Of a stretch of 63,030 bases of DNA, positions 1 through 63,030 are shown piece by piece. How positions within the stretch are numbered: the stretch's first letter is position 1; each line of letters begins with the position of its first letter. The notes below the pieces were generated by a model. It saw only the letters and a list, made by a program, of their open reading frames with translations. It was not told where the DNA came from and did not search any database. The translations under genes were made by a program, and so were the position numbers. Location of the stretch: assembly GCA_904373265.1 (NCBI GenBank), contig CAJFEE010000017.1:1-63030 (forward strand), written 5' to 3'. This stretch comes from Candidatus Harrysmithiimonas galli (GTDB lineage: Bacteria; Bacillota; Bacilli; CAJFEE01).

Positions 1-129
1 ATAGAAATAGATAGAATGAGCATAAGGTTGGTTACTAATTTATTTGGATAATTAACCTTATTTTATAACTACAATTCTCACCCATAGGTAAAATTAAATA
101 AGAATTACAAGTAATCATTCATTTAAAAA

Positions 130-519
130 TTGTTTGGAATAACTTGCAATTCCCATCGCAAAAGTGGCCAAACTTCTAAGGTCATAAAAGCGATAGGAAA
201 CGTTGGGAAGACCGGATTTAAGAAAGGAAAAGAAGGAGAAAAAATATCAAAATCCGGTCAAGCAAAACAGACAAAAGCAAGGGATAAGAGAGAAAGTGAG
301 ACTAATAATACCTTTGAAAAAGGAAACTACAATAAAGTTAAAGATAATTATCTTAAAAGAAAGGGAATTGATGCACATGAACTGAAAAAAGATTTTTTAG
401 GTAGGAAAGCTCCTATTGCAGAATATGACATTTATGTGAATAAGGATACTGGAGAATTATTTATCTTTAAAAAAGGAGGGAAAAGGATTGGAATCCCTAC
501 AGGAGAATTCATCAAATAA
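130..519 (+). CDS. Orphan polymorphic-toxin C-terminal cassette (type 33-like toxin tip)
   Basis: A 129-residue product from a TTG codon, with no secretion or delivery domain in front. Residues 1–45 are a basic, low-complexity linker. Residues 70–129 (YLKRKGIDAHELKKDFLG ... YDIYVNKDTGELFIFKKGG) resemble the C-terminal module called polymorphic toxin type 33; that family match is from memory. The upstream frame is closed by stops (TAA at 49–51, others after), so this is a displaced tip, not the end of a full effector. It is followed at once by an overlapping DUF4279 gene, the usual toxin-then-immunity order. The first 70 bp recur at 1574. The TTG start has no clear ribosome site, so translation alone is doubtful; such tips usually become active by recombination onto a full-length toxin gene. 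The activity of the toxin is unknown. Confidence 0.6.
   Translation: MFGITCNSHRKSGQTSKVIKAIGNVGKTGFKKGKEGEKISKSGQAKQTKARDKRESETNNTFEKGNYNKVKDNYLKRKGIDAHELKKDFLGRKAPIAEYDIYVNKDTGELFIFKKGGKRIGIPTGEFIK
131..200 (+). repeat. 70-bp direct repeat, copy 1 (toxin-cassette linker)
   Basis: Matches 1574–1643 with five mismatches by my alignment. In both copies the same reading frame codes for FGITCNSHRKSGQTSKV. It marks the junction linker shared by alternative toxin tips and could serve as homology for cassette exchange. Confidence 0.85.
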
Positions 520-925
520 AAATATATCTAATACAAATATTAGAGCAAGTTTAAGAATTATAGGTGAAGATTTTGATGTTCAAAAGATTACAGAAGTATT
601 AGAGATACATCCAAGTAAAACATGGAATAAGGGAGACTTTATTAGAAATACTGAAAAAAAACGTACATACACAGCATGGATGTATAATACGGGGCTTATG
701 GAATCTCTAAATATTAATACATCAATAAAACAGATTAAGGAGGTTTTTTTTCAAAAAGTAGATAAAATAGTTGCATTAAAAAATTTGTATGATTTAGATA
801 TCAGTATAGATTTTGTAATTGTTATTGAAAATGAGGAACCACCAGCCATATATTTTGACCCAGATTTCATTAAATTTGCAGCTGAAATAGGGGCTAAATT
901 TGATATTGATACGTATATTAACTAG
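488..925 (+). CDS. DUF4279 domain protein, probable immunity protein
   Basis: A 145-residue product resembling DUF4279 proteins: alternating beta strands and acidic stretches, with ASLRIIGEDFDVQKITEVL near the N-terminus followed by HPSKTWNKGD. DUF4279 proteins often sit just after contact-dependent toxin tips and act as cytoplasmic immunity proteins. The start is set by a strong AAGGAGGG seven bases before a TTG codon; this gives a 32-bp overlap with the toxin cassette and suggests translational coupling. Immunity to the preceding toxin is inferred from position only. The strong ribosome site indicates that the immunity gene may be expressed even though the toxin tip is orphaned. Confidence 0.65.
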   Translation: MESLQENSSNKNISNTNIRASLRIIGEDFDVQKITEVLEIHPSKTWNKGDFIRNTEKKRTYTAWMYNTGLMESLNINTSIKQIKEVFFQKVDKIVALKNLYDLDISIDFVIVIENEEPPAIYFDPDFIKFAAEIGAKFDIDTYIN

Positions 926-1572
926 CTTTCTCGTCCAGCTTTGCCGGGCGATGTTCACTGACAGTGTGGCAAAAGCCACCTGGTCTTTAATTCGCACACT
1001 TTTCAACCTTGAGAAATTTGGCGTTTGGGGCTGGAATTCCTGTTTCCCAAATCGGACTAATAAGCCCAAATACTCGCTTGATGATACACCTCTTTTTGAG
1101 CACAACCAGAAAAACGGCACACGGGCAGCCACAGCGTATCACAGAGGCAGGAAAAATCTCTTTTCCAGGATGCTAACTATGAAGAACGCTGTTCTAGGCG
1201 GAAACGTGTTATCCGCCAGAATATTTCTGCTCCACCTGAAAATCCGTTGATTTCAAGGTGTTTTGGCATTTTGTGTGACCGAATCCGACTCTTTGTAAAA
1301 TCCGGGTGCTGTCAAACCATCCAAAAAGAAAGAAGTCAGCTCTGAATCTGGAGCTGCTGACAGGAGTATGAAATCAAAAAGCAAGAAAAAAGACTTGACC
1401 TATCGTTTCTGTTCCATAATAAGGCGGGTATATCAGTGGTATGAGAAGGAGAAACTTTCTTTCAAAAGTCAACTGCTAGAATCTGTTTTTTCAGGTTCTG
1501 GCAATTTCTTTTTGTAATCATCTACCAAAATCTGACCCGCTTTTACCCCACACTTTACGAATCATATCTAAT
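926..1572. other. Unexplained, relatively GC-rich non-coding stretch between toxin cassettes
   Basis: No reading frame here is convincing. Open stretches on both strands are short, lack ribosome sites and resemble nothing I recognise. The base composition looks richer in G and C than the rest of the window, which suggests a decayed gene of foreign origin, perhaps a further toxin or mobile-element remnant. Confidence 0.5.
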
Positions 1573-1758
1573 CTGTTTGGAATAACTTGCAATTCCCACC
1601 GCAAAAGTGGCCAAACTTCCAAGGTCGTAAAAGCGCTAGAAAACCTAGAACGAGTAGTGAGAATGTCCAACAATTCTTTAAATAATGTTGAAGCAAGAGA
1701 ATGGGTGGCAAATAGAGTGACAACAAAATCACAAAATCAGTTTTTATTTTCCTTGTAA
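1573..1758 (+). pseudogene. Truncated second polymorphic-toxin cassette
   Basis: In the frame set by the repeat, the sequence encodes FGITCNSHRKSGQTSKV, then ALENLERVVRMSNNSLNN, then VEAREWVANRV, and stops at 1756–1758 inside the 3' end of the oppositely oriented MOSC gene. The VEAREW motif resembles the beginning of a different toxin tip found in LXG-type effectors, so this is probably another alternative cassette whose catalytic part was lost. No start codon or ribosome site is visible, and no immunity gene follows. The identity of the tip is a weak, memory-based match. Confidence 0.5.
1574..1643 (+). repeat. 70-bp direct repeat, copy 2 (toxin-cassette linker)
   Basis: Second copy of the 131–200 repeat, offset by 1443 bp. 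The reading frame encoded by copy 1 is kept, but the TTG codon of copy 1 is CTG here. Confidence 0.85.
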
Positions 1759-2415
1759 TCTCTCAGATGTATCAGTTGCTTGTCCTTTTAAACGTTTGGT
1801 CAAGGTTGTTCTCCAGCTATCTGATAGCGCATCAACCGCTAAAATTTTTTTTATACCTTCCATGTTTTTTGTATCATGATGCATAATTTGATTGGCAAAT
1901 TGAATGGAAATTTGATGTGTATCATATGCTAAACACACAATTTCATCCTGCAAAGCAACCTGCCCTTCCTGCAATACACGAAAATAATAGCCAGTATAGC
2001 CCCTATTTTGCATATAAACCGGAAGTTCTTTCATATGGTAGCGCCAAATAAGTTTATAACAAGGCTGACGTGGCTGTGTCACTTGAACAACTGCCTCCCC
2101 GATTTGAAATATATCCCCTAAGTGAATTTCTGTCTCCAACATATTTTGAACCGTTAAATTCTCACCAAATGCCGCAGGTGGCAATTCCTTAGGAAATATC
2201 GTTTGCCAATAAGTATAATGTTCAACTGAGTAAACACAAACCGCTTTATCCATCCCGCCATGATGTTTCAAATCTGCTTGCTGATCCCCAATAAACCCGG
2301 TTTTAGTTAAAAAAACAGGCCTAATGCTTGGCTGTTTGTATAAGCCCGTCATTTCTGATTTGCCATTATAATTTAATTCATTTAAACTCCCGATATTTAT
2401 TGCAACAATTTTCAA
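1744..2415 (-). CDS. MOSC domain protein (YiiM/YflK-like)
   Basis: A 223-residue protein. Residues 40–130 form the MOSC domain, with GDQQADLKHHGGMDKAVCVY, the FGENL motif and QPRQPCYKL containing the conserved cysteine expected to bind sulfur or molybdenum cofactor. The C-terminal quarter fits the 3-alpha domain found in YiiM-like members. These proteins handle molybdenum cofactor or reduce N-hydroxylated compounds; the substrate here is unknown. The start is a TTG with GGAG about ten bases upstream. Its 3' end overlaps the truncated toxin cassette on the other strand. The DinB gene lies 20 bp upstream on the same strand, so the two may be cotranscribed. Confidence 0.8.
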   Translation of the reverse strand: MKIVAINIGSLNELNYNGKSEMTGLYKQPSIRPVFLTKTGFIGDQQADLKHHGGMDKAVCVYSVEHYTYWQTIFPKELPPAAFGENLTVQNMLETEIHLGDIFQIGEAVVQVTQPRQPCYKLIWRYHMKELPVYMQNRGYTGYYFRVLQEGQVALQDEIVCLAYDTHQISIQFANQIMHHDTKNMEGIKKILAVDALSDSWRTTLTKRLKGQATDTSERLQGK

Positions 2416-2435
2416 AACAAATATGCTCCATTCTG

Positions 2436-2900
2436 TTATTGCGTTACCATTTTCTTCATCGCTTTGATCTGCCCCAAATGATCTGCCTCATGATAGATCA
2501 TTAAAGCATATAAATCATGATAGGTCACAATACCTGGAACCGGAAATTCAAATGGCAATTTCTGCTCCAAAAATGTATCATCTATGTTACAAATTTTCTC
2601 CAGTTGTGTTTGTAAAGCTTTGTAAAGCTCAGAAATTGTTGGAAGCTTGTCTTCTCCCCAATCTGCTGGACTGGTTTGGGTATTAAACCATGAAACATAA
2701 GATTGCGGCAATCCGGTATCAGTTTGCGGATAGCCAAACATAAAAAACTCATTGGAAACAAGCACATGTCCAACATGCCATAAAATATTGTTGTTAAATC
2801 CTTCTGGAATTTTTGTCAATTGATCATCTGTCAAATTTTCTAAATCATTCACAACTGCTAAAAACATGCTGCTTGTTAATTCAAATGTTTTTCTCATCAT
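2436..2900 (-). CDS. DinB family protein
   Basis: About 154 residues, predicted as a four-helix bundle of the DinB/YfiT superfamily. Metal-ligand histidines are visible in LWHVGHVLVSNEFF and IYHEADHLGQI, with a third likely nearer the N-terminus. DinB-like proteins are metal-dependent enzymes, often thiol transferases or DNA-damage-induced proteins of unknown substrate. I start at the first ATG of the ATG ATG pair at 2900 because GGGGAGG stands six bases before it; an upstream in-frame ATG at 2936 would add 12 residues but has no such site. The MOSC gene follows 20 bp downstream. Confidence 0.8.
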   Translation of the reverse strand: MMRKTFELTSSMFLAVVNDLENLTDDQLTKIPEGFNNNILWHVGHVLVSNEFFMFGYPQTDTGLPQSYVSWFNTQTSPADWGEDKLPTISELYKALQTQLEKICNIDDTFLEQKLPFEFPVPGIVTYHDLYALMIYHEADHLGQIKAMKKMVTQ

Positions 2901-3013
2901 ACGATTCCTCCCCTTTTTGTTTTCAGTCGATTTCAATAATATGTCATGGACTGGCTATATTGCTAGATTTATTATATATCCATCTGTATCCTTTTGCATA
3001 TTTTGCGCTTATT

Positions 3014-4249
3014 TTATTCAAGCGTACTTAAAGGTATAACGCAAGGATTTTTTTGAAGCAGCATAAACCATTGAAATAAAATCCATTTTCGTTTATTTTT
3101 TAAAAAATGCATACTGGGCAAATTGCTCTCTTCATTTTGAACATTTATTTTATCTGTTCCATAAGCAGTAAACTTATGAATGACCATTTCTTGAAATACT
3201 TGAAAATCATAAATTTTTAAACGCAAAAGCCCAATTTTTTGTGCACCGTATTCTAGTAAAGAAAGATAGATCAATTGATAAGAAGCTTCAGATGAAAGAT
3301 TTAATAGTCGTGCAAGCTGCGGAATTAAACGTTCCAATAAAATTCTTTTCACATTGCCCTGCTTTTTATAAATGCGCCAAGCCATTTCACATATATAATC
3401 TCGTGGCAGTTGAAGAAACCAACTGAATATTTCTTCTTCAGAAGGTACATTTGCAAAATAATACCGATTGCCAAACAGTTTACCAAAAGCTTTTAATGCA
3501 TCTAAGTAGCCCATCTGAATGTTTTGTCGCGATTGAAGCGGATGAAATAAAAGTGAAGAGCCTAAATTACCAGACGGATAAATATGTATCACTTCCAAAT
3601 TCGATTCATCTACCTTTTTTCTCAAACCAAAGCCATTTAAATGAACCACTATTATTTTTCGGTAACCTTTTTTCATTAAAAGGCGAATCGGTAAATTATC
3701 AAAAAAACAACCGTCAATAAATTTTTTGCCATCCAATTGCTCTTCACGAAAAACAGGCAAAAAAGAAGAAGCAAGCAAATAATCTTCAATTTTTCCCTTT
3801 CCAATGTCTTCAATAAAGACTTCCAATGGCTTATGGTCAGTTAAAGAAACTGTAACAAAACCAAAATCAATATTTGATTTTCGCAGTTCATCCTCATTCA
3901 TATGTGTGGCAATCAATTTTTTTAAAGGGGTAATATTGAATCCTTTGTTTCCAAGTACATCCTTTAAAAAAACGAGATAAGCTTCCAAACTATCTGGTTT
4001 CTTTTTTCCATGAAAAAGCTCGTTAAAAATTTTATCATCAACGTCCAAGACATCTGTTGTTTGAATATTAGACCACAATTTTACCGCTTCATCATACTTT
4101 CCTAAAGCAAATAAAGCCCCATTTAGCGCACCGACAGATGTTCCAGTTACACCATTTATCTCAATATTCAACTCGCGAAGTGCCTGCCAAACTCCGATAT
4201 GAAAGCCACCCCTTCCACCTCCGCCTTCCAATACCAAGCCATAGGTCAC
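3014..4249 (-). CDS. Patatin-like phospholipase
   Basis: A 411-residue protein whose first 190 residues form a patatin domain. It shows the oxyanion-hole glycines (GGGGRGGFHIG), the nucleophile elbow GTSVGALNGALFALG with Ser as catalytic residue, and the DGCFFDNLP aspartate that completes the Ser–Asp dyad. Patatin enzymes hydrolyse acyl groups from lipids. The C-terminal 200 residues carry no recognised domain. No signal peptide is visible, so it probably acts in the cytoplasm. A ribosome site (GGAGG within GGAGGCGATAT) precedes the ATG. It is separated from its neighbours by roughly 110 and 280 bp and is likely a single-gene unit. Confidence 0.85.
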   Translation of the reverse strand: MTYGLVLEGGGGRGGFHIGVWQALRELNIEINGVTGTSVGALNGALFALGKYDEAVKLWSNIQTTDVLDVDDKIFNELFHGKKKPDSLEAYLVFLKDVLGNKGFNITPLKKLIATHMNEDELRKSNIDFGFVTVSLTDHKPLEVFIEDIGKGKIEDYLLASSFLPVFREEQLDGKKFIDGCFFDNLPIRLLMKKGYRKIIVVHLNGFGLRKKVDESNLEVIHIYPSGNLGSSLLFHPLQSRQNIQMGYLDALKAFGKLFGNRYYFANVPSEEEIFSWFLQLPRDYICEMAWRIYKKQGNVKRILLERLIPQLARLLNLSSEASYQLIYLSLLEYGAQKIGLLRLKIYDFQVFQEMVIHKFTAYGTDKINVQNEESNLPSMHFLKNKRKWILFQWFMLLQKNPCVIPLSTLE

Positions 4250-4477
4250 ATATATCGCCTCCTTATTTCCATTATAACCAGATCCAATAAAAAAATATGT
4301 ATTCCTTCAAATCACAAAATCGGTGCATTTTTTATACGATTTACATAAATGATGATGTTTCATATATGAAAAATGCGATTTTATAATATAAATGTCTGAT
4401 CTTTTGAATATATTTATCCAAAATCTACAATATCCTCACAATTCACGTTTACTTTTTTATTAAAAATCAATATAAAA

Positions 4478-4512
4478 CGGCTTTCAGAAAATATAAAATA
4501 TTTCCAAAGCCG
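4478..4512 (-). terminator. Terminator of the ACT–DUF711 operon
   Basis: On the minus strand CGGCTTT pairs with AAAGCCG across an AT-rich, partly self-complementary centre and is followed by TTTTAT. It lies 17 bp after the DUF711 stop codon. Confidence 0.7.
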
Positions 4513-4528
4513 CAATAAAAAATAAAAT

Positions 4529-5887
4529 TTAATTTTTAAAACTATGAATCGGTGCCGGAATACGACCACCACGGTGAATAAAAGCAGAACAATCGAAGGA
4601 ATTCACCGGCATAATGGGTGCATAGCCAAGAAGCCCGCCAAATTCTACTGTATCTCCAACTTCTTTGCCAATAACTGGAATCAAACGTGCTGCTGTTGTT
4701 TTTCCGTTAATCATACCAATCGCCATCTCATCTGAAATGATTCCAGCAATTGTTTCTGGGGTCGTTGTCCCTGGAATAGCAATCATATCCAAGCCAACTG
4801 AACAAACACAAGTCATCGCTTCCAGCTTTTCCAATGTCAGTGCTCCCTCTTCAACTGCTTTAATCATGCTGGCATCTTCACTAACTGGGATAAATGCACC
4901 ACTTAAGCCTCCAACATAAGAAGACGCCATAACACCACCTTTTTTTACATTGTCATTTAACAACGCCAAAGCTGCTGTTGTACCTGGTGCGCCTGCTCGC
5001 TGCAAACCGATTTCCTCTAAAATCTCTGCAATGCTATCGCCACGGGCTGGAGTTGGCGCAAGCGATAAATCAATAATTCCAAACTCCACACCTAGACGAC
5101 TCGAAGCTTCTTGCGCAATCAATTGACCAACACGTGTAATTTTAAATGCCGTCTTTTTAATTGTTTCACATAAAACTTCAAAATCTTGACCACGAACAGA
5201 TTCTAATGCTTTTTTTACAACACCTGGTCCACTGACACCAACATTGATCACTGTATCTGCCTCTCCGACCCCATGAAAAGCGCCTGCCATAAACGGATTA
5301 TCCTCTGGTGCATTACAAAATACAACAAGTTTGGCACAGCCAATGGAATCGCGATCTGCAGTCTTCACCGCTGTTTGATGAATCACTTCACCCATTTTCG
5401 CAATCGCATCCATATTCATACCCGATTTGGTTGAAGCCAAATTAATGGAAGAACAAACTCGGTTCGTTACACACATGGCTTCAGGAATAGACTCAATTAA
5501 AATACAGTCAGATGGTGTCATCCCTTTTTGTACAAGCGCAGAAAAACCACCGATAAAATTAACACCAACTGTTTCTGCTGCCCGATCCAGCGCTTTTGCA
5601 ATGGGTACATATGTATCGGTTTTGCAGCCTGCTGCCGCAATGGCAATCGGTGTAACAGAAATTCGCTTATTGACAACTGGGATACCAAATTCTTTTTCTA
5701 GCTGCTCACCAACCTCTACCAATTTTTTTGCCTTTGTTGTAATTTTATTGTATATATTTTCACAAAAAACATTGATGTCCTCATGTGCACAATCTAGTAG
5801 ACCAATCCCCATTGTAATGGTTCTAACATCAAATTTTTCCTGCTGAATCATGCGATTTGTTTCTTGAACCTCATAAATGTTAATCAT
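4529..5887 (-). CDS. PFL family protein, DUF711 (UPF0210)
   Basis: About 452 residues, the usual length for UPF0210/DUF711. The sequence has the family features [15 protein letters not shown] near the N-terminus, glycine-rich [21 protein letters not shown] mid-protein, and [14 protein letters not shown] near the C-terminus. The fold is related to pyruvate formate-lyase, but no catalytic glycyl-radical motif is obvious, and the function is not established. I use the ATG at 5887, which is preceded by AGGAGGG; an in-frame TTG three codons earlier lies too close to that site. It is cotranscribed with the ACT-domain gene 23 bp upstream, and the pair is conserved in many Firmicutes, so the ACT protein may sense an amino acid for it. 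Confidence 0.85.
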
Positions 5888-5910
5888 ATTTGACAATCCC
5901 TCCTATACGC

Positions 5911-6180
5911 CTATAAGCGATGCATAGCATTGAAAATTCCTTCATGTTGCAAACGAACGACTACACCAACACCTTCGCCTTCTGTTTCAAGTGTTTCTGC
6001 CAAATGATGAAACGTACATTTCATTTTTGATAAGTCTACAACCATCATCATATTGAAGTAACCACCAACAATCGTTTGTGAAATATCTAGAATGTTCACA
6101 TCGTTCTCTGACAATACATTACAGATTTTTGCAATAATTCCTACACTGTCTTTTCCTACAACGGTAATAATCCCCTTCAT
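5911..6180 (-). CDS. ACT domain protein (UPF0237)
   Basis: An 89-residue protein made almost entirely of one ACT domain: GIITVVGKDSVGIIAKICNVL starts the beta-alpha-beta unit and DISQTIVGGYFNMMMVVDL follows. ACT domains bind small ligands, often amino acids, and regulate enzymes. It has no catalytic part. The gene precedes the DUF711 gene by 23 bp, so the two are probably one operon, and this protein probably modulates its partner. Confidence 0.85.
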   Translation of the reverse strand: MKGIITVVGKDSVGIIAKICNVLSENDVNILDISQTIVGGYFNMMMVVDLSKMKCTFHHLAETLETEGEGVGVVVRLQHEGIFNAMHRL

Positions 6181-6416
6181 AGCTTTTGCTCCTTTAATAT
6201 GATTTTACTTTGCTATAAAGGTAAATTATAGCATAAGTCCATCCAATGTACGAGAATCTTTATAAAAATGCAGGTCAACATTACCATATTTTTAAAAAAC
6301 ATTTTTCTTTTGGAAGAATTAGAACGGGCTTTATTTTTTTCGCTCTTTTCTCATGCCTAGATTCCATGATAAAATAACTATATTCTTTAATTAAACAAAG
6401 CTTAGAGGTGATCTTT

Positions 6417-7283
6417 ATGGCTATCACAGTTATTACCGACAGTACGGCGTATTTGCCTGAAGCATATATTCAACAATATCAAATTCAAGTTGTATCATTA
6501 AATGTAATTATGGATCAAAAAAGTTATCGTGAATTGGATTTGTCCAATGAAACCTTTTACCAAGAAATGACAAAACGTCAAGAGATCCCAAAGTCCTCAC
6601 AGCCAACACCTGATGAATTTATCCAATGCTTTGAAATAGCTGCACAAAACGGAAATGATATTGTTGGTATTTTTATTTCTGGGGAACTAAGTGGCACCTT
6701 TAATAATGCCAATGTATATAAAGCGATGATTTTAGAAAAATATCCTGAAATCAAAATTGAAATTATTGACTCGCGTACATGCTGTATGCAGATGGGATAT
6801 GCAGTTTTAGAGGCTGCCAAGGCGGCTGCCAACAAAAAAAGTTTTGATGAAGTCATTCACATCGCCAAGCATGTTCTTCAGCATTCCCGATTTTTATTTT
6901 CTCCAGATACATTGGAATATCTAAAAAAAGGTGGGAGAATTGGCGGAGCAGCGGCTCTAATCGGCAATTTATTTCAAATTAAGCCAATTTTAACCGTAAA
7001 AGATGGAAAAGCTGATGTATTTACGAAAGTTCGAACACGCAAAAAAGCAATGGACACCATTGTTCAACAATTTATTGAGGAAGTTGGAGAAAAAGGTTTT
7101 GGCGGAGCAACTGTTCATCATATTCATTGTGAAGAAGAAGGTCAGCTACTGGCCAAACGAATCAAGGAAAAATTCGGACAAGTGGTACCGATTCAATCCA
7201 TTGGTCCAATTATTGGGATTCATGTGGGTCCGGGTAGCATTGGCATTGCCTATCACTTTCATCCATTAAATAACGAAAAATAA
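6417..7283 (+). CDS. DegV family fatty-acid-binding protein
   Basis: A 288-residue DegV protein. Landmarks in order: ITDSTAYLPE at the N-terminus, SQPTPDEF, the lipid-binding SGELSGTFNNA, IDSRTCCMQMG, LEYLKKGGRIGGAAALIGNL, and a C-terminal GPIIGIHVGPGSIGI. In Gram-positive bacteria such proteins (FakB) present fatty acids to the kinase FakA for entry into phospholipid synthesis; no fakA is in this window. The ATG at 6417 is preferred over a GTG nine bases upstream because AGAGGTGAT provides a ribosome site at proper distance. It is a single gene on the plus strand. Confidence 0.85.
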   Translation: MAITVITDSTAYLPEAYIQQYQIQVVSLNVIMDQKSYRELDLSNETFYQEMTKRQEIPKSSQPTPDEFIQCFEIAAQNGNDIVGIFISGELSGTFNNANVYKAMILEKYPEIKIEIIDSRTCCMQMGYAVLEAAKAAANKKSFDEVIHIAKHVLQHSRFLFSPDTLEYLKKGGRIGGAAALIGNLFQIKPILTVKDGKADVFTKVRTRKKAMDTIVQQFIEEVGEKGFGGATVHHIHCEEEGQLLAKRIKEKFGQVVPIQSIGPIIGIHVGPGSIGIAYHFHPLNNEK

Positions 7284-7733
7284 TTTCTATATGATAGATT
7301 ACTGTTTATAAAAAAATAGATACAGTTTGCAAAAAAATTGCTGAAAATCAATTAGTCTCACACACGATGCATACATCTATAGCTTTCCTAAATTTTTTGG
7401 TGAATTTTAAAAAATAATATTTGTTTTTGAGTTGCTAAGAAGAATTAACCCGTGAAAGCCATTACAAATACTGACTTTTTCGCCCATTAAGGCACTTGAA
7501 ACTACAACCATTTTTGATGTTGTGGTGCTCAAATGGTGTCCGAATTTCCTGTGGTGATATAAAATGCTATAAATGATATAAGACAGTACAATAATATACG
7601 AGGCGAAAGCACTCGTTTTTTTGCTTTTCTTCTTTGCTATTCCTCAAAAGCAGAGAAATAATAAATTCACAATTTTGTGATATTATATATACATCGTTGA
7701 AATTAATAAATTGGAAGTTGGGAAGGAAATATA
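7284..7733. other. Non-coding region with half of a 21-bp repeat
   Basis: No gene found. At 7521–7541 it carries TGTGGTGCTCAAATGGTGTC, which recurs with two changes at 8520–8540. Nearby text (7440–7500) looks like remnant coding DNA but no family is recognisable. Confidence 0.4.
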
Positions 7734-8174
7734 GTGGAGTTTGGTTGGATAAATGGTTGGGGCGCAACGATTGTAATAATCATGCTTATTCCAAATATTA
7801 TTTTTACAATTAGAAATCCGCATTTAGAAAACAAATGCGAAAATGCGATTATGAACACGATTGAACAGGTTGGTCGATATACAAGCATGGCATTAATGAT
7901 TGTTCCCGTTTTAGCATGGAAATTTGGTTTTAAAAGTGTTCTTGAGATGATTTTCTATGTAGTAGTAACAAGCGTATTATTGTTACTATATTTGGTGGTT
8001 TGGTTCTTTTATTTAAAATCACAGTCAAAGAATAAAGCAATAATATTAGCGTTATTGCCAACAATGATATTTGTTATCAGTGGTATCCTGTTAAGACATT
8101 GGCTACTTATGATTGCAGGAATATTGTTCGGAATAGGACACATATATGTTACTTTACAAAATAGCAAAAAATAA
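7734..8174 (+). CDS. Small four-helix integral membrane protein
   Basis: A 146-residue protein beginning MEFGWINGWGATIVII from a GTG codon preceded by GGAAGGAAAT. Four hydrophobic segments are visible at about residues 8–24, 50–66, 72–92 and 103–136 (the last may be two short helices). Cationic and polar residues occupy the loops, e.g. RNPHLENKCENAI. Similar proteins are widespread in Firmicutes and lack an assigned function. It lies between two copies of a 21-bp repeat, within a region of otherwise decayed sequence, so it may belong to an inserted segment. Confidence 0.65.
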   Translation: MEFGWINGWGATIVIIMLIPNIIFTIRNPHLENKCENAIMNTIEQVGRYTSMALMIVPVLAWKFGFKSVLEMIFYVVVTSVLLLLYLVVWFFYLKSQSKNKAIILALLPTMIFVISGILLRHWLLMIAGILFGIGHIYVTLQNSKK

Positions 8175-9531
8175 ATTCAAATTTGTGAGGGATTGGGCTT
8201 ATCTCAACAAGCATTTGGCAGGAGAAAATATGGAAAGTGGCTACCCCTTTCCTATGCTTGCTACGGAACTTTTTACAAAAGAACGGAAAGGAATGGATAA
8301 TCAAAACAGTAAGGATTTTCCCACAAGATGTTCTCAGTTAAATAACTTTTTTGAAAGAGAAAGTATAAAAACCTGTCCTATTGGTTTTGTGCCTGTAAAG
8401 CCTTTGCTTACAAGGCTTATTGAGCTTTTAATGCGTAACATAAGAGCATAAAATCAGGTCGCCCTAACAGCCTTTGGGGCGTGATAACACCGCCCTATGT
8501 TTCTGTGTATTGCCTTATTTGTGGTGCTAAAATGGTGACCACCTTTACAAAACCAACTTATACGGCGATATGAGAAGATACAAGCATGAACGGGGAAACC
8601 ATTGAAAACACAGGCTTCTCCATCGCTTATATAAGCATTTGCAAGAAGTTACAAGACGATTTCCGTCTATAAAATTAATAAAAAAAGATTTTCTTTTAGC
8701 ATATGACCTCCTAAGATTATACAATATGTTATATTTAAATGTGACCACCATTAGAAAAAGAAAGACATTTATTCAAAAAAAAAAAAAAAAACGAAGCTGT
8801 ATTTGAAGGATGAACAAGTTATATCTCCATGCATAGGATATATATGAAAAATCCCTTATCTTTTATTTCCTAGCCGGATTTCAAAATTTTCATACTTGCA
8901 AATTCGGCTTTTGTTCCTCCTGTTCTCTCAAAATTATAAATATCACTATACACTTTGTATCTAAACATTTACATGTTTCAAAGTGAAATAGTGACCTCTG
9001 CAAATCAATGCTTCGATTCGATACTTGGTTTCTAGGGCAAGCAGATACAAATTCTACGTGAAGCTTTCTTTCTAATATACATATATCTTCACCAAATTGA
9101 ACCAAACATCAAGAATTGAAACTACCCTTATTGTACAAATCAATAATATTTTTGAATATTGGTAATAAAATGGAATTATTCTGCTCATTACTCTACTTGA
9201 ATTGTTCTTACGCCCTAGAACAAAATTTTCTTATATAAAAAATAATTGAGATCACAAGATTTTGAACGTTATTTTCAATAATTTGTTATATTATAAATTT
9301 TTTATTATTTATTAATGAAAATGAGCCCTCTTTCTAAAGAAAAAACATGATACAAACCAGTGTTTTACCTATTTGTTTCATCCCTCTTTGATTGCCTATT
9401 TCTTTTCAACTATAATTTTATTGAAATAAATTACGATATATAAAATTTTTTTGTAATATATTTATTTCTAACTAAGGACTAGAAAATAAACCAAAATTCG
9501 CAGTAAACCATTACACAAAGTTTCTATACTT
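8175..9531. other. Long region without convincing genes; 17-nt A tract
   Basis: The open frame at 8146–8451 lacks a ribosome site and recognisable domains and probably is remnant DNA. The second copy of the 21-bp repeat is at 8520–8540. A run of 17 A residues lies at 8775–8791. From 8800 to 9530 the sequence is very AT-rich with no supported gene, tRNA or clear terminator. Confidence 0.5.
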
Positions 9532-10554
9532 TTATTCTGCATCAATTTGTTCTTCTTGTTTTGCTTCGATTTCCAACAATTTTGAAACAACATACTCCGT
9601 ATTTAACATTTTCCAATAAATTTGTTGCATTTTGCCTACCTTATGCATTTCTGATAATTCTATTCGTGATGTCTCCATTTTTAAATCAAGCCAGTCTATT
9701 GGATTGGATAAATGAATCATATATAGCATATGTTCACCTTTTGACCACTCAAAATGATCAAAATAATTGATCATCCAATTCCATTTGGTTTCATTATGCA
9801 GTGGCAAACCTTGCAATAATTCATGACTAACTTGAAGCAAGTCATTCACTGGAGAAGCTGTTCTTGATTTTTCAAAATTAATAAAATATCCTCTACCTGT
9901 TTGATCCACCACATAATGCCCTAAAGATAAATCCCCATGATTGGTTACCGTTCGACTTTCTTTTGTTTCTTTTGCCCATGCTTCCCATTCTTCAAGTTTT
10001 GTTTGTGAAAATTCAATTGCCTGCTTGGTTTTAAAATAAGTAGTACAAAAAAACAATTCTGATGGAGACATGTACGTTTTATATTCACAACGTGTCAATT
10101 CATCCGCTAAATTTTCTTTAACAAATTCAAGTTGTGCGCGAAGACCTTCAGCATAATTTTCAATTTCTTGTGGATCAACCGATTGTATATCTACTGTTTT
10201 ATGGTGTAAAATGGAAAGCTGCTTAAACATTTGTTCGTAGCGATATTTCTGATTTGATGTTCCATTTTCTTCATACCAAGGCATTAAATAATAAAAACCT
10301 TCAGCATTTTCTATCAAGTATTCTCCCTGATTGCCTCGAAAAATTGGTGCAATATTTTGAAAACCACGTTGAAATAAACTGCTGACTGTTTCAATCATAT
10401 CAATCGGATTTCTTGTTGCTCGTTCATATTTCTTTAATGCATAATTGCCAAATGGTGTATAAATTTTCAAAACTTTCCCGTATGGCTCTACATAACGTGG
10501 AACAATTTTATAAGCTTCTAATACTTTTCGAAGCTCTACCGGATCATCCAACAT
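9532..10554 (-). CDS. ysxE: Spore coat protein YsxE (CotS-like kinase fold)
   Basis: About 340 residues, with the choline-kinase/aminoglycoside-phosphotransferase fold of the CotS/YsxE/YutH group. The N-terminal lobe includes YALKKY, and the catalytic loop appears as TNHGDLSLGHYVV followed by YFINFEKS in place of a canonical D-x-E metal loop. In B. subtilis YsxE joins the inner coat and depends on SafA/SpoVID. I start at 10554, since AAAGGAG stands just before this ATG; the ORF's first ATG (10572) overlaps the ribosome site itself. It follows spoVID by about 85 bp on the same strand, as in B. subtilis, and is probably mother-cell expressed. Confidence 0.85.
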   Translation of the reverse strand: MLDDPVELRKVLEAYKIVPRYVEPYGKVLKIYTPFGNYALKKYERATRNPIDMIETVSSLFQRGFQNIAPIFRGNQGEYLIENAEGFYYLMPWYEENGTSNQKYRYEQMFKQLSILHHKTVDIQSVDPQEIENYAEGLRAQLEFVKENLADELTRCEYKTYMSPSELFFCTTYFKTKQAIEFSQTKLEEWEAWAKETKESRTVTNHGDLSLGHYVVDQTGRGYFINFEKSRTASPVNDLLQVSHELLQGLPLHNETKWNWMINYFDHFEWSKGEHMLYMIHLSNPIDWLDLKMETSRIELSEMHKVGKMQQIYWKMLNTEYVVSKLLEIEAKQEEQIDAE

Positions 10555-10639
10555 TTCGCTTTCTCCTTTCATTTTTCATATAAAAAGCCCTATCTGTATT
10601 TGTTACAAATAGAGCTTTTGAATAAAGATAAAATGAATC

Positions 10640-12784
10640 TTATAATCGTTTTATTCCAACCTCTTTAATTGGAATATAAATCGGCTGCCCAACACATAGC
10701 TCATCCTCTGTTAGCTGATTACACTTATGGATATGGTGAATGGGAACATTAAATTTAATTGCCAATGATTGTACCGAATCACCTTGTTGAACAAAATAAA
10801 TTTTCATTTGTGTACGTTTTTCCTCTTTTGATTGAAACAATTTTGCCAAATAAAGAGCGTTGTCAGGAACGGGAGTCTCGGTTTCTGGCATATTTTCAGT
10901 AGATGATGGAATCTGTTCCTTTATATCAGATTCATCGATTTGAACCTTTTGTGGCCCATCTGTCAAATCATATACTGCCAAATGTTTTACATCCGACTGT
11001 TCTATTTTCGTTTCTTTTCGTGTAACATCCTTTTGCTGCATCTGTTCTGAATCTTCTATCACTTCCGTCAAATCTTCATCTTTCGTCTGATGATTAATCA
11101 GTTGTTCATTTTCAGATATTGATTCTTGTTTTGCAAAAGATTGATGCTGCTCATCTTGCTTTAGCAATCCTGAAAACAATCGAGAAAAATCGGCTACTTT
11201 AGCTGATGGCTCAGTTGATGTCGCCAGATCTTCAGATAAAACATCAAATGTAGAATCCATTACAGAATGTGCAGATGAAGGCACAGATAAATCAACAGAT
11301 TCAAGCGGATCCGGTGTGATATTTTCTAAAGAATGATCCAAAGGCTGTCTCTCTACTTCTTTGTATAGAAACTTCGACAGATCAACGTAGTTAGGCATAT
11401 TTTCATTTTCCTGCTCATTCTCTTCCTGACGATCAGTTGAAAATTGTGACAAATCTGCTGGTGTCACATCAGAGGTAGAATAACTGTCGGTGATTTGCTC
11501 AACGGTTTGATATGATGCTTGAGTCGATGTGGACGGTTCAGACCAATCGGTTGAATCAACTTCAGATGCAAAAAAAGCTCTTTTAGAATACATATCTGGT
11601 GCAGTAAACGGTGCTTTCGGCTTAGGTGGTAAATCCAAGTGAGGTTGCTCGAACATCTGTTCCATTTCAAAAATTTTCTTTTCTGCTTGAACAAGCACTG
11701 GTATTTCAATTGGTTGGGTTTGTTCTGGTATTGCTTCTGATGGTCGTATCGTTTGATTTTCCAATGATGTATTCTGTTCCCATGCTGGCTGATGATAAGA
11801 TGCAGAAGATAATCCAGTTTCTGTATCCGTTTTTTGAATTTTGAATTCTACTGGTAACGCGTCTGCTTCTTGAATATTTATCATATTTGGATCGGAATTT
11901 GTTAGTTGAGTTTCTGTTTCCCACTTTGCTAGCTTATCTTGTTGGGAATCTGTAAAACATGCTTTGGGTTCCCGAGTACTTTCCTCACTTTCTATGAATT
12001 GACTTTGTACTTCATCTAAACTATGCGATAAAGCATCTGTAAAAATCGGTTCTTCTGGATATTGTACACAATTCTTTCGCTCCTCATCCAACTGATCCAA
12101 AGGCTCCAAATCATTTTCATCGGGATTGAAAGAGTGAAATTCCGATTGATGAACTTCAGTTTCATAGAATAAGGAAGATGGCGTGTCTGCATTTGGTACT
12201 TGAGTTTGTTCAATCAAAACTTCTTCTGTTTCTCTCATATTCTGTTCTGTATAAATTTGGGGAATCTCTGCTTTATATACATGCATTTCATCTTCTATGA
12301 CTTCGCGCTCTACCTTAGTTTGTGTCTCTTTCTCTTCCATTACTTTTTGTGCATGAATGCCAGATATTTCAATATCTGCTTGTATTTCCAAACAATTTTC
12401 AGCTGTTAAATCGTAATCAAACATTTGAATACGAATCGCTAGATCCTCTATATTGCCTACTTTATTTTTAGGAATTTGAACATCCAGCGGAAATTGATGT
12501 TTTAAAGTCCAAATACCATTCGTATCAACATCAATTTCATCTATGGTGCGAACGGCAGTCACATCACGCAACGATCCTTCCTTTTCACCTGAGACTGTTA
12601 AATCTGGGTCATATTCACCATATAACTGTAAATACCCTTTCAATACAATTTCATCATCTTGTTCTTCTATACCAACAATCGGTTCTAAAGATAAAGTACG
12701 GATATCTCGAACCGCCATTCCTTTTTTAAATGCAACTGACTCTGTCAATGAAAAGAGAATTTTTTCTTCTTCTATTTCAGCCAC
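10640..12784 (-). CDS. spoVID: Stage VI sporulation protein D (spore coat/cortex anchor)
   Basis: A 714-residue protein. The N-terminal 130 residues (ILFSLTESVAFKKGMAVRDI ... VLKGYLQLYGEY) match the SpoVID N-terminal domain that recruits SpoIVA and early coat proteins. A very long acidic, Gln/Glu/Ser/Thr-rich disordered region follows, and the last 50 residues form one LysM motif (YFVQQGDSVQSLAIKFNVP ... VGQPIYIP). In B. subtilis SpoVID is 575 residues, so the linker is longer here. It functions in the mother cell during encasement of the forespore by the coat. Translation starts at a GTG preceded by GGGAGGG. Neighbours: hemL upstream, ysxE downstream. Confidence 0.9.
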   Translation of the reverse strand: MAEIEEEKILFSLTESVAFKKGMAVRDIRTLSLEPIVGIEEQDDEIVLKGYLQLYGEYDPDLTVSGEKEGSLRDVTAVRTIDEIDVDTNGIWTLKHQFPLDVQIPKNKVGNIEDLAIRIQMFDYDLTAENCLEIQADIEISGIHAQKVMEEKETQTKVEREVIEDEMHVYKAEIPQIYTEQNMRETEEVLIEQTQVPNADTPSSLFYETEVHQSEFHSFNPDENDLEPLDQLDEERKNCVQYPEEPIFTDALSHSLDEVQSQFIESEESTREPKACFTDSQQDKLAKWETETQLTNSDPNMINIQEADALPVEFKIQKTDTETGLSSASYHQPAWEQNTSLENQTIRPSEAIPEQTQPIEIPVLVQAEKKIFEMEQMFEQPHLDLPPKPKAPFTAPDMYSKRAFFASEVDSTDWSEPSTSTQASYQTVEQITDSYSTSDVTPADLSQFSTDRQEENEQENENMPNYVDLSKFLYKEVERQPLDHSLENITPDPLESVDLSVPSSAHSVMDSTFDVLSEDLATSTEPSAKVADFSRLFSGLLKQDEQHQSFAKQESISENEQLINHQTKDEDLTEVIEDSEQMQQKDVTRKETKIEQSDVKHLAVYDLTDGPQKVQIDESDIKEQIPSSTENMPETETPVPDNALYLAKLFQSKEEKRTQMKIYFVQQGDSVQSLAIKFNVPIHHIHKCNQLTEDELCVGQPIYIPIKEVGIKRL

Positions 12785-13262
12785 TGAAACTCCCTCCCTT
12801 TATATGCTAGCTTATGAAATACTAAATCATATGCTGGGTTGTTTCTGTTTAGAACAGAAAGTTGCCTTATCCTATTTTTCAAGTATCAATCTGCAATCTT
12901 TATAAAAAAACTGATAAAAATTATTTTTATATCAAATAATCGTTTGAAAAGATCTGAAACCAAAGTATTTTTTTGAAATCTAGGTTCAAATCTACTCTTT
13001 CTGAAACTTTTGCATTACAGAATATTGATAAAAAACACCAAGTAAGGATAAAATACCATTGTTTCATAATAAAACTTGCAACTTACCTAAACAGCAAGAA
13101 AATACAAAACATCATTTTTGATATTGCCTCAATCTCTTTTAATCCTGTTTTTATCATGATAAAAACCATATAAAAATAGAAAAAGCACATATAAAATATT
13201 TAGACACTTTTTTCTAAAATACTTACATATGCTTCGTTCATTTTTGGTTTTTTACTTCATTT
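12785..13262. other. hemL–spoVID intergenic region
   Basis: A 478-bp AT-rich spacer that should contain the end of the hem transcript and the spoVID promoter. I see a CATAAGCT-type box just upstream of spoVID (sigma-E -10 style), but the matching -35 is not at normal spacing. No clear terminator or gene. Confidence 0.4.
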
Positions 13263-14546
13263 CTACAATTTTGCAAATACTTTTTTCGCAGCTTCAACGG
13301 TTTTTTCAATATGCGTTTCTGTATGTGCCACACTTAAAAACATGGCCTCAAACTGTGACGGAGGCAAGTAGATGCCCTCATCAATCATTCCACGAAAATA
13401 TTTTGCAAAGCATTCAGTATCACAAGTTTTTGCGGTTTCATAATTCAATACCTCTTGATCAGTAAAAAAGAAACCGAACATACCACCACAACGATAAATT
13501 TGATGCGGAATTTCAAATGTCTTTGCAGCTTCATGCATCCCTTTTTCCAATTGTGCTCCAATTTTATCTAAATAAACATAACTTTCCTCTGTCAATTGAT
13601 TTAATGTTTGGTAGCCAGCAACCATCGCCAAAGGATTCCCTGACAAAGTACCAGCCTGATAGACTGGACCATTTGGCGCAACATATTCCATAATTTCACG
13701 CTTTCCGCCATATGCACCAACCGGCAACCCACCACCAATGACTTTGCCCATTGTGGTCAAATCCGGTGTCACATCAAAATGTGCCTGTGCGCTTCCATAT
13801 GCACAACGAAACCCGGTCATGACTTCATCAAAAATCAAAAGTGCGCCATATTTTGCAGTTATATCCCGAACACCTTGTAAAAAGCCTTCCTGTGGTAAAA
13901 CGACGCCCATATTTCCGGCAACTGGCTCTAAAATTACCGCTGCAATTTCATTTGGGTATGCCTGAAAAACAGTTTCAACCGCAGTCAAATTATTGTAGGG
14001 CACTGTAATTGTATCCTGTGCAACAGCAGCAGGAACACCTGGACTGTCTGGCAAACTTAATGTTGCCACTCCAGATCCAGCTTTAATCAATAACGAATCT
14101 CCATGACCATGATAATTTCCTTCAAATTTTACAATTTTACTACGATTGGTATAACCACGAGCTAAGCGAAGTGCACTAATCACTGCTTCTGTTCCAGAAG
14201 AAACCATTCGAATCATCTCAATTGAAGGCATGCGTTCCATAACCAATTCTGCAAGATCAGACTCAGTCAACGAAGGTGTTCCGAAGCTGGTTCCTTTTTT
14301 AGCAGTTTCTGTAATCCCTTTCACAACCTTTGGATTACAATGTCCCAAAATTAATGGTCCCCAAGACAATACATAATCAATATATTCGTTACCATCAATA
14401 TCCCTCATCATTGCACCTTGTCCGCTCTCCATAAAAATCGGATTCATATGAACCGATTGAAATGCGCGTACTGGACTGTTTACCCCACCAGGAAACAGGT
14501 TTTTCGCTTCCTTAAAAGCAGCAATCGATTTTGCATAACGTGACAT
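13263..14546 (-). CDS. hemL: Glutamate-1-semialdehyde 2,1-aminomutase
   Basis: A 427-residue PLP enzyme that turns glutamate-1-semialdehyde into 5-aminolevulinate, the second step of the C5 haem pathway. Motifs: [12 protein letters not shown] near the N-terminus, the PLP-phosphate-binding [18 protein letters not shown], the cofactor aspartate in [12 protein letters not shown], and the Schiff-base lysine in [19 protein letters not shown] start at the second ATG (14546), placed eight bases after AAGGGG; the ATG two codons earlier is too near. It is the last gene of the hem operon, 29 bp after hemB. Confidence 0.93.
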
Positions 14547-14575
14547 AATCATTTCCCCTTCTTGAAATCTAAGTA

Positions 14576-15553
14576 TTATTTCCCATCCAACCAGTTACAA
14601 ATTTCTTTTGCATGATAAGTAATGATCAGATCCGCTCCGGCACGTTTAAAACTGGTTATTATCTCCATCACCAAACGTTTCTCATCAATCCAACCATTTT
14701 GTGCTGCAGCCTTCACCATCGCATACTCACCACTGACATTATAAGCAACGACTGGCAGTGTACAGTTGTTACGCACATCCCGAATAATATCCATATAAGA
14801 AAGTGCTGGTTTTACAATAATAAAATCCGCTCCTTCTACAAGATCAGACTCCAATTCGCGCATTGCTTCATAGCGGTTTGCCGGATCCATTTGATAGGAA
14901 CGGCGGTCCCCGAATTTTGGTGCACTTTGCGCTGCGTCCCGAAACGGTCCGTAAAAAGCAGAAGCATATTTGATCGCATAAGACATAATCGGAAGATGTC
15001 CAAAACCATTTTCATCTAACGCTGTACGAATTGCCGCCACAAATCCATCCATCATATTTGATGGTGCAATAATATCTGCTCCAGCTTTTGCCTGTGAGAC
15101 CGCAGTTTTTTGCAGCAATGGTAAGGTTTCATCATTTAGAACCTCCCCATCCTCAATTAAACCACAATGTCCATGATCGGTATATTCACATAAGCAAGTG
15201 TCAGCAATTACAATGATTTCTGGGCAACTTTTCTTTACTGTACGAATTCCACGCTGAATGATTCCATTCTCTGCATAAGCACCACTTCCATAATTATCCT
15301 TATCGCAATCATTTGGAACACCAAATAATATAATGGAACGAATGCCCAAATTCCAAACTTCTTTTATCTCATTTTCCAGTAAATCTAAGGAAATTTGCTC
15401 TACCTTAGGCATGCTTGCAACCGGATTTCTAATATTTGTTCCTTCTACAAGAAAAATTGGATAAATCAAATCCTCTTTATGTATGTGATTCTCACGGATC
15501 AAACTACGCATCGATTCTGTGCTGCGCAAACGGCGATGGCGTTTAAAATTCAT
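14576..15553 (-). CDS. hemB: Delta-aminolevulinic acid dehydratase (porphobilinogen synthase)
   Basis: 325 residues, standard length. The enzyme condenses two 5-aminolevulinate molecules to porphobilinogen. Both active-site lysines are visible, the Schiff-base one in [13 protein letters not shown] and the other in [17 protein letters not shown]. The active-site zinc cysteines occur as [14 protein letters not shown], so it belongs to the zinc-dependent class. AGGAGG lies seven bases before the ATG. hemD is 14 bp upstream and hemL 29 bp downstream, all cotranscribed. Confidence 0.93.
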
Positions 15554-15567
15554 GATAGCTCCTCCTG

Positions 15568-16341
15568 TTATTTGTTAAAATATCTTACAACCGCTTGATA
15601 CATTTTTTCAATCGTATACTCCTTTGGCATAATGGACACAAAAAGCCCCAATGCTTCTGCTTTTTCTTTTGATGTCGGACCAATTACTGCTATTGTCCAT
15701 TGATCTTTTTTCTGTAAAAGTGCTGTTCCGTTTAATGCATCCATAAAACTTTGAATCGTTGACGGAGAAGTGAAGGTCAGTACATCCAGTTTATCTTCTT
15801 GCAAAAGTTGTTTTAACTCGTGAATTCCCTCTATATTTGGCAACGTATCATAAACCGTTACAGATTGAAATACATAGTTTTCCTTTTCCAAATGATTTGG
15901 GATCACATCTCGTGCAATTTTTCCTTTAACCAGTAAAATCCGATCTGTATGGAAAATATGTGCAGCCATTTCCTCTATAAAACATTGCCCAGTATAACGT
16001 GATGGAACAAAAGTTGCATAAAATCCATACTGCTTTAAACATTTTTCCGTCGCCTTTCCAACAACAGCAAATTTTTTCGTTGAAAAATCAAAAACATCTG
16101 GTGAATATGTAGCAAAAAAGGATTTCACCCCGTTTGTACTTGTGAAAATAATCCAGACAATTTCCTCAAATGCTGTCAAAAAAGCAGAGTGCTCTGGTTC
16201 GCTCTGATAAGGAACAATTTTAATCATCGGAATCACAATTGGAACAGCCCCACTTTTTTTAACAGAAGCACATAAGGCTTTCGATTGATTAAAATCTCGA
16301 GTAATCAGAACTGTTTTACCGATTATTGTACTCATTTTCAC
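15568..16341 (-). CDS. hemD: Uroporphyrinogen-III synthase
   Basis: 257 residues with the weakly conserved HemD fold: [13 protein letters not shown] at the N-terminus, [11 protein letters not shown] in the first domain, [14 protein letters not shown] at the hinge, [17 protein letters not shown] and [15 protein letters not shown] in the second domain. It closes hydroxymethylbilane into uroporphyrinogen III. Its GTG start overlaps the hemC stop codon (GTGA), so the two are translationally coupled. Identification is supported by both sequence and position between hemC and hemB. Confidence 0.9.
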
Positions 16342-17270
16342 ACCGAATTTTCGGCCTGTGCCGCTTCCTCAATAAATCTTTCTGCACCTTGTCGACGCAA
16401 AATTTCTGCTGCTTTTTTTCCCGCAAGTATCGGATCTTTGTCAGTCACAACTTCTTTTAAAATGACTTTACCATCCATTGAGCCGACTAAAGCAGTCAAT
16501 TCAATCTCATTTTGTTCATTTAAAATCGCATAACCTCCGATCGGAACTTGACAGCCTCCATTTAGCTCACCCAAAAATACACGTTCTGCTGTAACCGTTT
16601 TTTCTGTATATGTATCATTTAATTTTGTCAATTCCATATTTAATTGGCTATCCTCTGTACGAGATTGAATTGCCAATACACCTTGTCCAACCGCTGGCAC
16701 AATAATCTTTTCCGAAATTGGCTCTGTAATTACATCAATCATATCTAAACGAGTTAAACCTGCTGCAGCCAAAATAATCCCATCAAACTCCTCTGTTGCC
16801 AACTTTTTTAAACGGGTATCCACATTGCCACGAATCCATTTGATTTGTAAATCTGGACGAACAGCAAGCAATTGTGCACTGCGACGCAAACTTGATGTTC
16901 CAATAACCGCTCCCTCTTTTAAATCTTCCAACTTCACATGCCGGTTCGAAATTAAAACATCGCGCGGATCTACACGCTTGGGTGTACAAGAAATCATAAG
17001 TCCTTCTGGTAAAACCGCAGGCATATCTTTCATGCTGTGTACAGCCATATCAATTTCCTTATCTAACATTGCCTGTTCAATTTCTTTTACAAACAAACCT
17101 TTTCCACCAATTTTAGACAATTGCACATCTAAAACCACATCACCTTTTGTAACAATTTCTTTGATTTCAAATGTAAATGGCATCTTCAATGCTTCCAATT
17201 GACAAATCACCCATTTGGTCTGTGTCATCGCCAATTTACTTCTTCTTGAACCGACAACAATTTTTCTCAT
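16338..17270 (-). CDS. hemC: Hydroxymethylbilane synthase (porphobilinogen deaminase)
   Basis: 310 residues. It polymerises four porphobilinogens into hydroxymethylbilane. Visible family features are [17 protein letters not shown], the catalytic-loop region [27 protein letters not shown], and the dipyrromethane-cofactor cysteine in [13 protein letters not shown]. It begins 25 bp after hemA on the same transcript. In B. subtilis hemX lies between hemA and hemC; it is missing here. Confidence 0.94.
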
Positions 17271-17295
17271 ATTTCCTCCAAAAGTCTTTTTGTTT

Positions 17296-18672
17296 TTATA
17301 TCATTTCATTATTGCGGAATTGCTCTTTCATATATGCTTGAATTTCTTCCCCTGGATGTGTATCTGGTCTATGATATTTTTTCAAAATTTTCTTTTCATT
17401 CTCCACACGTTCATGCAAATTAAAAACTTGTATAAAAAAATTTAAAGATGCTTCTCGATCATCTTTACCTGCCAATTCTTTTACTGTTAAGATCGGATCG
17501 CGAAGCAATTGATTGACAATACTTTGGGTATGCTTATTTAAAATCTTTTTCTCACGTGCGGTTAAATCTGGCATTTTTCTTTCAATGCTCTTCATTGTTT
17601 CGGTTTGAACGTCACGTGCTTTATTTTTTAATGCAGAAATAATTGGAATCAGCCCAATCATACCGATCCAGGTAAAAAACTTCTCAATCTCCACATCAAT
17701 CATATCTTCAATTTTTTCCGCTTCTCGCTTCCGTTCATTCAAATTACTATCAACAACCTCTTTTAAATCATCAATATCGTATAAATGGACACCTAAAATA
17801 TCTCCAACTTGCGGATCAATATCACGTGGTACAGCAATATCTATCATAAACAAATCTGTATTTCCCCGTTTTTTTTGTGCATTTTCCACCATTTCTGGAG
17901 TAATAACAAAATGTGTAGCACCTGTAGAGCTGATTAAAATATCTATTTTTTCCATAACCGATTCCAGCGCCTCAATCGGTTGTGCCCTTCCATGAAACCG
18001 TTCAGCCATTTCTTGTGCTTTTTGAAATGTACGGTTGATCACAGTAATACTTCCAATTCCTTTTCCACTCAAATTTTGTAAAGCCAATTCACCCATTTTC
18101 CCAGCTCCGAAAATGGCCAAATGACATTGTGAAAGTGATCCGTACACCTGTTTAGCAAGCTCAACCGCTGCATAGCTGACGCTGACAGCATTTTCTCCAA
18201 TTTTTGTATCAGAATGAACCTTTTTGGCAAAGGTAACAACCTGCTTAAACAGCTCATTAAAAACAGTTCCAGATGTTTTATATTTCTGTGCAATAAGAAA
18301 ACTGGTACGAATTTGTCCCAAAATTTGTGTTTCTCCAATTACCATAGAATTTAGTCCACAAGTTGTACGAAATAAATGCCGTACAGCTTCTTCCATCTCC
18401 ATTATAGTCAAATAAGGTGTAAAAACATCCAGGGTCATATGGAACCATTTAGCCAAAAAATTCTTAACATAAAATCTTCCAGTATTCAGTCGATCTACAA
18501 CAGCATACACTTCCATACGGTTACATGTTGAAACAATAATGGCCTCTAAAATGCTTCTTTCATTTGATAAACTAACCATTGCATCTGCCAATTCGTCCGG
18601 ATGAAATGAAAGTTTCTCCCGAATTTCTACAGGTGCGGATTGGTGATTTAAACCAATCATCAACACATGCAT
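17296..18672 (-). CDS. hemA: Glutamyl-tRNA reductase
   Basis: 458 residues. It reduces glutamyl-tRNA to glutamate-1-semialdehyde, the first and regulated step of haem synthesis. The catalytic cysteine is in [11 protein letters not shown]; the NADPH site in [15 protein letters not shown]; the C-terminal third is the long helical dimerisation domain. The start ATG is preceded by AAGGGGGGAT. It is the first gene of the hem operon, with an extended -10 promoter candidate immediately upstream. The protein is slightly longer at the N-terminal dimer interface than typical but contains no obvious damage. Confidence 0.94.
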
Positions 18673-18711
18673 AATTTATCCCCCCCTTATTACAAAAACT
18701 CACATTGACAC

Positions 18712-18720
18712 CATTATAGC
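18712..18720 (-). promoter_or_regulatory. hem operon promoter candidate (extended -10)
   Basis: Minus strand TGCTATAAT, a perfect sigma-A -10 with the extended TGn motif, lying 40 bp upstream of the hemA ATG. No good -35 hexamer is seen at 17 bp, which is acceptable for extended -10 promoters. Confidence 0.5.
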
Positions 18721-19231
18721 ATTTTAAAAAATTTCCCGTTGGAAAATTTTTGTATAGATTTTGAACGATAAAATCTTTCAAATACTAAAAGTGTTGTGAT
18801 TTCAATATTTAAGCAACAATTTGCAGCAAAGATCTCTACAAATGAAAAAAACTTCGATGGCAGAACAAATATAAACTGGCAACTGAAATAATTTTAAAGG
18901 CATCTTTTGGTCAAAAGACTAAATTTTTTTAAACTATATTCGTTACCTTATCACCGTATTGACAAGCAGTCACAGAGCATTTAAAACAAACGGGTTAAGA
19001 AACCTACTTTTTACAAACAATCTTATCTAAAGCATGAAATTTTCTCCTAATTTCTGAACCATCGAAAATATGGTGTTCCTCCAAAAACATATAAAGCCCC
19101 AAGAAAACTCCTTCCCCGAATTCAATTCAGGAAAGTCAAAACCACACATTGTAACTTTCCGAGTAAAAAATGAAGAAGACCGTTTTCTCAGAGCTTTTTC
19201 ATACTAAGCTTTACATTTTTTATTGAAAAAC
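18721..19231. other. hemA–engB intergenic region, no gene
   Basis: About 510 bp, AT-rich. B. subtilis has ysxD (small membrane gene) here; none is visible. GGAAAGT/ACTTTCC (19131–19162) can form a weak hairpin, possibly the end of the lon–engB transcript. Confidence 0.4.
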
Positions 19232-19816
19232 CTATTTCATATGAGAAAAAATGAAACGCCATGCCGCTTCTTTTCCCAAACCTTCTTCTGCGGAAAATAA
19301 AATGGTTTGAACATACTTTGGCAAATTTAGCGTCTCTTTTATTATTTTTATCTGTTTTTCCCTTTTTCCTTTTGGAATTTTATCAGCTTTCGTTGCAATC
19401 ACACCAAATGGAATTTTGTAATGCAACAAATAATCCACCATTTGACAATCATCAGCAGAAGGCGGATGACGCAAGTCAACAATGACAAGCACAAGTAAAA
19501 GCGGTACATGTGTTGTTAAATATTGATCAAGCATACGCCCCCATGTCTCACGTTCTTTTTTAGAAACTTTTGCATATCCATAGCCAGGTACATCTACAAA
19601 GTAAAATTGTTCATTGACTTTATAATAGTTTAAAGTTTGTGTCTTACCTGGTTTTGATGAGGTTCTGGCCAAATTTTTTCGATTGATTAAACAATTAATA
19701 AAGGAAGATTTTCCAACATTTGAACGACCAGCCAGAGCCACCTCAGGTAAGCCATCCGTTGGATATTGATCTGGTTTTACTGCACTGATAATAAACTCGG
19801 CTGATGTAATTTTCAT
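19232..19816 (-). CDS. engB: Ribosome biogenesis GTPase EngB (YsxC/YihA)
   Basis: 194 residues, single GTPase domain. G1 is [13 protein letters not shown]2 region [15 protein letters not shown]3 [10 protein letters not shown]4 [13 protein letters not shown] and G5 near [10 protein letters not shown]. It acts in late 50S subunit assembly. The start overlaps the lon stop by four bases (ATGA), which couples the two genes as in B. subtilis. The ATG lies within the lon 3' end and depends on that coupling. Confidence 0.93.
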
Positions 19817-22149
19817 TTTTCCTCTGCCTCTACAAGTGCCAATTTCAACACCTCATCCAAATGTGAAACCGGAACTAAATTGATTTCATTTCGAATTTCT
19901 TCAGGAATTTCTTCTAAATCTTTTTCATTATCCTTTGGAAAAATGACTGTTCTTAACCCAGCACGATGAGCACTCATTGTTTTTTCACGCAAACCACCAA
20001 TTGGTAATACACGTCCCCGCAGTGTAATTTCACCTGTCATGCCGATCGATGCATCCACTGGTCGCTTGGAAAGTGCTGAAACAACCGCTGTAACCATTGT
20101 TACACCAGCAGAAGGCCCGTCCTTTGGAACTGCTCCCTCTGGCACATGAATATGAATATCGTAAGTTTCGTGAAAATCTTCTAGTAAATTGAAATCAGCA
20201 GCACGCATGCGAACATAGCTGATCGCCGTTTGTGCAGATTCTTTCATCACATCACCCAATTTTCCGGTTAAAATCAGCTTTCCCTTTCCTTTCACAAGAC
20301 TGACTTCAATCGGAAGTACATCACCACCATACTGTGTATAAGCCAGTCCAGTCGCTACACCAATCTCACTTTTTTCCACTTTATCTCGATGATGATAGAT
20401 CGGCTGACCCAAAAATTCAATTAGAAGTTTTTCATTTAAGGTTACACGTTTTCTTTTACCTGAAACAATCAATTTAGCTGTCTTACGACAAAGTTTAGCC
20501 AGTGCACGTTCCAAACGTCGGACTCCAGCTTCTCTTGTATACATCTGAATTACTTTTAAAAGCAAATCATCCTTAATGATCAAATTGCCTTTTTGTAATC
20601 CGTTTTCCTTTAGCTGCTTGGGAAGTAAAAAACGTTTGGCAATCTGTTGCTTTTCAAGCTCTGTATAACCTGGAATTTCAATTACTTCCATCCGATCCAA
20701 CAGTGGCGCTGGAATGGTGGTTAATGAGTTTGCTGTTGCAATAAACATAACGTCCGATAAATCATATGGCTCTTCAATATAATGATCACTAAAGGTATGA
20801 TTCTGTTCCGGATCCAACACTTCTAATAAAGCCGCAAACGGATCACCACGAAAATCAGAAGAAATCTTATCAATTTCATCCAATAAAAATAGTGGATTGA
20901 CAGTACCTGCTTTTTTCATACTAGAAATAATTCGACCAGGCAAAGCCCCTAAGTATGTGCGACGGTGCCCACGAATTTCAGATTCATCCCGTACACCACC
21001 CAATGCAATACGTACATATTTTCTTCTCAAAGCTTTTGCAATGGATTGTGCAAGTGACGTTTTCCCAACACCTGGTGGACCAACCAAGCATAAAATGGGT
21101 CCCTTTAAAGATTGCGTTAACTGCAGCACAGCAATATATTCCAAAATTCTTTCTTTGACTTTCTCCAAACCATAATGATCACGATTTAAAACTTTTTCAG
21201 CCTCAGTCACTGAAAGTGTATCCTTGGTTTTCTTTTGCCACGGCAAGGCAATCAACCATTCCAAATAGGTTCTACCTACATTAAACTCTGAGGACTGCTC
21301 TTGCATCATACTAATTCGTTTCAATTCCTTTAAAGCAACCTCCCGAATTGAATCGGTCATATCGCTGTTTTGGATCTTCTCTCTTAATTTTTGAACCTCC
21401 AGCGATCCTTCATTTCCATCACTCAATTCAGATTGAATAACCTTCATTTGTTCCTTTAAATAATGATCTTTTTGCATCTTATCAATTTTCTTACGAACAC
21501 GACGATTGATATCACGTTCCAACTTCATAAATGCAATTTCATCGTTTAAAATTTCCAAAAGCAGCTCATACTGCATATTTAAATCCAGTTCATTTAATAA
21601 TTCTTGTTTCTTTTCAATATCAAAAGGAATCGTAAAAGCAGACAGATTAAATAAATAATATGGATCATCGGTTTGGAAGATGGTTTGCATAACTTCTTTT
21701 ACAACAGATTGTGAATATGAAAAAAAGATTTCAATTGTTTTTTTCAGCATGCGTACCTTCGCTCGAAGTTCACTGTCCAGCTCATCAAAGTTCTCCTCAA
21801 AGAGTTCAATTTCCCCTTCAAAATACACTTTATCATCCGAAAAGCTATGCAAAAAACCACGTTGCATGCCTTCAATTAAAATTCGTTTTTTTCTGGAATT
21901 GCCCGGAAGCTCAATAACATGTTTCACACGGCATAAAGTCCCCGTGGTATGCAATCCATCTAAAGTCGGTGTTTCATCACTGGCTTGCTTTTGCATCGTT
22001 AAAAAAATCAATTGATCATGTTCTAAACTATATTTTAAACTGCCGATGGATTGATCTCTACCGACATCAATATGCATAACATTTGTCGGAAAAACAACCA
22101 TTCCTTTTAAAGGAATAATCGGCAAAACTGATGATGTTGTCGCTATCAA
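19813..22149 (-). CDS. lon: ATP-dependent protease La
   Basis: 778 residues: N-terminal substrate-binding LAN domain ([17 protein letters not shown]), central AAA+ module with Walker [13 protein letters not shown] and Walker [10 protein letters not shown], and the C-terminal Ser–Lys protease with the catalytic Ser in [11 protein letters not shown] and the Lys about 40 residues later in [14 protein letters not shown]. It degrades misfolded and regulatory proteins in the cytoplasm. The start is TTG with GGAGG seven to eight bases upstream. A weak sigma-A promoter (TTGCGC-N17-TAAAAT) lies about 50 bp upstream. No lonB is present upstream in this window. Confidence 0.95.
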
Positions 22150-22348
22150 AAAGATTCCTCCACTCTCTTCTTACCTTCCTTGCTCATCAAATTTTATCAT
22201 GCTTTATTGGAAAGCGCAAAAGATTGATGTATACTTTATTTTTCCAAATTCCCTTTCAAATACCAATACAACTTTCAATATCTAAAACAACTTCACTAAA
22301 TCATTATATTAAAACAAAACTGACCACAGATATTCTTCCACTTTTGGT

Positions 22349-22552
22349 TTAGATCTCCATCAGAAGACTGGATTCCATCAATCCATATATTTTCATGCAT
22401 TCTTTGATGATCTCTCCACCATGCAGTAATTTTTCATAAAAGAAGAATACAGCTCGTTTAACACATTCACTGAACTGATCTTGATGGCAATTATCATTGA
22501 TCTCATAACAAATATTTTCATTTTTGTCTTTCTGTACTACTGCTCTTTTCAT
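22349..22552 (-). CDS. Hypothetical 67-residue protein
   Basis: The product starts MKRAVVQKDKNENICYEIND and its C-terminal half (CVKRAVFFFYEKLLHGGEI ... CMKIYGLMES) looks faintly like the helix-rich end of ribbon-helix-helix antitoxins. The ribosome site is poor: GGGAAAAAG serves better an ATG just upstream in another frame that soon stops, so this may be a frameshifted small antitoxin gene. No toxin partner is beside it. It lies alone between lon and yqeY. Low confidence that it is expressed. Confidence 0.25.
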   Translation of the reverse strand: MKRAVVQKDKNENICYEINDNCHQDQFSECVKRAVFFFYEKLLHGGEIIKECMKIYGLMESSLLMEI

Positions 22553-22636
22553 TTTTTGGCATCAGCTTTTTCCCTTTAAAACTTGATATTTCTTAATCGA
22601 TATTGCACACCAGATACTTTTCCTGCCAATCCACAT

Positions 22637-22676
22637 AAAAAAGCATAACGGTTCCGATTCAACCGCCATGCTTTTT
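22637..22676 (-). terminator. Terminator after yqeY
   Basis: AAAAGCAT pairs with ATGCTTTTT and CGGTT with AACCG around a short loop. T-runs occur on both sides, so it can work in both directions. It sits seven bases beyond the yqeY stop. Confidence 0.8.
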
Positions 22677-22682
22677 GCTATG

Positions 22683-23129
22683 CTATAACAATAATTGCTG
22701 TACAATTTTATTTACGATTCCGCCATCTGCTTTCCCTTTTACCTTTGGTAGAACATAACTCATGACTTTTCCTATGTCTTTCTTTGAAGTCGCACCTGTT
22801 TCTTCAATGGCTTGGGAAACAATTTTTCTTAATTCATCTTCAGATAATTGTTCAGGCATGTATTCATCCAAAATTTGCAGCTCTTCTTGCAATTTTGCAG
22901 CCAGATCCTGCCGATTTGCTTTTTCAAATTCTTGGAGGGAATCTTTTCTTTGCTTCACTTCACGCAAAAGAACAGTCAATGCTTCATCTTCTGTAAGCAT
23001 ATCTTTTTTGAACTGAATGGCTTCATTTTGCATCGCACCTTTTACCATTCGAATTACAGAAAGACGAACTTTATCTTTACTTCGCATTGCTTCTTTCAGA
23101 TCGTGGTTCAGCCGGTCAAGAAAATTCAC
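22683..23129 (-). CDS. yqeY: GatB/YqeY domain protein
   Basis: 148 residues, the standard YqeY length, mostly helical with [20 protein letters not shown] at the start and a C-terminal tRNA-binding-like helical part ([21 protein letters not shown]) homologous to the tail of GatB. Its role in tRNA-dependent amidation is not proven. It begins 18 bp after rpsU and shares its transcript, as in B. subtilis. Confidence 0.92.
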
Positions 23130-23147
23130 ATCTTCACCTACTCTAAT

Positions 23148-23321
23148 TTAGAATTTACGCTTTCTTGCCGCTTCAGACTTCTTTTTACGTTTTACACTTG
23201 GTTTTACGTAAAACTCGCGTTTTCGAACTTCAGCAAGTGTTCCTGTCTTAGATACTGAACGTTTAAATCGGCGTAATGCGTCTTCTAATGTTTCGTTTTT
23301 ACGTACTACAGTTTTAGACAT
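23148..23321 (-). CDS. rpsU: 30S ribosomal protein S21
   Basis: 57 residues from the ATG at 23321 ([19 protein letters not shown]), very basic, ending in [14 protein letters not shown]. The start is fixed by GGAGGG seven to nine bases upstream; the longer frame that begins 15 codons earlier is spurious. S21 joins the 30S subunit near the anti-Shine-Dalgarno region. A near-consensus promoter lies about 80 bp upstream, so rpsU–yqeY is an independent unit. Confidence 0.95.
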
Positions 23322-23398
23322 CTTTCTTCCCTCCCTCCGAAAAAACCAGCAAACAAAATAATACAATTGTAATACTATACAATATTACATTCTTATTG

Positions 23399-23427
23399 AT
23401 TATACCTTATAACTCTCTTAGGGTCAA
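23399..23427 (-). promoter_or_regulatory. Sigma-A promoter of rpsU–yqeY
   Basis: Minus strand TTGACC-N17-TATAAT; the -10 is perfect and the -35 matches five of six positions. Confidence 0.75.
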
Positions 23428-23623
23428 TAACCAATTATAGAAAAAGCAAAATATGAAACCATTTAATTATAATGTTCACTTGATCAATGACAAAACAAAT
23501 GCTCTAGCAACTGATTTTCTCTATAAATCAAACCATTTCAAACAAACAATTTGTGCATTTTATGATTTAATCAAAAAATCCTCTTCCAACAACAAACCAC
23601 AAATATTTCAGCCTGTAATTTCA

Positions 23624-24292
23624 TCAATAACCTGACAAAGAAGTATCATTGTGAACAATGGCTACTCCTCCACTTGTACCAAGACGTGTAGCACCAGCTG
23701 CAATCATTTTCTCAGCCTCTTTTTTTGTTCGAATTCCACCAGCAGCCTTAATTCCAATTTGATTTCTGGCAACTTGCTTTATTTGTTCAATATCTTCCAC
23801 TGTAGCACCTGATATAGAAAACCCGGTTGAAGTTTTCACAAAATGTGCACCAGCTTTTATAACAGCTTGTGTAGCCAAGCTTTTTTCTTTATTGGTTAGC
23901 AGACAAGTTTCGATAATCACTTTCACGATCCCAGATTCACCGACGGCTTCCACTACTGCATGAATATCCTGTATCAGAGCTTCTTGATTACCCGATTGAA
24001 TAAAAGATAAATTGGCAACCATATCAATTTCATCTGCTCCATTTGCTATAGCTTGTCGTGCTTCAAAAGCTTTTACTTCTGAAGTAGTTGCTCCCAATGG
24101 AAAGCCAACAACTGTACAAATTTTCACCTCGCTATCCTTCAATGCCTCCTTACATGTTGCTACCCAATATGGATTGACACAAACAGAAGCAAAATGGTAA
24201 GTTTTAGCCTCCTGACAAAGTTGTAAAATTTGTTTCCTTGTCGCATCCGCTTTCAATAAAGTATGATCAATATATGTTGATAAATTTTCCAC
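23624..24292 (-). CDS. deoC: Deoxyribose-phosphate aldolase
   Basis: About 222 residues, a class I TIM-barrel aldolase that splits 2-deoxyribose-5-phosphate into glyceraldehyde-3-phosphate and acetaldehyde in deoxynucleoside catabolism. Motifs: YIDHTLLKADATR, FASVCVNPYWV, VKVIIETCLL, the Schiff-base lysine in FVKTSTGF, and GIKAAGGIRT. I start at the GTG at 24292, preceded by GGGAG; this gives the 222–223 residues typical of the family and avoids the 23-bp overlap with mtaB implied by the first ATG of the frame. It follows mtaB by 16 bp. Confidence 0.88.
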   Translation of the reverse strand: MENLSTYIDHTLLKADATRKQILQLCQEAKTYHFASVCVNPYWVATCKEALKDSEVKICTVVGFPLGATTSEVKAFEARQAIANGADEIDMVANLSFIQSGNQEALIQDIHAVVEAVGESGIVKVIIETCLLTNKEKSLATQAVIKAGAHFVKTSTGFSISGATVEDIEQIKQVARNQIGIKAAGGIRTKKEAEKMIAAGATRLGTSGGVAIVHNDTSLSGY

Positions 24293-24308
24293 AAAAGATG
24301 CAACTCCC

Positions 24309-25718
24309 TTACCCTTTTTTATGTGAAACATAAGCGACTCGTTTTCCTTTGCAAAACGGATAACCTGCTTCTACAATTTCAACTTGAACAACTTTCCCGA
24401 TTAAATCAGATTCTCCTGGAAAAACTACTTTTAAATAATTTCCGGCATGACCCTCCACTTGTCGAGTACCATCCGTAGAAACAAAAGCTGTTTCTGGAAT
24501 TACTTCAACCATTTTCCCGAGAAATTTTTCAGCATATAATTGAGCTTTTTGATTGGAAAGAGCAATCAGTTTTTCCACACGAGCATGCTTCACATCCTCA
24601 TCAACTTGCTGCTCCATTGTTGCTGCTGGTGTACCCGTTCGCTTAGAATACGGAAACACATGTAATTCAGAAAACGGATACGCTTCAATTAAACGATACG
24701 TTTCCATAAATTCTTCTTCTGTTTCACCTGGAAATCCAACAATTACATCTGTTGTAATGGCAATATCAGGGAGCATGCTAACAATATGCATCATATTTTG
24801 ACAAAACTCTTCCGCTGTATACTTACGTCGCATTCGCTTTAAAACACCGTTTGATCCAGATTGAATTGGCATATGCAAATGATTGGCAAATTTACCAGAA
24901 TACTGTATCAGCTGGATCATCTCATCTGTTACCTGTGTAGCTTCAATTGAAGAAATCCGAACTCGATACAATCCATCAATTTGATCTAAATCCTTCATTA
25001 AATCAAATAGCCGATAATTTTCAAAATCCACACCATACGCCCCAGTATGAATGCCAGTTAGCACAACCTCCTTATAACCAGCAGAGACAAAACGTTTTAC
25101 TTGTAAAATTACATCTTCTGGCGCTCTCGAACGAAGCAAGCCTCTCGCCCATGGAATTAAACAAAATGTACAAAAGTTGTTGCAACCCTCTTGAATTTTC
25201 AAAGTTGCACGTGTCCGATCAGAAAAATGTTCCACTTCTAAGGTTTCAAATGTTTTTGTTTTCATAATATCGGATACAGCATTAATTGGTGTTCGTGTTT
25301 TTTCCAATTCAGCAATATAATGCAGTAAATTTTCGCGACCCTGTGTTCCGATTACTAAATCGACACCTTCAATTTTCAAAACTTCGGCTGGTGCAGTTTG
25401 CGCATAACAACCCGTTACACAAACAATTGCATTTGGATTTTTACGAATGGCACGCCGAATCATTTGCCGGCTCTTTTTGTCACCTGTATTGGTTACCGAG
25501 CATGTATTGATCACATACACATCCGCTTCTGTTTCACTATCAAAATCGATACGTGTATAACCGATATCCAAAAATTGTTTAGCAATACCTTCTGTTTCAT
25601 AATGGTTGACTTTACAACCCAGTGTATAAAATGCAACCAAACGTTTCTTCTGTTCACTGCGATGAAAAATTTCATTTACAGATGTTTGGACATTATTTTC
25701 GCTTTGATTTTCATTCAC
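24309..25718 (-). CDS. mtaB: tRNA t6A37 methylthiotransferase (YqeV)
   Basis: A radical-SAM enzyme that adds a methylthio group to t6A37 of tRNAs. It shows the N-terminal MiaB domain with its three 4Fe4S cysteines (TLGCKVNHYE, NTCSVTN, VTGCYAQT), the radical-SAM CxxxCxxC in EGCNNFCTFCLIP, GFPGETEEEF, and a C-terminal TRAM domain. The start is uncertain: I use the GTG at 25718 behind GAGAGG, giving 469 residues; an ATG at 25784 would add a 22-residue tail. About 25 residues precede the usual start point (VAFYTLGC) even so, an N-terminal extension relative to B. subtilis. It heads the mtaB–deoC pair. Confidence 0.88.
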   Translation of the reverse strand: MNENQSENNVQTSVNEIFHRSEQKKRLVAFYTLGCKVNHYETEGIAKQFLDIGYTRIDFDSETEADVYVINTCSVTNTGDKKSRQMIRRAIRKNPNAIVCVTGCYAQTAPAEVLKIEGVDLVIGTQGRENLLHYIAELEKTRTPINAVSDIMKTKTFETLEVEHFSDRTRATLKIQEGCNNFCTFCLIPWARGLLRSRAPEDVILQVKRFVSAGYKEVVLTGIHTGAYGVDFENYRLFDLMKDLDQIDGLYRVRISSIEATQVTDEMIQLIQYSGKFANHLHMPIQSGSNGVLKRMRRKYTAEEFCQNMMHIVSMLPDIAITTDVIVGFPGETEEEFMETYRLIEAYPFSELHVFPYSKRTGTPAATMEQQVDEDVKHARVEKLIALSNQKAQLYAEKFLGKMVEVIPETAFVSTDGTRQVEGHAGNYLKVVFPGESDLIGKVVQVEIVEAGYPFCKGKRVAYVSHKKG

Positions 25719-25784
25719 TTCAATCTTTCCTCTCAAAAACATTTCATGTACAAAACATTCTAGCATAAAATTTTCATCCCTCAT

Positions 25785-26182
25785 AATTTTTTCGATTTAG
25801 AAATCCCGTTATGTCAAATTTCATTTTAAGTATACAGATCGTCACCTTTAAAATTTCATGCTAAGATCTATTTTATTCTAAAAAAAGATACGAAGGAAAT
25901 AACACATACATGCAAAGATCACTATACAGGCCTTCAGATTCATAGGAGCTAGGGCAACAATATTTTATTAGAAAAAGTTTGCTTCAAATCCATTGTTCTT
26001 GAGGTCATTACATAAGTAAGACCACTACAGAATAAAAGAATCAGATAAAAACAATAAACTTACGACTTATCTGAAAAAATCAAACCAAAGGCAAGAAAAA
26101 CATTTTTACTATTCTGCCTCATCTTTTTGTTTCTGAATTTCCTTTTGCATCCCTTCCCTCTTTTTCTTTGTTTCATAAAAAA
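25785..26182. other. AT-rich non-coding region
   Basis: Nothing recognisable: no promoter, RNA or gene supported. It separates mtaB from the decayed HINT toxin. Confidence 0.4.
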
Positions 26183-26224
26183 AACAAGGTTTCTGATCCT
26201 AATTTATAGCTAACCAACCTTGTT
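26183..26224 (-). terminator. Terminator after the HINT toxin remnant
   Basis: AACAAGGTT pairs with AACCTTGTT (9 bp); on the minus strand the hairpin is followed by a run of T residues. It lies about 75 bp past the last stop of the toxin remnant. Confidence 0.75.
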
Positions 26225-26299
26225 AAAATATCTTTTCACATCATCTATTATTATATCGTTTTCTTTACTATTGTTTTGGGTTTTTGACATTTGAATTTT

Positions 26300-26860
26300 T
26301 TATTGGTATTTTTTCGCATGAACTGTAATGGTTCTTCCACCTTTTGTTATAAGTCCCTTTCTTTCACTTACTCGCTTTGAAATTCTGCCGTTACAGTTTT
26401 TCTTTCCATTATGCACCCTAATACCCCATTTACTAGCCAAATATGTATGCCAAACTTCTACTTCAAAATTGTAAACAGCAACAGGAATTTCAAAAAAATT
26501 GTACCGTAATTTGATCAATTGGAAAAGATTGGGAGGTATCCTCTCTTAACCCCATCAATTAATCTCCTATTTTTATATGCTATATTAATATAAAACCTTT
26601 TGGATGTAGCTATATTTGACATATTACGATACTTCTTATTTCCATCTCACCAAAACGAATATGAAATGGCTTTCTCACGCTCGATTGAAAACAGCCAGAA
26701 CAGCTTGACAGCCATGCTCTTTTATTTCTATATTTTATGCGCCAACCAACATGCTCACTTTGATTGATCCAATTGAAATTTCATCCGCTTTTGCCAAAAT
26801 GGATGTGCCACACATAAAACAAGGGCTGCCCTCACATCTTTTGATAGATTCAAATTCCAA
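26300..26860 (-). pseudogene. Decayed polymorphic toxin with a pretoxin HINT domain
   Basis: On the minus strand, 26735–26860 encodes CEGSPCFMCGTSILAKAD then EISIGSIKVSMLVGA, which aligns with the start of a pretoxin-HINT domain (CFVAGT-type, splicing-like cysteine kept) before a stop at 26735. About 240 bp further, the frame 26300–26518 encodes PVAVYNFEVEVWHTYLASKWG then IRVHN, the canonical HINT end, followed by a short basic tail ending KGGRTITVHAKKYQ. The stretch between the two parts is interrupted by several stops. This is therefore an eroded effector whose N-terminal delivery domain is gone. A terminator follows at 26183. The short tail could be what remains of a toxin tip; its family is not identifiable. 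Confidence 0.65.
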
Positions 26861-27334
26861 TCTTTGTATCTTTTTTCTTATGATTTCTTCCAATTTGTTA
26901 GACAAAACTGGTTTTCTGCTTGATTGTACCTATAACATTTTTTATCCATTCTCTTTTCAAGGTCTAACAGTAACTCATCAACTCAAGCAGAAATTCGCTT
27001 AGCTGTATCAAAGATTCATTCGCCTTTTCATACCATACCTACCACATCCCCAAGAGATGGTTCCTAACCTATTGATCAAACGCCTCATCAAGTCTTTTCA
27101 TCGTCTTTTTTATGCATTTTTTATATTTTCCATATCTCTTTGTCTGTATGAACCAAATACCCTATGATACTTATCATTCCATGTTCTATATGAAATTTTC
27201 TTAACCTTCTTTATAATAATCCGCTACTATATTTTAGTCAGGGAAACTCTCATAATCTTATTATCGAGCAGACCGCATTGAAAACTACCTAGAGCAACTA
27301 AATTTGCAGATCGTTCTCAAATTATATAAAAAAG
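26861..27334. other. Non-coding or decayed sequence upstream of the HINT remnant
   Basis: Probably contains further eroded parts of the same toxin gene on the minus strand, but no domain can be read with confidence. Confidence 0.35.
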
Positions 27335-27371
27335 TTTGTAACCTCCCAATTTTCAAATGAGTTTACAAACC
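27335..27371 (-). terminator. Terminator after rsmE
   Basis: GTTTGTAA pairs with TTACAAAC and is followed by TTTTTTAT on the minus strand, one base after the rsmE stop codon. Confidence 0.75.
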
Positions 27372-27372
27372 T

Positions 27373-28122
27373 TTACAATTCCAATGCATAAGATACAGCG
27401 GATAAAAAATAAAGCGGTGCAGTTTCTGTTCGCAAAATACGTGGTCCCAGTGCACAAGGAATAAATCCAGCCTGCATACACATTTCAATTTCAGATATTG
27501 AAATACCACCCTCTGGACCAAAAACCATTAAAATATGTGCACCTGCTGGTATATTACATAAAATATTTCGAATATTTTTTGTATATTCGTTTTTTTTAGC
27601 GGATTCTTCATAAGCAATCAACTTATGCGTATACTGAACAGAATCTATAATCAGAGTACGAATGGTTTGTACAGATGAAATTTCAGGAATGATATTTCGT
27701 TGGGACTGCTCTGCTGCTTCCTTTATAATTTTCTGCCAACGCAGCATACGTTTTTCGATTTTGTTTTGATCAATTTTAACAATGCTTCGTTCCATCTGAA
27801 GTGGAATATAACGATGCATCCCCAGTTCTGTCCCTTTTTGTAACACCCATTCAAGCTTTTCTCCCTTTGGTAAGCCTTGTGCAATTGTTATATTCACTGG
27901 TAATTCATGGTTTTCTGTTCTTTCACAAATTATTTTTGTTTCAACTGTTTTATCTGTAAGTGCTAAAATCTCTGTTTCAAATACTTGATTTGGCGCAAGC
28001 ACACAAAGCAGTCGATCACCAATTTTCTGACGCATCACGTTTTTAATATGGTGTGCATCTCCTGCTTCTAACACAATAGAATCATTTTGAATTTGTGTCG
28101 GGTGAATAAAGTATCTCTGCAT
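27373..28122 (-). CDS. rsmE: 16S rRNA (uracil1498-N3)-methyltransferase
   Basis: 249 residues; SPOUT-class enzyme with an N-terminal PUA-like domain (MQRYFIHPTQ, HHIKNVMRQKIGDRL) and a C-terminal knotted SAM-binding region (LMVFGPEGGISISEIE ... LGPRILRTETAPLYFLSAV). The substrate-recognition stretch QGLPKGEKLEWVLQKGTELG is intact. I start at 28122, with GAGGG seven to eight bases upstream. It lies four bases after the prmA stop codon, hence cotranscribed. Confidence 0.93.
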   Translation of the reverse strand: MQRYFIHPTQIQNDSIVLEAGDAHHIKNVMRQKIGDRLLCVLAPNQVFETEILALTDKTVETKIICERTENHELPVNITIAQGLPKGEKLEWVLQKGTELGMHRYIPLQMERSIVKIDQNKIEKRMLRWQKIIKEAAEQSQRNIIPEISSVQTIRTLIIDSVQYTHKLIAYEESAKKNEYTKNIRNILCNIPAGAHILMVFGPEGGISISEIEMCMQAGFIPCALGPRILRTETAPLYFLSAVSYALEL

Positions 28123-28126
28123 CAAA

Positions 28127-29068
28127 CTACCCTCTTTTTCGTGCACAAATTGCAACCCAGTCTTTTATTTGATAAATTTTAATAATTTCAAAACCATCTG
28201 CTTGCAATTGTGTACAAACCATTTCCTGTTTCTCTAAAATAATACCACTAACCAAAAATATTCCACCTGAGGTACAGATCTTTTTTGTCTGTGGGGATAA
28301 TTTTACAGCAATTTCAGCGAGCAAATTACCGATAATAAAATTAGATTGACCATGATGGTTGACCAATAAATCTCCTTTGGATACATGAACGATTTTTGCA
28401 ACCTGATTTGCAGAAATATTCCTAGCAGCACTTTGTACAGCTACCTCATCTAAATCATAAGCAAAAACTTCCTTAGCTCCAAGCTTTGCTGCAGCAATTG
28501 CCAAAACACCCGTTCCAGTTCCAACATCAATAACAACGTCACCATTTTGCATAAATTCCTCAATACCTTGTAAACACATAATGGTGGTCGGGTGTGTACC
28601 AGTTCCAAATGCCATTCCTGGATCCAACTGAATTATTTTTTCATCTGGATGCTTCTGTTCATAGGCTTCCCAAGACGGAACAATCGTAATTTGATTGGTC
28701 ACTTGAACCGGATGATAATATTTTTTCCAGGCATGTGCCCAATCTTCCTCGTCTATCGCTTGTGTCACCACCGTTCCTTCTCCTACATCCAATTGATGAA
28801 TACGCAAAGTATCAATCGCTGTGCGGATATTCTCAATCTGTGTAATCAACTGTTCGTTTTCAGAGAAATAGGCTTTTACTCGCACACCAAAAGCGGGATA
28901 ATCATTAGGATTTAAAGCGTATAATTCCCCAAAAATATTCTCACGTTCTTTTGTAAGCTCAGCCGGATCTTCTATCACAAGGCCATTGGCTCCTTGCTCA
29001 TACAGAATATGAGAAACAGCTTCGACAGCTTCTTGTGCTGTGTGAACAATGACTTCCACCCACTTCAA
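28127..29068 (-). CDS. prmA: Ribosomal protein L11 methyltransferase
   Basis: About 313 residues. SAM-binding motif I is VIDVGTGTGVLAIAAAKLGA, with the acidic residue that holds the ribose in AYDLDEVAV and the catalytic motif IIGNLLAEI. The N-terminal ferredoxin-like domain binds L11. I use the TTG at 29068, eight bases after AGAGG, giving MKWVEVIVHT, which matches the family start; the GTG three codons earlier overlaps the ribosome site. It follows dnaJ with a 390-bp gap. Confidence 0.93.
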   Translation of the reverse strand: MKWVEVIVHTAQEAVEAVSHILYEQGANGLVIEDPAELTKERENIFGELYALNPNDYPAFGVRVKAYFSENEQLITQIENIRTAIDTLRIHQLDVGEGTVVTQAIDEEDWAHAWKKYYHPVQVTNQITIVPSWEAYEQKHPDEKIIQLDPGMAFGTGTHPTTIMCLQGIEEFMQNGDVVIDVGTGTGVLAIAAAKLGAKEVFAYDLDEVAVQSAARNISANQVAKIVHVSKGDLLVNHHGQSNFIIGNLLAEIAVKLSPQTKKICTSGGIFLVSGIILEKQEMVCTQLQADGFEIIKIYQIKDWVAICARKRG

Positions 29069-29460
29069 TTTGTTCACCTCTTTCTTAATGATATAAAAAT
29101 ATATTTTAATAAAATTAAAAATATAAAAACAAAAAAATCAGTGAATTATAATAAACACTCCACAGAGCATTATGACAACAATTTTGCTCTGTGGTAATAA
29201 AGAATCAGTCCCAACAACTGATCATAATCAACCCTAGTTTAAAACTTTTCATTATCAGCACCCAAACATCCTTCATTTTGCTTTTCAAAAATATGCGTTA
29301 AGATTACAAGAAAAACATCTACAAAGTTGTTTGAAATACCTAGGCATCTGATCTGAGTTGGCTTGCTACTCCCATAACCATTATCTGATTTCTTAATTTC
29401 TAGAATATTTTTTTTGCAAATCAAAAAGATATTTTTATCTTGATCTCAATTTTTTACATA
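29069..29460. other. dnaJ–prmA intergenic region with hairpin
   Basis: CCACAGAGCA (29160–29169) pairs perfectly with TGCTCTGTGG (29185–29194), a 10-bp stem. A T-run is weak on the minus strand, so this may be a partial terminator after dnaJ. No gene is supported; a 61-codon frame at 29239–29424 lacks family features. Confidence 0.5.
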
Positions 29461-30567
29461 TTATTTTTTCCAATTTCTAATTTTTTGAAAAAAACTACTA
29501 TCTGCCGTTGTATCCACTTCATTGAATTCCCGAAGCAATTCCTTTTGCTTACTGGAAAGTTTTTTGGGAACTACAACTTTGACAATCACATGCTGATCAC
29601 CTTTTCCACGTCCATGTACATTTTGAATACCTTTTCCTCGCAAACGAAATTTTGTACCCGTTTGTGTTCCTGCTGGAATTTTTAACATCACCTTTCCTTC
29701 AAGTGTTGGCACCTCAATTTCTGAACCAAGAGCTGCCTGTACAAAGGTAATCGGCATATCCAAGTATACATCATCGTCTTCACGAACAAAAATTTCATGG
29801 GGTTTTACACGAAATGCCACGTATAAATCTCCGGCTGGACCACCATTCATACCAGCCTCACCTTTTCCTGCCAAACGAATTTGCTGTCCATTGTCTACAC
29901 CGGCTGGAATTTTTATCTTCAATGTGGTTTTTTTATCGATACGTCCCCGACCACGGCAAACTGTACACTTTTCTTTAATCATTTTTCCGCTACCTTTACA
30001 AGTTGTACAAGTTCTCCGATTCACAATTCGTCCAAATGGTGTACTCTGTTCGATGGTTACTTGACCACTTCCTTTACAAGTCGAACATGTTTCTTGACTT
30101 GTTCCTGGCTTCGCACCAGAACCATGACAGTTTTCACAGTTTTCTTCTTTTGTCACTTGCACTTCTTTTTCTCCACCAAAAGCCGCTTCCTCAAAATTAA
30201 TCGTCATCGTATACTCCAAATCAGATCCTTTACGTGGGCCATTCGGATCCGTACGGCGTGTACCCCCACCGAAAAAGCTTGAAAAAATATCTTCAAAACC
30301 ACCAAATCCACCAAAATCACTAGTAAAACCACCACCAAATCCCTGATTTGGATCAACATGACCAAATTGATCATAATGTGCTTTCTTCTCATCATCACTT
30401 AAAACTTCATAAGCTTCTGAAATCTCTTTAAACTTTTCATCTGCTCCCGGTTCATTATTCACATCTGGATGATATTGTCTAGCCAACTTTCGATAAGCTT
30501 TTTTGATCTCATCTTTTGAAGCACCTTTTGAAAGTCCAAGCACTTCATAATAATCTCTTTTACTCAT
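29461..30567 (-). CDS. dnaJ: Chaperone protein DnaJ
   Basis: 368 residues: J domain with the HPD motif ([12 protein letters not shown]), a Gly/Phe-rich linker ([16 protein letters not shown]), four CxxCxGxG zinc repeats ([36 protein letters not shown]) and the C-terminal substrate-binding domains. It stimulates the DnaK ATPase. It lies about 105 bp after dnaK with a stem-loop between, and belongs to the HrcA/CIRCE-controlled operon. Confidence 0.96.
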
Positions 30568-30621
30568 TCGCTCACCCCACGCATTCTTTTGCAGTTTCCT
30601 TCATCGAGTTTATCTAACACA

Positions 30622-30658
30622 CAGAAAGCCAAAGCCCAAACTTAGCTTTGACTTTCTG
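30622..30658 (-). other. Stem-loop between dnaK and dnaJ
   Basis: CAGAAAG-x-CAAAGC pairs with GCTTTG-x-CTTTCTG. No T-run follows on the minus strand, so it is more likely an mRNA processing/stability or partial attenuation hairpin that lowers dnaJ relative to dnaK than a full terminator. Confidence 0.6.
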
Positions 30659-30673
30659 TTTCTTTGACAAAAA

Positions 30674-32518
<1,845 letters not shown>

Positions 32519-32584
32519 TCATTTTCCTCCAATTCATTTTCCTTATATTTTCACTTCAGAAATTATATAGATTAAAATCAATAC

Positions 32585-33217
32585 CTATTCATTTACTTTT
32601 ACCATAGATGGGCGGAGCACACGATCTTTATATTGATATCCTTTTTGTAATTCTTCTACTACCACACCTGAGTCAACGTTGTCCTCCTTTACCTGCATAA
32701 TGGCTTGATGGACAAACGGATCAAATGGCTTACCTACTGCTTCAATCACTTGTAAACCTTCATTTTTCAATGCTGCTTCAAATTGGCGATATACCATTTC
32801 CACACCTTGCCTAATTGCAATAGCTTCTTTTGCTGTTGCTTGCACTTGCAATGCGCGCTCAAAATTATCCATTACTGGCAAAAGTTCAACCAGTAAATCT
32901 TGCGCTCGATACTTCACAGCAGCAGCCTGGTCTTGACGGCTTCTGCGTTTGAAATTTTCTAAATCAGCATGAAGGCGAACATAACGTTCATTTAAAGCAT
33001 CATATTTTTTTTGTAACTCCTCCAATTGATTTCCTTCGTTTTGCATTTTCTTTTCTGTTGATTCTTCTGAGTTTGATGATGTTTCGTTTTTCTCTTCAGC
33101 ATCTGGCTGATCTTCAATTGTTACAGATTCCTCTGACTCTTCTTTCTCTTCATTCAAAGGATTGATTTCTTCTTGAGTGGTTTTCTTCACTTCATTCCAT
33201 TCTTTTTCTTCGAACAT
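32585..33217 (-). CDS. grpE: Nucleotide exchange factor GrpE
   Basis: About 210 residues. The first 70 are acidic and disordered ([17 protein letters not shown]); a coiled coil follows ([19 protein letters not shown]) and the beta-wing domain ends with VLRPSMVKV. It releases ADP from DnaK. I start at 33217, with AGAGG seven bases upstream; the first ATG of the frame (33250) overlaps the hrcA stop and has no better site. Confidence 0.94.
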
Positions 33218-33249
33218 CACTGCACCTCTTTGTTTTTTTACTTCAATCA

Positions 33250-34275
33250 TTATTCTCTTTTATTGAGAATTTCTGTTAGCATATGTGAGAAATAGTTTAA
33301 CAACGGAACAACCTTTGCATATTCCATTCGAGTCGGACCTAAAATAGCGATCGTACCTTGATTGCTTTTACTGGAACCATAAGTTGCTGTCACCAAACTG
33401 TAATCCTCAAGAAAAGAAATATTATTTTCTTTTCCGATAGAAATCGATAAACCCGATTTCTGATGTTTCACAATTTCTGTCAATTGATTTTCTCGCTCAA
33501 TCATCTCTAAATATTCTCGTACTTTATCCAAACTGAGAAACTCTGGCTGATTCAGCATCTTTGTTTTTCCACTAACATGATAAACATTTTTTTGCTGTCT
33601 GGTCTCAGAAACTGAAAATAAAAGCTGCAACAATGATTTGTAATTTTTTACATGACTTTCGAACACTTGATGTACTTCATGTTCAATGGTTTGCATCAAC
33701 TTTGAAATTGAACTACCAATCAAACGTTCATTCACAATATTTACAAACTTCTCCAGCTCAGATGGTTCAACACCAGGTGGTAAAGTAACCATCTGGTTAT
33801 ATACAGTCCCCGTACTAGTGACCAGAATCATTACTGCAGAAAATGATGAAAGTGGTACAACTTGAATTTTTCTTAAGCTTTGCTCACGCGCTTCAGGTCC
33901 CAGTGCAATCGCCGTATAATTGGTAATTTCCGACAATAAATCTGCTGTATTCGTAACAATCTGTTCAAGTTGGCGTTGTTCTTGCTCTACAAATTTTTGG
34001 ATACGCAATTTTGCCTCTCGTTCCAAATGTGCTGGATTTAACAAATAATCCACATAGAACCGATAACCCTTTTGTGAGGGAACACGCCCCGATGATGAAT
34101 GTGTTTTTTCAATAAAGCCTTTTTCTTCCAACTCTGCCATTTCATTTCGAATGGTCGCAGAACTTAATCGGATCAATTCATTTTTTGATAAAGATCTGGA
34201 ACCAACAGGCTGTGCGGAATGAATAAACTCATCTACAAGAACTTTTAATATTAACAACTGGCGATCTGTTAGCAT
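33250..34275 (-). CDS. hrcA: Heat-inducible transcription repressor HrcA
   Basis: 341 residues: winged-helix N-terminus ([35 protein letters not shown]), a GAF-like middle part, and the C-terminal [16 protein letters not shown] ... [12 protein letters not shown]. It binds the CIRCE element located 16 bp upstream of its own start, so it represses itself and the genes behind it until heat titrates the GroEL helper. Confidence 0.96.
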
Positions 34276-34290
34276 AAAAAATCACCTCTG

Positions 34291-34317
34291 TTAGCACTCA
34301 CCTTTATAGAGTGCTAA
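34291..34317. promoter_or_regulatory. CIRCE operator (HrcA binding site)
   Basis: TTAGCACTC and GAGTGCTAA separated by exactly nine bases, identical to the consensus in both arms. It lies between the promoter and the hrcA start codon. Confidence 0.98.
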
Positions 34318-34327
34318 TTATATTATT

Positions 34328-34356
34328 AAATTATCAAATTTGTTTATAAATGTCAA
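34328..34356 (-). promoter_or_regulatory. Sigma-A promoter of hrcA–grpE–dnaK–dnaJ
   Basis: Minus strand TTGACA (perfect -35), 17-bp spacer, TAATTT as -10. The predicted start point falls at the outer edge of CIRCE, as expected for HrcA repression. Confidence 0.8.
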
Positions 34357-34387
34357 TGAAAAATGCTCATTTCTTTCCATTATTTTT

Positions 34388-35521
34388 TTATTCAAGCAAA
34401 AATGTTGCAAATACCTCGTTTCCAAGTAAACATCCCTTTCTGGTTAAAAAAATATGTGTTGCTGTTTCCTCTATCAATCCTTTATTTTTCCCATCTTCAA
34501 TACTTTTTAAAAATACATCCTGCATTTTTACACCAAATTTATGAAAAAATTTTTCTTTACTTACACCCGTTGCCTTTCGTAAACCAAGAAACATTTCCTC
34601 TTCCATCTGTTCTTTTTGTGTACAACGGCTTTCATACAAAATTGGACGACTATGACTTTGTAAAGCCTTTATGTAATGCATAACAGGAACGATGTTTTGA
34701 ATTCGGGTAAAATCTGTATAACTATGTGCTCCGGCTCCAAATCCATAATAAAAATTGTTATCCCAGTAAATGAGGTTGTGCTGTGATTCATAGCCTTTTT
34801 TTGCATAATTGCTGAGCTCATAGCGCCTAAAACCTTGTGCAGGCAAAAAATCCATCGCAGTTTCATACATATCTGCAACAATATCCTCATCAGGCAAATG
34901 CAATTGTCCTTTTTCTTCCATAAAATAAAATTGTGTTTTCGGTTCCACAATTAAGCTGTACGCAGAAATATGTGAAATCGGAAGATGTACAGCTTTCTTT
35001 AAGGTTTTCCTCCATTGAGACATTTGATGATTCGGATAACCATAAATGAAATCCAAATTGATATTCTCCAGACCATTTTTAATAAGACATAAAACAGCCT
35101 TTTCAATTTGCTCTGGTGTATGAGTACGATTCATCTGCACCAAATGACTGGATTCAAAAGTTTGTGCCCCTAAACTGATACGATTTACACCATAATCTGT
35201 GAAAATTCGTGTAAGCGTTTCAGTGATATCATTGGGGTTTCCTTCAATGGTAAACTCTGTATCTGAGGTGATCTCCATGTGCCGATGCAAAATTTGCAAT
35301 AAACGATTCATCTGCTTTATTGAAAGTGCGGTTGGTGTCCCTCCTCCGATATAAACGGTATTCATTTTCGGACGGCTATTTTGAAGCACGGCTTGAATTT
35401 CTAGATCCAGCATTTCAATATATGTATCCACAGGCTGTCTTGCAATATATACCTTATGAAAATCACAATAATAACAAAGTTCATTGCAAAACGGAATATG
35501 AATATAGGCAGCTTGAATCAT
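34388..35521 (-). CDS. hemW: HemW (radical SAM haem-binding protein, formerly HemN-like)
   Basis: 377 residues from the ATG at 35521 (MIQAAYIHIPFCNELCYYCD). The radical-SAM cluster motif is CNELCYYC, and VYIGGGTPTALS plus ISLGAQTFESSHL are family motifs. HemW inserts haem into respiratory enzymes; it lacks coproporphyrinogen dehydrogenase activity in tested bacteria. AGGAGG lies nine bases before the chosen ATG; a start six codons earlier is not supported. The gene precedes hrcA, as in B. subtilis, but with its own spacing of about 110 bp. Confidence 0.92.
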   Translation of the reverse strand: MIQAAYIHIPFCNELCYYCDFHKVYIARQPVDTYIEMLDLEIQAVLQNSRPKMNTVYIGGGTPTALSIKQMNRLLQILHRHMEITSDTEFTIEGNPNDITETLTRIFTDYGVNRISLGAQTFESSHLVQMNRTHTPEQIEKAVLCLIKNGLENINLDFIYGYPNHQMSQWRKTLKKAVHLPISHISAYSLIVEPKTQFYFMEEKGQLHLPDEDIVADMYETAMDFLPAQGFRRYELSNYAKKGYESQHNLIYWDNNFYYGFGAGAHSYTDFTRIQNIVPVMHYIKALQSHSRPILYESRCTQKEQMEEEMFLGLRKATGVSKEKFFHKFGVKMQDVFLKSIEDGKNKGLIEETATHIFLTRKGCLLGNEVFATFLLE

Positions 35522-35572
35522 CTTACAAATCCTCCTCAATTTTTTCTATTTATCACAGCCCGAATTTTTAAG

Positions 35573-35657
35573 AAACCGTATCTTTTCTGTTCTTGAAAAA
35601 GGCTTAAGTCAGTAATCAACTTAAGCCTTTTACTTTTTATATAAAAAGATACGGTTT
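35573..35657. repeat. Nested inverted repeats in the lepA–hemW spacer
   Basis: The outer arms AAACCGTATCTTTT (35573–35586) and AAAAGATACGGTTT (35644–35657) are perfect 14-bp inverted repeats. Inside them GGCTTAAGT (35601–35609) pairs with ACTTAAGCC (35619–35627), flanked by A and T runs. The inner hairpin is a good bidirectional terminator; the outer arms would wrap it. It lies about 50 bp upstream of hemW and could end lepA transcripts or attenuate hemW. Confidence 0.75.
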
Positions 35658-36116
35658 TATTCGTAAGAATAAAAAGTATAAAATTGGTGTGTACAATCGG
35701 ACTGTTAACACTACAACGCTTTATTAAGAAAAACACACAATTAGCTGATATGCGATTTTTTTTCAAAAACTGTACACCCAAAAAACAGCCTTTAAACACA
35801 ATTGGGTACACAATTATTCATGAAAAAACTTTGTAATACCTAGTTGTATATTCTAGATATGACGGAAATTTTGTAATTTGTAGTCAACTTCATACCCACT
35901 CGTTTTTTCTCAATATAGTAGTTAGCCAATCAACCATTTTTAAAATTCTATATTATTTCGTATGAATCAGCAAATGCGCTTTTATCTTCTTCCAAACTTT
36001 TTTCATATTTCACCGATAACTTGCATCAAACTCCACTTTAAATAAACATAAGCCTACAACATTCAAATGGATTTGTACACAAATAGCAAATAAAATTTTT
36101 TCACAATGTGCTTTTC
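35658..36116. other. lepA–hemW spacer, remaining part
   Basis: About 460 bp AT-rich DNA without any supported gene. Confidence 0.4.
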
Positions 36117-37940
36117 TCAATCTTCACGCACCTTTAAAACGGACATAAAAGCCTCTTGCGGAACTTCGACACTTCCAACTGATTTCATTCGCTTCTTTCC
36201 TTCTTTTTGCTTTTCCAATAATTTACGTTTTCGAGAAATATCTCCACCATAACATTTAGCCAGTACATTTTTTCGTAATGCTTTAATCGTAGAACGGGCA
36301 ATGATTTTATTTCCGATTGCCGCTTGTACTGGAACTTCAAATTGCTGACGCGGAATCAGTTCCTTTAATCGATCAACAATGATTTTTCCTCGATCATAAG
36401 CCGAATTCCGATGTACAATAAAACTAAGGGCATCCACCTTTTCACCATTTAATAAAATATCCATCTTCACAAGTTTGGACGACTGGTAGCCAAATAACTC
36501 ATAATCAAATGAAGCATAGCCTTTTGTGCTAGACTTCAACTGATCAAAGAAATCATAAACAATTTCAGATAACGGGATTTCATAAGATAAAGATACACGT
36601 GTCGTATCAATATAATCCATATAAATAAAATTCCCACGTTTACTTTGACAAATTTCCATCACTGCACCAACATAATCATTTGGTACCATAATCGTTGCCT
36701 TTACATATGGCTCCTCAACACGTGCAATGACTTGTGGGTCGGGCATATTAGACGGATTGTCCACAATGACCTCTTCATCTGCTGTTGTATAAACCTTATA
36801 AATAACACTGGGTGCTGTTGTGATCAAATCAATCTTAAATTCCCGTTCAATCCGTTCCTGTATAATTTCCATATGAAGCAATCCTAAAAAACCACACCGG
36901 AATCCAAATCCCAAAGCTTGTGAAGTTTCTGCTTCAAATTGCAAAGCCGAGTCATTCAGTTGAAGCTTTTCTAACGCCTCACGCAAATCATTATATTTTG
37001 TATTGTCAATTGGATAAAGACCAGTATAAACCATCGGATTCATTTTCCGATAACCTGCCAGCGGTTCATCTGCCCCGTCTTCAGCAAAAGTAATGGTATC
37101 TCCAACCTGCGTATCTCCAACATTTTTAATCGAGGCAGTTAAAAAACCAACATCACCTACTGTCAATTGATCCAATCGTGTTTCTTTTGGTGTAAATACG
37201 CCAACCTCATTGACTTCAAATGTTTTTCCTGTTGCCATCATATAAATTTTATCACCTGGTTTGACAGTTCCCTCAACAATTCGAATGTATGTGATCACTC
37301 CACGATATGGATCATATAAAGAGTCAAAAATCAAAGCTTTTAGCGGACCATTGGGATCACCCTTAGGCGGCGGAACTTGTGCGACAATTTGTTCCAAAAT
37401 ATCTTGAATGCCAATCCCTGCTTTAGCTGAGCATAAAACAGCCTCGGAGGCATCCAAACCAATTATATCCTCAATTTCCTGACGAACACGTTCTGGTTCA
37501 GCACTTGGTAGATCAATTTTATTAATCACTGGTAAAATTTCCAAATCATTGTCTAAAGCCAGATATACATTTGCTAATGTTTGTGCTTCAATGCCCTGTG
37601 CCGCATCCACAACCAATATCGCACCTTCACAGGCTGCCAAAGAACGGGAAACCTCATAGGTAAAATCGACATGCCCTGGTGTATCAATTAAATGAAAAAT
37701 GTAATCTTCTCCATCACGAGCCCGATATTTTAATTGGACGGCATTTAATTTGATGGTAATGCCACGTTCTCGCTCCAAATCCATTGAATCCAGAAGCTGC
37801 GCCTTCATTTCTCGCTGCGCTAAAGCGTTGGTTTCTTCCAAAATTCGATCTGCAAGTGTAGATTTCCCATGATCTATATGTGCAATAATTGAAAAATTAC
37901 GTATATGCTGTTGCCTTTTTTTCAACTGTTCTTCATTCAT
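36117..37940 (-). CDS. lepA: Elongation factor 4
   Basis: About 607 residues from the ATG at 37940, preceded by GGGGTTG. G1 [16 protein letters not shown]3 DTPGHVDF, G4 [10 protein letters not shown]; domain IV and the unique LepA C-terminal domain ([18 protein letters not shown]) follow. It is a translational GTPase acting on stalled or misassembled ribosomes. The longer frame with 31 extra codons contains a nonconserved hydrophobic N-terminus and is rejected. Upstream, yqxA is 314 bp away. Confidence 0.95.
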
Positions 37941-38254
37941 ATTTTCAACCCCTATAAAGTCAGATATGCTAAAATTGATTATATCAGCCGCTATTGTAAT
38001 AGGCAAACATTTATAGAAGTAGAAATCCAGCAAACAAGCGACGGGCTGATACCATTCTAAGTCTTGGGTGACATAAGCCCATATCCAGGCAAAAATTCAA
38101 AGCGCACATGAAGATATCTCCATCTTCAGCATACACCAAAAATAAAATCCTAATATAGATACCTTATTTCCAAACAATCTATCTGTATCATGTATATCTC
38201 AATTTTTTCTTTATCAAAAGATAGCCCAATTGAACCAAAAGTACATATTACAAA

Positions 38255-38566
38255 TTAAGAAAAAAGTTTATTTAATAACCAAAGCATTCGTTCAGAAAAA
38301 AAGTTATCTATTTTACTTCCTAGCGCAGACAGTGGTGCCAATCCCTCTGATACTTGTTCAAGCGCACTGAGCTGCTCTGTTTTTAAACTTGATGATTCAT
38401 TCTCTTTATGGATGACTGTTTCATATTTTTCTAAATTTGAGTCGACTCCCTCATTTTCTCTTAATATCTGCAAACGTTCACTGGAAACTGGCATATTTGC
38501 TGTTTCCACACCGATAAAAAATACAATAAAAGCAAATAAAATAAAAATACATATTTTCCGTATCAT
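38255..38566 (-). CDS. yqxA: YqxA family protein (DUF3679)
   Basis: 103 residues. An N-terminal hydrophobic segment (ICIFILFAFIVFFIGVETA) anchors a short extracytoplasmic, charged tail. The family is found in sporulating Bacilli directly after spoIIP. Its ATG overlaps the spoIIP stop by four bases, so it is translationally coupled. Its function is unknown; expression with spoIIP suggests a forespore/mother-cell role. Confidence 0.8.
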   Translation of the reverse strand: MIRKICIFILFAFIVFFIGVETANMPVSSERLQILRENEGVDSNLEKYETVIHKENESSSLKTEQLSALEQVSEGLAPLSALGSKIDNFFSERMLWLLNKLFS

Positions 38567-39765
38567 TTTTTCTCCTGCTCCTTATAATACGACGCAAACA
38601 CCTCAGCAAATACTTGAACAGTTCGATAAAACTCCTCCAGTTGATTTTCTACTCCGCCAATTTCCACCGTTAAAGCATTCGGCGATAGATCTTGATTATA
38701 TACACCATTTACACCTGCGCCACTTTTGATCACAATATTCCGACTGATTCCCTCATATTTTTTGTTTAACAACTGATGAAGCTTCTGAGCAAGCTGTAAA
38801 TTTTTTTTGTAATTTTTGTTTTCTGCTCCAATAACAAAAACAATCCGTGCATAATTTTTACCATTGATTTGAATTGTTGTTAAATCACGTTTAATCGCAT
38901 CTCGATGAATATCAAAAATATATTCAACTGCCTGATTGGATTTTAAATATTTTTGTACAGTCTGACGTGAAACATCATAGGATTGCCAGTACTCCAAATT
39001 TCGCTGTATGAGCTGTCCACCAAAATCTGTCTTATCTACCTTTGTCCCAATGCCCTGTTTTTCCAAAGCTGCCCCCAGCTTTTCCCCAACCAGCGTAATA
39101 TTATTGGTTTTACTGTAATCTGATGATTTTCCGTCAGATGCTCGAAATGACTCTCGATTATGAGTATGATAAATATAAATTGGTTTATTAATAAGTTCTG
39201 GATTTTCCTTTTTGGTTAATGACTCGCTTTGGTCTTTTGATTGACTTTCAGACTGTTGCTTTGTCTCAATTTGCTCATCAGGCGTTTTTTCCTCAAAATG
39301 ATCTTTCCATATTTCTGGTTCTTTCACATCTGCAATTTCCTCTATTTTCGGATTTGGCTCAATCGAGATATTGGCAAAATTTGTTTTTCCATCATCAACG
39401 ACTATATGTACATCAAACATTCGAAACCCTGGAATTTCGGAAATCAAAAAGCTTGTTGGATTGCGTAAATTCAATCCAGCAGCCAACTCCAAAAAAAGAT
39501 GTCCTAAATGAATGGTCTCCCTATCTTTATCTAGAGCTTTTCCAAAATAATGATTTTCCTGTTCCAAAAGAAAGATCCACTCATTTTGCTCATATTGTTC
39601 AAAAAAATCTCTAATGTAAGAAGATGATTGATGAATTTGTATTTGAAACGTTTTCGTTACTGTATAAAAGAACAATGCAAACAGCAAACATAAAACTACA
39701 ATTCCTCCGAAAATCTTTATACGCTGCCATGATACAAGCACAGCCCATGTTTTTCTTCTTTGCAT
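38563..39765 (-). CDS. spoIIP: Stage II sporulation protein P (engulfment amidase/endopeptidase)
   Basis: About 400 residues. An N-terminal membrane helix (IFGGIVVLCLLFALFFYTV) is followed by an extracytoplasmic, Gln/Ser/Lys-rich linker and the SpoIIP domain: IYIYHTHNRESF, EYIFDIHRDAIKRD and ALTVEIGGVENQ give the metal-binding His and Glu residues. With SpoIID and SpoIIM it remodels septal peptidoglycan for engulfment. I begin at the ATG at 39765 preceded by GGAAGAG, six codons after the frame's first ATG. It precedes yqxA with overlap. Confidence 0.93.
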   Translation of the reverse strand: MQRRKTWAVLVSWQRIKIFGGIVVLCLLFALFFYTVTKTFQIQIHQSSSYIRDFFEQYEQNEWIFLLEQENHYFGKALDKDRETIHLGHLFLELAAGLNLRNPTSFLISEIPGFRMFDVHIVVDDGKTNFANISIEPNPKIEEIADVKEPEIWKDHFEEKTPDEQIETKQQSESQSKDQSESLTKKENPELINKPIYIYHTHNRESFRASDGKSSDYSKTNNITLVGEKLGAALEKQGIGTKVDKTDFGGQLIQRNLEYWQSYDVSRQTVQKYLKSNQAVEYIFDIHRDAIKRDLTTIQINGKNYARIVFVIGAENKNYKKNLQLAQKLHQLLNKKYEGISRNIVIKSGAGVNGVYNQDLSPNALTVEIGGVENQLEEFYRTVQVFAEVFASYYKEQEKK

Positions 39766-41634
39766 CACTTCTCTTCCTTCCATTTACGCCAAATCTATCT
39801 TTTGAACTTGTAGATTTCAGCTTTTCTATCAATCTATGTAGCATCAAAAAATATAGAACAAAAAAAGAGAAAAAATAAAGGAAAATGATAGAATGTCTAT
39901 TTTTTAAGCTGTCTTCATCACAAAACCTTATCCAAAAGTAAAAGAGCACTCGCCAATCAATAGGAGTCAAAAAAATAAACCAAAATAAAAGATCCTATGC
40001 AAAACCTCCCTTTTTTTCAGACATGACACACTTCTTTTTCTCTATACAATTCCTTTATTAGATGCATTAACTTTATATACTTATATCTTATTTCAGTATC
40101 GCTTTTCTCAATCTATAAACCAGCTTTTTTACCATTTATTTCTTTTATTTTCAGTTTTTGCATTTTTCTTTATGACAACCCATCTATTAAAAAAGGATCT
40201 GAATCTAAAAGGCTATGTATTTCTTTCATTTAATGGAAAAAAACCATCATAAACCTCAATTTATCATGGCTTTTTTAACTAGATTTTATATTTTTTTCTT
40301 CCATCCCCAGTAAAAATAATATCGCTTTGGTATAAAAAATAAGCTAGCAATATACCACAAATTCACATAAATATTATATATTTTACATGTATTCTGCCTT
40401 GACATACTTTATTTAGAACATAATTTAAAAATTTCCTATCATCTTAACTTGATAGGAAATATAATAAGAAATAAAAAGAAAATTTCGCATTATTTACAAT
40501 AATACAAGGTGAGCAAAAACAACCCACCCTTGTTGATTTAATGACTTCTACCATCTTACCAATTAACCGAAAATGATCCATACTATAGTTCCAATTATTG
40601 AAGTGCCAATCATTATTCTATTGTACAATCGAATAAGCTCTGTTCTTGACATCCATTCATATAAAAACATTTATCATGTTTTATAAATAAACCAATTTCT
40701 CAAACCATATCTTGTATCGCACATTCTTTTGAGATATTTCACTATTTTTGATTCATTTTTCTATTAATTCATTATTAATAAAATAAATTTTATTAATAAT
40801 GAATTATAAAATCATAACTTATCTTACTTCACATTTCAAAGGAGAATGTTATAATTTTTAACAGGATGCCCCAATACTCTAACTGTTCCAATATTTGATG
40901 TTTCTAATATCTGTAAAACCATTTCAATTCTATGAACAAGACGAGATTTTATACAGCATGTATTGTTTCAAAGATAAAAACGTAATCTCACCCTTTATAA
41001 ACTTAGAAAAAACCAATTCCTGAAATATCCATCAATGTCATATTTTATAAATCAATTTATTTTAATTATCAAAATGATAAAAATAAACTTCTAAGAAAGA
41101 TTGTGCGCCTTCCAACAGACAAAATCTTTATTGCTTCATAACAGAAAATGGGGAATTTATAGACAAAATCTCCTTGCCTATGCCCACTGCAACATTTTTT
41201 ATCCATGCAAACTTAAAGAAGACAAAAAGAATGGAACAGGATGATCACAGTTAAACATAAACAGGATTATTTATTTTAAAGATCGAAATGTAATTATCCA
41301 AATTATGCCAAATTGCATATCGATAAAATGACTTTGAAGCATGGTACTTTATAAGCTACTTATTGTATAACAGAAGTATGTTTTTTTACTGTAATCAAAA
41401 AACAATTTCTGCAAGCTTTATCAAAAGACAACATTCGTATTTCCGTAATTTTCTTATTATAACATAATACTTTTTCAACACTTCAACTTATACACATAAC
41501 TTATGGGGGTAATATGCTACGATATCCAACAAAACGATGAAAGCCTGGGTATTATAGAATTTTTCATTCTTTCTATAAAACCCATTATTAAAATGTTTTT
41601 CACCTATCTAATCAATAAAAAATCATATCGCAAG
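39766..41634. other. Long spoIIP–gpr gap, AT-rich, no supported gene
   Basis: In B. subtilis gpr and spoIIP are close neighbours; here 1.87 kb separates them. Reading frames are short, biased to Phe/Lys/Ile by composition, and lack ribosome sites. A frame ending near 39611 (minus) has membrane-like text but overlaps the spoIIP start and is not credible. A 40-bp perfect palindrome lies at 40766. Confidence 0.5.
40766..40805. repeat. Perfect 40-bp palindrome (19-bp arms)
   Basis: The 19-base left arm (40766–40784), beginning AATTCATTATT, is the exact reverse complement of 40787–40805, with only AA between. No T-run follows, so it is not a normal terminator. Confidence 0.9.
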
Positions 41635-42711
41635 TTAAATCTTCGTATGGAGTACATCATTCAAACTTTCTGCAATGATTTCTGCAATTTTTCTAACATA
41701 TACATCAACCTCCTTTGGAGTAACCATAAAATTTAGTCCCATTGACGTCAGCACTTCATGAATCAATTTTCTTTTCTCATCCTCATCAAGTGCACCGACC
41801 AGTCCCATAAAAGCCTGCCTTTTTTCTTGTGGTATCTCATAGTTCTTCTCTTCTTTTCTTTTACCAAAATACATGCCTGATGGAACAAGAACATGACTCG
41901 GTTTCTTCATTTCTTCAGCTTCTCGACTTAAATGCGTTAATAAATAATCCACTGTATCGCTTGTAATAGAAACTGCATCTACAACCGTCGGAACCCCAAT
42001 TGCAAGTACAGGAATCCCATATACTTCCTGGCTTAGCTCTTTGCGGTGATTGCCAACACCACTTCCTGGATGAATGCCCGTATCCGTCATTTGCACTGTT
42101 GTATTCACTCGTTGAATGGAACGTGCCGCCAATGCATCTATAACAACAATTAACTTTGGATTAATTTTCCGAATCACAGCATCGATCATATCACTTGTTT
42201 CAATTCCAGTTGTCCCCATCACACCTGGAATCATCGCTGCCACCGAACGATATCCCTTTTCAACTTCCCAGGATTGCAAGGTGAACAAATGTCTAGTAAT
42301 TACCAAATTTTCAACAACAATCGGCCCAACTGCATCTGGTGTCACTTCTCGATTCCCCAAACCGACAATAAAAACTTCCGCATCTGATGAAACATTCATA
42401 TACAACATCATTTTTTTGATCTGGCTCTTTAAAACAGACATAAAATTTTTTTGCACATTGTGATCATCTGTTCGTAAATCTGGCATCTCCAATGTAATAT
42501 ATCTTCCCTTTTTTTTACCAATCTCCTTTTCTCCCTTTTCATCAATATCTACAGTTGTAATCTTCACTTTTTTTTCTATTTCCTCGAAAATTTGAATCCC
42601 ACTACCCCGTTTCACCTTTTGTTCTACTCGCTTAGCATCAACGATCTCTTTTGCCTCAACAGCTAAGTCTGTTCGTATAATATATTTAGATAAATCTAAT
42701 TGTTCACTCAT
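41635..42711 (-). CDS. gpr: Germination protease (GPR endopeptidase)
   Basis: About 358 residues. GPR is made as a zymogen in the forespore and degrades small acid-soluble spore proteins on germination. The N-terminal IIRTDLAVEAKEI contains the E/D-rich site normally cleaved in processing. The core has IVGLGNREVTPDAVGP, the GTTGIETSDMI motif and DTGIHPGSGVGNHRKEL. The ATG at 42711 is preceded by AGGGAG; the ORF's first ATG six codons upstream is unsupported. It is divergent from rpsT, as in B. subtilis. Confidence 0.95.
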   Translation of the reverse strand: MSEQLDLSKYIIRTDLAVEAKEIVDAKRVEQKVKRGSGIQIFEEIEKKVKITTVDIDEKGEKEIGKKKGRYITLEMPDLRTDDHNVQKNFMSVLKSQIKKMMLYMNVSSDAEVFIVGLGNREVTPDAVGPIVVENLVITRHLFTLQSWEVEKGYRSVAAMIPGVMGTTGIETSDMIDAVIRKINPKLIVVIDALAARSIQRVNTTVQMTDTGIHPGSGVGNHRKELSQEVYGIPVLAIGVPTVVDAVSITSDTVDYLLTHLSREAEEMKKPSHVLVPSGMYFGKRKEEKNYEIPQEKRQAFMGLVGALDEDEKRKLIHEVLTSMGLNFMVTPKEVDVYVRKIAEIIAESLNDVLHTKI

Positions 42712-42797
42712 CAACAAAACTCCCTTCAAGTATATGTCTTATTTTTCACCTAAAACCAAAATTCTATTGCCTCAAAATAAGGTATAAAAGAATTTTA

Positions 42798-42826
42798 TTG
42801 AAATCCTAGTGAATTTTTGCTAAAAT
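42798..42826 (+). promoter_or_regulatory. Sigma-A promoter of rpsT
   Basis: TTGAAA-N17-TAAAAT, five of six matches in each hexamer. The implied leader of about 55 bases precedes the rpsT start. Confidence 0.75.
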
Positions 42827-42888
42827 ATCAATTGTTCTATGTAAAATCATGAAATGAACGATTGAATGAGATACTGGAGGTGAATACC

Positions 42889-43155
42889 ATGCCAAACATT
42901 AAATCTGCAATTAAACGTGTAAAAATCAATGAGAAACGTCGCTCTGCAAATGCACAAAAAAAATCAGCAATGCGCACTGCTGTAAAAAACTTCGAGGCAC
43001 TTGCTGCAAAAAAAGATATTGCTGCTGCCACAGAAGCTTTTCAATTGGCCTCTAAAAAATTAGACAAAGCCGCCGGTAAAGGTTTAATCCATAAAAACGT
43101 TGCTGCTCGTCAAAAATCCCGTTTAGCAAAAAAATTAAATGAAATTCAAGCATAA
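42889..43155 (+). CDS. rpsT: 30S ribosomal protein S20
   Basis: 88 residues from the ATG at 42889 ([19 protein letters not shown]), Lys- and Ala-rich, all-helical. GGAGGTG lies seven to eight bases before this start, so the frame's earlier ATG (42862) is not used. S20 is a primary 16S rRNA binder at the base of the 30S body. It is transcribed against holA and gpr, as in B. subtilis, and has its own promoter and terminator. Confidence 0.96.
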
Positions 43156-43164
43156 TTCTTGAAT

Positions 43165-43217
43165 AAAAAGAGGTTGCATCTAAATGAATTCCTTTCATTT
43201 AGATACAACCTCTTTTT
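43165..43217. terminator. Bidirectional terminator between rpsT and holA
   Basis: AAAAAGAGGTTG and ATCTAAATG pair with CATTTAGAT and CAACCTCTTTTT, leaving a short loop. T-runs are present in both directions, so it can end rpsT and holA transcripts. Confidence 0.9.
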
Positions 43218-43257
43218 CAATAAACAAAACCTGGAAATTCCTTTAAAACCCAACCTT

Positions 43258-44250
43258 CTACCACGATTGAAAACGCAGCATAAACAGCTCCAAACTCAAA
43301 TACCCGTCCAATCGATAACTTTTTAATGCTACATCCAAATCCGCAATCCACTTTAACCAATTTCTAAGGATATCCTCTTTGAGTCTTTTTACAACTGGCA
43401 TTGCAAACTTTACTCGATATGGTGAAATTTTTAACCGTTTGGCCATTTCATTCTCTGAATAGCCCAGTTGTTCTACCATGATTTTCAATTGATAAAACAA
43501 ACGAAAATTTGCAGTCAGTGCACCTAAAATCAAAATTGGTTCTACACGTTGCTTTTTTAAATCATTTAGAACAAAAACAGCTTGTGTCGGATTTTTCTTC
43601 ATTAAATAGTCCATCAGCAAAAACACATTGTCCTCAATTGAACGTGAAACAAGACGATTGACCAACTCTACATCTATTACCTTTTTCTGTTCAGATAATA
43701 AATAGGTATAACATTTTTCAATCTCTTGATGAATCAATGAGAGATGCCCGCCAACAAGCATATACAACTGTTGTGCAGCTTCTGAATGAATTTGAATTTG
43801 ATAACTTTTACAAGTTTCTTGAATGTAGTGCAGGAAATCTGCATCCTTTTTCGGTGCCAAAAATCCCTGTACAACAGCTGTTTCCTTACATTTTTTTGTG
43901 ATTTTTTTTCGCTCATCCAATTTTTCCTTTGGAACAAGAAAAACCAAAATTGTAAAAGGAGCTGGTGAGGCCAAATACGAAAGCAATTTTTCCAAATTAT
44001 GACTTAACTTGATTTTCTCACCAGTAAATATGAATGCCTGGTGAACAACCAATAGTTTATATGCACCAAAAAACGGTGGTGTACTGGCATCCTCCAAAAT
44101 CTGCTCAAGTAAAACCTCTTCTAAATCATAATGACTTACTGCAAAATCCATCTCATCTTCTAAAATATATTGATCTTGAAGTTTTTGAATATAAGCATCC
44201 ATCAATAAATATTCTGTGCCATACAATACATGAACGTTTTTCTCAACCAT
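43258..44250 (-). CDS. holA: DNA polymerase III subunit delta
   Basis: 330 residues with the delta-subunit AAA+-like clamp-loader fold: VHVLYGTEYLLMDAYIQKL, STPPFFGAYKLLVVHQA (clamp-contact region), VGGHLSLIHQEIEK, and the C-terminal collar domain. It opens the beta sliding clamp. It follows comEC after a terminator and a 330-bp gap; yqzM, present here in B. subtilis, is not visible. Confidence 0.92.
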   Translation of the reverse strand: MVEKNVHVLYGTEYLLMDAYIQKLQDQYILEDEMDFAVSHYDLEEVLLEQILEDASTPPFFGAYKLLVVHQAFIFTGEKIKLSHNLEKLLSYLASPAPFTILVFLVPKEKLDERKKITKKCKETAVVQGFLAPKKDADFLHYIQETCKSYQIQIHSEAAQQLYMLVGGHLSLIHQEIEKCYTYLLSEQKKVIDVELVNRLVSRSIEDNVFLLMDYLMKKNPTQAVFVLNDLKKQRVEPILILGALTANFRLFYQLKIMVEQLGYSENEMAKRLKISPYRVKFAMPVVKRLKEDILRNWLKWIADLDVALKSYRLDGYLSLELFMLRFQSW

Positions 44251-44303
44251 GATACCACATCCACTTTTTTATCTTTATACCTTATTATTGTACGTGGTAT
44301 CTC

Positions 44304-44337
44304 CAAAAAAAGAAAGAGAGTGCAGACCAACACTCTC
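44304..44337 (-). terminator. Terminator of the comE operon
   Basis: GAGAGTG (44316–44322) pairs with CACTCTC (44331–44337); on the minus strand it is followed by TTTCTTTTTTT. It lies about 245 bp after comEC and upstream of holA. Confidence 0.75.
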
Positions 44338-44582
44338 CAAAAAATTTTGGTATTATCTTTAAATAAACAAAGCCACTCTTTTATAAAAGAAGTAAAGCCA
44401 TCTATATAAACGCCAAACTTAAAGGCCTAGGATACTTTATGATTGGCGGAAGCAATGGTACATATATATTTTGTCTTATATTTCATAAGCTATAATTAGT
44501 AAGTGTTTCTAATACCGGGAAACAATGAAAAAAAGACTGCATAACAAATACTTCAATCAATAATTTGTACCTCAACAAACTT
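44338..44582. other. comEC–terminator spacer
   Basis: AT-rich; nothing recognised. The small gene yqzM expected in this position is not found. Confidence 0.4.
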
Positions 44583-46949
44583 TTATGGAATCGATTCTTT
44601 TTTTAGCATATGGTTTTTTGTAAAAAATGTGACATGATTTTTTCGCAAAACAAAAGTAATCTGCCCTTCTTGATCTGTCCGTAAAATGATTTTTCCGTAA
44701 GACTCAAGCGTTTGCATGGTTTCCTGATGCGGATGTCCATAGGAATTTTGTGCACCCAATGAAAGTATACTGAATTGAGGGGATATTTCTCGAATAAAAG
44801 TCACTTCAGAGCTTGTTTGAGAACCATGATGCCCAACCTTTAAAATATCAGCAGTTGGCAATTGAAATTGCTTTGTCAACTCATATTCCCGCTGCTTTTC
44901 TGCATCCCCCATCATATAAATGGTATGGTCGTATAGTTTAGCCAAAAGAATAACAGATCCTGCATTGCTCTTTGTTTCCATACCAGTTGGAGACAAACAA
45001 AAAAGTGTACCATTCTGAAGCGGCAACTGTGCACCTTGCTTAATTTTTTGTACAGATTTGCCAGTTGAACGCATATATTTTTCTGCTTGATTTTCCAATT
45101 CAGTATACTTTGCCTTTTCCCCCAATATAAGATGTTGAATGGAAACAGTTTGTGCCAAGTTGAGAAAAGTCCCAATATGATCCATATCACCGTGCGTTGC
45201 AATATAATAATCAATTTCTCTTATACCTTTGGCATGCAAAAATGGTAAAATAACCTGTTCTACAATTTGCATATTTCTTTCTTCACCCAAAAATAAAAGA
45301 GCACCACCAGAGTCAATAAAGATCACTTCTTTTTGATATGGTGTAATCAAAACCGTACAATCCCCTTGTCCAACATCCAAAAAAGTCACTGATGCTGTCG
45401 GATTAAGTTGAGGCGAAATATAGTGTAGTAATAAAGTACCTGCCCAAACACTCAAAAACAATTTTGATTTTTTCCATCCTCTTCGTTCTACACTTGTAAA
45501 CAAAAAAAACAAACTAACCCACTCCGCTAAAAATAAAAAGAGCGGCGGATGCGCAAAATATAGACTATATTCCGAAACATGTTCAATCCAGCGCAGCAAT
45601 GTCTCACTCCAATGCACCCCTTGATTCAAAATAGCAGATAAGAAAGAAAACGGCAAATTTAATAAAATACATACAAGAACAATGAGTCCAAGCGGAAAAA
45701 CAAAAAAATTGATAAACGGAATAAAAACCAAATTTAATATGAAACCAAGTGGTGCGTATGTATGAAAATGAAAAAGTACAATCGGTAAAGAAGCCAACTG
45801 ACAAATGAAAGAAGCCATAAACATCTGCATCCACCTACTTTGTATACGACCAAGTATATTTCGGGAAAAAATTAAACAAGCAGATAAAAAGAAAGATAAC
45901 TGAAATCCAATATCTAAAACAATATCTGGGTTCGTATAAACAGAAAAGAAAAAAGCAAGAACAATCGGAAAGGAGGGATCTTTTTTCACAGAAAAAATAC
46001 AGCATAGAAGAAAAAATGCTGTTGTTAAGCAAGCACGTGCAACAGAAGTAGAAGCACCAGTCATCAAATATAAAACTGGTTGGAGAAAAAATAAAAAGAT
46101 ATACACATGTTCTTTTGTAAAACCAACACGCAAAAGACAGACAAACAAGCCAAATGTAAATAAATGAATCTGCATACCAGAAATAGCAAGCAAATGCACA
46201 AGCCCATATTTTTGATATAAATCTGCAATTTCATCATCCATATTTGAACGCTCACCAAATACCAATGCTGCAATATAAGCCTGGGCAGGCGTATCAGATA
46301 AATGCTGGGCAATTTTCTCCAAAATCATTTGACGAAACGGAAGAATCAAACCTCGAAAAGAAGTCTGCTTTTTTGAATGTACAACAGGAATCTCACTCAA
46401 AAAAACACTAGCAATTTGGTGCATTTGCCGTGCATACTGTTCTGAATCAAAGCCATAAACATTTTGAAATCCACGATTTTTTGCTATTGTTCCCTTAATT
46501 TGAAGAACTGAACCGACTGACAACTTTTCCATTTTCTGCTCTGTTTGTTTTAACAAATCTTTTGTTGCCAGCACACGAAAGATCATATCTTGGTTTTGAA
46601 ATGTTGTTTTGACAGAAAAAGAATAGGCTTGCTCTGTTCGTTTGGGAATATCATACAAGATTCCAGAAAATTCAATATGAACCGTATCTTCTAAAACAGA
46701 CTTTTTTTGCATAAAATACATTTGCTCGAAGAAACAAACCAAAGAGAAGGAAGAAATCAGAAGAATTTGAAGAAGAACAAAGTGTAAAGAAAAAAATTTG
46801 ATCAAACAAAAGGAGCACCAACCACCCAAAAGAATCAATATAAGAAAAAAGGATAAATCGGTATAAAAATTTAAAGAAATGAAAATTGGAATGGGCACCG
46901 ATAAAAGAAGTTGGTGATCCCATGTCAAACAATCTTTATCCTTGATCAT
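44583..46949 (-). CDS. comEC: Competence channel protein ComEC/Rec2
   Basis: 788 residues. An N-terminal DUF4131 region with transmembrane helices (residues 25–75) is followed by a soluble OB-like segment, a polytopic ComEC/Rec2 competence domain (LVHLLAISGMQIHLFTFGL; helices to about residue 515) and a C-terminal metallo-beta-lactamase domain with VTFLDVGQGDCTVLI, DSGG and ATHGDMDHIGTF. The channel takes up single-stranded DNA during transformation, and the lactamase domain may be the nuclease. It overlaps comEB by 14 bp. Complete-looking, so the DNA-uptake machinery is probably functional. Confidence 0.93.
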   Translation of the reverse strand: MIKDKDCLTWDHQLLLSVPIPIFISLNFYTDLSFFLILILLGGWCSFCLIKFFSLHFVLLQILLISSFSLVCFFEQMYFMQKKSVLEDTVHIEFSGILYDIPKRTEQAYSFSVKTTFQNQDMIFRVLATKDLLKQTEQKMEKLSVGSVLQIKGTIAKNRGFQNVYGFDSEQYARQMHQIASVFLSEIPVVHSKKQTSFRGLILPFRQMILEKIAQHLSDTPAQAYIAALVFGERSNMDDEIADLYQKYGLVHLLAISGMQIHLFTFGLFVCLLRVGFTKEHVYIFLFFLQPVLYLMTGASTSVARACLTTAFFLLCCIFSVKKDPSFPIVLAFFFSVYTNPDIVLDIGFQLSFFLSACLIFSRNILGRIQSRWMQMFMASFICQLASLPIVLFHFHTYAPLGFILNLVFIPFINFFVFPLGLIVLVCILLNLPFSFLSAILNQGVHWSETLLRWIEHVSEYSLYFAHPPLFLFLAEWVSLFFLFTSVERRGWKKSKLFLSVWAGTLLLHYISPQLNPTASVTFLDVGQGDCTVLITPYQKEVIFIDSGGALLFLGEERNMQIVEQVILPFLHAKGIREIDYYIATHGDMDHIGTFLNLAQTVSIQHLILGEKAKYTELENQAEKYMRSTGKSVQKIKQGAQLPLQNGTLFCLSPTGMETKSNAGSVILLAKLYDHTIYMMGDAEKQREYELTKQFQLPTADILKVGHHGSQTSSEVTFIREISPQFSILSLGAQNSYGHPHQETMQTLESYGKIILRTDQEGQITFVLRKNHVTFFTKNHMLKKESIP

Positions 46950-47499
46950 TAAATAAACGATTGGCTTCCTTTACAAATTCATCCTTTTTTTCAGAAGATA
47001 AATTTGGATGAGAAATGATTTCTGTCATTAAGTTTTGAACAAACACACGCATTTCATCTGTTCCAAAATGAATCGGCTCTACATAAACCTGCTCTGTTTG
47101 AACACTAGCCTTTTTCAACAATTCAAGCGCATAGGGATGATTTTTATAATCTTCTTCATAGTATACTTTCTGAATACCAGCTTGAATGATGGTTTTTGTA
47201 CATTGTAAACATGGAAAATGAGTAACATAAATTTCCGCACCTTGTGTTGGGACACCAAATTTGGCACACTGTAAAATAGCATTCACCTCAGCATGGATCG
47301 TGCGTATACAATGGTTATCCACCACATAACAACCTACATCATCACAATGTTCGTCACTGGAAACAGAACCATTATAACCTCCAGCAATAATGCGACAATC
47401 TCTGACAACCGTTGCTCCAACACGCAAGCGACTGCACGTACTGCGTTTGGACAAAATTCGACTTTGAACCATAAAATATTGATTCCAGGAAATTCTCAA
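46936..47499 (-). CDS. comEB: ComE operon protein 2 (dCMP deaminase-like)
   Basis: 187 residues; cytidine/deoxycytidylate deaminase fold with the zinc site HAEVNAILQCAKFG (His and catalytic Glu) and FPCLQCTKTI (two Cys). It is dispensable for transformation in B. subtilis. Start is TTG after GGGGGAAGAG. A C-terminal extension of about 40 residues is helical and charged. It overlaps comEC by 14 bp and follows comEA after 200 bp. Confidence 0.92.
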   Translation of the reverse strand: MRISWNQYFMVQSRILSKRSTCSRLRVGATVVRDCRIIAGGYNGSVSSDEHCDDVGCYVVDNHCIRTIHAEVNAILQCAKFGVPTQGAEIYVTHFPCLQCTKTIIQAGIQKVYYEEDYKNHPYALELLKKASVQTEQVYVEPIHFGTDEMRVFVQNLMTEIISHPNLSSEKKDEFVKEANRLFNDQG

Positions 47500-47699
47500 A
47501 CTGCTCTTCCCCCTTTACAAAATAAATGTCCACTTTATTCAGTTTAATTTTTGTGGATTCTCTTTTCAATCCCTTTTGCATAACTTTTTGTTAACAATCA
47601 AGCAGCGATTTTTATTGTTTTTAATTTATGTTTCTTATTCTTTTTGACAAGCGCAGACAATTCCTTGATTTACAGCATACTTTTGCAAAACGGATTGGA

Positions 47700-48341
47700 T
47701 TATAAACGAACCGAAGACTTTAATTGTTCAAAAGTTTTTTCTCCAATCCCATCCACTCGTTTTAATTCTTCAATACTTTGGAAACCTCCATTCTGCTCAC
47801 GATATGCCACAATGCTCTGTGCCTTTTTCGGACCAATACCTGGCAAAGTTTCAAGCTCTGTCACAGTCGCATGATTTAAAGAAATCATATCATCCGAAAC
47901 TGTTTGTGATATAAACGGACTTTCTTTCAGTGTCTTGGCTTCATTTAGAGTTGGAATATAAATCACCATTTCATCGGTCAATCTTTGTGACAAATTAACT
48001 GAATTCACATCTCCTTTTTCCGTAATTCCACCTGCTTGTTGAATGGCGTCTTGAATACGGGCATCACTAGGACATAAGTAAACTCCAGGTTTACTTACAG
48101 CTCCTTTCACATCAACCATAATGACTTGTGCTTCCTTTTTTTCCTCTTGTTCCACTAAAGCTGATTTTGAGTCTGATATAAATAACGTTTCCTTCTGCTC
48201 TGCCATTTTCTCTCGATCTGAAAAACAAAACCAAGTCCCTACGAAAATCAACGTAATACTTAAAACAACACAAATCAGCAAAAGATACTTTTTAGAAAAC
48301 CGATTTGTAAATAAATCAATCAAATCTTTAAACATTTCCAT
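47700..48341 (-). CDS. comEA: ComEA, DNA receptor for competence
   Basis: 213 residues. An N-terminal membrane anchor (LLLICVVLSITLIFVGTWF), an SLBB domain (VDVKGAVSKPGVYLCP ... DAIQQAGGITEKGDVN) and a C-terminal tandem helix-hairpin-helix DNA-binding domain (LETLPGIGPKKAQSIVAY, VDGIGEKTFEQL). It binds incoming DNA outside the membrane and passes it to ComEC. It begins the comEA–EB–EC transcript, divergent from comER with 95 bp between start codons. Confidence 0.94.
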   Translation of the reverse strand: MEMFKDLIDLFTNRFSKKYLLLICVVLSITLIFVGTWFCFSDREKMAEQKETLFISDSKSALVEQEEKKEAQVIMVDVKGAVSKPGVYLCPSDARIQDAIQQAGGITEKGDVNSVNLSQRLTDEMVIYIPTLNEAKTLKESPFISQTVSDDMISLNHATVTELETLPGIGPKKAQSIVAYREQNGGFQSIEELKRVDGIGEKTFEQLKSSVRL

Positions 48342-48436
48342 TGTGAACGCCCCTTTACTTTAACTTTAAATAGACATGCAATTTTCATTTACCATTTTCA
48401 TACGTTAATAGGAAACAAAATACTTAGGAGGTATTT

Positions 48437-49267
48437 ATGGATAAACAAATTGGAATCATCGGAGTTGGAAATATGGGCAAAATGCTTATACAAACATTTA
48501 TTACACAAAACAGACTAAATGCTTCTCAAATTTGGATAACCAATCGAAGTTCCAATAAGGCAATTGCAATTCAAAACATATATCCGCAAGTTCATTGGGT
48601 ACAAACTGTTGAAGAAATCGGCAAACATTGCGATCTTATTTTTCTTTGTGCAAAACCAATACAAATCATACAAATCGCCAAAAAAATCGCTCCAATTTTA
48701 AATAAAAACCAAATTGTCATATCTATTACCAGTTCCATTTCAGTCACAGATTTAGAAGCAATTGTACCAGCTCAAACTGCTCGAATCGTACCGAGCATCC
48801 TGAATCAAACCCAAAAAGGAAACAGCTTATTCACATTCGGAAATCGTTGCTCAACAGAAACCAAAGCAGAGTTAAAAAAATTATTTGAACAAATTTCTAT
48901 CCCTTTGGAAGTTACTGATAATAAAATTCGAGCTGCAAGTGATTTGGTCAGCTGTGGTCCAGCTTTTATCGGAAGAATTTTGGAATGGATGTGTGAAGGT
49001 GCTCAGCAAGCCACACCGTTGTCAAAAGAAGAAGCAGAAAAAATGATAACAGAAACAATCATTGGTCTTGGTGCACTGCTGGAAAAAGGAGATTTTACTT
49101 TACCAAAATTAATTGAAAAAGTTTGCGTAAAAGGAGGGATTACAGGAGAAGGCCTAGCAGTCATTGACCGTGAGATTGGACAATTGTTTCCTCATTTGTT
49201 TTACGTAACAGAAAAGAAATTTCAATTGGATAAAACAGAGATAAAAAACTTACTGACTTATAAATAA
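48437..49267 (+). CDS. comER: ComER, pyrroline-5-carboxylate reductase-like protein
   Basis: 276 residues: Rossmann fold with the NAD(P) motif IGIIGVGNMGKMLIQTF, LIFLCAKPIQI, SITSSISVTDLE and a helical C-terminal dimer domain (SCGPAFIGRILEWMCEG). It resembles ProC but catalytic function is not proven; in B. subtilis it is required for sporulation-linked biofilm and is antisense to the comE region. AGGAGG lies six to seven bases before the ATG. It is divergent from comEA, as in B. subtilis. Confidence 0.92.
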   Translation: MDKQIGIIGVGNMGKMLIQTFITQNRLNASQIWITNRSSNKAIAIQNIYPQVHWVQTVEEIGKHCDLIFLCAKPIQIIQIAKKIAPILNKNQIVISITSSISVTDLEAIVPAQTARIVPSILNQTQKGNSLFTFGNRCSTETKAELKKLFEQISIPLEVTDNKIRAASDLVSCGPAFIGRILEWMCEGAQQATPLSKEEAEKMITETIIGLGALLEKGDFTLPKLIEKVCVKGGITGEGLAVIDREIGQLFPHLFYVTEKKFQLDKTEIKNLLTYK

Positions 49268-50512
49268 TTTTTGACAAAAAAGCAGAAATTCCTTTTAAAA
49301 TCGAAAAAAATTTTTTACGGATTTAATTTGGGAGGAAAAAGATTCTATAAAGAGGATAAGCCAAAAGGATTTGATTCAAAGAAAAAACGAACAATGATGC
49401 AAAATTCCACATAAAGTTTTACACCTATTCGTCTTTTTAACTTGATAAAATTTATCATTTATAACATATTCATTAATAAGAATAGGGCGACTTCGCTTCA
49501 TTTCATATTCAACAGTAGCTGAGACAAAAATTGAAAATGAGTTCTCCGCCTTTGAGTCATCTCCTTGAATAGACGCCACAAGTCTGTCACTAAAAGACCT
49601 TGTCTAAATTTTTTCTTTCACAGACATGTCACCAAACATAGAAATTCAAAAAATGGATTTAAACCAAGCTTTTTTTAGCTCAAAAACACTTTTGTCTCAA
49701 ACGCCTTCTCAAATTTCCTGATCTTCCTTTGTAAGGCAGAACGTCAAAAACATCATAAATCATCGCATGTATGTTTTGATTTTATATCATTACAAATAGT
49801 CGATTTCTTTTCATTTCATCCAAGAAAAATTCTACACAAAACACTTTCCTTTCAAATGGTTTATTGAAAATATCCTAGACTCCTTCCATAATTTCTTAAT
49901 ACGATAAAACCCACTAAGATATTTCCGAATTTCTTATTAAAATGAAAGTAAAGACTCATTGATTTATGTATTTTGGTCATATAATCAATCAGCATTTGTG
50001 GAAATATCAAATAAAAGTACTGGAAAAATACACAAATGGATTCCAATAGTTCAAGTTCTTTATAAAAGCAAGATTATGATTATAAATATAAAAAATAATG
50101 AAAATTTTCCATAATATACACTTATAAAGTAACAAGTTTTTGGTAAAGTTAATTGTGAAAAATATAGGTTTCCAACCTATTATGTTTCTTTGATTACTTT
50201 TAGGTAAAAAGGATATTCATCATGCATTTCCTTATTTATGACTACAATAATGACAAAAGACATCATTAAAGACGCAGCGATAATTTTCTGCGACGAAACA
50301 AAATCTGAATAACATGAAAATTATTTTTCTAATTTTAAAAAAATGGTTCAGAACCATAAGAAATCAACATATCTCAATTTAACGCTGTATTTTTTCGATT
50401 CTAAATATAATTTCTCTTATACAATTTAAAATCTAAATATTCATTGTCCTACCTTTCAATTGTACTCCAAAAAACAATATACACCATTAAAATTTCAAAT
50501 ACACACATATAA
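49268..50512. other. comER–yqeM gap, AT-rich
   Basis: 1.25 kb without a confident gene. A frame at 49376–49579 (minus; MASIQGDDSKAENSFSIFV...) is not recognised and lacks a strong ribosome site. A short perfect hairpin (ATAGGTT/AACCTAT) lies at 50164–50180. Confidence 0.4.
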
Positions 50513-51271
50513 TTATTTATTTGGTTTTTGCGCACAAAAGAACCACCGCAAACTGTTTGATTGAATCGGTTGCATTTGTTCATCACAAATTGTTAACAGA
50601 GTGAAACCAGCTCTTTCTAATAAACTTGTATAAACATCTTGCACAAAAGTACGCTGTATTTGCTGCTCCTCAAAGCGTTCATATATTCCATTTTTGGAAA
50701 TATCCATAAAATAAGTCAACTCATGGCGAACCTGCCACATTTCTCGGTTTAAAAACGTATTCCAAATCACAACATAATCGGTCTCTAAAACCGAATAAGT
50801 TTCATCATGAAATTCTGTATCGAACTTATATGGCGTATGTACATCAAATAAAAGCAATCCCTTTGGCTTCAAATGCTGATAAATCTGCCGAAAGGTATGA
50901 AATACTGATTTTTCATCCAACAAATAATTTAAGCTGTCACAAAAAACAGTCACTACATCAAAAGATTTGAAAAGCTCAAAACAATCCATGGATTGATGAA
51001 ACAAAGGCACAAACATATGGTTTGTTTCCATCCGCTTTGCAGCAACAGCCAGCATTTCCTCACTTACATCAATTCCAACCGGATGATGTCCTTTTTGTAC
51101 CAGCTCAAGTATGAAACGTCCGGTTCCACAACCTAAATCCAAAACCGCTAATTTTTTAGGAAAATTCGTTCCGTATGTTTGACACATTTTTACAAAAAAC
51201 TGCGTCCATACCTCATACGGAACATCCTGCATCAATTCATCATAAATTTCGGAAAGCAAAGCATAACTCAT
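50513..51271 (-). CDS. yqeM: SAM-dependent methyltransferase YqeM
   Basis: 252 residues, class I methyltransferase: motif I VLDLGCGTGRFILELVQKG, GIDVSEEMLAVAA (ribose-binding acidic residue), FDVVTVFCDSLNYLL and LLLFDVHTPYKF. The substrate is unknown. The start overlaps the rsfS stop by four bases (ATGA), and the gene ends the yqeG–yqeM cluster. A C-terminal RAGFTLL motif completes the fold. Confidence 0.9.
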   Translation of the reverse strand: MSYALLSEIYDELMQDVPYEVWTQFFVKMCQTYGTNFPKKLAVLDLGCGTGRFILELVQKGHHPVGIDVSEEMLAVAAKRMETNHMFVPLFHQSMDCFELFKSFDVVTVFCDSLNYLLDEKSVFHTFRQIYQHLKPKGLLLFDVHTPYKFDTEFHDETYSVLETDYVVIWNTFLNREMWQVRHELTYFMDISKNGIYERFEEQQIQRTFVQDVYTSLLERAGFTLLTICDEQMQPIQSNSLRWFFCAQKPNK

Positions 51272-51627
51272 AAGTTCTCCTCAACAAACTCACTTTGAAT
51301 TTGTGGAGCATCTCCCCATAATTTTTCCAAATTATAATAGATTCTATCATCTTTGGAAAAAACATGAGCAATCACATCTCCCATATCCACTAAAATCCAT
51401 CGAGCATCATCAAAACCTTCCATGCGTTTTACATCTTTTCCGGCTTGATGTGCTTGCTCACGAATTTCTCTTGCGATGGCCTGCACATGTTTTTCATTAT
51501 TCCCATGACAAATTAAGAAATAATCGGCAATTGTACTTTTCTCAAGCATGGATAAACATACAATGGATTCTCCTTTTTTATCATCCATTGCATCAAAGGT
51601 TAATTTTGCCAATTTTTTTGATTCCAT
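51268..51627 (-). CDS. rsfS: Ribosome silencing factor RsfS
   Basis: 119 residues (DUF143): FLICHGNNEKHVQAIAREI, GKDVKRMEGFDDARWILVD and DVIAHVFSKDDRIYYNLEKLW. It binds L14 on the 50S subunit and prevents subunit joining in poor nutrient conditions. It is seven bases downstream of yqeK and overlaps yqeM by four. Confidence 0.94.
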   Translation of the reverse strand: MESKKLAKLTFDAMDDKKGESIVCLSMLEKSTIADYFLICHGNNEKHVQAIAREIREQAHQAGKDVKRMEGFDDARWILVDMGDVIAHVFSKDDRIYYNLEKLWGDAPQIQSEFVEENL

Positions 51628-51634
51628 TATTACT

Positions 51635-52201
51635 TCAGTCCTTTTTTAAGTTTAATAATGCATTATACAATCCAATGGTATACGGTGCAATCGTTTCTTC
51701 ATCTTCCAACAAATGTTGCAATGTTATCTTTACCGCAAACAACATAGCTTCATCTAAATTTTCAAACGATAATTTACGTATATCTTCCACCCCAGGGAAA
51801 TCTCTCCCTTTTTCTGTCATATCCGCAAGATATACAATTTTTGCCAAATCATTCATCGATTTATGCCCTGTGGTATGGTAAGCAATGGCATCCAATACAT
51901 CCTGATCATTAATCTTATATTTTTCTTTCATCAAGTAAGCAGCTACAAATCCATGCCAAACGACCGGATTCCACTTTAAAATCTTATTGGGATACTTTGA
52001 AGCTTGAATAAGCAACATCATACTCTCTTGATCCATACCTTTTGCATAATCATGAAGAATTGCTGCCAAACCTACTTTCTTACAATTTTCCCCATAATGC
52101 TCAGACAAAGCCAAAGCCGCTTCATATACGCCCATAGTATGTTGAAAACGGCGTTCAGGTAATTTTTTTTTCACCAACTCAATTGCCTCTTCATGTTTCA
52201 T
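51635..52201 (-). CDS. yqeK: HD-domain nucleotidase/hydrolase YqeK
   Basis: 188 residues of the HD superfamily: metal residues His in ERRFQHTMGVYEAAL, HD in AAILHDYAKGMDQES, His in VVWHGFVAAYL, and a later Asp in VYLADMTEKGRDF. YqeK enzymes hydrolyse Ap4A symmetrically. It overlaps nadD by 11 bp. Confidence 0.93.
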   Translation of the reverse strand: MKHEEAIELVKKKLPERRFQHTMGVYEAALALSEHYGENCKKVGLAAILHDYAKGMDQESMMLLIQASKYPNKILKWNPVVWHGFVAAYLMKEKYKINDQDVLDAIAYHTTGHKSMNDLAKIVYLADMTEKGRDFPGVEDIRKLSFENLDEAMLFAVKITLQHLLEDEETIAPYTIGLYNALLNLKKD

Positions 52202-52766
52202 ATAAATGATGCTCCTTTATATATTTTACAACATTGGGATGAACAAATGCCTCAATACACGTATGATTTTTGATCCATGTACGAATTTGCGTAGAAGAAA
52301 TATGAATATTACTCATTGGCAATTCATAAATTGGGTAAGCTTGATCTTTTGTATAACCAAATCTTGAAACACTGACAACTTGTACAAGCTTGACAATTTC
52401 TTCTGGATTTTTCCATGTGGAAAATACTGCATGTTGATCGGCACCGATCAAAAAGTATAGGTAAGCATTCTTATACTTCTGTTTTAAAATTTTTAATGTA
52501 TCTATTGTATAAACCAACTTACCTTCTGCTTGAATTTCCGTTGTTTCAATATGAAATTTCGGATAATCAGCAATGGACAACTCAAGCATGTTCATACGAT
52601 GTTTGGCATCTGTAATGGCTTCGTTAGCTTTATGCACCGGACAATATGTCGGTAAAAAATAAAAGCGATCCAAAGCGAGATGGCTTGTCGCATAATTTGC
52701 AATTTGAATATGACCCAAATGTACTGGATCAAAGGTTCCACCTAAAATCCCGATTTTTTCTGTCAT
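52191..52766 (-). CDS. nadD: Nicotinate-nucleotide adenylyltransferase
   Basis: 191 residues; nucleotidyltransferase with IGILGGTFDPVHLGHIQIA (GxFxPxHxGH motif) and the C-terminal ISSTQIRTW. It adenylates nicotinate mononucleotide in NAD synthesis. It follows yhbY by 12 bp and overlaps yqeK by 11. Confidence 0.95.
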   Translation of the reverse strand: MTEKIGILGGTFDPVHLGHIQIANYATSHLALDRFYFLPTYCPVHKANEAITDAKHRMNMLELSIADYPKFHIETTEIQAEGKLVYTIDTLKILKQKYKNAYLYFLIGADQHAVFSTWKNPEEIVKLVQVVSVSRFGYTKDQAYPIYELPMSNIHISSTQIRTWIKNHTCIEAFVHPNVVKYIKEHHLYET

Positions 52767-52778
52767 TTATTTCTCCTT

Positions 52779-53069
52779 TTATGGAAGGATCAATTTTTTA
52801 TTCTCTTCAGACTCCCGATATAAAACAATTGTATTTCCAATGATCTGCACAAGCTCAGCTTCCGTACCTTCCGAAATGTTTCTGGCAATCTCAGTTTTAT
52901 CCCACTCACAATTTTGCAATACACTGATTTTTATTAATTCACGTGCTTCTAATGCATGGCTAAGTTGTTGAATCATATTCGGATTTACACCACTTTTTCC
53001 AACTTGAAAAATCGGATTTAAATGATGCGCTTGGTTGCGTAAAAATCTTTTTTGCTTCCCTGTTAACAT
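52779..53069 (-). CDS. yhbY: Ribosome assembly RNA-binding protein YhbY (YqeI)
   Basis: 96 residues: a CRM domain with LTGKQKRFLRNQAHHLNPIF, VGKSGVNPNMIQQL (GxxG loop) and EAELVQIIGNTIVLYR. It associates with pre-50S particles. It begins directly after the aroE stop codon, adjacent in the same operon. Confidence 0.94.
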   Translation of the reverse strand: MLTGKQKRFLRNQAHHLNPIFQVGKSGVNPNMIQQLSHALEARELIKISVLQNCEWDKTEIARNISEGTEAELVQIIGNTIVLYRESEENKKLILP

Positions 53070-53903
53070 TTATTTCGTCCCTTCTAAGCTTTTTTTGACA
53101 ATAGATTTCATCTTCGTAATATCTGGTGCTTGCCCTGTCCATCTTTGAAATGCAATGGCACCTTGATGGACAAACATGCCTAATCCATTAATTGTTTGAC
53201 ATCCAAACTGCTCAGCCTGTTTCAAAAACATGGTTTTCTCAGGTGTATATATAATATCAACAACAACACAGGCTGAATCAAATTCTGCATATAGCAGAGG
53301 TGATGTTTCAACATTCGGGTACATCCCAACAGGAGTTGTATTCACAATCATATCATATTTTTTTGCTTCTTTCAGCGCATCCTGTAACGTACATGTACAA
53401 ACTTCACCATATTTCAGAAAATCATTGGCAAGCATTTGAGCACGTGGCAAACTTCGATTGGCAATACAAATTTTATTAGCCTGTTCGATACACAAGCCAT
53501 ATACAACAGCACGCGCTGCCCCTCCTGCTCCGAGAACAAGGATTTTTTTATTTTTGATCTGAACATTTTCATCTTTTAAAGAAGCAATAAAACCACTACA
53601 ATCTGTATTGATTCCGATCCATTTCTTCTCTTTACAAATGACTGTATTTACTGCACCGATGACCTCTGCTGCTAGTTCAATTTGATCCAACAAAGGAAAA
53701 ATCGCCTCTTTATGTGGAATGGTTACATTAAACCCTTTAATATTCAGTGCGCGCATGCCTTCAACAGCTTTAGATAAATCCTCAGGCTGCACCAGAAACG
53801 GAACATACACAGCATCCAATCTTAAATTTTGAAATTGATGATTATGCATTTTCGGTGACAAAGAATGATGAATTGGTGCACCAATTACCGCGTAAACATC
53901 CAT
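53070..53903 (-). CDS. aroE: Shikimate dehydrogenase
   Basis: 277 residues: shikimate-binding SLSPKMHNHQF, catalytic Lys in FNVTIPHKEAIF, Asp in INTDCSGFIASL, and NADP motif VLGAGGAARAVVYGL with NTTPVGMYP. It reduces 3-dehydroshikimate for aromatic amino-acid synthesis. It lies between yqeH (18 bp upstream) and yhbY. Confidence 0.95.
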   Translation of the reverse strand: MDVYAVIGAPIHHSLSPKMHNHQFQNLRLDAVYVPFLVQPEDLSKAVEGMRALNIKGFNVTIPHKEAIFPLLDQIELAAEVIGAVNTVICKEKKWIGINTDCSGFIASLKDENVQIKNKKILVLGAGGAARAVVYGLCIEQANKICIANRSLPRAQMLANDFLKYGEVCTCTLQDALKEAKKYDMIVNTTPVGMYPNVETSPLLYAEFDSACVVVDIIYTPEKTMFLKQAEQFGCQTINGLGMFVHQGAIAFQRWTGQAPDITKMKSIVKKSLEGTK

Positions 53904-53920
53904 TTTCTTTCCCCCTTTTT

Positions 53921-55027
53921 TTACTTTCTTAAAATCGAACGTCTTATATATATACCAACACCTTTAGGTGCATAAACAACAATCTTCGCTCCTTTATGCT
54001 TTACATTAACAAATCCAAGACCAGAAATAACCAAATCTGTATCATCCTCTTTTATAACAAAATAATGCTTTTGAAATGAAGGCAAATTCTTGATTTCCTC
54101 TTCTGTTGGTGGTTGCAATAATTTACCCCAATGTGTTTGGAAGAGTACATCAGCTTTTTCCAGCTTTGTTCGATGAATCTTAATTGTGGCTGGCAAAAAA
54201 CTGATGAAGGAATTTCGCTCACCTTGTATAAAGTCAATTCTGACCAATCCCCCGTAAAATAAAGTTTGTTTTGCATTCAATTGATTGACAATCGGTTTGA
54301 TTTCCTTTCTTGGCGTTAATAATCGCAATGTCTTCTCTCCAACATAATGTGTATACTGATGTTCATTCACAATACCTGGTGTATCAAAAATAGAATGATC
54401 CTGATCCAATGGAATTTCAATGACATCCAACGTTGTTCCAGGAAAATGAGAAGTTGTAATCCAGTCCTTTGACGAATCAGACAGTTCTCGAAGCATCTGA
54501 TTGACAAAAGTAGACTTTCCCACATTAGTAGCACCCAAAATAACAACATCGCGCCCATTTCGCTGCCTTAAAATTTCTTCAACGGCCTCTTGTATACCTT
54601 GTTTCTTTTGCGCACTGATTAAAAGCACATCCTTAGGCTTCAAGCCATATTCCTTACATTGGTTTCTGACCCACTGCTCTATTTTCATCAATTTAAGTGA
54701 TTTAGGCAATAAATCAAGTTTATTGCAGATCAATATCACATCTTTTCCCTTTAAAAAACGTGGTGTGCCAGATAACCAACTTCCCTGAAAATCGAATATA
54801 TCAACAAGCTTTACAAACAAAGCATCCCTTTGACTCATTTGATCTAAAATTTTTAAAAACTCATCCTTTGTTTTTGTCACTGGAAGCAGTTGATTATAGT
54901 ATTTCAAACGGTAGCAACGCTGACAAATCAAATTTTCTTTTTCCTTTATTTCAGGAACATAACCGATTTGTTTTGCATCCTCGGTCTGCAAAACAGCACC
55001 ACACCCAATACATTTTAATACTTCCAT
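53921..55027 (-). CDS. yqeH: Ribosome biogenesis GTPase YqeH
   Basis: 368 residues, circularly permuted GTPase. N-terminal zinc finger CIGCG ... CQRCYRL; then G4 ICNKLDLLP, G5 LISAQKKQ, G1 GATNVGKSTFVN, G2 FPGTTLDVIEI and G3 DTPG. It aids 30S assembly (16S rRNA maturation). The gene starts one base after the yqeG stop and lies in the same operon. Confidence 0.95.
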   Translation of the reverse strand: MEVLKCIGCGAVLQTEDAKQIGYVPEIKEKENLICQRCYRLKYYNQLLPVTKTKDEFLKILDQMSQRDALFVKLVDIFDFQGSWLSGTPRFLKGKDVILICNKLDLLPKSLKLMKIEQWVRNQCKEYGLKPKDVLLISAQKKQGIQEAVEEILRQRNGRDVVILGATNVGKSTFVNQMLRELSDSSKDWITTSHFPGTTLDVIEIPLDQDHSIFDTPGIVNEHQYTHYVGEKTLRLLTPRKEIKPIVNQLNAKQTLFYGGLVRIDFIQGERNSFISFLPATIKIHRTKLEKADVLFQTHWGKLLQPPTEEEIKNLPSFQKHYFVIKEDDTDLVISGLGFVNVKHKGAKIVVYAPKGVGIYIRRSILRK

Positions 55028-55546
55028 TTATTTTTCCTCCCATATTAAGCTACCATGTTTACGCAAAAAATAAAAAATCAGCTTTTCAATTTTACGATTG
55101 ATGCTTGTCCAAACACCATCTGTAGAAGCAACTGGCTGAACCAAAACTGTACGCGCACCAAAACAGTTTCCACCAAAAATATCAGTTAACAATTGATCAC
55201 CAATGACACAAAGCTCCGTTTGATCCAATTGAAATTGTCGTGCCGCTTGTCTAAACTTTGTCGTTAAAGGCTTTCTTGAACGATAAAAAAACAAAATATT
55301 ATGTGGTCGAGCAAATTTACTGACACGTTCCTCACTATTATTCGATACAATAGCAATCTGAATACCGTGTGTTTGCATTTCATAAAACCATTCGGAAATT
55401 TCTTTCGTTGCATCAGGGCGATCCCATTCCACCAAGGTATTATCTAAATCTGTAATGATCCCTTTAATTCCATGTTGAATTAAAAAATCAGGTGTCACAT
55501 CAAAAACCGTTTTCTTAAAAAAATGAGGTTTGAACTTTTTTAACAT
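55028..55546 (-). CDS. yqeG: YqeG family HAD phosphatase
   Basis: 172 residues from the ATG at 55546, with AGGGAGG eight to nine bases upstream. HAD motif I appears as IKGIITDLDNTLVEW (catalytic Asp pair), motif II as IAIVSNNSEE, and motif IV as CVIGDQLLTDIFGG. The family is paired with YqeH throughout Firmicutes; YqeG is similar to phosphatidylglycerophosphate phosphatase (GEP4/PgpP) and may act in phospholipid synthesis. First gene of the cluster. Confidence 0.93.
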   Translation of the reverse strand: MLKKFKPHFFKKTVFDVTPDFLIQHGIKGIITDLDNTLVEWDRPDATKEISEWFYEMQTHGIQIAIVSNNSEERVSKFARPHNILFFYRSRKPLTTKFRQAARQFQLDQTELCVIGDQLLTDIFGGNCFGARTVLVQPVASTDGVWTSINRKIEKLIFYFLRKHGSLIWEEK

Positions 55547-55666
55547 ATTTGATTCCTCCCTTTCCAAATAAATTCATATAAAAATCCGATCATCAATTTG
55601 TCGAATCATCTTGAATTTGCAGCAATATTCCATATTTTCTTCGTCAAATTTCGACGTTTTTCTTTT

Positions 55667-55764
55667 TGTGGATAACTTTATTCACATTATACCTGTTGAT
55701 AATCAACATTTTTCAAAAACTATCCACAAAAATATCCACATTTTTTTATATCAAATGTGAATAA
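55667..55764. promoter_or_regulatory. DnaA-box cluster upstream of sda
   Basis: One perfect box, TGTGGATAA at 55667–55675 (reverse of TTATCCACA), plus five boxes with single mismatches: TTATTCACA 55678–55686, TGTTGATAA 55694–55702, CTATCCACA 55720–55728, ATATCCACA 55732–55740 and TGTGAATAA 55756–55764. They lie just upstream of the sda promoter, matching the DnaA control of sda known in B. subtilis. Confidence 0.85.
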
Positions 55765-55772
55765 TTGTCGCA

Positions 55773-55801
55773 TTGCCTAGAAATATAAAAAATGATAAAT
55801 T
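55773..55801 (+). promoter_or_regulatory. sda promoter candidate
   Basis: TTGCCT-N17-TAAATT, four of six matches in each hexamer, directly downstream of the DnaA boxes and about 80 bp before the start codon. Confidence 0.5.
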
Positions 55802-55884
55802 ATACTTACCTAAAAGATAGAACATAAATCATATAATCCACACAGATTCGACAACAACTAAACTTTCATAAGGAGGAGAAAACG

Positions 55885-56037
55885 TTGCACAATCTATCTA
55901 ACGAGTTATTAATTCAATCTTACATTAAAGCAGTTGAAATACCACTTCATCCACATTTTATTCATTTAATTCAACTTGAGCTCAACTATCGAGGAATTAA
56001 TATTGAGCATCTAACAAAAAAACTGGTTCGAACATGA
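55885..56037 (+). CDS. sda: Sporulation checkpoint inhibitor Sda
   Basis: A 50-residue protein that begins with TTG, eight bases after AGGAGG. Its sequence LSNELLIQSYIKAVEIPLHP then FIHLIQLELNYRG matches the two-helix Sda hairpin (B. subtilis: LSDELLIESYFKA...). Sda binds histidine kinase KinA and blocks the Spo0A phosphorelay when replication is perturbed. The position between yqeG and psd and the upstream DnaA boxes fit. The C-terminus is a few residues longer than in B. subtilis. Confidence 0.92.
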   Translation: MHNLSNELLIQSYIKAVEIPLHPHFIHLIQLELNYRGINIEHLTKKLVRT

Positions 56038-56043
56038 GGAACC

Positions 56044-56832
56044 TCAATTTTGCACAATCCCAAGCGCTTGTCCCATTTCAACAGACTTTCCTTGATAAAT
56101 TGTTGAGCTTGCAGAAAAGCTTTCTGCCTCAAATAATAAAATAATAGTTGAACCAAAAGAAAAATATCCCAGTTCTTCTCCTTTTTTCATCTGCATCTTT
56201 GTATTAGTAACTGTAATGGTATTAATAAACATTGCACCGATTTTCGCAAGAATAATTGAATGATTTGAATCAGATTGAATTTGTGTAACCACTCTATAAT
56301 TATGTGAGAGTGGGGTTTTTCCGTACTTTAATCCCCAGTGATTCACTGGATAAGATTTACTTCCCAACGTCTGACTTCTAACAATCCTTCCATCTACTGG
56401 ACAATGAATTTTATGGTAATGGCTTGGACTTAAATAAATAACAATGTAAAAGCCACCGATAAATTTATGAATTCCATCAGAAATTTGTAATAAATCGGTC
56501 AATGCATATGGCTTTTCTTTTGCATATATATAATGATTTTTATCTATTCTTCCAAAATCTTCAATAATACCATCAACAGGTGATACAACTGTACCAATAT
56601 CTGAAGCAATCGGGCGTACACCTTCTTTAATATCCCTAATAAAAAAATCGTGCAGACTTTGATAACCATTTTGAGGACAATAAAAGTCTGAAAGATCAAT
56701 TTGAAAATACCTTTGATAAAAAGGAATGACACACCTACTCCATTTGGACTGGGTGTATTTTTTGATTATAAGAGAAAGCCATTTTCGATTTGTCAATTCG
56801 ATAAGCAAACAATATAATCTTTCTTTGTTCAT
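56044..56832 (-). CDS. psd: Phosphatidylserine decarboxylase
   Basis: 262 residues. It converts phosphatidylserine to phosphatidylethanolamine after self-cleavage that creates a pyruvoyl group. The cleavage motif is FGST in EELGYFSFGSTIILLFE (LGST in Escherichia coli; FGST in some Bacilli). Catalytic His and Asp regions VVSPVDGIIEDFG and YLSPSHYHKIHCPVDGRI are intact. It converges on sda, leaving six bases between the stops, and lies 160 bp from the divergent pssA. Confidence 0.92.
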   Translation of the reverse strand: MNKERLYCLLIELTNRKWLSLIIKKYTQSKWSRCVIPFYQRYFQIDLSDFYCPQNGYQSLHDFFIRDIKEGVRPIASDIGTVVSPVDGIIEDFGRIDKNHYIYAKEKPYALTDLLQISDGIHKFIGGFYIVIYLSPSHYHKIHCPVDGRIVRSQTLGSKSYPVNHWGLKYGKTPLSHNYRVVTQIQSDSNHSIILAKIGAMFINTITVTNTKMQMKKGEELGYFSFGSTIILLFEAESFSASSTIYQGKSVEMGQALGIVQN

Positions 56833-56991
56833 AAAATTCTCCTTAAAACATTTACTAGATTTTTTCTTTCATTTTCTGTATACCAAATGTAAGCTTCATG
56901 GTATAGTTATTTATAGTCGATAAAATTATCTCACAGAAGCTACAAAATGCGCTTTGCCATACTGCCAAATTTTAGAAAGGAGTTATAAGTT

Positions 56992-57531
56992 ATGTTTTTT
57001 GCACATTATCTCGATTTGACTCGACGCAAATTAAAAGAAAATGCTGCTAATATTATAACACTGATAAATTTATCTTTGGGATGTATTTCCATTTTTTTCA
57101 CACTAAAAGGTACTACAGATTGGGCACTGATTATGATTTTTGTTGCTGCCTTAGCAGATCGATTGGACGGTATGGTTGCAAGAAAACTTCGCATTGAATC
57201 CGAAATCGGAAAACAACTCGATTCACTATGTGATCTTGTTTCATTTGGTGTCGCACCGGCAACGCTTATTTATGTAACCAGTCTATCCGCTCTAGGTTAC
57301 ACGGGTATGTTTTTTTGTATCATCTTTATTATTTGTGGCGGATACAGACTCGCTCGTTTTAATATAACAGAAAACCATGGTTTTTTCCAAGGGCTTCCGA
57401 TTACCGCTGCTGGCTGTATTTTAACGTTTTTTGCATTATTTACAGAGATTATTCATACTGCTATATTTATTATTTTGACTGTTGTATTATCTCTAGCTAT
57501 GATCAGCAGCACCAAAATAAAAAAAATGTAA
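56992..57531 (+). CDS. pssA: CDP-diacylglycerol–serine O-phosphatidyltransferase
   Basis: 179 residues, a polytopic CDP-alcohol phosphotransferase. The full signature Dx2DGx2ARx8Gx3Dx3D is present as ADRLDGMVARKL followed by GKQLDSLCD. Six transmembrane helices span the rest. It makes phosphatidylserine, the substrate of the divergent psd, so the pair forms a phosphatidylethanolamine module. AGGAG lies eight to nine bases before the ATG. Confidence 0.94.
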   Translation: MFFAHYLDLTRRKLKENAANIITLINLSLGCISIFFTLKGTTDWALIMIFVAALADRLDGMVARKLRIESEIGKQLDSLCDLVSFGVAPATLIYVTSLSALGYTGMFFCIIFIICGGYRLARFNITENHGFFQGLPITAAGCILTFFALFTEIIHTAIFIILTVVLSLAMISSTKIKKM

Positions 57532-57680
57532 AGCATTCTTTCAGCAGGCTTCTTTACAAAAACGCTTAAACGAAAAAAAGACTTTAAATTATTTTTGCAA
57601 AAATGTAACCGGAATTTTTGGACATATAACACAGAACATACAAGGTTTAACTTTAAAACTGCTGTTGAACCTTTCACATC

Positions 57681-58258
57681 AAGTAGACAGATAAAATATT
57701 AAAAATATAATAATAAGGTGATGTGATCATATTATCCATCCATTTGCATCTCTTATACAGTTGATCTTTGCGTTTCCAATTTTGGTCTTATCAACTTGTA
57801 TATTTTATACCCAGGAAATGGACATTACATGGATTGTTTTACGTACAATACAACTGGCTCTGCTTGTGTTATCAAATCATTCCTGATACTTTCCATTATT
57901 GTATTATGCAATCATCCCAGCTAGCGCCCTGGACCTGCCCAATCTTTTTTTCATTGCTGAAATCAGATATATCATACATATTTTTCTTTGATCATTCTCC
58001 AAAGTCCTTCTATCACTCCATTATCCATATAACAATCAATATCTGACATCAATCTACCCGACTTTATTTTTGAGCTTTTATCTAAAATATTATACTGATA
58101 TATTGAAGTCCTCAATCATTCATTAAAATCTACAAAACTTCTGACTTCATTCATATAACCTTCAACAGCCTTAATTTTCTGCTCAATTATATATTTGAGT
58201 CTATGCTCCATAAAATAATCCTTCTAAGTATCAACTTTTATATTTAAGCTGTCTACTT
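57681..58258 (-). mobile_element. Remnant of an IS3-family insertion sequence
   Basis: Inverted ends AAGTAGACAG (57681–57690) and CTGTCTACTT (58249–58258) enclose about 580 bp. On the minus strand, near the right end, MEHRLKYIIEQKIKAVEGYM then NEVRSFVDF matches the start of IS3 OrfA and stops early. Nearer the left end DIDCYMDNGVIEGLWRMIKEK matches the C-terminal catalytic part of OrfB (DDE-type, D–N–E region) and is followed by stops. Most of both genes is deleted, so it cannot move by itself. Confidence 0.75.
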
Positions 58259-58391
58259 TAGAAGGATCACATCATGTCACCATGTATTTTTTATTTTACT
58301 TAATAAACTTGTCTGTTTTTCATATACTTGAAAATCTGATTTCCCATCATAAAAAATTTTTAACCTCTTTCTCATCGTAATTTGACCGCCT

Positions 58392-58583
58392 TTAAAAACC
58401 ACAGCCGCCAAACCCGCTTCCTGCAAATCCCCAACCACCAAATCCAAAGATGATTAACAAAACAAATAAGACAACAACAATTGCAATTCCAAATCCCCAG
58501 CCACCACCACAGCCACCATAACCATAGGCCGGTGGACAACAGGCTGGACCATAGACCGGAGTGCCATATCCATAAGCATTCAT
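58392..58583 (-). CDS. YjcZ-like small sporulation membrane protein
   Basis: 63 residues from the ATG at 58583 (GGAGGTGAG six bases upstream). The protein is a Gly/Tyr/Cys/Pro-rich N-terminus ([18 protein letters not shown]), a hydrophobic helix ([19 protein letters not shown]) and a Gly/Phe/Cys tail. This is the layout of the YjcZ/YrhC-type sporulation peptides of Bacilli, whose function is unknown. It lies convergently-near sigK's upstream side, about 210 bp away. Confidence 0.8.
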
Positions 58584-58791
58584 AAACTCACCTCCAAACA
58601 TCTACTATAAAATATGTTTAAAATGTACAACGGTGAAAAAAATAGTTTTCTGCCTGATGGATGAATCTCCATATCTGATTTTTAATTGATTTTACACTTG
58701 AATTCAAAACAAAAAGCAAAATAAGACAGACAATATTTCTTTCTTCTGTTCATAACTTAATGATATATGTCATAATTTAAGGAGAGATCAA

Positions 58792-59217
58792 ATGGGTACA
58801 GTAATCGGATTTCTTACGTATTTTTTTAAACAAGTTTTTTTCTTCGTTTCATTTGTAAAAAACAACACTTTTCCTCAACCATTACCACCCGAAGAAGAAA
58901 AAAAATATTTGGAACAATTTGCAAATGGTAATGCTGATGCACGTAACAAACTCATTGAGCATAATTTACGTCTTGTTGCACATATTGTAAAAAAATTTGA
59001 AAACACTGGTGAGGAGCAAGAAGATCTTATTTCCATTGGCACAATCGGACTAATTAAAGCCGTAGAAAGCTTTTCAAGTGGAAAAGGAACCAAACTTGCA
59101 ACCTATGCCGCACGATGTATCGAGAATGAAATCTCACTTGCAAGAGTTACAACAAAAAGAGAAAGAAAAACCGCTATTAATAAAGAAATACGGTTATTTC
59201 TTCCCCCTGTACAATGA
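58792..59217 (+). CDS. sigK: RNA polymerase sigma-K factor, N-terminal part (disrupted by skin-like element)
   Basis: The first 113 codons (58792–59130) are sigma-K. A hydrophobic pro-sequence of about 20 residues ([20 protein letters not shown]) would be removed by SpoIVFB; then [60 protein letters not shown] and [10 protein letters not shown] follow, very close to B. subtilis. After ENE the reading continues for 29 foreign codons and stops at 59217. Regions 3 and 4 of the factor are absent from the window, so the gene must be rejoined by excision, as in B. subtilis (spoIVCB/spoIIIC). AAGGAGAG lies six bases before the ATG. Confidence 0.95.
59125..59129 (+). other. Recombination core site AATGA of the sigK element (left end)
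   Basis: AATGA lies within codons Asn-Glu of CIENE, the same position and 5-bp core as the B. subtilis skin junction. Left of it sequence follows sigK; right of it the homology ends. The partner site lies beyond the window. Confidence 0.75.
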
Positions 59218-60670
59218 CCTCTTTGATTGCCATTCGAATCAATACTTTTTTATCCTCTTCATTTAAATTCTTTTCTCTTGCCAAATAAAAAGAAATAGCC
59301 TGTTTTAAACCACTACCATCCAAATTTCCTTTTGTGTTTATTTCTTTTTCAATCCGTTCCTTTTCCTGAATCAATGCATTCTCCTCATCTCTGATTTCAC
59401 GGAGCTGCACTTTAATTTCCTCAACATCTCTTTCATCTTCCAACACAGCAAATAACCTCATTGTCCGTTTAGCTGCAAGCTTTTTCTTTTCAATTTCTTC
59501 TATAATACGCTCAATTTCTTTACTTAAATAGTCCTTAGTTTTATCTTTTATTTCTTGTCTTTTTTCAATGTTTTGCTGATCCTTTAGTACATCTTCCAAC
59601 GTGTTCCAAACGTACTTGTCCAACTTATTCATAGAAATTGAACGACCACAGCCATTTTTTTGTCCAGCAGAGTTTTTTCTACAAGTATATCTAAAATAGT
59701 CTTTCCCACGAGATTTGGTATTGCGACCATTCATAGTTGAACCACAGCTACATCTTAAAATTCCGGATAATAGATAGTCTCTTCTAGGCTGCATAATACT
59801 CAATCTTCTAATATTACCTAACCGCTGTTGCGCCAGTTCAAAATCTTCTTTAGAAATAATAGCTGGTATCTCAGTTATAACCCACTCTTTTTCATCCCTG
59901 ATCTTTTCAACTGCTTTTTCCCCAGATTGTCTTTTAACATATATTCCTGTAGAATCATATCGATTTTGAATATATATCCCAGTATAAGCTTGATTTTTAA
60001 GAATTTGGGCAACAACTTGACGATACCATACATTCTTTCCTGTCTTCGTTGGAACACCCATTTTATTCAGATGCTTTGCAATTCCGTTCATTCCAACAAA
60101 ACGTTTCATGGATAAAAATTCCCGAAAAATAAATTGAACAATTTCCGATTCCTTCCTATTAATCGTATAGGTACAATTTTTCTTATCATAATCGTACCCA
60201 TACAATTTATTATCTTTTACAATCTTTCCGGATTGCGCTTTTTTCAATCGCCCAGCAGATGTACGCTGCTTAATTTTTTCTTTTTCAAACTCTGCAATGG
60301 CTCCTCGCATAGAAAAAAACAAAGTACCTTCCGGTGTGTTGGCATAGTCTCCATTTACAAACTCTACATCTATACCACATTTCTTAAATTCATCATCAAG
60401 CATTAATTGATGCATAAGTTTACGTGACAGACGATCCGGATCATAGCAGACAATTTTGGTAATCAATCCTTCTACAGCATCATTTCTTAATTGAATTAAC
60501 CCTTGCCGTTTTAAAATTTCTCCAGATATGCCATCATCAATATACAACAAATGTGGCTCGTTATTGATCTTCATTTTGCAGGCCTCGATCTGTGCTTTTA
60601 GACCATAACCCTTGGTCGCCTGCTCCTCTGTTGAAACTCTTGCATATATCGCTATCACCTGTCTGTGCAC
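59177..60670 (-). CDS. spoIVCA: Site-specific serine recombinase (SpoIVCA-like sigK excisase)
   Basis: Up to 497 residues, as in SpoIVCA (500). The resolvase domain carries the catalytic Ser in [16 protein letters not shown] and the motifs [37 protein letters not shown] recombinase domain (residues 155–280), zinc ribbon ([10 protein letters not shown] ... CRKNSAG ... CGRSIS) and coiled-coil C-terminus follow. It should excise the element in the mother cell. The gene converges on sigK, next to the junction. The start is uncertain: the GTG at 60670 is too near AAGGAG; the GTG four codons later (60658) gives MIAIYARVS as in relatives, with coupling to the upstream gene. Confidence 0.93.
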
Positions 60671-60758
60671 GCTCCTTTATGATTTTCTCTATAATGTAAT
60701 CATAACACTGATTCAATACACGTTCAGTTTCACTGCCAAAAACAACCTTGACTTTCAT
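60561..60758 (-). CDS. Small protein overlapping the recombinase start
   Basis: 65 residues, MKVKVVFGSETERVLNQCYD at the start, in a frame different from the recombinase. AGGAGG lies eight bases before its ATG, far better than the site of the recombinase, and it covers 110 bp of the recombinase 5' end. Its first 40 residues look like an ordered helical peptide; the last part is dictated by the overlap. A similar small gene ahead of SpoIVCA-type recombinases may exist but I cannot verify this. It probably couples translation of the recombinase and may be a recombination directionality factor; that function is a guess. Confidence 0.6.
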   Translation of the reverse strand: MKVKVVFGSETERVLNQCYDYIIEKIIKERAQTGDSDICKSFNRGAGDQGLWSKSTDRGLQNEDQ

Positions 60759-60789
60759 CCAATCCGCCTCCTGTGCATTTCATTAATAC

Positions 60790-60817
60790 AACATATGCGA
60801 ATTGCGGTTGTCCTTAT
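60790..60817 (-). promoter_or_regulatory. Sigma-E-type promoter candidate for the recombinase operon
   Basis: Minus strand ATA (60815–60817), 17-base spacer, then CATATGTT (60790–60797), close to the sigma-E consensus ATA-N16/17-CATACANT. The start point would fall about 25 bases before the small gene's ribosome site. Mother-cell expression of spoIVCA under sigma-E is known in B. subtilis. Confidence 0.5.
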
Positions 60818-61126
60818 TTAACATTTCAATACATCTTATGTTAGGGTTCAAATTGTATGATTATATAATTTATATTTTTCATTATACAAAGGCAATATTA
60901 AAACATCAATATATACCTCCACCACCACAATTTCTTGATCAAATCACTTCCCTATTCTTCTTTCAACTAAAAAAACAAAAAGCAGTACAAACAAAACATA
61001 CATTTCTTGTTTTCTTATTTTAAGAAATAAATGATGGTCTATTTTCAATAAAAAAATTATGTAGGAATTGTTTACAAAAAAGTATTATAATGTTTTGGTT
61101 ATCATCAAAAGTTCAACAAAATAAAA
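60818..61126. other. Spacer between recombinase operon and protease
   Basis: About 310 bp, AT-rich. No gene is supported beyond a 14-codon W-rich frame judged to be chance. Confidence 0.4.
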
Positions 61127-61167
61127 AATCACATAATACCAATTTTTTATGATTGTATTATGTGATT
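61127..61167 (-). terminator. Terminator of the protease gene
   Basis: AATCACATAATAC (61127–61139) pairs perfectly with GTATTATGTGATT (61155–61167) over 13 bp. On the minus strand it is followed by TTTTATTTTG. It lies 11 bases past the protease stop. Confidence 0.8.
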
Positions 61168-61178
61168 CTTACTTTCTA

Positions 61179-62450
61179 CTATGCCCATTTTCTAGTTAAC
61201 TTAAACCTTTGATTATTCCCACCATGATAAGGAAATTGGATTGCCTCTGTATAATTACTTGTAGAACTACCAGTCATATCCAATACTTGCCCCGTTTTTA
61301 CATTTGTAATTACACATTCATACTCTTTAAGCCAACCATCTGAGATTGTTCTGACAAGAGAAATTCTCCATAACTGTTCATCCCCACCTGTATATGGAAA
61401 TTGAATAATAGGTGTTTCCTGTGCCATATCTCCTCTTGCAACTTCTAGCACTTTACCAGACTTATTGTTGGTAATTTTATATTTTCCGTCTTGGACATGT
61501 TGAATGGTCCAAAATTGATAATCTGCCCAATTTTCGCTATTTGTATAAGTAGCTTGATAAACATGTTCACTGGACTCGCTATTTGGAACTCTCAATGCTT
61601 TATCACTTGCACTTAATGGCGAAATAATATAGCCACCATTTAAAATAGACGGTTGATTTTTTTTATTCATTATATTTGTGTACCAATTATAAACTTCATC
61701 AGTAATTCGTACAGCCCCATTTTCTTTATTTCTATCATAAACTGCATTGTGAATTCCATAAACGTCATAATTCCATGCCCCTATTTTATTGGTGGATTCT
61801 TTATATACAGGTCCTCCACTCATTCCTCCCTCAGAGTCCATATCATAAATCATAACAAACTGATTGCTACGAAGTAATTTTCCTGTTCCCATATACACTG
61901 TTCTTCCATTTTTTGGTAAAACACCTGCCAAATTTAAGCTCATACCATCAGTAAGTGTACCTTCTTTATAAAGTCTGAAATTTTTCCAGTAATCTGGATA
62001 CAGATCTTTAGATAACGGTGCATTTAAAATTAATGCTGCATAATCATCTGTAAGACTTCCTGATAAATCTAGATCCCCCACTACCCAACTTATATACCTT
62101 GGGTTAATCTCTATCTTATCTATTTTATAAGGCCCTCCCCATGTATTATTTTTGGTCGGAACATAGATAGATACAGATTTTGCATACTCCTTTCTATCGG
62201 CATCATAGACACAGTGCGCAGCTGTTGCAACGACATGATCACTAATAAAAAAACCAGTTCCCGATGCTTGACCGTAGGAAAATTCTGAAATAATATTCAC
62301 CATACTATTATATGGTGCTTTTGAAATATCAGATATAGGAACCCTATCATCCGTACCCACAATGCTTGAACCTTCCGCAGATACTTTTTCGTTTCCACTA
62401 CCAATAATCAATGCGAAAATACAAACAAACATAAGAAAAAATCTCTTCAT
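61179..62450 (-). CDS. Secreted trypsin-like (glutamyl endopeptidase, S1B-like) protease with ricin-type lectin domain
   Basis: 423 residues. A clear signal peptide (MKRFFLMFVCIFALIIGS ... VSAEG). The protease domain (residues 40–265) shows the chymotrypsin-fold triad: His in VVATAAHCVYD, Asp in LTDDYAALIL and Ser in DSEGGMSGGPVY, like V8/Bacillus glutamyl endopeptidases. Residues 275–423 form a ricin-type beta-trefoil: two or three repeats ending QFWTIQ, QLWRIS and QRFKLT, with ILNGGYIISPLSASDKALR at its start. It would be released and bind a glycan, perhaps wall or mucin. A ribosome site (GGGAGGGTGTT) precedes the ATG. It is cargo of the sigK element, which is unexpected for a region lost in the mother cell. 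Confidence 0.88.
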   Translation of the reverse strand: MKRFFLMFVCIFALIIGSGNEKVSAEGSSIVGTDDRVPISDISKAPYNSMVNIISEFSYGQASGTGFFISDHVVATAAHCVYDADRKEYAKSVSIYVPTKNNTWGGPYKIDKIEINPRYISWVVGDLDLSGSLTDDYAALILNAPLSKDLYPDYWKNFRLYKEGTLTDGMSLNLAGVLPKNGRTVYMGTGKLLRSNQFVMIYDMDSEGGMSGGPVYKESTNKIGAWNYDVYGIHNAVYDRNKENGAVRITDEVYNWYTNIMNKKNQPSILNGGYIISPLSASDKALRVPNSESSEHVYQATYTNSENWADYQFWTIQHVQDGKYKITNNKSGKVLEVARGDMAQETPIIQFPYTGGDEQLWRISLVRTISDGWLKEYECVITNVKTGQVLDMTGSSTSNYTEAIQFPYHGGNNQRFKLTRKWA

Positions 62451-62518
62451 AATTTAACACCCTCCCCTAAACAAATATTTATATATTTACACCTTCTATA
62501 CTCAGATATAAAAATCCT

Positions 62519-62836
62519 TCATAAAAATTTAACTTTCACATAATATTCACAAAAGCAGATTTCCACGCCAATACTCGTCATATTCCCTTTTCCTATACCA
62601 TCGCTACAATGCATGCGTTCTGGGTGTCCTCTCTTATACCTGAATGATTCCTTGATCATCCACAGCATAATGGGAACTTGTAGCATGGTTATTTCTTAAC
62701 ATATATGAAATTTCATTTGCCGCACTTCTGACATTTGCGGTGTTGTGTACTGTACTGTAATGTATGATAGTTTCATAGTGTTTGGACATTTGATGTTGCA
62801 TTTATTTTTGGGTAAAAATTGTTTTTTGATTTGCAT
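62519..62836 (-). pseudogene. Frameshifted CwlA-like N-acetylmuramoyl-L-alanine amidase
   Basis: AAGGAGG stands seven bases before the ATG at 62836. Three pieces in different frames match one amidase_2 protein: KNKCNIKCPNTMKLSYITVQY, then RSAANEISYMLRNNHATSS and HYAVDDQGIIQ (stop at 62634), then HCSDGIGKGNMTSIGVEIC (stop at 62519). These correspond in order to NVKCP..MTPKYITVHNT, EVAYMIRN..SFHYAVDD and H..DG.G.GN..SIGVEI of phage endolysins such as XlyA/CwlA. At least two frameshifts and a missing middle (zinc-binding His region) make it nonfunctional. The B. subtilis skin carries cwlA, so this supports a shared prophage ancestry. Confidence 0.8.
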
Positions 62837-62858
62837 AACAAATCCTCCTTAAAATAGA

Positions 62859-62887
62859 AAAAGCCCTACCCATTTGGTAAGACTTTT
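62859..62887 (-). terminator. Terminator of the type I toxin mRNA
   Basis: On the minus strand AAAAG and TTACC pair, with small bulges, with GGTA and CTTTT around a short loop, and CTTTTTCTATTTT follows. It would end a transcript coming from the right edge, after crossing the whole antisense RNA. Confidence 0.55.
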
Positions 62888-62888
62888 A

Positions 62889-62917
62889 TTGACGTATATT
62901 TTTTGTTTTGCTAGAAT
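62889..62917 (+). promoter_or_regulatory. Sigma-A promoter of the antisense antitoxin RNA
   Basis: TTGACG, a spacer of exactly 17 bases, then TAGAAT: five of six matches in both hexamers. Transcription would start near 62924, toward the toxin. Confidence 0.75.
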
Positions 62918-62923
62918 AAACTT

Positions 62924-63006
62924 AAAGAAGGGTTACTGCCTTTGGTCAGGCGGTTAGTCCTAGAATTGTTCTAAACCGCTCTTATCAAAGGGCGGTTATT
63001 TCTTTT
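62924..63006 (+). ncRNA. RatA/SR4-like antisense antitoxin RNA
   Basis: No coding potential. Two stable hairpins: ACTGCCT/AGGCGGT (around 62954) and a ten-pair terminator stem AACCGCTCTT/AAGGGCGGTT (62974–62997) followed by a T-rich tract ending TTTCTTTTT. The RNA overlaps the 3' end of a convergent small toxin gene, as in the TxpA/RatA and BsrG/SR4 pairs of B. subtilis, where the antisense RNA triggers degradation of toxin mRNA. Boundaries are approximate. Confidence 0.65.
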
Positions 63007-63030
63007 TATGTGTTAAACATAAAGAAATGA
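62996..63030 (-). CDS. Type I toxin (holin-like small membrane peptide), C-terminal fragment cut by window edge
   Basis: Only the last ten codons are in the window: ISLCLTHKKK then TAA. A hydrophobic stretch ending in a lysine cluster and immediately followed by AACCGCCC-type terminator stem is typical of TxpA/BsrG-family toxins. The antisense RNA promoter faces it. The remaining 20–50 residues lie beyond the edge. Identification depends on the arrangement rather than on the peptide. Confidence 0.5.
   Translation of the reverse strand, partial: ISLCLTHKKK

What the first reader, a model, noticed from the sequence alone, without database searches (positions are those of the whole stretch)
61179..62450. 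Protease–lectin cargo inside a sporulation-excised element
A complete, secreted glutamyl-endopeptidase-like protease fused to a ricin-type beta-trefoil sits within 2.3 kb of the sigK junction, flanked by decayed prophage genes, with its own ribosome site and terminator. It is the only evidently healthy cargo gene here. A gene lost from the mother cell but retained in the spore genome could only be used in vegetative or outgrowing cells, suggesting a role apart from sporulation, such as nutrient release or host/glycan attachment. I know of no skin element described with such cargo.
Basis: inference. Interest (0 to 1): 0.6.

Follow-up and report, generated by a model that had tools for sequence, protein, structure and literature searches.

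The report
Protease-lectin gene inside sigK element
A small DNA element that splits the sporulation gene sigK, and must be cut out before that gene works, carries an intact gene for a secreted protein-cutting enzyme joined to a sugar-binding domain, most likely a passenger left by a decayed virus; the element type is known, but its small size and this passenger seem undescribed.

Summary
ORF 61179-62450(-) encodes a 423-aa secreted trypsin-fold protease with a glutamyl-endopeptidase-like pocket and a C-terminal ricin-type beta-trefoil. It does lie inside a sigK-intervening (skin-type) element. The window ends inside the element, but its last 99 bases are exactly the first 99 of contig C28, which holds the missing 3' half of sigK. 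Direct joining gives a 5,173-bp element between two copies of ATCGAGAATGAAAT. Removing it restores a 236-codon pro-sigK that scores 357 bits against a 299-bit SigK cut-off. The same-family genome has an uninterrupted sigK. The element is a prophage remnant: recombinase, protease-lectin, broken endolysin, a possible small toxin ORF. The cargo sits between lysin and integrase, where phages often carry conversion genes. A 71%-identical paralogue sits in ordinary chromosome (dN/dS about 0.2), so the gene is maintained but not specific to the element. No other sigK element examined carries this protein, though several carry other secreted proteins. Cargo on skin elements is known (ars, restriction-modification), so this is a new member of a known kind. 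Incidental and more striking: some relatives have sigK cut into three or four pieces by two or three elements.

The parts
58792..59217 (+). 5' half of sigK (141-aa ORF; first about 112-117 codons are sigK, the rest runs into the element)
   Evidence: TIGR02846 spore_sigmaK 182 bits against a cut-off of 298.65; the 3' half is on contig C28, L012 1349-1744
59119..59132 (+). attL-type recombination core ATCGAGAATGAAAT, repeated as the right-hand core at L012 (C28) 1361-1374
   Evidence: 14-bp exact direct repeat, single copy in the window; contains AATGA, the core reported for B. subtilis skin and some B. cereus sigK insertions
59177..60670 (-). large serine recombinase (SpoIVCA type), 497 aa, intact
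   Evidence: Resolvase, Recombinase and Zn_ribbon_recom domains over cut-off; most of its nearest relatives sit at split sigK genes
60561..60758 (-). small ORF with strong ribosome site (AGGAGG) overlapping the recombinase start; possible leader or directionality factor, unproven
   Evidence: sequence; no significant family match
60852..60880 (-). candidate sigma-E promoter of the recombinase (GAAAAAT-14-CATACAAT)
   Evidence: 13 of 15 consensus matches, reached in 6 of 300 shuffles; equivalent sites not significant in relatives; abuts a sigma-70-like site at 60881-60909
61127..61167 (-). terminator hairpin of the protease-lectin gene
   Evidence: 13-bp perfect inverted repeat followed by a T-rich run
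61179..62450 (-). protease-lectin gene, 423 aa: signal peptide (about residues 1-26), S1 protease (about 30-262; triad candidates H79, D136, S211; pocket H234), ricin-type beta-trefoil (272-423; QFW, QLW, QRF motifs)
62522..62836 (-). frameshifted, truncated remnant of a phage N-acetylmuramoyl-L-alanine amidase (endolysin)
   Evidence: phrog_3088 amidase E 5.6e-11 for the first 66 residues, read by eye across frames; coding breaks into two frames
62932..63030 (.). 99-base exact overlap with the first 99 bases of contig C28; the right end of the element continues on C28 to the core at L012 1361-1374
   Evidence: full 99/99 match only at these two contig ends

Best explanation
The gene is a passenger on a small (5.17 kb by direct join) sigK-intervening element of the skin type. 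A phage with an SpoIVCA-like serine recombinase integrated into sigK at the codons ...ENE|I... and then decayed to its recombinase, a broken endolysin, a possible small toxin and this one maintained cargo gene. The cargo lies between lysin and integrase, a place typical of lysogenic-conversion genes. In the mother cell the recombinase is expected to excise the element and rebuild pro-sigK, so that cell loses the cargo gene while the spore keeps it. The encoded protein is expected to be secreted without a long pro-peptide, to cut after acidic residues (glutamyl-endopeptidase-like), and to be held on glycans by its beta-trefoil. Its likeliest role is extracellular protein digestion at a glycan-bearing surface during growth. 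Shown: gene, domains, element boundaries, reconstruction of sigK, recombinase relatives at split sigK genes, endolysin decay, purifying selection between paralogues. Inferred: excision in the mother cell, phage-conversion origin, Glu specificity, glycan binding, biological role.
For: sigK halves on C17 and C28 with a 99-nt contig overlap and a 14-bp direct repeat; joining the flanks gives an uninterrupted 236-aa SigK with pro-sequence, 357.5 bits against cut-off 298.65, while the halves score 179.8 and 172.6. The same-family genome G001 has an intact sigK (370 bits). At least 23 of the 30 recombinase loci returned for the class (window's own included) lie beside a sigK fragment; 12 elements delimited there span about 2.8-16.4 kb. 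Endolysin remnant. Protease matches 1p3c glutamyl endopeptidase, including the G-[IV]-H-N-A-x-Y segment. Paralogues: dN 0.20, dS 0.89.
Against: No excised circle, reads or expression data were available, so excision is not shown. The contig join rests on a 99-nt overlap at the edge of a dispersed repeat, so extra sequence between C17 and C28 cannot be excluded. The conversion-gene origin rests on position only; no phage carrying this gene was found. The gene could equally have been copied from the chromosomal paralogue. The AlphaFold model was unusable (mean pLDDT 32), so fold and triad rest on sequence alone.
Confidence: 0.78

Rival explanations
1. The protease-lectin gene is an ordinary chromosomal gene duplicated into the element, not phage cargo; its location is incidental.
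For: A 71%-identical paralogue lies in ordinary chromosome at G000:C8:27847-29094 among transporter, threonine dehydratase and leuCD genes. About 70 bp of upstream DNA is homologous between the copies (0 of 500 shuffles reach the score). The last about 100 codons are about 90% identical at nucleotide level against 50-83% over the protease part, as if one copy had been partly overwritten by the other.
Against: Overall divergence (71% aa, dS about 0.9) is old, so the element copy has been kept a long time. Which copy is ancestral cannot be told from two sequences; the same-family genome has neither.
Confidence: 0.4
2. The cargo acts in sporulation or germination itself, for example as a forespore or spore-surface protease-lectin, with excision serving to keep it out of the late mother cell.
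For: Only the mother cell would lose the gene. Excision-linked switches matter in C. difficile skin (PMC5025042).
Against: No forespore-type promoter was recognised; the best sigma-E-like match upstream of the gene is weak (11 of 15). The chromosomal paralogue would not be lost on excision. Protein cargo differs between sigK elements.
Confidence: 0.12
3. The gene lies outside the element, because C17 and C28 are wrongly joined or the element ends before 61179.
For: The junction lies at a contig break in a dispersed repeat with 85-94% copies elsewhere.
Against: The full 99-nt overlap is unique to these two ends. The only sigK 3' half in the genome is on C28, and no second core copy occurs in the window.
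Confidence: 0.05

Closest known systems
skin element of Bacillus subtilis (sigK-intervening, SpoIVCA)
   Same: Splits sigK; recombinase gene inside the element; AATGA core; rebuilt gene encodes pro-sigma-K; carries a non-phage cargo (ars operon; PMC12607644)
   Different: About 42-48 kb and phage-rich against 5.17 kb; different cargo
skinCd of Clostridioides difficile (CD1231 recombinase, CD1234 directionality factor)
   Same: sigK element with a large serine recombinase, excised in the mother cell (PMC5025042)
   Different: SigK there lacks a pro-sequence, which is present here; 19 genes of different content; no CD1234 counterpart identified here
sigK insertions of the Bacillus cereus group (Bcbva island IV, AH820, J7)
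   Same: Elements in sigK that rebuild the gene; [quoted passage not shown]
   Different: 21-39 kb; no protease-lectin reported
gin element in gerE of B. cereus ATCC10987
   Same: Non-phage element interrupting a late sporulation gene, excised by a serine recombinase (PMC5595907)
   Different: Different target gene and contents
Bacillus intermedius glutamyl endopeptidase (PDB 1p3c)
   Same: Best protease match among solved structures; shared APYNS start and G-[IV]-H-N-A-x-Y pocket segment
   Different: Only E 2e-6 over the domain; no lectin domain

Membership tests
sigK-intervening (skin-type) element | sigK split into two halves that become one gene when the element is removed | tested here: met
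   flanks joined at the 14-bp repeat give full-length pro-sigK, 357.5 bits against cut-off 298.65
sigK-intervening (skin-type) element | site-specific recombinase encoded inside the element | tested here: met
   intact large serine recombinase beside the sigK 5' half; relatives beside split sigK genes
sigK-intervening (skin-type) element | short direct repeats at the two ends | tested here: met
   14-bp repeat containing AATGA
sigK-intervening (skin-type) element | excision restricted to the mother cell during sporulation | not testable with these tools
   No reads or expression data; only a candidate sigma-E promoter
prophage or prophage remnant | phage structural or lysis genes | tested here: met
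   frameshifted endolysin remnant only; no structural genes recognised
S1 (glutamyl-endopeptidase-like, S1B) protease | His-Asp-Ser triad and S1-pocket His | tested here: met
   TAAHC (H79), DDYA (D136), GMSGGP (S211) and GIHNA (H234), all conserved in the paralogue; by sequence only
S1 (glutamyl-endopeptidase-like, S1B) protease | cleavage after Glu | not testable with these tools
   needs an assay
Ricin-type beta-trefoil lectin | three QxW-type repeats over a C-terminal domain | tested here: met
   RicinB_lectin_2, 69.4 bits; QFW, QLW and QRF read from the sequence
Ricin-type beta-trefoil lectin | glycan binding | not testable with these tools
   needs a binding assay

The most novel reading that the evidence does not exclude
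sigK elements in this class form a recurrent platform for secreted or surface-acting proteins (protease-lectin here; matrixin, polysaccharide deacetylase and F5/8-type domain proteins elsewhere). In some species two or three such elements occupy the same sigK gene, so several independent excisions must all succeed before the gene can be read, making sigK a multi-lock developmental checkpoint.
Probability: 0.3. Interest if true: 0.65.

Novelty: new member of a known kind. Interest (0 to 1): 0.42.

Why it matters
It shows that skin-type elements can shrink to a few kilobases yet keep one maintained secreted-enzyme gene, a clean case for asking why cells tolerate them: for the cargo, for the excision switch, or from inertia. 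Comparison with relatives extends the insertion diversity of sigK and shows genes in three or four pieces, which makes ordered or independent excision directly testable.

Tried and rejected
AlphaFold on the two paralogues gave mean pLDDT 32 and was not used. Two scans of genome contigs found no relative; one viral scan gave a single 29% partial match. Phage and plasmid tblastn gave only separate protease or lectin matches, none covering 80% of the query. One class genome of 399 has a related protease over the protease part only (34%), and one phylum genome a lectin-only match. Rfam gave only two sub-threshold matches, taken as chance. Sigma-70 promoter counts equal chance, so no promoter was assigned to the protease gene. 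A conserved sigma-E promoter upstream of relatives' recombinases was sought and not found. Small frames on the C28 side gave no family.

Full report
The gene. ORF 61179-62450(-) is as described: 423 aa, strong ribosome site, own hairpin terminator, signal peptide, trypsin-fold protease and C-terminal ricin-type beta-trefoil. Residues H79, D136 and S211 fit the catalytic triad and H234 lies in GIHNAVY, matching GVHNAGY of the B. intermedius glutamyl endopeptidase (1p3c, E 2e-6). All four are conserved in the paralogue. There is hardly any room for a pro-peptide between the signal peptide and the APYNS start. Three QxW-type motifs (QFW, QLW, QRF) suggest a complete trefoil. Glu specificity and glycan binding are predictions.

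The element. The window is a whole contig (C17, 63,030 bp) and stops inside the element, so the boundary could not be judged from it. The only 3' half of sigK in the genome is at C28:1358-1714. The last 99 bases of C17 equal the first 99 of C28, and no other contig has a full match. A 14-bp repeat ATCGAGAATGAAAT lies in both sigK halves. Joining the flanks gives an uninterrupted SigK with pro-sequence that passes the SigK equivalog cut-off (357.5 against 298.65), which neither half does. Core to core the element is 5,173 bp if C17 and C28 join directly; more sequence between them cannot be excluded because the break lies in a dispersed repeat (85-94% copies on C42, C5 and C29).

Contents. From the sigK 5' half: recombinase; protease-lectin; endolysin remnant with frameshifts (phrog_3088, E 5.6e-11; a later GNMTSIGVEIC segment in another frame); on C28 a 27-codon hydrophobic ORF with a weak phage-family match (phrog_738, E 0.003), possibly a small toxin; then about 0.9 kb without recognisable genes before the right core. 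The element is thus a decayed prophage. The order lysin, cargo, integrase, att is that of many lysogenic-conversion genes (general knowledge), which is the basis for calling the gene phage cargo. Excision in the mother cell is inferred from the family, not shown.

Relatives. G001, the other genome of the family, has an intact sigK and no protease-lectin. In the class, 48 of 399 sampled genomes have a recombinase match at E <= 1e-60. Of the 30 loci returned, the window's own included, at least 23 have a sigK fragment within the 1.5-kb flanks. Twelve delimited elements span about 2.8-16.4 kb. None carries the protease-lectin, but cargo includes a matrixin-type metallopeptidase (G303), a polysaccharide deacetylase (G065; a similar protein by sequence in G159) and an F5/8-type C protein (G312). 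A crude signal-peptide filter marks 14 of 64 element ORFs (one recombinase false positive removed) against 6 of 102 flanking ORFs. This is exploratory, because the elements are related and the predictor is home-made.

The paralogue. G000:C8:27847-29094 is 71% identical and lies among ordinary chromosomal genes. Nei-Gojobori dN 0.20 and dS 0.89 indicate purifying selection; the last 80 codons have dS 0.39 against 1.27 for the protease part, as expected if that part had been partly converted. About 70 bp upstream is also homologous. So the gene is maintained, is not specific to the element, and could have been copied either way.

Verdict. Skin-type elements with cargo are known: ars in B. subtilis (PMC12607644), restriction-modification in Bcbva (PMC10745906), and whole phages in Alicyclobacillus and C. 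perfringens (PMC13141910). The novelty is the small size and this cargo.

In passing. Tracing relatives showed sigK in more than two pieces. In G159 four pieces lie in order on one contig over about 88 kb (968634 to 1056861), with a recombinase beside each of the three breaks; spliced, they give a SigK of 369.5 bits. G130 gives 373.5 bits with its fourth piece on another contig. G041 and G093, single-contig genomes, have three pieces. None of the ten such genomes searched has an intact SigK match over the cut-off. The breaks fall at VK|KF, NE|I and NE|I. I found no paper describing this, within an open-access library only.

Noticed in passing
G159:C4 968634-1056861; G130:C25 and C19; G391:C11 and C26; G041:C1 2482464-2492556; G093:C1 886962-905967; G072:C2; G294:C1; G011:C6; G065:C2 and C249; G104:C51 and C14: sigK is cut into three or four pieces by two or three elements at codons near 68, 115 and 143, with serine recombinases at the breaks examined; no intact SigK elsewhere in these ten genomes.
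   Followed up: partly
L057, L059, L062, L064, L065, L069 (sigK elements of relatives): Cargo of sigK elements is rich in predicted secreted proteins (14 of 64 ORFs against 6 of 102 in flanks, crude predictor), including a matrixin-type metallopeptidase in G303 and a polysaccharide deacetylase in G065.
   Followed up: partly
L067 15811-18565 (G041): A sigK element of only about 2.75 kb, little more than the recombinase and one regulator-like ORF.
   Followed up: partly
L013 9844-11103 and window 61179-62450: The last about 100 codons of the two protease-lectin paralogues are about 90% identical in DNA against 50-83% over the protease part, suggesting partial gene conversion.
   Followed up: partly
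window 62780-63030; G000:C42:5177-5403, C5:127449-127611, C29:30135-30262: A dispersed repeat (85-94% identical copies) near a short hydrophobic ORF (L012 329-412) lies at the contig break; it may be a type I toxin-antitoxin family.
   Followed up: no
window 60561-60758: A small ORF with a strong ribosome site overlaps the recombinase start; a possible recombination directionality factor or leader.
   Followed up: no
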